From positions 1-35,867 of the IMG/VR virus record IMGVR_UViG_3300025280_000087: a DNA stretch of 35,867 nucleotides. One strand, 5' to 3'. Source of the DNA: a virus. The first letter of the stretch is position 1. Every line of letters starts with the position of its first letter. Positions 1-35,867 of the stretch are shown piece after piece. The notes under the pieces are model-generated. The model was not told where the DNA came from. It did not search any database and saw nothing but the letters and a program-made list of their open reading frames with translations. The translations under genes were made by a program, and so were the position numbers.

Positions 1-1
1 C

Positions 2-20
2 CTAGGCTCCTGAGCCCTAG
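2..20. repeat. hairpin near the putative cos region
   Basis: GGCTC and GAGCC are separated by CT, and the stem extends through CTA/TAG with one bulged base. It lies about 20 bp beyond the stop of the HNH gene. If the window is circular it falls in the roughly 85-bp non-coding stretch between HNH and TerS, where cos-type phages usually carry their packaging site. It could equally be a weak terminator; no T-run follows on the minus strand. Confidence 0.35.
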
Positions 21-41
21 AGGTCGATGCCCCCATGCCCC

Positions 42-356
42 TCACGTCGCGTGCTCCCGGTTGTGGTGCATGTGGCATAGCGTCTCGAGGTTGCCGAACG
101 CATAGGGCTCGCCGCCCTCCTTGATCGGCGTGCGGTGATGCACGACCTGCCCCCGCGTTGTCCAGTCTTCCGTTGCGCAGCGTTCGCACAGTGGGCGCTT
201 GGCGATGTATCGGTCACGTACTCGCCTCCACCTGCTCGTGCCATAGAACGGAGCGCGCTTCTTGTCCGACACGATCCTGTGTGCGCTACAACGTCCTTGA
301 TCGACTAGCGCGCCGCATCCCGGTGCGCTGCACGGCCTTCTAGGTCGGTATGGCAC
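42..356 (-). CDS. HNH endonuclease of the packaging module
   Basis: This 104-aa protein is a small HNH nuclease. The zinc-binding CERC (about residue 57) is followed by VVHHRTPI (about residue 71), then GNLETLCHMHHNREH, which is the ββα-metal fold. An N-terminal CSAPGC/C knuckle is a second probable zinc site. The start is GTG at 356, after a TATAGGG stretch. In HK97-like phages an HNH protein next to the terminase assists TerL in cos cleavage. Here TerS would be the next gene only if the window ends are joined, which supports a circular genome. The family and metal site are clear. The role at cos is inferred from that context. Confidence 0.85.
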   Translation of the reverse strand: MPYRPRRPCSAPGCGALVDQGRCSAHRIVSDKKRAPFYGTSRWRRVRDRYIAKRPLCERCATEDWTTRGQVVHHRTPIKEGGEPYAFGNLETLCHMHHNREHAT

Positions 357-378
357 CCCTATAACTTACGTAGTTGCG

Positions 379-654
379 TTAGTCAAGGTCAAGATGAGCA
401 CCATCGTTCGCATACGCTTCGTTCTCCATGCGCTGGCGGAACCGCGTGCTGAAGATGTAGCCAACCCAGAAGCCCACCACCCACCAACGCCATATCTGAC
501 GCTGATGCACCAGCTCGTGCTGCCATATCGTGTCGTCCACGTCCGGCGCAAGAAGCACGATAAACGGGATGCCAGACCAGCCAAGCAGACCCGGGCTGAT
601 CCTGTGAAGGTCGACGGTGATGCCGATTGCTGGGGGCCACGCTGATACTCTCAT
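379..654 (-). CDS. small HExxH (zincin-like) membrane-associated protein
   Basis: A 91-aa protein with a central HELVH motif (about residue 46), a tryptophan-rich hydrophobic helix (WRWWVVGFWVGYIF) and a downstream ENEAY that could supply the third zinc ligand. This HELVHxRQ...ExEAY arrangement is seen in minimal zincin-like proteins of bacteria and phages. Whether this one cuts anything is unknown. The ATG at 654 overlaps the TGA of the preceding gene (ATGA), so the two are probably translationally coupled. The stop codon lies in a TTGCGTTAG stretch that resembles half of the palindrome at 29405. The genome has a second, unrelated HExxH protein at 13091-13549. Confidence 0.65.
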   Translation of the reverse strand: MRVSAWPPAIGITVDLHRISPGLLGWSGIPFIVLLAPDVDDTIWQHELVHQRQIWRWWVVGFWVGYIFSTRFRQRMENEAYANDGAHLDLD

Positions 655-1121
655 GTCTCCATCGCTTTCGTGAGTTGTTGGTACTGCTCGAGCTTCTTGG
701 CGCGGTCCCGGCTGTATCCGTCGCGTGCGTCTGGCACCCTGCGCAGCGTCACTACTGCGCTATCGATGGGCGTGTGCTGGCTCTCCAGCCATCGAGCCTT
801 GCACTGCTCGTAGAGCGGCGTGGTCGATGCCGCGTAGAAGATGCGGAGCGTCACCGGCTTCTCGAGTTCAGGGGCCGCATGGAACAGCACCGACATAGCG
901 CCGTTCACGAGCTCGGGACCGTCGAGTCCGACCAGCCGCTTCCAGATGTTCAGGTTCCGGCCCATGCTGAACTTCGGGTCCGTGCCCCACGTCCGCAGGA
1001 TGCCCGCCGCCTCGCCTCGAGCAGCCGACATCGAGTTATCCACATCGGTGCTTGCACCGGTACTTCCGTTAGGAAGTGCCGAACCTCTTACTCTACCTCT
1101 ACCTCTTCTCTTACTAGGCAT
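651..1121 (-). CDS. hypothetical protein, possible second half of a replisome organiser
   Basis: A 156-aa protein with a basic N-terminus rich in Arg and Lys (KRRGRGRVRG), a central part containing KFSMGRNLNIWKRLVGLDG and a charged helical C-terminus. I recognise no certain family. Phage replisome organisers often have an N-terminal DNA-binding domain, a charged low-complexity linker and a C-terminal loader-binding domain. The gene just upstream (1153-1422) is an N-terminal organiser-like domain that stops early. This protein may be the separated C-terminal part. All three frames between them are closed by TAG stops in an 11-bp repeat, so no simple single-base frameshift rejoins them. It could also be an independent gene. 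Confidence 0.6.
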   Translation of the reverse strand: MPSKRRGRGRVRGSALPNGSTGASTDVDNSMSAARGEAAGILRTWGTDPKFSMGRNLNIWKRLVGLDGPELVNGAMSVLFHAAPELEKPVTLRIFYAASTTPLYEQCKARWLESQHTPIDSAVVTLRRVPDARDGYSRDRAKKLEQYQQLTKAMET

Positions 1122-1130
1122 AGGCTTTGT

Positions 1131-1178
1131 CTAGTCTCCGTCTAGTCTCTGTCTAGTCTCGCTCTAGGAAGCCGCTAG
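1131..1178. repeat. 11-bp phased CTAG repeats, candidate replication iterons
   Basis: CTAG occurs at 1131, 1142, 1153, 1164 and 1175, exactly 11 bp apart. The first three units are nearly identical (CTAGTCTCYGT-like) and the last two keep only CTAG. The spacing is close to one helical turn and not a multiple of three, so successive units put TAG on the minus strand in successive reading frames. The array covers the end of the replisome-organiser-like gene and the gap to the next gene. Replication origins of several phages (lambda O, lactococcal phage rep genes) are direct repeats inside or beside the initiator gene, so an origin is the natural guess. Confidence 0.55.
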
Positions 1179-1422
1179 CGATAAGTGTTTCGATGGGTGG
1201 CTGGCGCGTGATGGCTAGTTTGCGCTTCAGCCACAGCGTGTCGTCGGGGATCTCGTTGCCGGTTTCGGCTGCGAGCAGGAAGAAACCGACCAGCGCAGCG
1301 CGGTCTTTCTCGCATAGCGACTGGTACTCGTAGTCGCCCAATAAGTCGCGGTAGACCTTGATCCACGGGGGCCGGTGCTTCTTGTAGTGCTGGTGGCGCT
1401 CCCAATTCACGACATGGATCAT
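1153..1422 (-). CDS. replisome-organiser-like N-terminal domain protein
   Basis: An 89-aa protein starting at the ATG at 1422, which overlaps the TGA of the XF1762-type gene (ATGA) and is preceded by GGGGGCGGC. The pattern NWERHQHYKKHRPPWIKVY, then DYEYQSL, RAALVGFFLLAAE, IPDDTLWLKRKLAI and a terminal SGFLE resembles the N-terminal winged-helix region of phage replisome organisers and DnaD-like initiators. Such proteins bind origin DNA and recruit the host helicase. It stops right after this domain, inside an 11-bp CTAG repeat, and lacks the usual linker and C-terminal domain. It may be a stand-alone DNA-binding protein, or one part of a split initiator with 651-1121. Confidence 0.65.
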   Translation of the reverse strand: MIHVVNWERHQHYKKHRPPWIKVYRDLLGDYEYQSLCEKDRAALVGFFLLAAETGNEIPDDTLWLKRKLAITRQPPIETLIASGFLERD

Positions 1423-1898
1423 GCCGCCCCCGTGGGCGCTGACGTGGTGTCTGATCCTGGCGCGGCCCACTTGAGCCGCATTTGGAGCGGGTGACGGTCG
1501 ATACGCGGGCGACTAGGCTGGGACCAACTCTTGCCGCTCGTCTGCCCAATGATGCGCCACCCGGCAGCGCGCAAGCTCGTCCCCGGCTCGGTGTCGAGCG
1601 TGTAGGTGATGAGGCGGCGATATCCGAGTGCGCGGCTCGCGCGCCAGCAAGCGCCGTATAATTTGGAGCACGCATTGGGCTGGTCATCGAGCACCGCAAC
1701 CCGCGATACCTCTGCCGTCCATGCGTCATCGTTCCGGCGCGCGACGGGCCGACCGACGATTGCCACGCCGACAACTTCCTCGCCCCGTGCGACAGCGACA
1801 GCGAACTTGCCGCCCAGCGGAGCGGGGTGGTGTCGGTGGACTCGATCTACGAACGCCCGCGCATCGGTGATTGAGACGGGCACGATCTCCAGCCTCAC
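1419..1898 (-). CDS. XF1762-family (acetyltransferase-like) protein
   Basis: A 159-aa protein matching the XF1762-type family common in phages and mobile elements. Visible blocks are a VHRHHPAP near residue 20, VVGVAIVGRPVAR, EVSRVAV, NACSKLYGACWRASRALGY, then ITYTLDTEPGTSLRAAGWR and a SWSQPSRPR tail. The fold is GNAT-like but its acceptor is unknown; members often sit beside phage methyltransferase genes, as here. The start is GTG at 1898 overlapping the methyltransferase stop (GTGA). The final residues (APTGAA) are encoded by a repeated sequence that also serves as the ribosome site of the next gene. Confidence 0.8.
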   Translation of the reverse strand: MRLEIVPVSITDARAFVDRVHRHHPAPLGGKFAVAVARGEEVVGVAIVGRPVARRNDDAWTAEVSRVAVLDDQPNACSKLYGACWRASRALGYRRLITYTLDTEPGTSLRAAGWRIIGQTSGKSWSQPSRPRIDRHPLQMRLKWAAPGSDTTSAPTGAA

Positions 1899-2875
1899 GC
1901 CGCCCCCGTGGTCGCTTCAGCGAAGATGTCCGACTGATCGGAGCGCACTCCGTCGACAGCCTCGCGTAAATTGCGCTCCGCCTGCCTGTAGTATGTTTCC
2001 TTGAGTTCGACCCCAACGCCTTTGCGGCCCAATAAGACGGCACCGTAAACCTCTGACCCGACCCCCATAAACGGCGTAAACACGATATCCCCAGGATTGC
2101 TCCACAGTGTCACGCACCTATCAATTACGTCGAGTTGTAGTGGGTGGACGTGTCGCTCGTCTTCGTCCGCACGCGCCTCCATAAACGGCAGTACACGTTG
2201 GAGCCGCACGTCATCCCAGAATGCACTCGCGTACTGTCTCCATATCCAATGCGAGTATCTGTTCTCGATTTGATTGCCCGCCCACTCGCGGTATTGAAGT
2301 AGCTCGCGGGGTATCTCTCGCTCGCCAGCGTACTCCAGTAGTCCGTTAGGGTGCTCGATTGGTGCGGGGTTCTCGCCTTTTTTGCGGAACACCAGCAAAT
2401 AATCTGCCGATGCGTTAGAGCACCGCGACGAATCGTCTACTATGGTCTTGTGCGCGAGGTTCTTAGCCATAGTGCGGTTACGAACCCCTAGCGGCTCCTT
2501 CCACACACTGTAGCGTGCGGTGTAGGCGAATCCTAGCCGAGAATGCAGACGAATAATGTCTCCGGGGAAGTCGATCATAGTGTCGGTGCCAGTGTTGCCG
2601 GATGGTATATCCATGCAATGCACCGCAGTCATCCGCCCCGGCATCGTCAGCCGATAGAGCTCCTGCACAATAAACTCGTAGTGTTCGAAGAATTCTCCGT
2701 ATCCTCGAGCGTTTGAGAGGTCCCGATCAGAGGACGAATAGTGGTATAGCCCTCCAAACGGGGGCGAGTACACCGACAAGTGAACCGATCCGTCTGGCAT
2801 AGAAGGCGTCACGTCCATGCAGTCCCCGCAGTACATCGCGTACTTCTCCGTGATGGTCTGGTGCGCTACAGCCAT
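1895..2875 (-). CDS. N4-cytosine/N6-adenine DNA methyltransferase, beta-class order
   Basis: A 326-aa AdoMet-dependent DNA methyltransferase. The catalytic motif IV reads SPPFGG (about residues 37-42), and the AdoMet-binding motif I reads FTPFMGVGSE near residue 266 with GVGVELKE after it. Having the catalytic motif first and the cofactor motif near the C-terminus is the beta-class order. SPPF is compatible with either N4-cytosine or N6-adenine methylation, and the target sequence cannot be read from the protein. No cognate restriction endonuclease is evident, so it is probably an orphan enzyme protecting phage DNA or marking it for replication. It starts at ATG 2875 and overlaps the helicase gene by 10 bp. 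Confidence 0.9.
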   Translation of the reverse strand: MAVAHQTITEKYAMYCGDCMDVTPSMPDGSVHLSVYSPPFGGLYHYSSSDRDLSNARGYGEFFEHYEFIVQELYRLTMPGRMTAVHCMDIPSGNTGTDTMIDFPGDIIRLHSRLGFAYTARYSVWKEPLGVRNRTMAKNLAHKTIVDDSSRCSNASADYLLVFRKKGENPAPIEHPNGLLEYAGEREIPRELLQYREWAGNQIENRYSHWIWRQYASAFWDDVRLQRVLPFMEARADEDERHVHPLQLDVIDRCVTLWSNPGDIVFTPFMGVGSEVYGAVLLGRKGVGVELKETYYRQAERNLREAVDGVRSDQSDIFAEATTGAA

Positions 2876-4245
2876 GCCGGCATCTCCGTTAAGGTGTTGT
2901 GTATGCTGTCGTGGCTGGCCCGCTCGATTGTTAGCGATTCGCTCATGTGGGCCATAAGTGAGTCGAACATCCTGTCGGCCTTGCTCGCCTTGAGCAGCAA
3001 GTTCTCCAGAACCCTCTTTTCGCCCTCGGTGTAGACCACGTCCACGGTCACGGGACGCTCCTGGCCGAATCGCCAGCAGCGTCTAACGCCTTGGTAGTAC
3101 TGCTCATACGAATGGCTGGGGAAAAAAGTTAGGTGGGCGCACCGCTGTAGGTTGAGCCCCCACGCACCTATCTTGGGCTTGGTGACGAGGACCCGTATTT
3201 CGCCGTTCGCAAACGCCATAAGCCGCTCTTCTTTGGCGTCGTCGTTGTCACTCCCGCTGACTTGTACAGCGTCGTCAATGAGGTCGGTTAATCGGTCCCC
3301 TTCGGCGTTGAAGTGGCACCATACCATCGACTGGTCGGTGCCGCTCACGAGTTCGGCCACCTTCTCGCATCGTTCGGGAATAGTGCGACGGCGCTCTGCT
3401 CTTTGCTCATCCAGCGTCATCGCGGGCAAGTCGAACAACAGGCCTTCCGCGACTCCGTTCGCTTCTACTTTGTGGTACTGCTCCGTCAGTGCGGGTAGGG
3501 TGAACCCAGCATCATCGTATCCGTAGTCGGACGGCTTTCTGATCGCTCTAGACCAGGAGCTTATCCACCTCCAGAAAGCGTCCTCCGCGTGTCCCTTGAA
3601 TCGCCAGTCCACTTTCTTTCCGTATCCGCGCCGGCCAGCCGAGCCGGTATTGCGATCATTACGGAAGAACATGGACAACATATCCATATGACCCATCTCT
3701 CCGAGAGATTCGCTGGAGGTCCCGAGTTCGATGTAATCGTTAGGGGCCGCAGTGGCGGTGCAAAGAAGCCGGTACTTAAGCCCGCGCATAAACTCCGTTA
3801 TCACGGCGCGCCTTGATCCGTTGAAGTTCTTCAGGATGCTCGATTCGTCGCAAACCATCCCCGAGAAGTCAAACGAATTGAATAAATGCAGCCGCTCGTA
3901 GTTGGTGACTACTACTTGCGCGCCGCGCGGCACTTCGCCGTCCGTAACCCTCACGGCCCCTATGTCGAACTTGGCCGCTTCGGCTATCAGTTGATGACTC
4001 ACCGCGAGCGGGGTCGCTATCAATACAGGCCGGTTTGTATGACGTACAACATTCTCGGCCCAGACGAGCTGCATAGGGGTTTTCCCTAACCCGCAGTCCG
4101 CGAAAAGCGCGCGCCGGCCACCGCGCACCGACCACTCCACTAGGTCCCGCTGGAACTCATACAGGAAGCCAGGCATGAAGGTCGGAGCGAACCCCTGCTC
4201 ATCTGCGGCCTGGTGCTTGGATAGCAGGAAAGCGGAGTATGTCAC
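2866..4245 (-). CDS. SNF2-family DNA helicase/translocase
   Basis: A 459-aa superfamily 2 ATPase of the SNF2 type. Walker A is ADCGLGKTPM (about residue 50), motif II is VCDESS rather than DEAD/DEGH, motif III is CTATAAPND, and the second RecA lobe ends in QGVRRCWRFGQ, the QxxxRxxRxGQ arginine-finger motif. An ORF reaches 4308, but I choose GTG 4245 because it overlaps the stop of the preceding gene as GTGA and leaves MTYSAFLL as the N-terminus, a usual beginning for phage members. Such proteins are common in phage replication modules and are thought to remodel protein-DNA complexes or help replication. It lies between two methyltransferase-type genes. Confidence 0.88.
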   Translation of the reverse strand: MTYSAFLLSKHQAADEQGFAPTFMPGFLYEFQRDLVEWSVRGGRRALFADCGLGKTPMQLVWAENVVRHTNRPVLIATPLAVSHQLIAEAAKFDIGAVRVTDGEVPRGAQVVVTNYERLHLFNSFDFSGMVCDESSILKNFNGSRRAVITEFMRGLKYRLLCTATAAPNDYIELGTSSESLGEMGHMDMLSMFFRNDRNTGSAGRRGYGKKVDWRFKGHAEDAFWRWISSWSRAIRKPSDYGYDDAGFTLPALTEQYHKVEANGVAEGLLFDLPAMTLDEQRAERRRTIPERCEKVAELVSGTDQSMVWCHFNAEGDRLTDLIDDAVQVSGSDNDDAKEERLMAFANGEIRVLVTKPKIGAWGLNLQRCAHLTFFPSHSYEQYYQGVRRCWRFGQERPVTVDVVYTEGEKRVLENLLLKASKADRMFDSLMAHMSESLTIERASHDSIHNTLTEMPAWL

Positions 4246-4604
4246 GAGAGCACCCGCCCCGTGGGCGCTGGCGTGGACGACGCCCCCATGATCCGTCGCC
4301 CGATCCACTCAGCGACGTTCACCGTCACGGCGTTCCCCATCATCCGATAGCGCGGCCCGTCCGCGAGCTCCACGCGCTCGCCGTCTTCGTCCACGCCCCA
4401 CGCGGTCCAATCGTCGGGGAACGCCTGTAGGCGCTCGCACTCGCGCGGCGTGAGTCGGCGGGGGATGGGAACGTCGGGCCAGTGCCGGCGCAGAACGCTT
4501 CGGGCTTGCGGATCTTTCTCGCACATCCACGCGCATTCCATCCCGGCTCGCTCGAGGCCCAGGTCGAAGCCGCCGACGCCTGAGAACAGGGAGCCGTATC
4601 TCAT
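4242..4604 (-). CDS. C5-cytosine methyltransferase remnant lacking the catalytic core
   Basis: A 120-aa protein joining the two ends of a Dcm-type C5-cytosine methyltransferase. Motif I is intact (GSLFSGVGGFDLGLERAG) and is followed by the motif II-like CEKDPQARSVLRRHWPDVP. The sequence then jumps to the C-terminal RRLTPRECERLQAFPDDW and the motif X-like RMMGNAVTVNVAEW. The PCQ catalytic loop, the ENV motif, QRR and the target recognition domain are all absent. Relative to the family about 150-250 residues are missing, in frame. It should bind no DNA target and has no nucleophile. The start ATG 4604 follows GCGGGGGTGCGGC. It may be a degenerate gene, or a small protein with a new role. Confidence 0.8.
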   Translation of the reverse strand: MRYGSLFSGVGGFDLGLERAGMECAWMCEKDPQARSVLRRHWPDVPIPRRLTPRECERLQAFPDDWTAWGVDEDGERVELADGPRYRMMGNAVTVNVAEWIGRRIMGASSTPAPTGRVLS

Positions 4605-4712
4605 GCCGCACCCCCGCGCAGAGCGCATCTAATTCTGACACGGTTGAGCGCAAACCAAGACAGCACATGCCCTAGTGTTGTTGCGGTTATTGGGGTGTTT
4701 GTAGTGGGGTCA

Positions 4713-4755
4713 GCAGCTTTTGAGGCCGCCGCGTCTACCGTTCCGCCACCCCGGC
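4713..4755 (-). other. 5' half of tRNA-Leu(CAA), candidate attP core
   Basis: Read on the minus strand this is the first half of a leucine tRNA. It shows acceptor GCCGGGG, then TG, a D-arm with GGTAGACGC, and an anticodon stem GCGGC/GCTGC around loop CTCAAAA with anticodon CAA (4722-4720). No variable arm, T-arm (GGTTCAAATCC-like) or 3' acceptor strand follows. It lies 25 bp downstream of the integrase stop. Tyrosine integrases often target tRNA genes at the anticodon or T-loop. A tRNA half beside int is therefore best read as the attP identity block, with the host gene being a tRNA-Leu(CAA). Here the phage would resupply the 5' half. Confidence 0.6.
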
Positions 4756-4768
4756 TAGTTGTTGCTGT

Positions 4769-4799
4769 ATAACGAGTTATCAAGCGTTGCCCTCGTTAT
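4769..4799. repeat. inverted repeat across the integrase stop codon
   Basis: ATAACGAG (4769-4776) and CTCGTTAT (4792-4799) are exact inverted copies 15 bases apart and enclose the integrase stop. The pair could be a weak terminator or an integrase/excisionase binding site next to the tRNA half. There is no T-run, so a terminator is the weaker choice. Confidence 0.4.
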
Positions 4800-5910
4800 C
4801 GGAAGTCGATTGACCCGCTTTTGACACGGTTCCTGCATCGGCCAACGCTCGGGCAACCAGCTTCTTAGGGTGAATGTCGTCTTGCACGTAGATGCTATCA
4901 AGGGTGTCCGCGCGGGTTCCGCTTTGCTTGTCCCTGCCGACCATGCCGGCGCTTGCGGTCGCATAGGCACGCTTCAGTCCGTGCCACGCCCTGCCCTCAA
5001 CGTGTGGGATGCCGGCAGCTTTCTCCGCGGCGGGCAACCAGACCTTGATGCAGACGTGTTCGGTGATTCCAGCCAGCAGCTCGGGCATGATGTCCACCGT
5101 GAGGTCATGCGCTAGCCCGACCACAACCACCTGGCCGGTCTTCCTGGCCTTGTCTGTCTCGCCCGGGAACGTGAGCACCGTATGATCGTCGTGGACACGC
5201 ACCGCGGCGCCTGTGAGCGTCCGTATCGCTGTCAGCCTACGTCCACTCTGCCACGCGACATGTCCCAGCCAGCCGGCCCGCGGGTCGACCGTCTCGAGCG
5301 CGGGCAACAGCCTGCGCACCTCGTCCAAGCTGTACGCCTTCGACTTGCTCCTGGCTTTCGGGAGGTCTACCGCGTCCATGTTGTGGCGTGGGTCGATCCA
5401 CTTCAGCTTCCGTTCAGCGTAGCGGTACGCCTGCTTCATGTAGCGCAGATATTTGCGCGTCGTCTCTGCTGTCACGTCCAGAGCCCGGGCGTGGTGCTCG
5501 ATCTCTGCCGGCGGGATGTCGGTAAGCACCGTGTCCTCACCTAGCCGCTCGAGCCAGAAGTCACGGAACCGACGCTGGCCCTTCACCTGCTTCGGGCTCC
5601 AGTCGCCTTCCTTCGCCATATGGAAAGCGCGGAAGAGCTCTCCCACCGTGCGCTCGGTCGTGAAGCCGAACACGACTTTCATCGCCGCGCGGTTGTGGTT
5701 ATGCTCGAGGTCGCGGGACATCCGGTGAGCGATGCGCACTGCTAGCCGGCGCTCGGTGACGGGGTGGCCGGTGACCTTCTTGAGCGACTTCTGGACGCGC
5801 TCGCCCTGCCAGTACCACTCGACGTAGAGCGAGGCACCAACGGAGCGTTCGTAGACTCGGACGCGGGAAATGCTTTTTTGCCCGCAGATGTAGGACCAGA
5901 GCGGAGCCAT
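4780..5910 (-). CDS. int: tyrosine recombinase (phage integrase)
   Basis: A 376-aa site-specific recombinase that would integrate the phage into the host chromosome. The N-terminal part (VRVYERS, LYVEWYWQG) resembles an arm-binding domain. A SAM-like core-binding domain covers about residues 85-170, and the catalytic domain follows. The first active-site arginine is in WQSGRRLTAIR, a lysine is in the TDKARKTG turn, the HxxR motif is WHGLKR, and the nucleophile is probably the tyrosine of LDSIY near the C-terminus. The ATG at 5910 is preferred because AGGAAAAGCC precedes it. The gene overlaps the small ORF at 5742-6065. The candidate attP lies directly downstream. Confidence 0.92.
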   Translation of the reverse strand: MAPLWSYICGQKSISRVRVYERSVGASLYVEWYWQGERVQKSLKKVTGHPVTERRLAVRIAHRMSRDLEHNHNRAAMKVVFGFTTERTVGELFRAFHMAKEGDWSPKQVKGQRRFRDFWLERLGEDTVLTDIPPAEIEHHARALDVTAETTRKYLRYMKQAYRYAERKLKWIDPRHNMDAVDLPKARSKSKAYSLDEVRRLLPALETVDPRAGWLGHVAWQSGRRLTAIRTLTGAAVRVHDDHTVLTFPGETDKARKTGQVVVVGLAHDLTVDIMPELLAGITEHVCIKVWLPAAEKAAGIPHVEGRAWHGLKRAYATASAGMVGRDKQSGTRADTLDSIYVQDDIHPKKLVARALADAGTVSKAGQSTSDNEGNA

Positions 5911-6065
5911 GGCTTTTCCTGGGGATGGGTGGCGATGAACCCCCACATCCTTACCGTGGCATCATCCGTGTCCGCAAGTGTGTCACGAATCGCGCCGACC
6001 GTCACCTCCCCGACACCAGGCACGTAGCACACAGTCTCGTCAGGTATGCAAGCAATACCTTTCAT
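5742..6065 (-). CDS. small protein overlapping the integrase start
   Basis: A 107-aa ORF whose ATG at 6065 overlaps the stop of the VRR-NUC gene (ATGA), the coupling used throughout this operon. The first 55 or so residues (with CYVPGVGEVTVGAIRDTL and ATVRMWGFIATHP) look like a real compact protein. The remainder overlaps the integrase start by about 170 bp and is a Ser/Pro/Arg-rich sequence typical of a shadow frame. Position just upstream of int would suit an excisionase or directionality factor, but no helix-turn-helix or Xis motif is certain. Either both proteins are made from overlapping frames, or a frame disruption has removed the original stop. Confidence 0.45.
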   Translation of the reverse strand: MKGIACIPDETVCYVPGVGEVTVGAIRDTLADTDDATVRMWGFIATHPQEKPWLRSGPTSAGKKAFPASESTNAPLVPRSTSSGTGRASASRSRSRRSPATPSPSAG

Positions 6066-6379
6066 GCGACACCCTCCACGATCCCGACCCGCACACACCA
6101 GTCGAACGCCTCACGCACATCTCGCCATAGCACCCACGCCACGCTGTTCGATTCACACGCCTCGCGAAACACCATTTGGCTCTCACGCAGCTTGCCCTTC
6201 GCTGTCTTGACCTCCACGAACAGCACGTGTCCGTGGCCTATCACGACGAGGTCAGCGAGCCCTGGAGTCATGCGTGTGCCGCCTGGGTCACGTCGGTAGC
6301 CCTGGCCTGTGTCCCATACCGCGAAACCGACTAGCCGCAGGAACTCCACAATCTCGTGGCTGATCTGGCGCTCTTTCAC
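6062..6379 (-). CDS. VRR-NUC domain nuclease
   Basis: A 105-aa stand-alone VRR-NUC protein of the PD-(D/E)xK nuclease superfamily. The characteristic blocks are TPGLADLVVIGHG, supplying the active-site aspartate, and VLFVEVKTAKGKL with the ExK, followed by a Gln/Arg-containing helix. Phage versions cut structured DNA in replication or recombination; exact substrate unknown. A longer ORF exists, but GTG 6379 overlaps the previous stop as GTGA and removes an implausible Ala/Arg-rich extension that is the shadow of the upstream gene. Confidence 0.85.
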   Translation of the reverse strand: MKERQISHEIVEFLRLVGFAVWDTGQGYRRDPGGTRMTPGLADLVVIGHGHVLFVEVKTAKGKLRESQMVFREACESNSVAWVLWRDVREAFDWCVRVGIVEGVA

Positions 6380-6753
6380 GACGCGAACCGCAGGGCGTTC
6401 GCGCACTGTATAGAGCAGCAGCGGCGCGCGTCGAACATCCGCCAACTCTCGCGACCGGCGCCAAACGACTTGCGGTGGAATGTCTCGCCGCACCGCTGGC
6501 ACGCCTTCGGTGGCAAGTGCTTGACGTTGCGTGGACCCTTCCGCTGCCGCTGCCGCTTGCACACAGCAGACACGACGTGGTGATACCGGATTGGCCCGCG
6601 CCGGTAACCCAGGTCGATGCCGTAGACTCCAAGGATGTCATCAGCGACACCACCCTCGTAGCGAATGCATTTCGCTGTGCATTTGCGGGCAGCGTCAGCC
6701 AACGGCTTCGCTGCTGCTATTGCAGCGAGTTCGTGTGCGTTGAAGACAATCAC
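6376..6753 (-). CDS. small zinc-finger protein of unknown function
   Basis: A 125-aa protein. The N-terminal half is helical (NAHELAAIAAAKPLADAARK), the middle contains GVYGIDLGYRRG, and the C-terminal part has CQRCGETF followed by CCSIQC, a probable zinc knuckle of four or more cysteines. Several phage proteins with a C-terminal knuckle of this form are found beside VRR-NUC and HNH genes. I choose the GTG at 6753 because it overlaps the TGA of the 41-aa membrane protein upstream (GTGA); a longer ORF adds only an Arg/Ser-rich shadow. Function unknown; DNA or RNA binding is plausible. Confidence 0.7.
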   Translation of the reverse strand: MIVFNAHELAAIAAAKPLADAARKCTAKCIRYEGGVADDILGVYGIDLGYRRGPIRYHHVVSAVCKRQRQRKGPRNVKHLPPKACQRCGETFHRKSFGAGRESWRMFDARRCCSIQCANALRFAS

Positions 6754-6875
6754 AGCCCAGCCCTCCGAGCGCGGTCGACTTCCTCGGCTCTCGCGTCGGC
6801 ATGGGCGACAGCACAAACCAAGAACACCACACCACCGCTGACGAGCAGAGCGAGCAGAGCGAGCAGAAGCCTCAT
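6750..6875 (-). CDS. 41-aa single-pass membrane protein
   Basis: A short gene. The ATG at 6875 overlaps the preceding TGA (ATGA) and its own TGA overlaps the next GTG (GTGA), so it sits exactly between two coupled genes. The product begins MRLLLALLALLV, continues through SGGVVFLVCAVAHA as one membrane segment or signal anchor, and ends in a charged tail (ARAEEVDRARRAG). It could be a small membrane regulator or a spacer for coupling; nothing more specific is visible. Confidence 0.65.
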   Translation of the reverse strand: MRLLLALLALLVSGGVVFLVCAVAHADARAEEVDRARRAGL

Positions 6876-7147
6876 TCGGCCCCCTCGGTCTGCTGGGCCA
6901 TGTCCACGTCCGGGCGGAAGTAGGAGTCAATCTGCCGCTGTAGTGACTCGAGGTCGGCGTCGAGCTGGGTGGCGGTCGTGGACGCCGCGCGCAGCGAAGC
7001 CCCGAGCCCGTTGCTGAATAGCGGGGTGACCGCGACCTCTGCCAGCGCCGCTTCGACGCCCACCATGGCGTTGCGAGCTGTCACGAGTAGAGATTGCGCG
7101 CGGACGCGCGCCTGCTCCGCGATGACCTGCATCGTAGGTTCGCTCAT
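6872..7147 (-). CDS. helical hypothetical protein
   Basis: A 91-aa protein dominated by predicted alpha-helix (EQARVRAQSLLVTARNAM, then TTATQLDADLESLQRQID), ending in an acidic tail. There is no signal peptide, cysteine motif or recognised domain. Both ends overlap neighbours by four bases (ATGA), which supports its being translated. It lies in the early operon among small zinc proteins. Function unknown. Confidence 0.7.
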   Translation of the reverse strand: MSEPTMQVIAEQARVRAQSLLVTARNAMVGVEAALAEVAVTPLFSNGLGASLRAASTTATQLDADLESLQRQIDSYFRPDVDMAQQTEGAE

Positions 7148-7467
7148 CGGGCGTGCCTCAAGTCAGGGGGGCTCTCCAGCTCAGCGTGGTCCCGCGCTAC
7201 CACTCTGCACCACGCACACAGCGGGAGGTGGGCTGTCCATGTGATGGGCTTCTGGCAGTCCTGGCAGCGCGGGCTCTTGCCGTCGTGCCAGTTGTCCCAG
7301 CATTCCCGGCAATAGCGGCACAATTCGCAGCCGTGTCCGCAGTCGTGCGTGCTCGCCATCGTGTCGCAGTCATCGCCGCAGCCGTGGCACTCGCCTTCGT
7401 CTGGTGCGTGGCGAGCACGGGGTGTCTCGAGCAGCCAGCGGTCGTAGTTGAAATCGACGCGGCTCAT
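7144..7467 (-). CDS. cysteine-rich zinc-binding protein
   Basis: A 107-aa protein with an array of paired cysteines and histidines: CHGCGDDC, HDCGHGCELCRYC, a CRECW, CQDCQKP and CAWC. The spacing suggests two or three zinc ribbons or a RING/B-box-like cluster. No enzyme motif is visible. It is coupled to both neighbours by ATGA. Phages carry many such proteins as transcription or replication accessory factors, but the target of this one is unknown. Confidence 0.72.
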   Translation of the reverse strand: MSRVDFNYDRWLLETPRARHAPDEGECHGCGDDCDTMASTHDCGHGCELCRYCRECWDNWHDGKSPRCQDCQKPITWTAHLPLCAWCRVVARDHAELESPPDLRHAR

Positions 7468-7709
7468 GCGGCTATCCGGTAGCGCGCGTGCGTCCCACCC
7501 TCATGCGTTTCGTCTTCGGTCGTGATGCTCCAGCCGGCGTCCCGTAGGTCATAGATGCGTGCGGCAAGCCGGCGGATGCCCAACTTCGTGTACGCTTCGA
7601 GGTCGCTGATCGAGCCGTACGCTTCGAGGTAGCGGATGACGCGCCCGCACTGACTGCCGGCCTTCGGTGCTGACGGTGCGCTGAATAGGTCAGCTTGCGC
7701 AGGGATCAT
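7464..7709 (-). CDS. winged helix-turn-helix protein
   Basis: An 81-aa protein with the pattern SQCGRVIRYLEAYGSISDLEAYTKLGIRRLAARIYDLRDAGW, here split for description: a helix ending in YLE, the SISDLEAYTKL turn, a recognition helix with RRLAARI, and the DLRDAGWSI wing. Similar small winged-helix proteins are widespread in phage early regions and probably bind DNA. A phage-replication or regulatory role is likely. ATGA overlaps join it to the genes on both sides. Confidence 0.75.
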   Translation of the reverse strand: MIPAQADLFSAPSAPKAGSQCGRVIRYLEAYGSISDLEAYTKLGIRRLAARIYDLRDAGWSITTEDETHEGGTHARYRIAA

Positions 7710-8149
7710 GTCACCGCCTCCATCACTGCGATGACGGGCGCCAGCTCATTAAAATCCTTGTACTTCTTGATGAATGCATCCATCTCCCTCTTGGCCATCG
7801 CCAGCAGCCTGTCCATCTTCTCAGGCACCGCGACCACGGACACGACATGTTCGTACTCGGACCCGTCGCCCAGATTCACGAAGGCGCGCACCGTGCTGGG
7901 CTCGCTGTGATGGTTGCCCACGAACGTGACAGACACCGAGCGGATCAGTTCGCGGGCTTGCTCCAGCCTGTACATGCGCGCCGCCGCGGTGTTGTCCCAC
8001 TCGAACCAGCCGTGTAGTGGGCTGGTCTTCCTGCGCGCCTCCCTGACCACGTTGCCAGGCGTGAGTCTGTCGAGGCGGGCCAGAACTGGCGCGATATCGT
8101 CAATCTCTAGCCGCCTCGTGCGCGCTCCATCCCTCCACTTGTACTCCAT
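7706..8149 (-). CDS. conserved phage protein of unknown function
   Basis: A 147-aa protein with a conserved-looking core: RLTPGNVVREARRKTSPLHGWFEWDNTAAA can be described as an N-terminal helix, the HGWFEWD block and a YRLEQARELIRSV helix. It has a beta-rich middle and a C-terminal helix (DRLLAMAKREMDAFIKKY). Related phage proteins with an HxWFEWD...A...YR...QAR motif are common in early regions but uncharacterised. I choose ATG 8149 because AAGGAGTGGACG precedes it. The longer frame upstream runs into the NNGCC array and is therefore not coding in my view. The array sits between this strong ribosome site and the preceding gene. Confidence 0.8.
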   Translation of the reverse strand: MEYKWRDGARTRRLEIDDIAPVLARLDRLTPGNVVREARRKTSPLHGWFEWDNTAAARMYRLEQARELIRSVSVTFVGNHHSEPSTVRAFVNLGDGSEYEHVVSVVAVPEKMDRLLAMAKREMDAFIKKYKDFNELAPVIAVMEAVT

Positions 8150-8177
8150 CCGTCCACTCCTTTTCAAAGATCCTCCC

Positions 8178-8447
8178 ATGCCTTGCCCCGCCTCGCCATG
8201 CCGCGCCATGCCGAGCCTCGCCTCGCCTGCCTCGCCACGCCCTGCCGGGCCCTGCCGGGCCGCGCCGCGCCATGCCTCGCCCAGCCTCGCCATGCCATGC
8301 CTGCCTTGCCTTGCCCAGCCCTGCCTCGCCCCGCCCCGCCTCGCCGCGCCACGCCACGCCTGCCTTGCCGCGCCTGCCTTGCCAAGCCCAGCCCTGCCTC
8401 GCCGGGCCCCGCCTCGCCATGCCCCGCCGGCCAAGCCCAACCCAGCC
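8178..8447. repeat. 55-unit NNGCC pentanucleotide array
   Basis: This 270-bp stretch is made entirely of units ending in GCC on the plus strand: 50 units of five bases (NNGCC) and five shortened ones (TGCC four times, GGCC once), with one CAACC exception. The first two bases vary freely; TC (10) and AT (7) are the most common and TA is absent. On the minus strand, the transcribed sense, it reads GGCNN repeated, giving evenly spaced GG pairs suited to two-tier G-quadruplexes. A period of five is half a helical turn. It lies between a gene stop (8460) and a strong ribosome site (8155-8160). No stop codon can arise without TA, so long false ORFs cross it in every frame. Confidence 0.95.
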
Positions 8448-8459
8448 ATGAGCAGGAGG

Positions 8460-9104
8460 CTACCTCACTGTGAAGCGGCCCCAAGACCCATTTTTTTCGG
8501 GTCGGTACTCGCCAATACCGCAAGCGAATCCGCCCACGTTGAACAGGTTGACCATCTGTTCGACGCTCATCGCAGCCGTATTGATTTCCACGGTCAACAC
8601 TGTTTCCCACTCTTCCCACATCGGTCGATAGCGGAGGTCCGCTGTCCCCATCCCGACACGCACCATGTCTTCCCGCATCACCGGAGCGGGTCCGATGATT
8701 TCCGCCAGCTCACCGCGGATGTGGAACGCCCCACGGGTGCCCACCTTCGTGATGCCGTCAACGAACCCAGCACCGGCAACAGCCGCAGCCTTGAATGCCA
8801 CAGTCGGAAACCCGAACGAGGCATCCTGCACAGCCTCGAGCGCCTCGGTTTCCGCCTCGTCCATGTCACCGGACAGCACCGGCTTCTCTGTGAGCCAATA
8901 CGCTGCGTCGATGAAGTCCTGCGCTGGCACCTTCGCCTCTTTGGCCTGCTTCGCTTTCTTGGTCTGCTTGTCTCGCATCTGCTTCTTTGCCTTCTCGGAC
9001 CATGCGTGCGTCACCAGTGGGCTCGTGCCCACTAGGTGCATCTCCACCGTCTCGACCTTGATTCGCGGCACTTCGACCTGTGCCGCCCTCTTCTTGGGTG
9101 CCAT
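8460..9104 (-). CDS. conserved phage protein of the replication/recombination module
   Basis: A 214-aa protein. It starts at ATG 9104 after AGGAGGCGAAACAA, an excellent ribosome site, and begins APKKRAAQ. Visible blocks are HLVGTSPLVTHAWSEKA, a Lys/Ala-rich helix (KQTKKAKQAKEAK), FGFPTVAFKAAAV, GTRGAFHIRGELAEI, MREDMVRVGMGTADLRYRP and a C-terminal VNLFNVGGFACGIGEYRPEK. This layout is a recurring phage family beside ssDNA-binding, HNH and recombination genes, but I know no assigned function. A DNA-binding or recombination role is inferred from context only. The NNGCC array begins 13 bp after its stop. Confidence 0.8.
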   Translation of the reverse strand: MAPKKRAAQVEVPRIKVETVEMHLVGTSPLVTHAWSEKAKKQMRDKQTKKAKQAKEAKVPAQDFIDAAYWLTEKPVLSGDMDEAETEALEAVQDASFGFPTVAFKAAAVAGAGFVDGITKVGTRGAFHIRGELAEIIGPAPVMREDMVRVGMGTADLRYRPMWEEWETVLTVEINTAAMSVEQMVNLFNVGGFACGIGEYRPEKNGSWGRFTVR

Positions 9105-9130
9105 TTGTTTCGCCTCCTGCTGTTCTGTGT

Positions 9131-9158
9131 GGGGTGGTTGATGAAGCGCCGCCACCCC
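9131..9158. repeat. hairpin in the leader of the 8460-9104 gene
   Basis: GGGGTGG (9131-9137) and CCACCCC (9152-9158) are exact inverted copies 14 bases apart, in the 67-bp gap between two early genes and just upstream of an AGGAGG ribosome site. No T-run follows on the minus strand, so it is more likely a translational or mRNA-stability element than a terminator. Confidence 0.4.
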
Positions 9159-9171
9159 TTCGGCGCACTAC

Positions 9172-9513
9172 CTAGAAACCGATGTCCCATGTCTCAGGTG
9201 AATCGTGGTCCTGCTGCTGCCACCACGCTTCGAGGTCCAACGCCTCGTGCGTCAGGTCAACGTCCATCGCGCGCTCGAACGTCTTGGCGCCGGCCTGGTG
9301 GACTGCCAGGTGGCAGTTCGGGCAAAGCGGCACCAAGTGCTCGGACGTGCCACCCGCGCCCCTGCTCTTGACGTGGTGGGCCTGGACAGGCGACCGCTGA
9401 CAGACGCAGCACGCGAGCCCGCGAATCCACTCTGCTTTCTTGCCGAACGCCTTGGCGTGCCGCTGCTTCACGCGCTTCGCGTTCCGGCGCTTGATCGGTC
9501 TGCGCAACTGCAC
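9172..9513 (-). CDS. HNH-type nuclease (second copy)
   Basis: A 113-aa protein with a very basic N-terminus (RRPIKRRNAKRVKQRHAK), a CCVCQ zinc pair, QAHHVKSRGAGG with the HH catalytic block, and EHLVPLCPNCHLAVHQ completing the HNH ββα-metal motif. It is unrelated in detail to the packaging HNH at 42-356. Its location among replication genes resembles the position of Holliday-junction or recombination nucleases in other phages, which makes a DNA-processing role likely. Start is GTG 9513, sharing one base with the previous TAG (TAGTG). Confidence 0.82.
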   Translation of the reverse strand: MQLRRPIKRRNAKRVKQRHAKAFGKKAEWIRGLACCVCQRSPVQAHHVKSRGAGGTSEHLVPLCPNCHLAVHQAGAKTFERAMDVDLTHEALDLEAWWQQQDHDSPETWDIGF

Positions 9514-10223
9514 TAGAAGGGCAGCGTGCCGGCTGGCTCGTTGGACTGCTCTTCACGGTCGCACACCCGCACGTATCCGCTCGGCGCGTCCGGCGCGTCC
9601 TTGCCCTGCGGCAGACGCATGATGCTGTCGATGTTGGCGTACGTCTTGTTGCCCACAATGTTGTGGCTGACCTGGCCGAACGCGGGTGCGTCTAGCAGCC
9701 GCTCGAGATCGAAGCCATGCAGCTCGTCATCGGTGAACGGCTGGCCGCGCCACTGCTCGACGTGCGCTCGTAGGCTCGATCCCTCGCCTAGCGTGGCGTT
9801 GAACCACGAATCCAAGAACAGCGGCACGAGTTCCGTGACGCCATCGACCACAACGTCAGCAGCTTCGCCGGCCCACATCCGAATCTGAATACGATTCTTG
9901 ACGCCGTGTTTTGTCTCCACGTCCTTGTGCTCTACCACGTCGATGCAGCGCATCGCGAACGGACCCTGCGGGTGCGGCGGGTAGACCGTGCCGCCGCCCT
10001 TTACGATGATGCTCATATCCTCTGTGCCCTCCGTTTGTGTTTCGCCCTCGAGATGGGCGTGGAAACGATTTGTTGCGTCCTGCCATGCGGTGTGCAGCTC
10101 GGTGTTCCCACCTGGGAAGCGGCGGGCGTTCGCCATCTTCGCGTCGAACGCTGCGCGCACCGTGTCCCGTAGTTCCTCGCCGGCATCGCAGTACGTGCCG
10201 CGAGCGTGGTGGCAGCAGCTCAT
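9513..10223 (-). CDS. ssDNA-binding-like protein with extra N-terminal domain
   Basis: A 236-aa ORF. Residues 70-236 begin MSIIVKGGG and contain AMRCIDVVEHKDVETKHG, NRIQIRMWAGE, and LRAHVEQWRGQPFTDDEL, a pattern found in phage proteins thought to be OB-fold single-strand binders. The N-terminal 69 residues start MSCCHHARGTYC and look like a separate small helical, cysteine-containing protein. ATG 10223 overlaps the previous TGA (ATGA), but an internal ATG at 10016 has GAGGAT just before it, so two products are possible. The ssDNA-binding role is inferred from family pattern and neighbours. Confidence 0.65.
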   Translation of the reverse strand: MSCCHHARGTYCDAGEELRDTVRAAFDAKMANARRFPGGNTELHTAWQDATNRFHAHLEGETQTEGTEDMSIIVKGGGTVYPPHPQGPFAMRCIDVVEHKDVETKHGVKNRIQIRMWAGEAADVVVDGVTELVPLFLDSWFNATLGEGSSLRAHVEQWRGQPFTDDELHGFDLERLLDAPAFGQVSHNIVGNKTYANIDSIMRLPQGKDAPDAPSGYVRVCDREEQSNEPAGTLPF

Positions 10224-10546
10224 CGTCTCTCGTCGTAGATGAGATCGAGCACCTCGTCGCAGCGCCGTTCCCGCTCGCGGGTCGCACGTTTCACGTCTGC
10301 CGGCGTGCCATCGTCGCGATATATGGCGACACCGAGACGGTACGCCGCGTCCGCGAACCTGAGTGCGGCAGTCGCGATGTCGCGTGCCTGTGGCTGCGTG
10401 ATGGGCAACGCCCTCTTGCACACCCCACACACCCCGCGCGCGGACGCGGGCGCACCGATTTCGTAACGTATCTGCGTGTGAATCGGCTGACGCGCCGCGC
10501 AGAAGTCGCAGTAAGCGATGCGGCCCGTGGTCAGTAGCGTCGTCAT
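10220..10546 (-). CDS. zinc-knuckle protein of unknown function
   Basis: A 108-aa protein with YCDFCAARQP near residue 12 and VCGVCKRALP near residue 48, a four-cysteine zinc ribbon, followed by two helices rich in Arg and Ala (RDIATAALRFADAAYRLG, RATRERERRCDEVL). AAAGGAG eight bases before ATG 10546 supports the start; the longer ORF upstream is not needed. Unknown function, in the early operon. Confidence 0.72.
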   Translation of the reverse strand: MTTLLTTGRIAYCDFCAARQPIHTQIRYEIGAPASARGVCGVCKRALPITQPQARDIATAALRFADAAYRLGVAIYRDDGTPADVKRATRERERRCDEVLDLIYDERR

Positions 10547-10569
10547 GTCTCGCACTCCTTTGCCATAAG

Positions 10570-10881
10570 TCATTTCGTGGACCCCCTCACCAGCGTTTGC
10601 ACCTTCGCTAGCTGGTCCGAAAGCCACAGCCGGATCGTCCAATGCCAGAGCCCTGCCCGTCGCTCCGCTTCCGCCTGCCACGCTTTCCGCTGTTTGCGGT
10701 CTTCGCGCCACTCCCTATTCGCTTTGCGCGTCACGGTGGCCGAGAGCGTCATGTTGCGGACACGACGCAGTCCGCGAGGCGAGCGCCAGTAGACGTGTGC
10801 AGCAGAGGCAGTCGAGCGGCCCACATGCACCTCGAACAGTCTGCCATTCAACTCGACTATGCGGTGCTCGTAATGCCTCAT
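10570..10881 (-). CDS. basic hypothetical protein
   Basis: A 103-aa protein starting MRHYEHRIVELNG, with ATG 10881 overlapping the previous stop (ATGA). The middle holds a strand-rich part (RLFEVHVGRS, AHVYWRSPRGLRRVRNM), and the C-terminal half is a basic helix (KANREWREDRKQRKAWQAEAERR) followed by tryptophan-containing helix WHWTIRLWL. No family is recognised. The charge suggests nucleic-acid binding. A longer ORF to 11043 crosses the neighbouring gene and is rejected. Confidence 0.65.
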   Translation of the reverse strand: MRHYEHRIVELNGRLFEVHVGRSTASAAHVYWRSPRGLRRVRNMTLSATVTRKANREWREDRKQRKAWQAEAERRAGLWHWTIRLWLSDQLAKVQTLVRGSTK

Positions 10882-11075
10882 GCGGCATAATCCCAATCGC
10901 AGACATGCGAGGCGAGTTGCCATAATGCTTCGGTCTTCGCGTGCCGCTTCGTGAGGCTGTCGGGGAACCGGCGTGCCTCTTCGATGGCGTCGACCATCTC
11001 GCGTTTCAGGCTTGCGTAGGTCATGCATCGACCGTCGACCCACTCGCAGGTTGAGACGCGCTCGAGCACGATCAC
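10878..11075 (-). CDS. small hypothetical protein, start uncertain
   Basis: About 65 aa from GTG 11075 (VIVLERVSTCEWVDG), or 48 aa from ATG 11024 (MTYASLKREMVD). The C-terminal part is a helix followed by HAKTEALWQLASHVCDWDY. GAGGAAGC lies about ten bases before the GTG. The upstream extension overlaps the RHH-like gene and reads as shadow. Its stop is coupled to the next gene by ATGA. No function assigned. Confidence 0.5.
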   Translation of the reverse strand: MIVLERVSTCEWVDGRCMTYASLKREMVDAIEEARRFPDSLTKRHAKTEALWQLASHVCDWDYAA

Positions 11076-11088
11076 AGAGCCCGCTTCC

Positions 11089-11283
11089 TCATGCCGCACT
11101 GTCGAGTGCGCCTGGGAGCGCAGCTTCGATCTCCGCGCGGATGACGCGGCGGATGAGAGCGGAACGCGTTTCGTCGCCGCGGCGCATGACCACCGCGTCG
11201 AGTAGCGCAATCTCGATTTCAGGCAGGGGTGTCCCTACTGTCCGTTGCGTGGCCTTAACGTGCAGTTTATCGTGCATAGGCAT
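11089..11283 (-). CDS. small RHH-like (CopG/Arc-type) DNA-binding protein
   Basis: A 64-aa protein, first gene of the leftward operon. A short strand-like N-terminal stretch (KLHVKATQRTVGTPLP) precedes EIEIALLDAVVMRRGDETRSALIRRVI, which has the helix-turn-helix spacing of ribbon-helix-helix regulators, including the RSALIRRVIRAEIE second helix. Start could be ATG 11283 or ATG 11277. Its position beside the divergent control region suits a transcription regulator acting on the early promoter, similar to Arc/Mnt proteins of other phages. The family assignment is tentative because of the short length. Confidence 0.6.
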   Translation of the reverse strand: MPMHDKLHVKATQRTVGTPLPEIEIALLDAVVMRRGDETRSALIRRVIRAEIEAALPGALDSAA

Positions 11284-11285
11284 GG

Positions 11286-11336
11286 ATTAATATGAGTTTT
11301 TCACGCTATTATGTAGTGATGTCTATACATATTAAT
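11286..11336. promoter_or_regulatory. divergent control region with inverted operator-like sites
   Basis: The AT-rich region between the leftward early operon and the rightward repressor gene contains ATTAATATG (11286-11294) and its exact inverse CATATTAAT (11328-11336), 33 bases apart. Their position between divergent genes suggests operators for the XRE or RHH-like repressors. I cannot place -35/-10 hexamers with confidence. Confidence 0.5.
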
Positions 11337-11372
11337 GCTTTACACGACACTGAGCAAGGCATGTGTACGGTT

Positions 11373-11759
11373 ATGGGTACATTCGGCCAGCGGCTTGTGC
11401 TAGCGCGGAAGGCGGCGGGGCTGGGCCAAGCAGACTTGATGGATGCCGTCGCTGTGAAGTCGCGGTCACAGGTCAGCCATTGGGAGAACGACAAGGCTGT
11501 GCCGAACGGCAAGTACCTTTTTCTGCTACCAGGAATTCTTGGATGCAGTGGTCACTGGCTCCTGACGGGCGAGGGACCGATGACCGGACCATCGAATGAG
11601 GACGCGCTACGGCTCACCGTCATCCGCAGAATCGCCGCTGGCGAGGTCAGCGACTACGAGCTGGGGATACTGGCTAGCCCTGTGCCACACGAAGCTGCCG
11701 TGCAGATCGCGGAAACCGCGCTACGAATTGCGCAAGATTCTGGTTTGTTCACTCGTTGA
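11373..11759 (+). CDS. XRE-family repressor, likely lysogeny regulator
   Basis: About 128 aa with an N-terminal Cro/CI-type helix-turn-helix: FGQRLVLARKAAGLGQADL, AVAVKSRSQVSHWENDKAVPNG, then LLPGILGCSGHWLLTGEG. Behind it is a helical tail (LTVIRRIAAGEV...AVQIAETALRIAQDSG) rather than a peptidase domain, so it is not a self-cleaving CI. It is one of only two plus-strand genes, opposite the early operon, as expected of a lysogeny repressor. The ORF is open from 11292; I take ATG 11373 (MGTFGQRL) because the operator-like repeat lies upstream, but 11361 is possible. Confidence 0.78.
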   Translation: MGTFGQRLVLARKAAGLGQADLMDAVAVKSRSQVSHWENDKAVPNGKYLFLLPGILGCSGHWLLTGEGPMTGPSNEDALRLTVIRRIAAGEVSDYELGILASPVPHEAAVQIAETALRIAQDSGLFTR

Positions 11760-11765
11760 ACGCTA

Positions 11766-12002
11766 ATGCGTAACACGCTCGGCGGGCGCATTCGAGCCGC
11801 GCGCAAGCACTTCGGCATGACGCAACCAGAGTTCGCGAAAGCGGTGGGTGTCGGCGCGTGGACCCGAGTGTCTGAGTGGGAGAATGACCGCACGACTCCG
11901 CGACACAAGTACCTCGAGGCGATGGCTCGTGTGCTGTCTGGTCAGGGCGCGCGGATCGACATGGGGTGGCTGATAACTGGCACGGGAACGATGCTACGGT
12001 GA
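11766..12002 (+). CDS. second XRE-family regulator
   Basis: A 78-aa Cro/CI-type helix-turn-helix protein starting six bases after the previous stop. Its layout parallels its neighbour closely: LGGRIRAARKHFGMTQPEFAKAVGV, then SEWENDRTTPRHKYLEAMARVL, MGWLITGTGTM against LVLARKAAGL, SHWENDKAVPNGKYL and GHWLLTGEGPM. The pair is probably a tandem duplication, with this copy reduced to the DNA-binding domain. It could be a co-repressor or a Cro-like antagonist cotranscribed with the first. The 3' end overlaps the convergent gene by nine bases. Confidence 0.78.
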   Translation: MRNTLGGRIRAARKHFGMTQPEFAKAVGVGAWTRVSEWENDRTTPRHKYLEAMARVLSGQGARIDMGWLITGTGTMLR

Positions 12003-12239
12003 TTCTGACGGCTTGAGCCGGTACGCCTGTGTTGGCCTCATCACACCCCCAAGCGTGGGCCGAGTAACCGTCACAACGTCGAGTCGCCGCTCATCATTGA
12101 GTGCATGGAGACGGTCACGCAGTTTCGCGTGCCCCCAGCCAGTCAGCTTACGGAGTTCGCGTGCCGTGAATGCGTTTGCAGGGTCGGCCTCCGCGAGTAC
12201 CGACGCGAGCACATCCGCCAGTAACTCACCTTCCGTCAT
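11994..12239 (-). CDS. winged-helix-like DNA-binding protein
   Basis: An 81-aa protein, last gene of the leftward late transcript. ANAFTARELRKLTGWGHAKLRDRLHALNDERRLDVV has the helix-turn-helix plus wing pattern of small winged-helix regulators. A TQAYRL motif closes the domain. ATG 12239 overlaps the stop of the metallophosphoesterase gene (ATGA), so the longer ORF upstream is rejected. It converges on, and overlaps, the second XRE gene. Confidence 0.65.
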   Translation of the reverse strand: MTEGELLADVLASVLAEADPANAFTARELRKLTGWGHAKLRDRLHALNDERRLDVVTVTRPTLGGVMRPTQAYRLKPSESP

Positions 12240-13087
12240 GTTGGACTCCATACCGTAGGCCGGTCTGGCTTGTAGAGCAGTGGCCGGATTGCCACGTCTC
12301 CATTCCTGACGACGAAGACCACGCCGCCGATATCGGCTAGGCTCTCGATTGCTTTGGAGTGGACCCACTCGGATGAGAGCTGCCACGCCGGACAGGCTAT
12401 GGCGCGCGTGACACCGCGGTGGTCCGGCCCCGAATCCATATACGTATGCTTGTGGGATCTGACTGCGATGTCGGGCGGCTCGTCGCCTGACGTTTGGAAC
12501 GTCGCCCAGATGTCCCAGGCGTACAGAGCCGCATAGCTTTTGCGGGTGTGCTCCCGCATCCCCGTCCTACCGTGGTGCCGCACGTCGAAGCTGATGCCGC
12601 CAATCTCAGCGCGTAGCCAGCGCCAGGTATGGGAGCCGGTATCAATGTCACGGACTACGGGGCACCCGCGCGCTTCAACCTCCCTAGCCACTGCGCCCTC
12701 GAGGCTCCCGCCCTGGCCTACATGGCTCGGGGTGCCGCGTAGGATGTGGATGTAGTCGGGCTCGAGCGTCAGGACGCCCTTCGTGAGCACGTCAGCCGCC
12801 GCCTCGATATGCAGCCCTTCATCTCTTCCGACGATCTGGCTGGTGTTGTGGTGGTCGCCGTCCACGAGGTCGCCAGTGTTCCAGTAGTGCAAGACGGAAT
12901 CGGGCTCGCCTGCGCGAATCGCTGCAATGTCTGCGATGAATGCCTGGTGTTTCCCCCACAGCCAGCTCTGCGCTTTCGATGGTGCGATGTGGTTGCCGTC
13001 GTCGTGGTTGACGCCATCGGGATGCATCAGCCCGACCGTCGAGCCGCAATGCTGGTCACCAGATTGCACGATGATATGCGTACTCAG
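12236..13087 (-). CDS. calcineurin-like metallophosphoesterase
   Basis: A 283-aa protein with the metallophosphoesterase signature in order: SGDQHCGS near the N-terminus (the DxH pair), YWNTGDLVDGD (GDxxDG), ILRGTPSHVG (the GNHD-like block), DVRHHG and a final SHKHTYMD (GHxH-like). These bind two metal ions for phosphodiester hydrolysis. ORF calling gives GTG 13069, which would start one residue before SGDQ. CTG 13087 gives MSTHIIVQSGDQ and has GGAGG seven bases upstream, so I prefer a rare CTG start. The protein could degrade nucleic acid or a nucleotide second messenger. Its location in the late region after lysis genes does not settle this. Confidence 0.78.
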   Translation of the reverse strand: MSTHIIVQSGDQHCGSTVGLMHPDGVNHDDGNHIAPSKAQSWLWGKHQAFIADIAAIRAGEPDSVLHYWNTGDLVDGDHHNTSQIVGRDEGLHIEAAADVLTKGVLTLEPDYIHILRGTPSHVGQGGSLEGAVAREVEARGCPVVRDIDTGSHTWRWLRAEIGGISFDVRHHGRTGMREHTRKSYAALYAWDIWATFQTSGDEPPDIAVRSHKHTYMDSGPDHRGVTRAIACPAWQLSSEWVHSKAIESLADIGGVVFVVRNGDVAIRPLLYKPDRPTVWSPT

Positions 13088-13090
13088 AAG

Positions 13091-13549
13091 TCAACCTCCG
13101 GTTGCGAGCCGCCGATAGTGAGCCATAGAGTCGGGCGACACTGGACGCATACCCAAATCGCCAGTCGGCAACCGCATCTCACAGCGGAAGACCCTCCTGT
13201 CGTGCCCCGTCTCTCTCGCGATTACGTGAATCGCCTCGTGGCTGAACACTGTGGGGTGTAGCCAGTATCGTTCGTCAATAATGATGCCAGCCGGCTCACC
13301 GTCCTCGAACACGGTCATGCCATAAGACAGGTAGCCGTGTTCACTAATCAACATTCTGGCAGTGCCTAACGGCACAGACATAGGCTTCGCCAATGGCCCA
13401 AGACACCGAGACACATCGCGCCAGATGCCACGGTGTAGCTCGAGTGGCTGCTGTGGGCGGGCACCGATCACGATGATGTCCCCCATTTGCTGATTTGCTA
13501 GACCGCCCATCGCGCAAACGGTGAACGCGAACAGCCAGCGCACCCTCAC
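13091..13549 (-). CDS. secreted HExxH protein
   Basis: A 152-aa protein with a probable signal peptide (VRWLFAFTVCAMGGLA) and a zinc-site motif SHEAIHVI near residue 104, followed by the ERGHDRR-like stretch ARETGHDRRVFRCE. This suggests a zincin-type metal-binding domain exported to the periplasm. The catalytic state cannot be judged. Start is GTG 13549, overlapping the previous TGA (GTGA). It lies just after the lysis genes, so action on the envelope or on exported proteins is plausible. It shares only the HExxH idea with the 91-aa protein at 379-654. Confidence 0.65.
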   Translation of the reverse strand: MRVRWLFAFTVCAMGGLANQQMGDIIVIGARPQQPLELHRGIWRDVSRCLGPLAKPMSVPLGTARMLISEHGYLSYGMTVFEDGEPAGIIIDERYWLHPTVFSHEAIHVIARETGHDRRVFRCEMRLPTGDLGMRPVSPDSMAHYRRLATGG

Positions 13550-13725
13550 TGGTCAAGCTCCTCGCGGACGGTGCCGCAGTACTGGCACACGTCCTTCCAA
13601 CCGTCCATACGGGTGCCGCACTCTTCGCAACTCCACCGCGGCCTCGCCTTCGCGACGTAGCAGACCACACCCTCGGCTGCGTCCTCGAGGACGATGGCGA
13701 CCCGATAACCACGCGGCTCGTACAT
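13546..13725 (-). CDS. 59-aa zinc-ribbon protein
   Basis: A short gene between coupled neighbours: ATG 13725 follows directly after the previous TGA (TGAATG) and its stop overlaps the next GTG. The N-terminus is strand-like (YEPRGYRVAIVLEDAAEGVV), followed by WSCEECGTRM and CQYCGTV, a four-cysteine zinc ribbon. It ends VREELDQ. Function unknown. Confidence 0.68.
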   Translation of the reverse strand: MYEPRGYRVAIVLEDAAEGVVCYVAKARPRWSCEECGTRMDGWKDVCQYCGTVREELDQ

Positions 13726-13887
13726 TCACCCAACGAGTACATCTAGGTAGAGAGCTTCAACGTCGGGAGGGTCCAGCCATTCATGCGGGGTGTGTTTATT
13801 TGTGTCGAGTTTGCAGAAGAAACACCAGCGGTCGCCGGCATCGTTGCTCTGCTGGCAGCGGGGGCAGCTCCACTCGCGGCGAGTCAC
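13726..13887 (-). CDS. 53-aa zinc-ribbon protein
   Basis: From GTG 13887, overlapping the endolysin stop (GTGA), the product reads TRREWSCPRCQQSNDAGDRW, then CFFCKLDTN, then an acidic tail. The CPRC/CFFC spacing is a RanBP2/zinc-ribbon type knuckle. The 87-aa version would extend into the endolysin gene and is unlikely. Together with 13546-13725 it forms a pair of tiny zinc ribbons. Confidence 0.68.
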   Translation of the reverse strand: MTRREWSCPRCQQSNDAGDRWCFFCKLDTNKHTPHEWLDPPDVEALYLDVLVG

Positions 13888-14381
13888 AAGCCCGCCTGAC
13901 GTAGATGCAAAAGCCGGCGCAGCCAACCGCGCAGGAACTTGAGCTGGTTGCCCCTGCTGATTCGGTAGTAGAAGTCGACGCGCTGCCACGTCATGCCGTC
14001 GAAGACCGCGCGCGCTGGCAGGTCATCTACCGCGGCCTGGGTCTGGGGTCCGAACGCACCGTCAACCGTTGCGCCGACCGACCGTTGCAGCAACTTGACC
14101 GCGCGGCGTACACCGTGGTTTACGGCAGCGTCGAAGTGGGCGAGAGAGACGGGCCACGGCAACGCATCGCACCTCGCCGCCGTCCAATAGTCGCGGTGGT
14201 AGATAGCCTCGACTTCTAATAGGGTGATGCGCTTAACGTCGCGACTGAGCAGCGAAGCCCTCCACGCATCATAGGTCTTCTGGGTGATGCCGAAGTTCGT
14301 GGCGCCGCCGCGGTCGTCGGGGTCATTCACGTACCCGCCTTCCGCCTTCAAGATGACGGGCAACGCCTGCTCGAAGCTCAT
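13884..14381 (-). CDS. endolysin, GH108 muramidase with peptidoglycan-binding tail
   Basis: A 165-aa lysozyme-like enzyme that would hydrolyse peptidoglycan at the end of infection. The N-terminal KAEGGYVNDPDDRGGATNFGIT is the GH108 signature: glutamate of EGGY as general acid, then the D-D-x-G-G-x-T-x-x-G motif. Further on come IYHRDYW, ARCDALP, AVNHGVRRAVKLLQ, and a C-terminal VDGAFGPQTQAAV block typical of PG_binding_3 domains. It has no obvious signal peptide, so it depends on a holin. The ATG at 14381 overlaps the upstream stop. It follows the spanin-like and holin-like genes as in a standard lysis cassette. Confidence 0.92.
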   Translation of the reverse strand: MSFEQALPVILKAEGGYVNDPDDRGGATNFGITQKTYDAWRASLLSRDVKRITLLEVEAIYHRDYWTAARCDALPWPVSLAHFDAAVNHGVRRAVKLLQRSVGATVDGAFGPQTQAAVDDLPARAVFDGMTWQRVDFYYRISRGNQLKFLRGWLRRLLHLRQAGL

Positions 14382-14998
14382 CGGACAGCCGCCACGATCA
14401 GCAGCAGCACACCAGCCCCGCCGAGCAGCTTGTCCCTGCGCTCGTGCTGGGCAATAGCCTCCATAGCGCGTTCTGCGCCTGCCCGATACGCGTCACCCTT
14501 CGCGTCTGAGAGCTTGCGCAACCGCACTTCAGCCGCCAGCAACGCATCGGTCTGGTCGACACGCTGCCACACGATGCGCAAAGCGTTGTCGTGCAGGCTG
14601 TCGCGCTTCACAGCCGATGCGTGGAGCGAGTCGATGATCTGGCCGAGTTGCGTGATTGCCATAACCGCTGCAACCGAGTCGCCCGCCAACTCTTCAGCGC
14701 GCTGACGGATCGCGTCGGCACGTTCGACCGCCTTGCGTCCGAGCTCCTGCGCAGCAGCGACCTCAATAGCCGTCGTGGTGCGCAGCGCATCTGTCGTGTC
14801 TCTCAGAGCTTGTGTTGCCCTGCGCTCAACCTCGAGGGCATCGCCCATATCAGCCACGATGTCAGCAAGCGCGTCACCGCGCGTCAGATGCTCGAGCGCG
14901 TCGGCTTTCGCGATGCCCGCCGAGCACTGAGCCGCCACCGCAAATACCAGAGCGATGAGTGCCAAAGCGCCGAGCGCCTTCGTGGAATTACCCGTCAT
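14378..14998 (-). CDS. spanin-like membrane protein with coiled coil
   Basis: A 206-aa protein: an N-terminal hydrophobic segment (LGALALIALVFAVAAQ, ending near a Cys), a long helical/coiled-coil body full of Ala, Arg and Asp (RATQALRDTTDALRTTT, ELGRKAVERADAIRQRAEEL), and a C-terminal hydrophobic end (LLGGAGVLLLIVAAV). This resembles an Rz-type inner-membrane spanin. The second, C-terminal membrane segment is unusual for Rz and could make it an antiholin or a membrane-tethered coiled coil. It overlaps its neighbours in the lysis cassette. Confidence 0.6.
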   Translation of the reverse strand: MTGNSTKALGALALIALVFAVAAQCSAGIAKADALEHLTRGDALADIVADMGDALEVERRATQALRDTTDALRTTTAIEVAAAQELGRKAVERADAIRQRAEELAGDSVAAVMAITQLGQIIDSLHASAVKRDSLHDNALRIVWQRVDQTDALLAAEVRLRKLSDAKGDAYRAGAERAMEAIAQHERRDKLLGGAGVLLLIVAAVR

Positions 14999-15182
14999 AA
15001 TAGTTGGCTCGGTTGCGCTCGTCCTGCCAACTCTTCGCGCCTGCCCCGCCCATGACTACCGTGGTGACCGAAACGAACGGCGTCGGGTCATCGAAGTAGA
15101 CCGCGAGCACAGCGGAGAGCACGACGACATAGGGAGCGATTCGCCAGAACCTCGAACCCTTGTGCCACCTGTCGTCGGTCAT
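14988..15182 (-). CDS. small membrane protein, holin-like
   Basis: A 64-aa protein with one or two hydrophobic segments: APYVVVLSAVLAVYF and a weaker SVTTVVMGGAGA, with charged ends (TDDRWHKGSR, QDERNRAN). Size, topology and place between a coiled-coil membrane protein and the spanin/endolysin genes fit a class II-like holin, but small phage membrane proteins are hard to assign. Coupled to the previous gene by ATGA. Confidence 0.6.
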   Translation of the reverse strand: MTDDRWHKGSRFWRIAPYVVVLSAVLAVYFDDPTPFVSVTTVVMGGAGAKSWQDERNRANYYDG

Positions 15183-15451
15183 CGTGGTTCCGTGCGCCGT
15201 TCCCTTAGCCCGTCCGTCACCCAGCCCTCGAGCCGCTCCATCCAGCCCTGGTGTGATTCTTGGGTCGCGGTAATAGCTGCGATCTCTGCTGCCTGGTCCG
15301 AGTCAGATTTGACCAAAGCCGCGACCGACTGCTTGATGTCCAATATGTCGCGCCGCATTCCGTTAAGAGCCCACTTCATTCCGCCAACCACCGCGAGCGC
15401 CGGCATCACTAGACCGGCGATGTTGAGTGCGAGGTCTAGTGGGATATCCAT
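15179..15451 (-). CDS. membrane-anchored coiled-coil protein, holin-associated
   Basis: A 90-aa protein with one N-terminal membrane segment (ALNIAGLVMPALAVVGGMKWAL) and a coiled-coil helix (RRDILDIKQSVAALVKSDSDQ, ending in a Trp-containing ERLEGWV). XhlA-like holin partners combine a membrane segment with a coiled coil, though usually in the other order. It starts at ATG 15451 at the head of the lysis cassette, after about 94 bases without a clear gene. Confidence 0.55.
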   Translation of the reverse strand: MDIPLDLALNIAGLVMPALAVVGGMKWALNGMRRDILDIKQSVAALVKSDSDQAAEIAAITATQESHQGWMERLEGWVTDGLRERRTEPR

Positions 15452-15545
15452 GACGCTTGTCCGTTAAGGGAAGCGACCCGCAGCCCCATGCCCGCACGTC
15501 GCGGAGGCAACGCCGCACGGGACTGACAGTGACCACGGGCCGCGG

Positions 15546-15863
15546 TCATTCTTGAACATCCACAATGCGCGGCAACTCGCGGTCGATCTCAGCGAGAATC
15601 GACTGCACGTGGCGGGCTTCGGCGTGCAGGCGGGGTAGTCGGTACTCGATGGCTGCGAACTTCTCGTCAAGCTCGTTGAGTTGTCCCCACACCGCAGGCT
15701 CTTCAACCGTCATCACATCCATGAAGTCCATGCGCAGCTCGGCGGCTTCGACTCTAATATTTGTCAGCGCGCCCATGAGTTCACGGAACGGCTGTCCGAT
15801 GCGGTCAGCCAGCGCGTCGAGCGCATTGGCTTTGTCGATGAATTCCTGTGTTTTGATATGCAT
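15546..15863 (-). CDS. coiled-coil hypothetical protein
   Basis: A 105-aa, almost wholly helical protein: DKANALDALADRIGQPFREL, NIRVEAAELRMDFMDVM, ELDEKFAAIEYRLPRLHAEAR and ILAEIDREL. ATG 15863 follows directly on the stop of the large tail protein (TAAATG). It could be a tail-fibre chaperone, judging from its place after the fibre/tip gene, but no family match is certain. Confidence 0.6.
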   Translation of the reverse strand: MHIKTQEFIDKANALDALADRIGQPFRELMGALTNIRVEAAELRMDFMDVMTVEEPAVWGQLNELDEKFAAIEYRLPRLHAEARHVQSILAEIDRELPRIVDVQE

Positions 15864-18800
15864 TTAGATAGTCACGTCATAGGAATCAGCGTCATAGAGG
15901 ATCTTTGCCCAGCCGAAGCCGGCGTCAGATGTGCCGCTTGCGCTCGTCAGGTCGGTGTCAACGAAGTAGCCGACACCAGTAGCCACCGTGTGCGCTAACC
16001 CTGTCGTAGTTACAGCCGACCACGCAGACGCACTCGCAGAGTGGGTGTTCGTCGCGATAGTGACGCCTACGGAAGACGGCGGCGTGCCGCCCGAATACGT
16101 GCCATACTTCAGCGTTGCCACGCACGTATCACCTGCGTTGCGCCGCACACCGTTCGTCTGGAACGAAGTGATGTTCGCGCCTGGTGGCAGCACGACCGGC
16201 CCGAAGATGTCGAGGTTGTTCGCAGCGGTGCCGGGATAGATGGAAGCGCCCGAATGCGTCCAACTCTCAGCTTCAGACGCGGGCATGAACTCGGGCGCCG
16301 CGATGGTCAATGTCTTCGCTACCGTGTCGATGTTCTCGAGTGCAATCGTGATGCCCTTGTGGCGTGTCGCGCCGAGCGCGTCGTTGTACGTCGCGTCGAA
16401 GCTGAACTGGCCCGTGACACCCGCGGACACCGTGAGGTTCTTCGTGACCGTGAACACCCGCGTGCCGGCTGACCACGTGCCGGAAGTCCATGACGTGGAC
16501 GCTGACGCGGTGGTGGTCCCGCCCGCGCCATCGGGATACGAATAAGTGTGGTCGAACGCAGTCATCGACTCGGACAAGTCTTTGCCCGCTATCGTGATGG
16601 TGATAGTCGTGCCCGACCGCGTAGCCGTGACGTGGAACGTCGGTGGGATAAACTCGGAATCACCACGCCTTCGCTTGACGGTCCACAACCTGTCCGACCC
16701 GCCATCCTGCGTCACGTCACCGTCACCGTTCTCCGCGATGATCTCGACCCACACCATCTGCCCGATCTGGGCCTTGTGGTCTGCGGCGACATCGGCGTGC
16801 GCGGCCTCGAGCTTCAGGCTGCCGTGCTGCCCTGTCAGCGTGAAGTCTTTGGACGAGCTGGTCGGTGCAGTTGGGTCTGATGGCGTGTTCGCTGTCGTGA
16901 TGCGCCCGTAGCCCCTGGAAAACGCACGGTTGCCCATCCACGTCAGTTGCACGAACCCGTCATCCTCGAACCCGATCTCAGCGCCCGTCAGCAGCGCATC
17001 GCTTTCGTAGCCGTCGTGCGTGACCGTCTCGGACGTGCCGAGTATGTCAGAGTACGCTTGCACCCATACCGTGAACTCGCGGCCCTCGAGGTCGTGACAT
17101 GCCTGGATGCGTGCCAACGCCGCGACTGGCCCCCGTATCGCGTTGTCGGTGTTCGGGTCGCGACCGACGAAGCGGTCTGACTCAACCGCTATCGGGTCAC
17201 CTGGCTCGAGCCACGGGTGCGGGATGTTCGAGCGGAAGCGCCAGAGCATCATGCCGTTGCCGAGCGCGGCCACGGTCCTGTCGGCTAGCGTACCGGCTAC
17301 CGTCGCGTCTTCGATGTACTTGGACACCTCATCCTCGGCCCCTTCCGTGATGTCGACCAACGCACGCCCGAGCTTGGTGATGCCAGCCGAGTGCGTGACC
17401 GACTTCGTGCCGGCGTACGCGCCCTTCCCCTCGTCCTTCGTCTGGTCCCAGCCGTGCGCGACTTTGTAGCCAGTGACACGGGTGCGCAGCCCGGGCGTCA
17501 CGCCGAGCATCTTCACCTCTTCCATCGGGAAAAACGCAATAGGACTCTTGCGTGTGAAGAAGTCGACCCACTTGAACCGGCCTTGGCTTTCGATCACCGA
17601 GCCGCCAGCTATCCACGCAATGCGGTTGAGTTCGGTGAGCCCTTTGCGTGTCGTGCTGATGGTTTTCGTGACGGTCGTGGATGCGTCCTCCACGCCCGGG
17701 CCGATGTAGCGAGCAGCGACACCAATTTGCCCGCTCATCAAGTCGTCGTATGTCGCCTTGAGTGTGCTGGTCGTGTAGGTCAGCGGTTGTAACGTCGATG
17801 CCGCAATCACCGGGATGTCGCGGTTCGACAGCGCAAGCGGCGAAACGCAGAACAGCTTCACGTCGGGGCCTGCCGCCTCGTAGTCGTCAATCACGAAGTC
17901 TGCGCGGTGCAGCCAGTCCTGGCGCGGTAGGTCTGGATGCCCGATCCAGATGCGCAGGTGGAGCTGCCCGACGTGGTACGTGCTGAACAGGTCTTCCACG
18001 AACGAGCGATAGTCGCGGTTGCCGTTGCGGAGCAGCGATACCTCGAGTTCAGGGATCTCCGACTGCATCGTCAGCGGGTCGACCGCCCAGGTGGTGCCGC
18101 CGAAGGTGACCAGCCCATCGACACGCTCAGACGTGACTTCACGCACGCCCATACGGCGCACTGTCGGCGTCTCTGTCGTTGCAGTCGATGGCGTGAGCGT
18201 CGTGCGGATGTCGTAGTTCTGCTGGCGCACAAATGCTGACAGGTTGGTGCCGTTGTTCGCGTACTGGTCGTGCGGGCTGGTCGCTGGGTCGGCTGAGTTG
18301 TCTGCGCCTATCACGTCACCATCGCTGACCGTTGTCCAGCCCTGCACACCGTCATCTATCTGCACGATGAATGTGGTGGACCCCGGCGTGTTGCCCTCAA
18401 CGACCATCTCGAGGTCGCCGCTACCAGGCGCCGCGCCCAGGTCGATGTCGGCGGTCGTAAACGTCATGGTGGTTTCTGAGTACGTGTTGCCCTTCAGGCT
18501 GAAGTAGGGCACGCCGGCAGCTTGACCCTCGTCCTTGTACAGCGTGCCGCCCGTGTCGAGCTGCTGGTCAGACACGGCGGTGATCTGGTGGCGGCTGACC
18601 ACGTGCCCGTTGTCCGTGATGTTCGTGTTGCCGGTATCGCATATCCACGAAGCGTTCGACGCCGCGACACCCTCACCCTTGAGCGCCCACACCATCAGCA
18701 GCGTCGTCGGCTTGATCGGTGCGCCGGCTTCCCGGGCCGCGAATGTGGTGACTGGCGCCGGACCCACGAGCGGGGCCGTGTCGCCCGTCTTGAACGTGAA

Positions 18801-19307
18801 CGTGACGTTCGCCTTCGCTGCTCCAGCGGTGACGTACACGACTTGACTGATGGGCACGATGCGCCACACCGTGTCGTCCAGCGCGTTCGACAACGCTGCA
18901 CCATGCAGCCGAAACATCTGCGCTGCCCACTTCGTGACTTCCTGGCCGGCGCCCGTGTCGTTGTCCAGCCGGATCACAGCGTTGTCTATCTCAATCGTCT
19001 CGACATCGGAGCCCGCCCACTCGATGACCGCGCAGTCGATTGTAGCCGAGAGCGGAGGCACGAGTGCCGTGATGTCCGAGCCAGCCGACTCCGTGACGGC
19101 TTCGGCGTGGACCGTCGCTGAACCAGTCAGCCGCACGCCGCCCTCTTCCAGCGTCTCGAATCCTGACGTTGAATTCGCCGCGTCCCAATCCGCCTCGATG
19201 TCGATGATGTCCTCCGCATCGACTGTCAATACCTCGAGGATGGGCCGCGCCTCTTGTGGATGGCGCTCTAGTCGCTGGCGTAGCGGCTCCGTGAACCCGT
19301 GGCGCAT
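15864..19307 (-). CDS. large tail tip / fibre-type protein
   Basis: A 1147-aa protein, the largest here. The N-terminal part (LEVLTVDAEDIIDIEADWD) is followed by several beta-rich domains with many Thr, Gly and Val. A hub-like middle contains LVTFGGTTWAVDPLTMQSEIP, LHLRIWIGHPDLPRQDW, IDDYEAAGPDVKLF and PWLEPGDPI. The C-terminal 350 residues look like a fibre region (SASTSWTSGTWSAG, GATRHKGITIALENI, EAESWTHSGAS). It probably forms the tail tip and contacts the receptor. ATG 19307 is one base after the protease stop (TAACATG). No enzymatic motif is seen. Confidence 0.78.
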   Translation of the reverse strand: MRHGFTEPLRQRLERHPQEARPILEVLTVDAEDIIDIEADWDAANSTSGFETLEEGGVRLTGSATVHAEAVTESAGSDITALVPPLSATIDCAVIEWAGSDVETIEIDNAVIRLDNDTGAGQEVTKWAAQMFRLHGAALSNALDDTVWRIVPISQVVYVTAGAAKANVTFTFKTGDTAPLVGPAPVTTFAAREAGAPIKPTTLLMVWALKGEGVAASNASWICDTGNTNITDNGHVVSRHQITAVSDQQLDTGGTLYKDEGQAAGVPYFSLKGNTYSETTMTFTTADIDLGAAPGSGDLEMVVEGNTPGSTTFIVQIDDGVQGWTTVSDGDVIGADNSADPATSPHDQYANNGTNLSAFVRQQNYDIRTTLTPSTATTETPTVRRMGVREVTSERVDGLVTFGGTTWAVDPLTMQSEIPELEVSLLRNGNRDYRSFVEDLFSTYHVGQLHLRIWIGHPDLPRQDWLHRADFVIDDYEAAGPDVKLFCVSPLALSNRDIPVIAASTLQPLTYTTSTLKATYDDLMSGQIGVAARYIGPGVEDASTTVTKTISTTRKGLTELNRIAWIAGGSVIESQGRFKWVDFFTRKSPIAFFPMEEVKMLGVTPGLRTRVTGYKVAHGWDQTKDEGKGAYAGTKSVTHSAGITKLGRALVDITEGAEDEVSKYIEDATVAGTLADRTVAALGNGMMLWRFRSNIPHPWLEPGDPIAVESDRFVGRDPNTDNAIRGPVAALARIQACHDLEGREFTVWVQAYSDILGTSETVTHDGYESDALLTGAEIGFEDDGFVQLTWMGNRAFSRGYGRITTANTPSDPTAPTSSSKDFTLTGQHGSLKLEAAHADVAADHKAQIGQMVWVEIIAENGDGDVTQDGGSDRLWTVKRRRGDSEFIPPTFHVTATRSGTTITITIAGKDLSESMTAFDHTYSYPDGAGGTTTASASTSWTSGTWSAGTRVFTVTKNLTVSAGVTGQFSFDATYNDALGATRHKGITIALENIDTVAKTLTIAAPEFMPASEAESWTHSGASIYPGTAANNLDIFGPVVLPPGANITSFQTNGVRRNAGDTCVATLKYGTYSGGTPPSSVGVTIATNTHSASASAWSAVTTTGLAHTVATGVGYFVDTDLTSASGTSDAGFGWAKILYDADSYDVTI

Positions 19308-19308
19308 G

Positions 19309-19929
19309 TTACCGCTTCGCCAACTCCAACAGCCGGCGGGCCGCTTCCAGTGTGGTCCGCTCGTCCTCACGCTTATCCGTTACTTCCTCGACGGGCTGGC
19401 GTTCGGTCTTCGCAGCTTCCAGCGAGCGCACCGCAACGTCTGTGTTAGGGTTCGCCGGATATGTCACAGGGCTGACATCGTACAGCCGCTTGACCTTTTG
19501 AATCGTGCGCAGTTCGCGGCCTGTCTCTTCGTTGGTCGTTTCCCATGTATCCGTTTCGACAGTGAAGCCGAAACTCATCTGATCGACATCACCGCGGTCA
19601 ATCGCTTCGCGGAGCGCAGCAGCCGAGTCGGGCAAGTCGATTTCACTGAGCAGGCCACGCTGGTCGACCGACAGCCTGAGAGTGCCCGACTTTGTGCGAC
19701 CTAGCACGTGGTTGCTGTCGTGGTTCCACAGCGCGCGCACGTCGTCACTCAGCACGTCATCGAACGCGCCGGCTGCAATGCGCTCATCGAACATGCCCAG
19801 GTCGTAGACATCACCGAACGTCGCGGCGTGTCCGCGCAGGGTCATGCCGGCGTCGGTCGTGTCGGCCCTGAACTCCGCTATAGGCCGATACCGGAACTCG
19901 ACGCCCTCGGGGATCTTGGTGTTGCTCAT
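19309..19929 (-). CDS. HK97-type prohead maturation protease, displaced
   Basis: A 206-aa serine protease of the HK97 prohead family, which degrades the scaffold and delta domain during head maturation. It has LRGHAATFGDV, VRALWNHDSNHVLGRTKSGTLRL (histidine of the catalytic site in NHD), VDQMSFGFTV (nucleophile serine) and LYDVSPVTYPA near the end. Length suits the family. AGAGGAACGAAACG precedes ATG 19929. It normally sits between portal and capsid; here it is in the tail region, between a small unknown gene and the tail tip gene, about 8 kb downstream of the capsid gene in transcription order. Confidence 0.88.
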   Translation of the reverse strand: MSNTKIPEGVEFRYRPIAEFRADTTDAGMTLRGHAATFGDVYDLGMFDERIAAGAFDDVLSDDVRALWNHDSNHVLGRTKSGTLRLSVDQRGLLSEIDLPDSAAALREAIDRGDVDQMSFGFTVETDTWETTNEETGRELRTIQKVKRLYDVSPVTYPANPNTDVAVRSLEAAKTERQPVEEVTDKREDERTTLEAARRLLELAKR

Positions 19930-19941
19930 CGTTTCGTTCCT

Positions 19942-20340
19942 CTAGTCTACGGGTGCAGGGCTTGGGTCGCCCAGGAATGCGTGTGGAGGCATCCAGTCCT
20001 GGGTCACCACGTCGCCCGTCTGCGTGTCGCCTTGCTCCACGTCCAATTCGCGGTTCACTGTCTTGCCGTCATCGTCCAGCACGTCCCGCCTCACGAGCTT
20101 CCTGAACACCGCGCGCCGCTGCGCTATCGTCAGACTCGTTTTCAGTTCGCCCCACGTGTCAGCGATCTGCTCGGCGCCGAGCTGCTGTAGCTGCTCCCAT
20201 AGCTCCGTCGACTGCTGACCGTGCAGATAGCACCACCGCCTGCCACGGTACAACACCACCGAGTTGAACTGCGATGGGCTCACGGTGTGCTCACCGCGGT
20301 CACTGAATACTGCCTTCGGTACGCGATAGAACATGGTCAT
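19942..20340 (-). CDS. hypothetical protein in the tail region
   Basis: A 132-aa protein beginning TMFYRVPKAVF. Strand-like ends (SVVLYRGRRWCYLHG) surround helices (ELWEQLQQLGAEQIADTW, LTIAQRRAVFRKLVRRDVL). It starts at ATG 20340 overlapping the TGA of the 11-aa ORF. I recognise no family; its position suggests a tail or fibre accessory protein. Confidence 0.6.
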   Translation of the reverse strand: MTMFYRVPKAVFSDRGEHTVSPSQFNSVVLYRGRRWCYLHGQQSTELWEQLQQLGAEQIADTWGELKTSLTIAQRRAVFRKLVRRDVLDDDGKTVNRELDVEQGDTQTGDVVTQDWMPPHAFLGDPSPAPVD

Positions 20341-20372
20341 GTCTGGTCGTTGTAAGCGGTGTACAGTGCCAT
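20337..20372 (-). CDS. 11-aa micro-ORF linking two genes
   Basis: ATG 20372 shares a base with the previous stop (TGATG), and its stop overlaps the next ATG (ATGA). The peptide is MALYTAYNDQT. Its only evident purpose would be ribosome hand-over between the two genes; translation is unproven. Confidence 0.35.
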   Translation of the reverse strand: MALYTAYNDQT

Positions 20373-21691
20373 CACAGTGTTCTCATCTGAGCCATCGTTT
20401 TCGTGCCGCGGGCGATCTTGACCACATGGTATTCCGCGAACGCGGGAATCGTTGAGCCGCGGCTGTTGATGTAGCACCGCTCACCAGCGAACGCCGCAGT
20501 GAATGTCGAGGCGCTACCTGTTCCCCCAGACCCTTCACTGCCGCCATTTATTGATTCATGGAGTTGCGCAACCGCCGACGCTGAAAGCGTTGCCCTCAGT
20601 TCTATGGTGTCGCCTATCGCGGGCGTGGTGGTCATTTGGGAGTCGGATGATGTCGTGCCATCGTCGTATTCCATGCGGAACCCAGCGGCGTCACCACGAG
20701 CGCCAATCATTAACCGTGTGTCGGTACCGTCTGTGGCCGACCCGATGTAGACAATGCCGCCTGCGCTGCCCGCGCCGCCCGGGTTATATGTCCCCGTTCC
20801 GAGCGTCACGAACTTGACATACACCGTCATCTCCTGCGGCGGGAACGGCCAGTCGAAGTACATCGAGTCTGCGTTGCGCGTGACCGTGCTGGCTACTGTC
20901 TGGATGTAGGAAGAAACGAATGGCTGGTCGACCTCGACCTGCACGCCCCAGACGTAAAGGCCACTCGCACTGTCGCCGCCGTACCAGTTTTGCCCGTCGA
21001 CGGTAGCCATCCCGAAATCATGGTTCGGCGCGCTACCCCCAGAAGCGGAGTCCCACCCACTTATTGAACAGCGATACCACCCACCGCCAATGTCTTCAAT
21101 CGTTGCCTTCCCATCGTTGTTGCTATTGTGCTGGGACGTGCCCACCGCACCCGTACTCAAATTGAAATACGAATAGCGGGTGGTGCCGGCCTTCGACAAT
21201 GAGGTGATATACAACATCGTCCGTTCGCCGGCCTTGGCATAGCACGAAATAGACTGAGCGGTGTTGTCGGTGAGGGTCGGAACACTCCTTCTCAGTGAAT
21301 GAGTGTTATCCGCTGTTCCGTCCTCCACAAACTTGTCAGCCGTCGTCGTCCCGTCAGGGGCCACCACCGCGTTCGCGGAGACGGTCAACCTAATTTTCGA
21401 CCACGCCGCATTGTCCGCTTGCTCCGAATACGTCCACCCGTTGGTCCGCGCACCCTCGAGTAGCAGCGTGGGCGTGTCCCGAGTCCCGTCAGAATCCGTG
21501 TCGACCCATTCGACGCGGGGCACATTTGAGCCGGCAGATTTTAGCACGCCATCCCTCTCGATCAGTGACCCGTCTGAGGATCGTGTATGTGTCTCGGCGT
21601 TGTCTTCCCACGTCGCCGTTCGACGTGATAGAGTGCCGTGTCGTGTAAGGCTTTCGCCGCCGAAGAATCCAAGGTCCGCTGCATCAGCCAT
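20372..21691 (-). CDS. tail protein with carbohydrate-binding-like domains
   Basis: A 439-aa protein. The middle carries LLLEGARTNGWTYSEQ, NAVVAPDGTTTADKFVEDG, AQSISCYAKAGERTMLYIT and IEDIGGGWYRCSISG, a domain seen in many tailed-phage receptor proteins and resembling a carbohydrate-binding jelly roll. A second domain (MTVYVKFVTLGTGTYNPGG, IELRATLS) resembles a LamG/concanavalin-type fold. It probably binds a cell-surface glycan at the tail tip. ATG 21691 lies one base after the previous stop. Confidence 0.72.
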   Translation of the reverse strand: MADAADLGFFGGESLTRHGTLSRRTATWEDNAETHTRSSDGSLIERDGVLKSAGSNVPRVEWVDTDSDGTRDTPTLLLEGARTNGWTYSEQADNAAWSKIRLTVSANAVVAPDGTTTADKFVEDGTADNTHSLRRSVPTLTDNTAQSISCYAKAGERTMLYITSLSKAGTTRYSYFNLSTGAVGTSQHNSNNDGKATIEDIGGGWYRCSISGWDSASGGSAPNHDFGMATVDGQNWYGGDSASGLYVWGVQVEVDQPFVSSYIQTVASTVTRNADSMYFDWPFPPQEMTVYVKFVTLGTGTYNPGGAGSAGGIVYIGSATDGTDTRLMIGARGDAAGFRMEYDDGTTSSDSQMTTTPAIGDTIELRATLSASAVAQLHESINGGSEGSGGTGSASTFTAAFAGERCYINSRGSTIPAFAEYHVVKIARGTKTMAQMRTL

Positions 21692-21692
21692 G

Positions 21693-22532
21693 TCAATTCG
21701 GTGCGGGTTCGTGTTCGACCAGTGCCATGCTCACCGTGCGGTCGGTCCACGCATTGTCGTACGGCGCACCGAACACGCCAGGCGGGCTCATCGCGAGCCA
21801 GGCACGCTCGGCCATATCAGTGTCGGGCACGTACCACATCGCGAACCCGCGCCAGAACAGCGAGTGGATGTGATAGCGCACGTCACTGTATTCCTGCTCG
21901 CCTGACAGCCTGACGGTGACCGTCGCGTTGCGCCTCTGCGCTTTACGTGTCGAAGCGGCCCACAGCGACGGACTCAGCACCTCGTCATAGACCAACTCGC
22001 GCGCCTCATCGTCCCACGGACGCACCGGATTGATGTCCGGCGTCCACGACTTGCCTAGCCATAGCCCGACTATCTGCGGCTTGTAGCCCGAACCACCCGC
22101 GTCTATCACCAGCCGCCAGTATTGGCCGACGTGCCCGTTGAATGCGATGACTACCGCGCCTTCCTCGGTACGCACCGGATGACTCGCGTCTAGCTTGTTG
22201 CCGTAGAACGTGTTGGTCGGGACGGTCACCGCGAACACTTCCGTGTACGTCGTGAACGCTGACTGGTCCGACTTCCGCAGCCGGATCGTCTTGCCCGCCA
22301 GGTTGTGGTTACGGTCGAGGACCAGCGTGTCAGCGTACCTCGGGCGGTCGCACGCTACGTTGACATACGTCTCGCTGTTCGCTGTCGTAGGTGTCCAGTG
22401 GTCGCGTGCCTGACGCCTGGCCGAGCCGACGCGCACGGCGTCCTTGCCGCTCGTCGCCTCTTCCGCAGTCACCGTGTGACCAGTGAACAGCGTGACATCA
22501 AAGAACGATTCCGCCAGGAAGCGCGCACTCAT
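21693..22532 (-). CDS. distal-tail-like protein
   Basis: A 279-aa, mainly beta protein directly after the tape measure, the usual place for distal tail/Dit-type proteins. Visible parts: MSARFLAESFFDVTLFTGHTV, ADTLVLDRNHNLAGKTIRL, HVGQYWRLVIDAGG, IVGLWLGKSWTP and a C-terminal FWRGFAMWYVPDTD with WLAMSPPG. Start ATG 22532 overlaps the tape-measure stop (ATGA). The assignment rests mainly on gene order. Confidence 0.65.
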   Translation of the reverse strand: MSARFLAESFFDVTLFTGHTVTAEEATSGKDAVRVGSARRQARDHWTPTTANSETYVNVACDRPRYADTLVLDRNHNLAGKTIRLRKSDQSAFTTYTEVFAVTVPTNTFYGNKLDASHPVRTEEGAVVIAFNGHVGQYWRLVIDAGGSGYKPQIVGLWLGKSWTPDINPVRPWDDEARELVYDEVLSPSLWAASTRKAQRRNATVTVRLSGEQEYSDVRYHIHSLFWRGFAMWYVPDTDMAERAWLAMSPPGVFGAPYDNAWTDRTVSMALVEHEPAPN

Positions 22533-24220
22533 CCGACCACCGCCATCGGCACGGGCACGCGCAGAACTTGGCCGAGCTTCTGCTTGCGGTTCTGTCGTAC
22601 CGTGATGGCGTCAGCCAGCTTCTCACCAGATTGCCCGACGAACGTGATATTGAACACGTTGTCGCCGCCCACCATAGATGCGGTGTCGGCGCGTGACGTG
22701 ACGTTGGCCGGACCCTGCACCAACTCGGGGCCACGCTCGCCAACGATGCCAATCTGACCGGCACCGATAGTGCCACCGCCATCGAAGAACCCGAACGACT
22801 TGCCGATGCCACCCACGAAGCTCGAGCCCGGGAACATCGCCTGCAAGCCCTTGAAGATGGCGAACTTTACAGCCAGCTTCGCGAGCTGCTTGCTCATGTC
22901 CTTCACCATGTCACGGATCGCGAGCTTGCTCGTAAACGCAGCGTCGACAAACGAGTTCGCCATGGCGGCACCGAACTGCCGCAAGTCCTCCGTGAATCCC
23001 TTGGTGGCTTCGGCACCCATCTCCGCCGAGTGCTTCAAGTCATTGAAGACGTGTATAGGCATGTCCCTTAGACTTTGGCCGACACCATCGAGCAATAGCC
23101 CGAGTTGCGTGAAGGTCTGGTTGCCCTGCTGGAACCCGAGCGTGGCAGCACTCGCCTCATCCAGCGCGTCAGTAAGCGATGCGCCACCACTGCCGGCGAT
23201 GACTTCGGCCATGACCGTCACGTCACTCGTCACATCACTCGTCGCGCCAGCGAGCCCCACGATTGCCAGTTTCGTCTCTTCCGCCGCGGTGCGCATCAGT
23301 CGCAGGTTCCGCATTGCCGCGAATTGGGCGTCTTTGTCCCAGAACTTGATCGCAGCCGCGAGTACACGCACCTGGGCAGCGAACACCGCGGACTCGGCGC
23401 CCATAATTTGCAGGCCCTTGATGAACGCACCGAACTTCTCGATGCCCACACTCATCACGGGAAGCAACGCCGCAGAGATGTCTTCCTTGATGTTCTGAAT
23501 CTCAGCACCCAACTGCCGCGCTTGGTTCGCGGCGCTGTCCTGTGTCCTCGCGAGGTCGCCAATGGCGAAGCCGGCGCGCTCCGTGATGAGTTGCAGCGAA
23601 GCCGTTGCTTTCTCTTGGTCGGTCAGGCTTTTCGCTGCGGTCTTGCCGGTGTTCGCCAACGCTCGAGTCTGGACATCAGATTCACGCAGCACGATGCCGA
23701 GCCGCTTGAGCTGTTCCCTCTCCCCGGTCAATGCCGCCTGGATCGCCAGGCTCGTTTCCTGGATCGGGATGTTGTTGAAGCTGGACAGGTCGCCTGCGAG
23801 CTCCACCACCTGCGTCGAGAACTGTGCGGAGGCTTCCTGCGCGAAGCCCATACCCTGCACTATCGAGCCAGTGGTGGCAGCGATGGCTTGCGCTTGCTCT
23901 TTCGACAGCCCCGCGAGCGTGCCGAACTTGTCGATGAAGCCCTGTACCTCGTTGGTGCTCTGGCCGAAGACGGTCGCGAACTTGCTGCCCGTCTCTTCGA
24001 CCGTCGAGCCGAGTTCAAAGGTCTTTTTCGCGAGGAAGCCCGCACCCGCGGCGCCGGCCAGCGCACGCCATGAGTTCTGCAAGTCGAACGACTTCTGGCG
24101 TAGACCCGCCATGGTCTTCGTAGATTTGCGTATGCCCGTTTGCAGCGTCGACATGCCGCGCAGCGCATCTTTGACATCGGCGCCTACACGTATGAAGAGG
24201 TTGGCGAGCGGACTAGCCAC
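22529..24220 (-). CDS. tail tape measure protein
   Basis: A 563-aa, largely helical protein with the classic N-terminal FIRVGADVKDALRGM and a repeated-helix body. TFELGSTVEETGSKFATVFGQ and LSKEQAQAIAATTGSI match the TP901/lambda-type tape-measure domain. Its C-terminal end is Gly-rich (GGGTIGAGQIGIVGERGPELV), a common ending. At roughly 1.5 angstrom per residue the tail would be near 85 nm, which is inference. It starts at GTG 24220, overlapping the gp10-like gene by eight bases. Confidence 0.92.
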   Translation of the reverse strand: MASPLANLFIRVGADVKDALRGMSTLQTGIRKSTKTMAGLRQKSFDLQNSWRALAGAAGAGFLAKKTFELGSTVEETGSKFATVFGQSTNEVQGFIDKFGTLAGLSKEQAQAIAATTGSIVQGMGFAQEASAQFSTQVVELAGDLSSFNNIPIQETSLAIQAALTGEREQLKRLGIVLRESDVQTRALANTGKTAAKSLTDQEKATASLQLITERAGFAIGDLARTQDSAANQARQLGAEIQNIKEDISAALLPVMSVGIEKFGAFIKGLQIMGAESAVFAAQVRVLAAAIKFWDKDAQFAAMRNLRLMRTAAEETKLAIVGLAGATSDVTSDVTVMAEVIAGSGGASLTDALDEASAATLGFQQGNQTFTQLGLLLDGVGQSLRDMPIHVFNDLKHSAEMGAEATKGFTEDLRQFGAAMANSFVDAAFTSKLAIRDMVKDMSKQLAKLAVKFAIFKGLQAMFPGSSFVGGIGKSFGFFDGGGTIGAGQIGIVGERGPELVQGPANVTSRADTASMVGGDNVFNITFVGQSGEKLADAITVRQNRKQKLGQVLRVPVPMAVVG

Positions 24221-24641
24221 GGAGCACTCCCCTGCGCAGTTCGTTGCTCACCACTTTCACTGCCATGTCCCCGTCTTCATCGAACGTCGGGCGCATGAAC
24301 GGCTGGGGTGCCATGTCGAATGTGCCCAACTCTTGGAACATGCCGTGGAATCCCAACTTGGCCGGCCCGACATCGAAGACGGCGCGTTCGCTCGTCACCT
24401 TGCTCGGGTGCTTGATGATGCTCATCTCGAGGTCACCATGCTGCCGGGGCGCTCTGGTTTCCATCCCATGCACTAGCACGTCAGCGCCAGCGGCCACGGC
24501 AGCTTCTAATGCACGACCCTGGACGGCCTCAGAGACACGCCGCACCGCGCGCTCCAATTCCTCCACGCCATCGAGCCTGACGAACGTGTTGGACATTTTG
24601 AGGTCGCGGTGCGCGCCTTTGGACTTGAATACCCTAGCCAC
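24213..24641 (-). CDS. HK97 gp10-like tail component
   Basis: A 142-aa protein of the HK97-gp10-like family: LDGVEELERAVRRV, ALEAAVAAGADVLVHGMETRAP, KVTSERAVFDVGPAK, GMFQELGTFDMAPQPFMRP. The QELGT...PFMRP ending is the family hallmark. GTG 24641 is preceded by GCGAGGCGGC; ATG 24596 is a shorter option. Such proteins connect head and tail and usually lie before the tail tube gene. Here it sits between the chaperone and tape-measure genes, an unusual place. Confidence 0.82.
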   Translation of the reverse strand: MARVFKSKGAHRDLKMSNTFVRLDGVEELERAVRRVSEAVQGRALEAAVAAGADVLVHGMETRAPRQHGDLEMSIIKHPSKVTSERAVFDVGPAKLGFHGMFQELGTFDMAPQPFMRPTFDEDGDMAVKVVSNELRRGVLRG

Positions 24642-24819
24642 GCCGCCTCGCTTCCGTGATGTCTACCAGATGTTGCATGTGTCTCGCTTCCGCCTGTTCT
24701 CGCTCTAAAGCAATCCAGTCGGCCAACTCAGTCGCCGGCATCTGCTCCACTTCCCACGCAAACTTCCCCAGCTTCTCCGCGACGTGGAGCACCCAACGCC
24801 GCGGAGCCGTCAGTTTCCC
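24634..24819 (-). CDS. frameshifted extension of the tail assembly chaperone
   Basis: After slipping at GGGAAAC (24819-24813) the ribosome would read a second frame coding LTAPRRWVLHVAEKLGKFAW, then WEVEQMPATELADWIALERE and HMQHLVDITEARRRG, ending at TAG 24634. DWIALEREQ resembles the T-part of chaperone GT fusions. The longer GT product helps tape-measure assembly and appears absent from mature virions in studied phages. This frame has no good start of its own and a TGA lies just before the slip site, so fusion by frameshift is the natural reading. Confidence 0.75.
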   Translation of the reverse strand, partial: GKLTAPRRWVLHVAEKLGKFAWEVEQMPATELADWIALEREQAEARHMQHLVDITEARRRG

Positions 24820-25106
24820 TCAGACGCCCCCAGACCATTCAACCGCAGCACCATCTGCAAAACGCGGTTGACTGCGACGGCGCTCTTTTTTTCCAGCCGC
24901 TCGATGTCGGCGGGCTTGAACAACGCCTGCCCGTCACCGTCCACGACCGACGCCACGAGCAAGTCCAGCCCGTTCGCGTCCTCGAACTCGAGTGCTTCGC
25001 CTGCCGTGAATCGCCGTAGGAACACCTCGCCACCCCACTCTCGGACTTCCAACGCGACCGGCTCGAGGTCCGGCGCACCCAAGATGTCGTCTCTACTTAG
25101 TGCCAC
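24810..25106 (-). CDS. tail assembly chaperone (G part)
   Basis: A 98-aa acidic protein beginning ALSRDDILGA, with EVREWGGEVFLRRFTAGEAL, a typical tail-assembly-chaperone core, and a VNRVLQMVLRLNGLG helix near the end. Start is GTG 25106, four bases after GAGGGGG. It lies between tail tube and tape measure in the standard siphovirus order. Its final codons GAG GGA AAC TGA contain the GGGAAAC slip site. Confidence 0.82.
   Translation of the reverse strand: MALSRDDILGAPDLEPVALEVREWGGEVFLRRFTAGEALEFEDANGLDLLVASVVDGDGQALFKPADIERLEKKSAVAVNRVLQMVLRLNGLGASEGN
24813..24819 (-). promoter_or_regulatory. programmed -1 frameshift site GGGAAAC
   Basis: On the minus strand GGGAAAC lies directly before the TGA of the chaperone gene, in the X-XXY-YYZ phase (G GGA AAC). 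Slipping back one base gives GGG AAA and enters an open frame of about 60 codons. It matches the type of heptamer lambda uses (GGGAAAG) in the same gene position. Confidence 0.8.
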
Positions 25107-25114
25107 ATTGCCCC

Positions 25115-25132
25115 CTCACGCATATGCGTTAG
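25115..25132. promoter_or_regulatory. near-copy of the 18-bp palindrome
   Basis: CTCACGCATATGCGTTAG differs at one position from the perfect palindrome at 29405. It spans the tail tube stop codon (TAA at 25131-25129) and lies just before the chaperone start. A repressor or late activator site, or an element involved in transcript shaping, is possible. Confidence 0.5.
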
Positions 25133-25518
25133 CTCGAAGTCGAAGAGGTCAGCGCGCCCGCGCTCACCAGTCCAACGGTCACCACCAGATTGTCACCGAC
25201 CGCGCCGCCCGTCTCATACGACTCCACGAGGCACGAGCCGGTGTAATGCTTGTTTGCCGCACCAGCCGCCGCGGTCGTCGGGCGCATCGCGAACGCGACC
25301 GTGGTGCCGACTAGCGCGAAGTATGGGTCGGCGGTGTCGTAGTTGAGTTCAAGCGTTGCAGACCAGTTCTTGATGCCGCCAGCATTGACTTGCGTGCCGT
25401 CCCCGAACGCGGTCACGTCCACGGCATTCGAGCCGTAGCTAACGGTGCAGCTTCGCACGCCAGTGCGCTCCGAGCCCAGCGAAACGAACGGGGTCAGGTA
25501 TGGGCCAAGAATTGCCAT
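25129..25518 (-). CDS. major tail tube protein
   Basis: A 129-aa beta-rich protein, shorter than many tube proteins but with the expected features: TPFVSLGSERTGVRSCTVSYGSN split by turns, VDVTAFGDG, WSATLELNYDTADPYF, AFAMRPTTAA, HYTGSCLVESYETGGAVGD and a Ser/Thr-rich end. Its position between a terminator-like protein and the tail chaperone supports the call. AGAGGAACAAACAC precedes ATG 25518, almost the same ribosome site as before the prohead protease gene. Confidence 0.82.
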   Translation of the reverse strand: MAILGPYLTPFVSLGSERTGVRSCTVSYGSNAVDVTAFGDGTQVNAGGIKNWSATLELNYDTADPYFALVGTTVAFAMRPTTAAAGAANKHYTGSCLVESYETGGAVGDNLVVTVGLVSAGALTSSTSS

Positions 25519-25530
25519 GTGTTTGTTCCT

Positions 25531-26022
25531 CTATTTGTCGTTGTACGTCGCGGATGTACTGCGGGTGAACGTCGCCAAATTCGCATTGAATGCAGCTTCA
25601 AACAGCAGCGGGCTGTACTCAGTTACGAACACTTGAAAGTCAAGCCTCCACCTGTGGCGCTTACTCTTCACGTCGAATGTGTACTGGTCATCGATTAGAT
25701 GGCAGTCAGACACCAGCACGCCAGCCGGCGTGTCCTGCCAGCGGTTGAGTAGCCGCACGACATGCGCGCGGATTTCCCTGGCACCGTCGTATCCTGACTC
25801 ACCTACCTCGGTGTCCTTGTCGATGATGTCGACCTGAAAACGAGGCTGCTCGGGTCCGGCATCGGCGCCGAACGAGAGCGTGCGCGCCCGCGAGATCGGC
25901 ACGAACGAAATGGCTGGGTACGTCTCGCCCATCGGGACACGGCTGGGGTAGATGCGAGCACCCACGAGCGCGGTCAGCGCGGCGTCATCGTTCAGCCGGT
26001 CGAACAGCGCGGCGTCGGTCAT
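25531..26022 (-). CDS. tail terminator/completion-like protein
   Basis: A 163-aa protein with DAALFDRLNDDAALTALVGARIYPSRVP, a beginning typical of DUF3168 tail-completion proteins, followed by PAISFVPISR, FQVDIIDKD and the RWRLDFQVFVTEY strand. Such proteins cap the tail tube and join it to the head connector. It overlaps the preceding gene by four bases (ATGA). Confidence 0.8.
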   Translation of the reverse strand: MTDAALFDRLNDDAALTALVGARIYPSRVPMGETYPAISFVPISRARTLSFGADAGPEQPRFQVDIIDKDTEVGESGYDGAREIRAHVVRLLNRWQDTPAGVLVSDCHLIDDQYTFDVKSKRHRWRLDFQVFVTEYSPLLFEAAFNANLATFTRSTSATYNDK

Positions 26023-26360
26023 GTCGTCCTCTTGACTGCCACGAGGTCGAGCACCTTGCCAAGCCCGTCCACGTCAACCACCGCCTGGATGTCCCACAGG
26101 TCCGTCGTGCTCGGAAACGCCACACGATGTTCGGTGGACACGTCGGAGCGGTGCCGGATACGGAACACCGAGCGGAGTACCGTGGCTTCCGCGCCACCCT
26201 GCACGAACTCGCTGCCGCCGCCGCTCGTCACCTGGGCGCGTACCGTCGCGAGGGTCGCCCACGTACGGATCGGTGCGCCCGTAGGCGACCGAGAGTAGCC
26301 CGTGCTGGTCTGGAGCGTGACAAGCTCGCGGAGTGCGCCGGCCCGTACCCTGACGCTCAT
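26019..26360 (-). CDS. head closure / head-tail adaptor
   Basis: A 113-aa protein of the SPP1 gp16/phage head-tail-joining type: RAGALRELVTLQT, then PIRTWATLATVRAQV, a strand pair (SVFRIRHRSDVSTEHRVAF) and DLWDIQAVVDVDGLGKVLDL. The RxxVTLQ...W.....V pattern is the family hallmark. It would form the lower ring of the connector. ATGA couples it to the neighbours. Confidence 0.85.
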   Translation of the reverse strand: MSVRVRAGALRELVTLQTSTGYSRSPTGAPIRTWATLATVRAQVTSGGGSEFVQGGAEATVLRSVFRIRHRSDVSTEHRVAFPSTTDLWDIQAVVDVDGLGKVLDLVAVKRTT

Positions 26361-26944
26361 GGCACATGCGGGATGCGGTTGGCCCAGAGCAATGTTTTGA
26401 CCGTCTGCTCGACCTCTTGGGAGATGGTGCCGACCACCACGCTCTCACGGTTCTCGAACCAGTGCCCGCCAAGGAAGCGCACCGCGTGCCGAATGCTCGC
26501 CGGCACGTTGGTCGAGCCGAGATAGCCAGAAACGAAGTCGCAACGCACCGCGTTCACGCTTTCCAGCGCGGAGGTCGGCCAGGCGACACCCGACTTGAGC
26601 ACCACCCGCCCGGGCTCGCTCTCCGCGTCCACGATGTAGTTGGTCGATGCCACGCTGGTGTACGTTGAGCCGCCTGCCGCTCTGTAGCTGACCGTGAGCG
26701 TGTACGTGCTGCCAGTCAGTTGGCGCGGCAACTCAAGCGGCCCAGCCGGCCATGTGTCGCTGCTGAAGCGCAGCGTGGAATGCAGCAGCGTCCTGCCTAA
26801 AATCTTCTCCACGAGATCCGCCGCCGCGGCTGACATCACAGCCAGCTCGGTGTCGTCGGACGTTGAGCCCCGTACGTGTGCGCGTAGATCCGTCGTCGGC
26901 ACGACAGCCGAGTATGTCGTGGCAGTCAGGACGCTCATCGGCAT
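26357..26944 (-). CDS. head-tail connector (gp6-like) protein
   Basis: A 195-aa protein with a helical N-terminus (DLRAHVRGSTSDDTELAVMSAAAADLVEKILGR, divided by turns), strand-rich middle (TYTLTVSYRAAGGS, NYIVDAESEPGRVVL) and the RCDFVSGYLG...VPASIRHAVRFLGGHWFENRE ending typical of HK97 gp6/phiE125 gp8-type adaptors. GGAGG lies nine bases before ATG 26944. It joins the portal to the head-closure ring. Confidence 0.85.
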   Translation of the reverse strand: MPMSVLTATTYSAVVPTTDLRAHVRGSTSDDTELAVMSAAAADLVEKILGRTLLHSTLRFSSDTWPAGPLELPRQLTGSTYTLTVSYRAAGGSTYTSVASTNYIVDAESEPGRVVLKSGVAWPTSALESVNAVRCDFVSGYLGSTNVPASIRHAVRFLGGHWFENRESVVVGTISQEVEQTVKTLLWANRIPHVP

Positions 26945-26948
26945 ATCG

Positions 26949-27728
26949 TCAGACCTCCGTCCCAGGCCAGTTGTTGAGTTGCCAGTCCATTATCTCTAGG
27001 GCGCCGGTACAGCCCGCGATGATCTGTTGCGCACTTGCGAGTTGTTCCTCGGCTTTCGCCTTGAGATCCTTGACCTCGGTCTGCTTTTGCCGCGCCTTGA
27101 AAAACATGGGGTTGAACTCGAAGGCATAAAGCTCGCGCGCCTTCAGCAAACTCGACCGCTGCGGGACATAGAGAGCCATAGACGGGTGGAAGTCGATTGC
27201 GCCGCAGAAGTACTCGAGGCTCGGACGCTGCAATCCATACTCGTTGTTGCCTGACTCGCTCAACTCCATGTCGATTCCCCACAGCCCGACCGTTGTGCTC
27301 TGCAACTCGAGCGCGTCGTGCTCCATGATCGCCAACGCCATCAGATAGCTGACCGTGTTCGTGAAGTATCTGCGCTTGAACAGACGCGTGATGAGGTCTA
27401 TCGGATACACGTGCCCATTCTGGCAACGCGAGACGTACGCGTCCTGCACATACACGGGCACGTCGGTCGTTTCGAGCCAGGACGTGTAGACTTCGCGCGC
27501 CCTCGCTGATGCCGTTTCTTCGCCCACTGTCCACGTCTTGCACACGTTCTCCCAATGATGCAGCTCGAACCACCGACTGATACGCGGCACTCGATCATAC
27601 AACCGGGACAACCCCCAGATCTCCCAGGACTCGTCAGCGAATGGCGCTTCCTCGAAGCCTGGAGCCGTCCCGATAATCGCTATCTTGCGCTGCGTTGCTC
27701 GTAGCTCGTCGTTGTGACCCTCGCCCAC
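26949..27728 (-). CDS. Rossmann-like phage protein, possible glycosyltransferase
   Basis: About 259 aa from GTG 27728. RKIAIIGTAPGFEEAPF is a nucleotide-binding-like first strand and loop, followed by WEIWGLSRLYDRVPRISRWFELH. Then come TNTVSYLMALAIMEHDAL, TTVGLWGIDMELS and a Gln/Lys/Ala-rich coiled coil. The order of I.G.aP, S...M..A......v.L.GiD is reminiscent of GT42 and DUF115-type glycosyltransferases, but similar phage proteins are widespread and unassigned. It follows the capsid gene and the nonulosonate cassette. The start is uncertain; GTG 27842 would add a low-complexity Gly/Asp-rich extension. Confidence 0.55.
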   Translation of the reverse strand: MGEGHNDELRATQRKIAIIGTAPGFEEAPFADESWEIWGLSRLYDRVPRISRWFELHHWENVCKTWTVGEETASARAREVYTSWLETTDVPVYVQDAYVSRCQNGHVYPIDLITRLFKRRYFTNTVSYLMALAIMEHDALELQSTTVGLWGIDMELSESGNNEYGLQRPSLEYFCGAIDFHPSMALYVPQRSSLLKARELYAFEFNPMFFKARQKQTEVKDLKAKAEEQLASAQQIIAGCTGALEIMDWQLNNWPGTEV

Positions 27729-27838
27729 CCCGCCTTCACCGCTCGCAGCGCCGCTGGCTCGCTCAGTCGCACCGTGTCGCCCACCCTCATCTTCCCGCGG
27801 GCTGATGTCACCAACAACACCACCGTCGTCGTGTTCAC
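27680..27838 (-). CDS. small protein after the capsid gene
   Basis: About 52 aa from GTG 27838 (or 36 aa from ATG 27790): NTTTVVLLVTSARGKMRVGDTVRLSEPAA in parts, then LRAVKAGWARV. The MRVGDTVRLSEPAALRA section resembles small head-associated proteins that follow capsid genes. AGGAGG and GGGGGCGA lie upstream in the gap after the capsid hairpin. It overlaps the next gene by about 50 bp in another frame. Confidence 0.45.
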   Translation of the reverse strand: MNTTTVVLLVTSARGKMRVGDTVRLSEPAALRAVKAGWARVTTTSYEQRSAR

Positions 27839-27872
27839 TCACTTCGCCCCCTTGCCTCCTACATGAAGGGTC

Positions 27873-27898
27873 GGGGGCCAGCCCGCAGGCTGACCCCC
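27873..27898. terminator. strong hairpin after the capsid gene
   Basis: GGGGG-C-CAGCC and GGCTG-A-CCCCC pair around CGCA with one mismatch, 17 bp after the double stop of the capsid gene. There is no T-run on the minus strand, so it may be an mRNA-stabilising hairpin or a factor-dependent terminator rather than an intrinsic one. Confidence 0.55.
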
Positions 27899-27914
27899 TC
27901 ACCATTAACCGCTA

Positions 27915-29198
27915 CTACGCGGTGCTGACCACGATGCAGCGAATCGGCTTCTGTGCCGGCGCGGTGCTGCCGAACGTCGACCGACCGTCGATGCGACCGA
28001 ACCCAATGAGGGCGGTCACATCCTCATCCGCGAACCGCTCTTCCAGTCTGCGCAGCGCAAACGGGCCAGCGTCACGGACGGTGTAGTGGCTGAAGTCACC
28101 GAAGAAGATCGGCTTGTTCTCGCTCGTGCCGAACGAAGCCAGGTTCTGGTTTATGGTGACTGGGTAGCCGAGCAGGAAGTCGGGGTCACCCGCCTGCACG
28201 CTCGGTGCCCACAGGAATGCACCGCTGGAACCCTCGCGCAGCTTGCGCACGAGCACCCGCGTTGCGTCGTTGAACATCCAGCGTGCCATCATGCGGTACG
28301 CAGGGTCAACAGCGTTTTCGAGGTCTAGCAGCTTCGCGACAGTGATAGCCGACGCAGCTACGTTGACCGCACCCGTCGAGTCGTTAACGATGCCGTGCGG
28401 CCCGCTTGACTCGGTGCTCGAGCGCGTGGCAAAATGCGCCTCAGTAGCCCGCCCGATGCGCACCGACATGGCGTTCCGCACATACGCCTCGATGTCGATG
28501 CCCGAGTCAGCCAGCAACTCGGTCGACAATTTGATCGGGCCGCTCGTGTACTTAGGAGCCTCGAGCGTCACCGAACCGAACGGCACGTGCGTGCTGTTCG
28601 TCGCTGCGGTGGCTTCCGCGATCAGCGAACCGACGTTGCCGGTGTCGTCTGAAGTCGGCACGGTCATGTCGCGCCCGTCGCCCGTCGCCAGGACGGTAGC
28701 CGTGGCACGAATCCCACCATACGCCTTCATCGCCGTCCGCACCCGCGAATCGAACTCCGTTGGGACGGTGATCCCGCCCTTCGCGTTCGTGCCCACGAGC
28801 TGCTGGGCAATCGCACGAGTCTCCTGCAAGAACTCGCGATTGTCCGCGGACATGTCACGCCAGCCTCGGCGGATGTAGTCGTCCATTGCGGCGCGGTGCA
28901 GTTCGTTGCGCTCCTCGGCGCTGACTTCTTTCTCACCGAACTGGCGGTCTTCCGTCAGCCGGCGTTGCTTCGCGTCCAAGTCGGCCTGCACACCTTGAAG
29001 TGCGGCATCGCGCTCTTCGATTGCGGTGTACTGCGTCTCGAGACGGGCCATGTCAGCCACGGCACCGTCCCAGATGACCTGCTCCTCGGAGTTCAGCTCT
29101 GCGCGGCCTTCTGCATCCGCGGTGTCATGGGCGCGCTTCGCCGCTTCCCATGCCGTCGCGCGTTGCTCTCTCAGCTCGCGGGCTCTATTCAGGGACAT
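27915..29198 (-). CDS. HK97-fold major capsid protein with delta domain
   Basis: A 427-aa capsid protein. Residues 1-110 form a coiled-coil scaffold (delta) domain with RARELREQRATAWEAAKRA, ERDAALQGVQADLDAKQ. The mature part contains GGITVPTEFDSRVRTAMKAYGG, MTVPTSDDTGNVGSLIAE, GSVTLEAPKYTSGPIKLSTELL, MARWMFNDATRVLVRKL, LLGYPVTINQNL and IFFGDFSHYTVRD. ATG 29198 is preceded by GAAGGTGACAACA. The delta domain would be removed by the prohead protease, which here lies far away (19309-19929). Two TAG stops end it. Confidence 0.93.
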   Translation of the reverse strand: MSLNRARELREQRATAWEAAKRAHDTADAEGRAELNSEEQVIWDGAVADMARLETQYTAIEERDAALQGVQADLDAKQRRLTEDRQFGEKEVSAEERNELHRAAMDDYIRRGWRDMSADNREFLQETRAIAQQLVGTNAKGGITVPTEFDSRVRTAMKAYGGIRATATVLATGDGRDMTVPTSDDTGNVGSLIAEATAATNSTHVPFGSVTLEAPKYTSGPIKLSTELLADSGIDIEAYVRNAMSVRIGRATEAHFATRSSTESSGPHGIVNDSTGAVNVAASAITVAKLLDLENAVDPAYRMMARWMFNDATRVLVRKLREGSSGAFLWAPSVQAGDPDFLLGYPVTINQNLASFGTSENKPIFFGDFSHYTVRDAGPFALRRLEERFADEDVTALIGFGRIDGRSTFGSTAPAQKPIRCIVVSTA

Positions 29199-29242
29199 TG
29201 TTGTCACCTTCGTCAGTCGTTGTCGTTTGCGCCTGACGAACG

Positions 29243-29261
29243 AAAAAGCCCGCCAAAGGGC
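29243..29261 (-). terminator. terminator-like hairpin before the capsid gene
   Basis: On the minus strand GCCC-TTTGGC-GGGC is followed at once by TTTTT, the form of an intrinsic terminator. It lies only 45 bp upstream of the capsid start, so transcripts for the capsid gene must either begin after it or pass it, suggesting attenuation or antitermination. Confidence 0.65.
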
Positions 29262-29404
29262 GCACGGATAAGTCCTCCGCACACAGTCCTTCGGTGGGCT
29301 GCTATTGAGCTAGTCCCGCCTATAGTCTGTCTTCTGGCCTTCCTGCCGTCGTGGTCACGCCATTGGGCTTGTGACCGAAGATGACCGAAAGTCGCTACAA
29401 GAAT
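29262..29404 (-). other. non-coding leader before the capsid gene
   Basis: About 140 bases without a gene. On the minus strand TGTGCGGA and TCCGTGCG can pair (eight pairs, three G-U) around GGACTTA, just before the terminator-like hairpin, so a structured leader is possible. I found no complete tRNA in it and no certain promoter. Confidence 0.4.
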
Positions 29405-29422
29405 CTAACGCATATGCGTTAG
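29405..29422. promoter_or_regulatory. perfect 18-bp palindrome CTAACGCATATGCGTTAG
   Basis: A perfect inverted repeat without spacer, between the FmdB-like gene and the capsid leader. A one-mismatch copy lies at 25115-25132 before the tail chaperone, and a half-site TTGCGTTAG at about 374-382. It suits binding by a dimeric regulator of late genes. Confidence 0.6.
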
Positions 29423-29425
29423 TGG

Positions 29426-29605
29426 TCAATAATCTGCCAACCGGTGAGCGATCTTTGTGCCGCCTTTGGGTCTGGCCGGCTTCGATATCCTGCGCAGCAT
29501 CGGCTTGCCACAGTTCGCGCAGTCCGGCGCGTCATCAATGGCACGAAGCGCGCGCAGTTCGCAGACCAGCGTGCCGCAGCCGCACCCGTATTCGATTAGC
29601 GGCAC
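29426..29605 (-). CDS. FmdB-like zinc-ribbon protein
   Basis: A 59-aa protein beginning MPLIEYGCGCGTLVCE, with CANCGKPM downstream and a basic tail (RRISKPARPKGGTK). The MPxxEYxC...C..CG start is typical of FmdB-type zinc ribbons. GTG 29605 has GGAGG five bases ahead and overlaps the end of the NeuB gene by ten bases. Function unknown; it ends the nonulosonate cassette. Confidence 0.7.
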   Translation of the reverse strand: MPLIEYGCGCGTLVCELRALRAIDDAPDCANCGKPMLRRISKPARPKGGTKIAHRLADY

Positions 29606-30621
29606 AAAGCCTCCGTAATGATGGTGCCCGCTGGCGTGTTCGCGGTGAGCGTCTGCCCGACCAACACGTGCCGGTCGACCCACCTATGGCCCGTGCCCGG
29701 GCTGAGTAGCGTGATGTGCGACTCAGTGAGCACGGTGCCCGCTGGCAAGTCGGCAGACGTGGCACAGGACCGCTCGAGCTTTCGCCTCGCGTGTTCGCTC
29801 GCGGGGTGGCGGTCGATGTGCCCCGAACCCATCGCCAGCTCGGTGTTGCGGATGTCGCGCACCATCCTCCACAGCCCGTCACGCGCGAGGCTGCCGGCGT
29901 GGTCCGTGCCGCGCATCGACCTGTCGAGCGTCACATGCTTCTCGATGACCGTGGCGCCAAGGGCTACGGCAGCGACCGCTGCAACAATGCCCTGCGAGTG
30001 GTCCGAGTAGCCGACCGGGAAGCCGAAGTGCGAAAGTGTGTCCAGACACCGCAAGTCGAGTGCCCTGAAGTGTGCCGGATACGACGACACGCAGTGCAGC
30101 AGCGTGATGTCGTCGTGATAGTCGACCACGGTAGCAATTGCGTCTGTGATATCGGTGACCGATGCCATCCCCGTGCTCATGATCATGGGCACACCCGTCT
30201 CTGCCATTCGCTCGAGCAGCGGCAGGTTCGTCAGGTCGCGGCTCGCGACCTTCAAGCGATCCGGCGTGAACGTCAGCCAATCGACGCACCTTGGCGCGCA
30301 CAGCGTCTCCACGAAGTCGAGCCCGTGCGCTTTTGCGTACGTGTAGAGCTCCGCGTGTTCGGCAGGCGACAACTCGAGCGCAGTGCGGTGCTCGCCGTAC
30401 GTCGCGCCGAATGCGTGCGGGTTATCGTACGCCTTCGCCATCATCTCAGGTGTGCATTCGTGCTCGAGGTCGCGCATCGTGAACTTGACCGCATCCACAC
30501 CGCGCGTGTCAGCATTCGGGGAGTGGTCCGGCGTTGGGCGCACGCACATGTCTATCAGCGCCTTCGCCATCGTCAGCGAGCCGCTATGATTCTGGCCGAT
30601 CTCAGCCACGATATACGTCAC
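29596..30621 (-). CDS. neuB: nonulosonate (sialic-acid-type) synthase
   Basis: A 341-aa NeuB-family enzyme that condenses phosphoenolpyruvate with an N-acyl hexosamine to make a nine-carbon acid sugar. VAEIGQNHSGS near the start, GVDAVKFT, LDFVETLCAP, LKVASRDLTNLPLL, MIMSTGMAS, LLHCVSSYPA, GYSDHSQGI and EKHVTLDRSMRGTDHAGSL are family blocks. The C-terminal SAF (antifreeze-like) domain is present (AGTVLTESHITLLSPG, RHVLVGQTL). Whether the product is Neu5Ac, legionaminic, pseudaminic or another acid cannot be read. GTG 30621 overlaps the HAD gene stop. Intact catalytic motifs suggest a working enzyme. Confidence 0.92.
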   Translation of the reverse strand: MTYIVAEIGQNHSGSLTMAKALIDMCVRPTPDHSPNADTRGVDAVKFTMRDLEHECTPEMMAKAYDNPHAFGATYGEHRTALELSPAEHAELYTYAKAHGLDFVETLCAPRCVDWLTFTPDRLKVASRDLTNLPLLERMAETGVPMIMSTGMASVTDITDAIATVVDYHDDITLLHCVSSYPAHFRALDLRCLDTLSHFGFPVGYSDHSQGIVAAVAAVALGATVIEKHVTLDRSMRGTDHAGSLARDGLWRMVRDIRNTELAMGSGHIDRHPASEHARRKLERSCATSADLPAGTVLTESHITLLSPGTGHRWVDRHVLVGQTLTANTPAGTIITEALCR

Positions 30622-30926
30622 ACCGTCGACTCCCCGAAAAAACGCACATCACTCACAGCGCGGTCATCGACGTACACGTCCGCGGCAAGCTTATGACCGA
30701 CCCGAAGCTGGTGGTACTTGAGCCCCCAGCCGTCTATCTGCTGTCGGGTGCGCAGTGCCCAGAGCTGACCCGTGCCAGAGCCGCGGGCGGTGTCAATGGT
30801 GATGAAATTGCCGGCTTCGTATAGCCCATTCACCACTGCGATGCGGGCAAGTAGAGGCTCGGCCTGCATGTAGTCGCTCGAGTCGGCAGTACACAGCGTG
30901 CCGTCAAGGTCGAACACGTACCTCAC
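30618..30926 (-). CDS. short HAD-superfamily phosphatase
   Basis: A 102-aa HAD hydrolase. Motif I is VFDLDGTLC at the start, motif II is ITIDTARG, and motif III/IV is GHKLAADVYVDDRAV. It has no cap domain, like the short sugar-phosphate phosphatases found in surface-polysaccharide loci. Here it would remove a phosphate from an intermediate of nonulosonate synthesis, or act as a KdsC-type enzyme; the substrate is inferred from the neighbours. GTG 30926 overlaps the upstream stop as GTGA, and the longer ORF is a shadow. Confidence 0.82.
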   Translation of the reverse strand: MRYVFDLDGTLCTADSSDYMQAEPLLARIAVVNGLYEAGNFITIDTARGSGTGQLWALRTRQQIDGWGLKYHQLRVGHKLAADVYVDDRAVSDVRFFGESTV

Positions 30927-31573
30927 GACGCCGCCGCAAGCAGCCGCGCCACCTTCAAGTCGAAGGGCGTGTCGATGTCCCAGGATCGTTCCGCAGGCAT
31001 GTAGTAGCCGCGCGTCTGTGGCCCGAAGTATCCGCCAGCCGTCCTCCATGCCGAGCACCACGCAGCGTAAACCGCACCATTGACCACCATGCGCCGAGCC
31101 CAATACTGGCGCGGGTGACACCAGTCGGCAGACATGTGCCGGATGACGTTGCCGTCCCACAACTCCACTAGCGTGCTCGGGTACTCAGCCGGCGCAGTCA
31201 TGGACACGACCGCGGTGCCATCGTTCAGCATATCCAGACAGCCGTCTATGTCCTCTGACGTTCTGAACGGGCACGTCGGGAATAGCCGCACAATGATGTC
31301 GGGCTCGCCCACCTCCGCGAGCACGTGCCGCTCTACGTCCTCCACCGTGTAGCTGCCGTCACCTGTCGCGAGTTCAGGCGGGCGTTGCACTACCTCCACA
31401 TCTGGGTAAGCGAGGTCTGCATAGTCGGTCGTGACCACTATGCGCGTCACAGCCGCGCCGCGAGCTGCGTCGATTGCACGCTCGAGCAGTGTACGCCCAC
31501 CCACTCGCTGCAAGTTCTTGTCCGGTATCCCTGCGCTACCCGCTCGAGCGGGGATGATTGCCAATGTGTCCAT
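30923..31573 (-). CDS. neuA: CMP-nonulosonate cytidylyltransferase
   Basis: A 216-aa enzyme of the NeuA/PseF/KdsB nucleotidyltransferase group that activates the acid sugar with CTP. The signature AIIPARAGSAGIPDKNLQ, then LLERAIDAA, IVVTTDYADLA, TVEDVERHVL, IIVRLFPTCPFRTSEDID and a C-terminal SWDIDTPFDLKVA (the D-x-D metal site) are all present. GGAGGCAG precedes ATG 31573. Substrate choice (Neu5Ac, Leg, Pse) is not resolved. It opens the three-gene cassette immediately behind the portal gene. Confidence 0.9.
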   Translation of the reverse strand: MDTLAIIPARAGSAGIPDKNLQRVGGRTLLERAIDAARGAAVTRIVVTTDYADLAYPDVEVVQRPPELATGDGSYTVEDVERHVLAEVGEPDIIVRLFPTCPFRTSEDIDGCLDMLNDGTAVVSMTAPAEYPSTLVELWDGNVIRHMSADWCHPRQYWARRMVVNGAVYAAWCSAWRTAGGYFGPQTRGYYMPAERSWDIDTPFDLKVARLLAAAS

Positions 31574-31591
31574 CTGCCTCCTGCGTGGTGT

Positions 31592-33613
31592 CTATCCCGC
31601 CACAACTGTGCAGTCACAACCTCTGTGCGCGGGCGGGTGGCCTACGTTTCGCTTCGGTTTCAGCGGCGTGTCGGCGCCTTCCGGCTGGAACTCTTCGCCC
31701 TCACTAAGAAACGCGCCGGAACCGCCCACACGTTTCCCGTTCAGCGCGCGGCAATAGGGGCAGGTGTCCCCGAGCGCGCGCCACACAGCCGCGAACCCCG
31801 CCAGCGAGAAGACGAGTTTCGCGATACCGTCACCGAGCTGGACGGGCTCAGATGCGGCGTACCGCGCTGCACGCGGCTTCGACTCGCCAGCACCCTCGTC
31901 CCACTCTGCCAACCGGAGGTCAATGGCGGAACCAATGTCATCGGACTCGCGCACGATCTGCTGGAGCTGGCCGCGGCTTGACGCCGAGTATCGGTCACTA
32001 AACGACTGCGTGTACATCTCGCTGAACTCGCGCACGTCAGGCGCGGCACGGTCGATCTCAGCAGCGGCAGCACTCGCAACCGCGTCACCGTACGACACGA
32101 ACAGCGCGCCGAACTGCGAGCGCACGAACTCGGGATGTTCACCGAAGTAGAAGTCGTCCAGCCACGCAGAGAACTGGCTGGAATCACGAGCCCACGCCCT
32201 GCGCACGTTGCGGATCTCGCCGCGCACCATCCGCGCCGCGGCATCACTGAACAGCGGAGCGAACGACGCACGCAGCCCGATGCGTTGCGTGTGGCTGCGC
32301 TTCTCGGTTCTGTCATCGCGTTGCTCGGGCTTCGCGACCGCCACGCCCTGCTCTGCCAGTATCAGCTCTGCACGCTCGGCCACCGTCAGGTCATCCACCG
32401 CGTCCAGCGGGATCATGTTGACCTGTATGAACGTTCTGTCGCCGCCTGCTATCGGATTGTCGTTCTCCTTCGCGCGAATCTCGTTGGGCGTGATGCTGCC
32501 CGTCTGCATCCGCGTCATGTAGAACGCGCCGCGCTTCTCAACGTCGCCGCGCAGCCGGCCCGCACGCACATACTCGACGTACATGCCATCCGCGCGCTCT
32601 GCGTCGGTCAGCAGCCTGGTGGTCATCGCTTGCTCGTCACGAACCAGCCACGGGTCCAACGTGTCCTGCATAAAATCAATGTTCTGCTCTTCGATGTTGC
32701 TGAAGCTGGCGTCGGACAAATCGCCAATCTTGTGCGGCGCGATACGGAACCAGCGCGCGACCTCGCGCACTTGGAACTCTCTGGTGTCCAACATCTGCGA
32801 GTCTTCGGCTGACAGGCCAATTTGCTGCCACTCCACGCCTTCCTCGAGCACCGCGACACGGTGAGAGTTCGCGTTGCCGCCCTGCGCCGCGTCCCACTGC
32901 GCCTTCAACCGCTTGCCAGCATCCACAGACAGCGACTCGGGATGGCTCAGAATCCCTGCGGGGCGTGAGCCGTTGGAAAAGAAGCGGGAACCGTATTCCT
33001 CGGTAGCCAGGCCCAGCGCGAAGCTCTCGCGCGCGTGTTGCAGCACCGACCAGCCTACGATTCCATCACCACCCATCGCCGGCACATTGAGCATCCTGTC
33101 AGCCGGCACGGACTCCTCCACGTCGCCACCCGTGACGAGGTAGAATAGCGTCCCGTCCCGGTCACGTCTCGGCTCGACCGCAGTGGGTGGGATCAACCAC
33201 AACTCGACCACTCTGCCCCTGCCGTCGCGGATGATCTCAGCGTATTTGTTGCCGCGGAGCAGCTGGTGTCCCGTCCCCGCCTCGCGGTACGCTATCGCGG
33301 TCATCTCAGGATTCGGCGCGTCGTGTAGCACACCCCAAAGCGGATGCTGGCGCACCTCGCCAATCACACCGCTGGCGTTTTTCTGGTAGAGTTTGAGCGG
33401 CAGGCTTCCTACCGCTGACGCAATCACGTTAGTCGCTGCCCACACAGCGGACAGGTTCAAAGCCTTCGCCTGGTTGACGCGCACACCCGCAGCCGTTTGT
33501 CCACCACCACCGAACACGTCGAGCCACGTCGTGATACCATCCGACAGCGGAACGTTCGGGTTCTCGAGCGCGTCGAATCGCCGCTCCATCGTCTCGTAAA
33601 GTCCCACGATCAC
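31592..33613 (-). CDS. portal protein fused to a MuF-like domain
   Basis: A 673-aa protein. Residues 20-400 are an HK97-type portal: VNQAKALNLSAVWAATNVIA, GSLPLKLYQK, GNKYAEIIRDGRGRV, ILSHPESLS, MLDTREFQVREVARWF and ITPNEIRAKEN. A hinge follows (KPEQRDDRTEKR). Residues 450-673 resemble the Mu gpF/SPP1 gp7 minor head protein, ending in CPYCRALNGKRV and HPPAHRGCDCTVV, the MuF zinc-like motif. In most phages these are separate genes. Start is GTG 33613, next to the previous TAG. The portal forms the dodecameric vertex for packaging; the MuF part would lie inside the head. Confidence 0.88.
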   Translation of the reverse strand: MIVGLYETMERRFDALENPNVPLSDGITTWLDVFGGGGQTAAGVRVNQAKALNLSAVWAATNVIASAVGSLPLKLYQKNASGVIGEVRQHPLWGVLHDAPNPEMTAIAYREAGTGHQLLRGNKYAEIIRDGRGRVVELWLIPPTAVEPRRDRDGTLFYLVTGGDVEESVPADRMLNVPAMGGDGIVGWSVLQHARESFALGLATEEYGSRFFSNGSRPAGILSHPESLSVDAGKRLKAQWDAAQGGNANSHRVAVLEEGVEWQQIGLSAEDSQMLDTREFQVREVARWFRIAPHKIGDLSDASFSNIEEQNIDFMQDTLDPWLVRDEQAMTTRLLTDAERADGMYVEYVRAGRLRGDVEKRGAFYMTRMQTGSITPNEIRAKENDNPIAGGDRTFIQVNMIPLDAVDDLTVAERAELILAEQGVAVAKPEQRDDRTEKRSHTQRIGLRASFAPLFSDAAARMVRGEIRNVRRAWARDSSQFSAWLDDFYFGEHPEFVRSQFGALFVSYGDAVASAAAAEIDRAAPDVREFSEMYTQSFSDRYSASSRGQLQQIVRESDDIGSAIDLRLAEWDEGAGESKPRAARYAASEPVQLGDGIAKLVFSLAGFAAVWRALGDTCPYCRALNGKRVGGSGAFLSEGEEFQPEGADTPLKPKRNVGHPPAHRGCDCTVVAG

Positions 33614-33757
33614 CTAAGCCTTTCGGATTCTGAGCCCGAGATAGGCCAAGTAGGCGCCTCCAAGCGCCAGCCCTACCCGCCAGTCGATTGCAGCTACGCC
33701 AACCGCAGCTGCTATGCCGCCTCCGTAAATGTGCCAGTCACGTATATCGAACTTCAC
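33614..33757 (-). CDS. 47-aa membrane protein between TerL and portal
   Basis: A short gene starting GTG 33757 on the TerL stop (GTGA) and ending at TAG 33614, one base before the portal GTG. KFDIRDWHIYGGG leads into two short hydrophobic segments, IAAAVGVAAI and VGLALGGAYLAYLGL, with a basic RIRKA end. A small two-helix membrane protein; role unknown. Confidence 0.65.
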   Translation of the reverse strand: MKFDIRDWHIYGGGIAAAVGVAAIDWRVGLALGGAYLAYLGLRIRKA

Positions 33758-35418
33758 AGTACCAGCAGCTCGCCGGCTTCGTATTTGCTTTCGCGCGGCC
33801 CCTCGTCAGCGAGCGCCCTGCCCATCGCGATAATCAGTGCGACCGCCGGGTCAATCTTCTTTTCACGCGACTCTTTGCGCGGGAACACGTTGTCGTTGCG
33901 GTCCTCTTGCGCTGTCACGTTGCCGATAGCCCACGACAGCACTGGATTGCCGTCGTGGTGAATTCGCCCGTCTTCAATAAGCGCCTGAATCATCTTCATC
34001 GGCTCCGACAGGTTCTTGGCTGTCATGTGGACCTCGACAGCCTCCAGGCCAGCGTTCATGATGTGCGTGGTGACTTGTGCGGCGTTCCATGGGTCCGTGC
34101 CCACCTGCATAACCCGCACCTGTTCGGCTGAGTCGATGATGTCGGCCTCGACATAATCGTAGTCGGTCAGGTTGCCAGGTGTCGCGAGCAGATGCCCCTG
34201 GCTCGACCAGCCGTAGTAATGCCGGTTCTCCGCGGGTTTCGTCTGCTCTTCTGGGAGGTAGTAGCGCCCGAAGACGTAGAAGTGCATCGCACCCTCAAGC
34301 TCTCGCTTGAACACCCACAGCACAGCCGTGAGGTCGAGCTTCGCCGCGAGGTCCACACCCAGCCAACTCTGCTCGCCTTCGAACTGGTCGAACGTAAGGC
34401 CCGGATCGCCTAGCTGGCGCCACTTCTCGAGGTTGAAGTACGGACTGCCGGCGGTCACCCACACGTTCAAGTGTTTCGTCTTGAACGTCGACTGTTTGCG
34501 CGGATTGTTGATCGCGTCCCGCTGCTGCGAACGCAGATGGTCAGCGAACAGCGAGACACCGATGTTTGGGTTCGCCATCACTAACGCCTCTTCGCTCGTC
34601 CAGTCCACGCCCTCGTCTATCGTGTAGATGACGCCAAAGAAGTCTGGATTATCTACCGTGCCCTCGAGGATGTCGATGAGTTCGCCGCGGAGCGCGTAAC
34701 ATGGGCCAGCGGTATCGGAACCCGCAGTGGTGATGACCCACGCCATCGGCTGCTCGCGCGAGCCCATGCCCGTCAACATCGTGTCGTACTGCTCCGACGT
34801 TGAGTGCTCGTGATACTCGTCTGTGATGCTGAAGTGGGGTGAAGCTCCGTCGCCTGGCTTGCCGATTAGCGGCTCGAACTTCGCGTTGACTCCGAGCCGT
34901 GAGAGGTTCTTAGCGTTCACGTCGATGCCGTAGTGTGCCACCAGGGGCGCGGTGGATTTCGCCATCAGACGAGCAGGGCCGAACACTTCCCAAGCCTGCT
35001 TTTCTGTCGTCGCACCCGAGTAGATTTCGGCACCGAACTCGCCGTCCTCGGTGAACATATAGTTTCCTAGCGCAGCCGTGCCCGTGCTCTTCGCGTTCTT
35101 CCTTGGCACCTCGACGTAGACCCGGCGGAATCTGCGTTTACCGTCTTTTCGCATCCAGCCGAACGGCACCAGATAGGTGAAGCACTGCCATTCCTCGAGC
35201 TTCAACCGCTCGCGCCGGTCAGCCCACACACCTTTCACGTGGGGCATCAGCTCCATGTAGGCGCCGAGCTTGTTGGCAGCTTTCGCATCCCACACGAACA
35301 CGCCAGCCTCGAGGTCATCGAGATGACGCTGACACGCCAGCCGCACGAGCCGGCACGCGATTGCCCTACCATCGACCACATCCTGAGCGTAGCCGGTGGC
35401 GCGGTCGGCGTACGTCAA
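33754..35418 (-). CDS. large terminase subunit, HK97 type
   Basis: A 554-aa packaging motor. The ATPase domain shows VPRKNAKSTGTAALG (Walker A, about residues 104-112), SITDEYHEH (Walker B) and AWVITTAGSD (motif III). The nuclease domain carries GVDLAAKLDLTAV and a later VGTDPWNA, with EKKIDPAVALIIAMGRAL near the end. It belongs to the Terminase_1 group associated with cos packaging. It begins with TTG 35418 overlapping the TerS stop (TTGA). Confidence 0.93.
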   Translation of the reverse strand: MTYADRATGYAQDVVDGRAIACRLVRLACQRHLDDLEAGVFVWDAKAANKLGAYMELMPHVKGVWADRRERLKLEEWQCFTYLVPFGWMRKDGKRRFRRVYVEVPRKNAKSTGTAALGNYMFTEDGEFGAEIYSGATTEKQAWEVFGPARLMAKSTAPLVAHYGIDVNAKNLSRLGVNAKFEPLIGKPGDGASPHFSITDEYHEHSTSEQYDTMLTGMGSREQPMAWVITTAGSDTAGPCYALRGELIDILEGTVDNPDFFGVIYTIDEGVDWTSEEALVMANPNIGVSLFADHLRSQQRDAINNPRKQSTFKTKHLNVWVTAGSPYFNLEKWRQLGDPGLTFDQFEGEQSWLGVDLAAKLDLTAVLWVFKRELEGAMHFYVFGRYYLPEEQTKPAENRHYYGWSSQGHLLATPGNLTDYDYVEADIIDSAEQVRVMQVGTDPWNAAQVTTHIMNAGLEAVEVHMTAKNLSEPMKMIQALIEDGRIHHDGNPVLSWAIGNVTAQEDRNDNVFPRKESREKKIDPAVALIIAMGRALADEGPRESKYEAGELLVL

Positions 35419-35819
35419 TCCACGACCCCAAGAGCACCGAACGGGTTCGCCTCTGGTGGCTCGCCTGCTGCCGACACACCTCCGCGCCCTGCTGGAGTCA
35501 TCCCGAATCGGTCTAGCATCATCCGAAGCTGCGTCACTTCGGCGGCTGTCGGCACCTCACCTCGGTCCCATGTCTGCCGGCTGGCTCCGTGATAGTTCGC
35601 TAGCAGGCAAAAGGCGTCCAAGTCGGGGGCAGTCATCACACGTTGCGCCTCGAGCTGCGGCATGTTGCGATTCCAGAACTCGACGGCTTCGGCTGACGCG
35701 AGCGGCCAGGGCGGCTTAGCGCCCGTCGTCACCCTGAACTCGGGTTCTGAGCCGTCGCGATCCTTGCGCGATGTGCCCTGCAACACCTTCAGCGCCTTCG
35801 GCTTCCGTGGGTTCGCCAT
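35415..35819 (-). CDS. small terminase subunit, P27-like
   Basis: A 134-aa protein beginning ANPRKPKALKVLQGTSRKD, a typical P27-family start, followed by AEAVEFWNRNMPQLEA and LDAFCLLANYHG helices. It recognises the packaging site and loads TerL. ATG 35819 is preferred, with GTG 35822 directly ahead as an alternative. Confidence 0.88.
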   Translation of the reverse strand: MANPRKPKALKVLQGTSRKDRDGSEPEFRVTTGAKPPWPLASAEAVEFWNRNMPQLEAQRVMTAPDLDAFCLLANYHGASRQTWDRGEVPTAAEVTQLRMMLDRFGMTPAGRGGVSAAGEPPEANPFGALGVVD

Positions 35820-35823
35820 CACG

Positions 35824-35844
35824 CGCCACCCGATTCCCGTGGCG
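35824..35844. repeat. hairpin in front of TerS
   Basis: CGCCAC (35824-35829) and GTGGCG (35839-35844) are exact inverted copies nine bases apart, five bases upstream of the TerS start. With the hairpin at 2-20 it lies in the proposed cos region. Confidence 0.4.
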
Positions 35845-35867
35845 GGGTGCCCAGATCTCCAAGTGAC

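Follow-up and report, generated by a model that had tools for sequence, protein, structure and literature searches.

The locus considered here raises the question of what a long and highly regular array of five-base units represents in the non-coding gap between two genes of a virus. The window analysed is the whole 35,867 nt stretch of IMG/VR record IMGVR_UViG_3300025280_000087. Positions 8178–8447 parse without remainder into 55 units, 50 of the five-base form NNGCC and five of four bases, with a single unit (CAACC) that breaks the GCC, which confirms the 270 bp array of the initial annotation. The four-base units are TGCC (four) and GGCC (one) on the plus strand, reading GGCA (four) and GGCC (one) on the minus strand. 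Independently of the unit parsing, TRF reports a period-5 array at 8180–8418 with just 72% matches. Chained at a spacing of 4 or 5 bases, GCC extends over at most 53 units, compared to 6 or fewer in 200 Markov shuffles of the window. All of the nearby genes are on the minus strand, therefore the array transcript reads GGCNN and the minus strand is the relevant one. The gap containing the array (8150–8459) is located between the gene ending at 8460 and the gene starting at 8149. The array forms part of the 5' leader of the latter gene (7706–8149) and continues right up to its ribosome site. Shorter tandem repeats are present elsewhere in the window, at 1121–1168 (period 11/22) and 6842–6867 (period 9).

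Being a low-complexity, C-rich sequence in a metagenome contig, the array could be an assembly artefact or a simple slippage repeat. Just 8 of 49 neighbouring dinucleotides are identical, and this lack of autocorrelation means that the array is not the result of ordinary slippage, as had been proposed from the sequence. An identical array is present in a second contig (L129), although this contig may share its sample with the window, and the same kind of array is found in the complete genomes of the isolated phages Saal, Quico, and ODay. The probability that the array is an artefact or a product of slippage is vanishingly small.

The gene on the 5' side of the array (8460–9104, minus strand) encodes a 214 aa protein with a predicted RAMP fold. 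Its family profile matches chain D of PDB 36pp, the 'SUSP1 Vipr protein', with an E-value of 4.7e-37 (Csm5 scores far lower), and a single-sequence phmmer comparison with the Vipr of PDB 36pp gives E=0.0011. All members of this vipr family (78/78) are assigned to phrog_4652. The AlphaFold model (pLDDT 94) has the fold of the CRISPR RAMPs (Csm3/Cas7). The matches listed by Foldseek for this model belong to the CRISPR RAMPs, among them Csm3, Cmr6, and type VII Cas7, and its alignment to Csm3 has a Z of about 11 over 150 residues (VIA-align). Pfam, NCBIfam, and PADLOC gave no usable name for the Vipr family, and no cas family was above the cut-off for it in Pfam and NCBIfam or among the window proteins scanned. 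The product of 8460–9104 is expected to hold the GGC triplets. On the 3' side of the array, the 147 aa phrog_15946 gene at 7706–8149 (minus strand), with the ribosome site AAAAGGAG just upstream, is a candidate accessory (vap) gene. Its protein has a conserved core, FEWDD..AA..YR, and an AlphaFold model of pLDDT 89, for which the fold search found no significant match.

An integrase (4780–5910) and an HTH protein (11373–11759) are encoded in the window, and the array sits in the early/recombination region of a temperate phage. The early setting in the initial annotation is thus retained, but not its placement next to replication genes: no recognised replication gene is directly beside the array, and a helicase-domain gene is about 4 kb away. 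At 1895–4308, in the early region, a DNA methylase (N6_N4_Mtase) adjoins a helicase-domain protein.

The Vipr match connects the locus to the Viral Interference Programmable Repeat (VIPR) systems. In the preprint posted in April 2026, these CRISPR-like systems are composed of vrRNAs in which GGY and NN alternate, along with Vipr and an accessory protein (PMC13142463, bioRxiv 2026.04.26.720920). The NN pairs are described there as reading double-stranded DNA with one skipped base, with the systems being directed mainly against competing phages (PMC13142463). The claim that no described phage element has this pattern is therefore out of date, while the RNA element listed among the initial options is supported in the form of a VIPR guide array. 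A literature search with the raw repeat pattern returned nothing; the link to VIPR came via the protein only. Like the published systems, the window has a phage-encoded Vipr homologue of RAMP fold, intergenic GGY/NN repeats adjoining vipr in the sense orientation with hypervariable NN, and a small candidate accessory gene nearby. Since the window fits in protein, repeat pattern, orientation, and setting, the 55 GGCNN/GGCN units at 8178–8447 (minus strand) can be assigned with high confidence as the guide RNA (vrRNA) array of a phage-encoded VIPR system. The window is a new example of an already known system, with an array that is unusually long and regularly punctuated. Expression of vrRNAs, their binding by Vipr, the one-base skip, and repression are reported for other VIPRs (PMC13142463), and by analogy the array at 8178–8447 would be expressed and would act in a similar manner.

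Like elements are present beside the same protein family in most of the loci fetched. A pattern scan of IMG/VR yielded at least 120 stretches with such arrays, and the survey set is made up of 132 fetched loci, in which 236 arrays and 6211 units were counted. Where a locus has several arrays, all are on one strand, with one palindromic exception. Flanking genes, called with a purpose-made simple gene caller, are on the GGC strand in 376 of 415 cases and on the opposite strand in 39 of 415. Most arrays lie between called genes. Those covered by a called gene (47 out of 236) are expected, since the pattern rarely makes stops. The phrog_4652 family flanks arrays in 94 of the 132 loci and phrog_15946 in 43, making the two neighbours of the window array (8460–9104 and 7706–8149) members of the commonest and second commonest flanking families. 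Substituted triplets are far more often GGT (252) than GGA (72) or GGG (9), which indicates GGY and matches the VIPR preprint (PMC13142463).

This orientation bears on the suggestion, made from the sequence, that the array is a replication origin, partition, or packaging site composed of protein-binding sites. A period of five is half a helical turn, the location is non-coding, and at one other locus (L033, 3505–4194) a ParB-like protein (phrog_1033) is linked to an array. Nevertheless, the orientation of the arrays is locked to transcription, several arrays can be present in one genome between small genes, and there is a tight link to one RAMP gene. It is highly improbable that the array is a DNA element of this type. 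At another locus (L005, 5175–5645) the array-linked gene encodes a single-strand DNA-binding protein (phrog_6015). In L053, a single contig carries a long array of about 229 GGCNN units that is interrupted many times.

In Mycobacterium phage Gorge (L216, 967–2184, gp054) vipr and phrog_15946 are annotated as one fused ORF, yet these are separate genes in Saal and Mattes. The vipr homologue of Mycobacterium phage Saal (L140, 1668–1680, gp51) has an annotated start that falls inside the end of the array, and the annotated Quico gene is shorter, at 600 bp, therefore this Saal start is probably wrong. The vipr/phrog_15946 pair is also present in Gordonia phage UmaThurman (L139), where the gap directly upstream of vipr contains no array; elsewhere in this locus there is a GGC chain of degenerate form.

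A search of related phages for NNGCC arrays found, rather than unrelated sequence, an array at the same site in mycobacteriophages Saal and Quico, with its edges conserved. In the aligned units of these two phages, G1 is identical in 38/38, G2 in 37/38, and C3 in 38/38, whereas the two N positions are identical in just 17/37 and 14/38. There is selection on GGC but not on NN, in agreement with the original observation that the fixed part is kept while the dinucleotide varies. The same comparison bears on the proposed G-quadruplex of the minus strand, where GG is present every 4–5 bases. A G2 quadruplex needs no C, yet conservation of the C in GGC is on a par with that of the two Gs. Folding of the RNA is also no better than that of shuffles (z −0.84), in a program that by default scores no quadruplexes. 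A quadruplex element is extremely unlikely.

Although not conserved, the NN pairs carry a signal. Across 122 loci, the register that best fits the NN statistics is codon positions 1–2, in the sense direction for 68 and antisense for 30, with all other coding registers together accounting for 19. The NN of the window array alone are likewise best fitted by codon positions 1–2. This is expected if guides target coding DNA and skip the wobble base, and it agrees with the wobble-base skip of the VIPR preprint (PMC13142463).

It might be argued that the array itself is coding, as an N-terminal extension of the downstream protein, since the ORF at 7706–8449 is open and continuous through the array. 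A GGCNN repeat, though, can generate a stop only as TAG and in one phase. Stop-free frames run through 76 of 99 arrays, compared to 78.0 when the NN are shuffled, which indicates that the arrays are not under selection for coding and bears out their original description as non-coding. A separate ribosome site, AAAAGGAG, and an ATG at 8149 serve the downstream gene, and relatives have the core protein without an array in front. A tblastn search with the peptide encoded by the array found no phage. A coding role is scarcely credible. Overall, the origin, G-quadruplex, coding, and slippage readings fit the locus less well than VIPR.

An RNA that binds protein could also act without targeting. The trp RNA-binding attenuation protein (TRAP) binds tandem NAG-NN repeats, having a fixed triplet and two free bases, and an RNA leader of this type would regulate translation of the downstream gene. 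The geometry of triplet plus two bases is the same in the window, and the array is in the 5' leader of 7706–8149. However, the triplet and the protein are different, the neighbouring protein being a RAMP and not TRAP, and other arrays precede vipr or follow the accessory gene. The free bases carry no information in TRAP sites, whereas the NN of the arrays are not neutral and fit codon positions 1–2. A TRAP-like leader is very unlikely. Neither the window nor 19 array loci gave an Rfam match, and no hammerhead ribozymes were found at the gathering threshold.

As a VIPR guide array, the locus may function as follows. The array would be co-transcribed with vipr and the accessory gene on the minus strand. 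Subunits of Vipr, as small one-domain relatives of Cas7/Csm3, would line up along the RNA with one GGC each, and the exposed NN pairs would read double-stranded DNA while skipping one base after each pair (NNxNNx...). A guide of 10–14 units would specify 20–28 bases of a competing phage, which would be repressed on binding. GGCA units would separate the successive guides.

The four-base units divide the window array into segments of 10, 2, 11, 14, and 10 units. Segment S1 (8379–8428, minus strand as for all that follow) is bounded by the GGCC unit at 8432 on one side and by the GGCA at 8378 on the other, and has the 10 pairs GG AT GA GG CC GA AG TG TT AA. GGCA punctuation units at 8375–8378 and 8361–8364 precede segment S3 (8306–8360), with the 11 pairs GT GT GC GA GG GG GA AG TG AA AA. 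A further GGCA (8302–8305) is followed by segment S4 (8232–8301), with the 14 pairs AT AT GA TG GA AT GC GC CC AG CC AG GT GA. The last GGCA (8228–8231) is followed by segment S5 (8178–8227), with the 10 pairs GA GA TC AT GC AT GA GG AA AT.

Such punctuation is general. Across the 132 loci, 245 of 289 four-base units are GGCA. Internal segments between four-base units are 8–15 units long in 57.6% of 271 cases, compared to 22.7% with random placement, which never exceeded 29.9% in 2000 trials. Units beside GGCA are enriched for a purine in the first place. Other marks occur at similar intervals in some lineages, as in the 12-base spacers of L019 and L103. A lineage-specific boundary mark is present in L114 (3383–3821), where GGCT replaces GGCA every 8–9 units. 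The spacing suggests that one guide probably ends and the next begins at a GGCA unit. Phage ByChance is without an internal array block that is present in Saal, which is consistent with the loss of one GGCA-delimited module. It is possible, as a tentative proposal, that this is a tail-less VIPR guide format: one long transcript with a four-base unit (consensus RN-GGCA-GGC-RN, with GGCA in most lineages) every 8–15 repeats. The guide modules so delimited would be exchangeable, with related phages gaining, losing, and swapping them as whole pieces. This would be the viral equivalent of spacer turnover, operating without Cas1.

The preprint describes published vrRNAs as separate RNAs of about 100 nt with 9–16 repeats each, and a structured 3' tail is reported for SUSP1 and the type II clade, with array architecture varying between VIPR types (PMC13142463). 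The window array differs in having 55 contiguous units, GGCA-punctuated into delimited segments of 10, 11, 14, and 10, lengths that come close to the 9–16 repeats of one vrRNA. No SUSP1-type 3' tail is visible after the window array, while tails are present in the SUSP1-like phage Alf5. The accessory gene also differs, being phrog_15946 in the window and phrog_5926 at the Felixounavirus Alf5 locus. The window system is therefore probably not type II, although this is no argument against VIPR overall. Staggered arrays with overlapping vrRNAs are mentioned in the preprint (PMC13142463), and these may be the punctuated layout seen in the window.

Class 1 CRISPR RAMPs such as Csm3 and Cas7 share the predicted fold (Z about 11 to Csm3) and, by analogy, would share a guide RNA that is lined by protein subunits and whose pairing is interrupted at regular intervals. 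The period is 6 nt in Class 1 CRISPR, whereas it is 5 nt in the window, with a fixed triplet in every unit. Class 1 CRISPR also has a repeat-spacer array and cas genes; the window array is without the repeat-spacer form, and no cas gene is among the genes scanned.

The likely targets of the window array are rival phages. Searches of IMG/VR with one-base-skip seeds gave 1 match for S1, 18 for S3, 18 for S4, and 11 for S5, against 13 for a shuffled control; none of these extend beyond the seed and the counts are about those expected by chance. Against bacterial genomes, a 10-unit S4 seed had no match and a 9-unit S5 seed had 21 scattered matches. No full-length target was found in the viral or bacterial genome scans. 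A small cohort search gave a modest excess of one-base-skip matches, 45 compared to 30 in the control. Of the 18 S3 matches, 12 coincide in frame with a single conserved motif, VA[DE]GG[DE][SR]W, which by eye we take to be that of the S78 prohead protease. The window's own Peptidase_S78 prohead protease (19309–19929) has SFGFTVETDTW here, deviating from the matching motif. The units on either side have no match, and the concentration disappears when the seed is moved by one unit, therefore the prohead protease of other phages is a suggestive lead only as the S3 target.

It has been proposed that VIPR is the viral system from which CRISPR descends, and that it represents programmable DNA binding in a minimal form. 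The window contains a distant member of these systems that is without a tail and differs in its accessory gene. The survey shows that environmental phages carry such arrays in abundance, and that they are also present in long-sequenced mycobacteriophages and Gordonia phages, in which the genes at these sites are annotated just as 'hypothetical protein'. If the proposed guide format is correct, its punctuation and module turnover would make it testable how guides are delimited, and how they are acquired without adaptation machinery.
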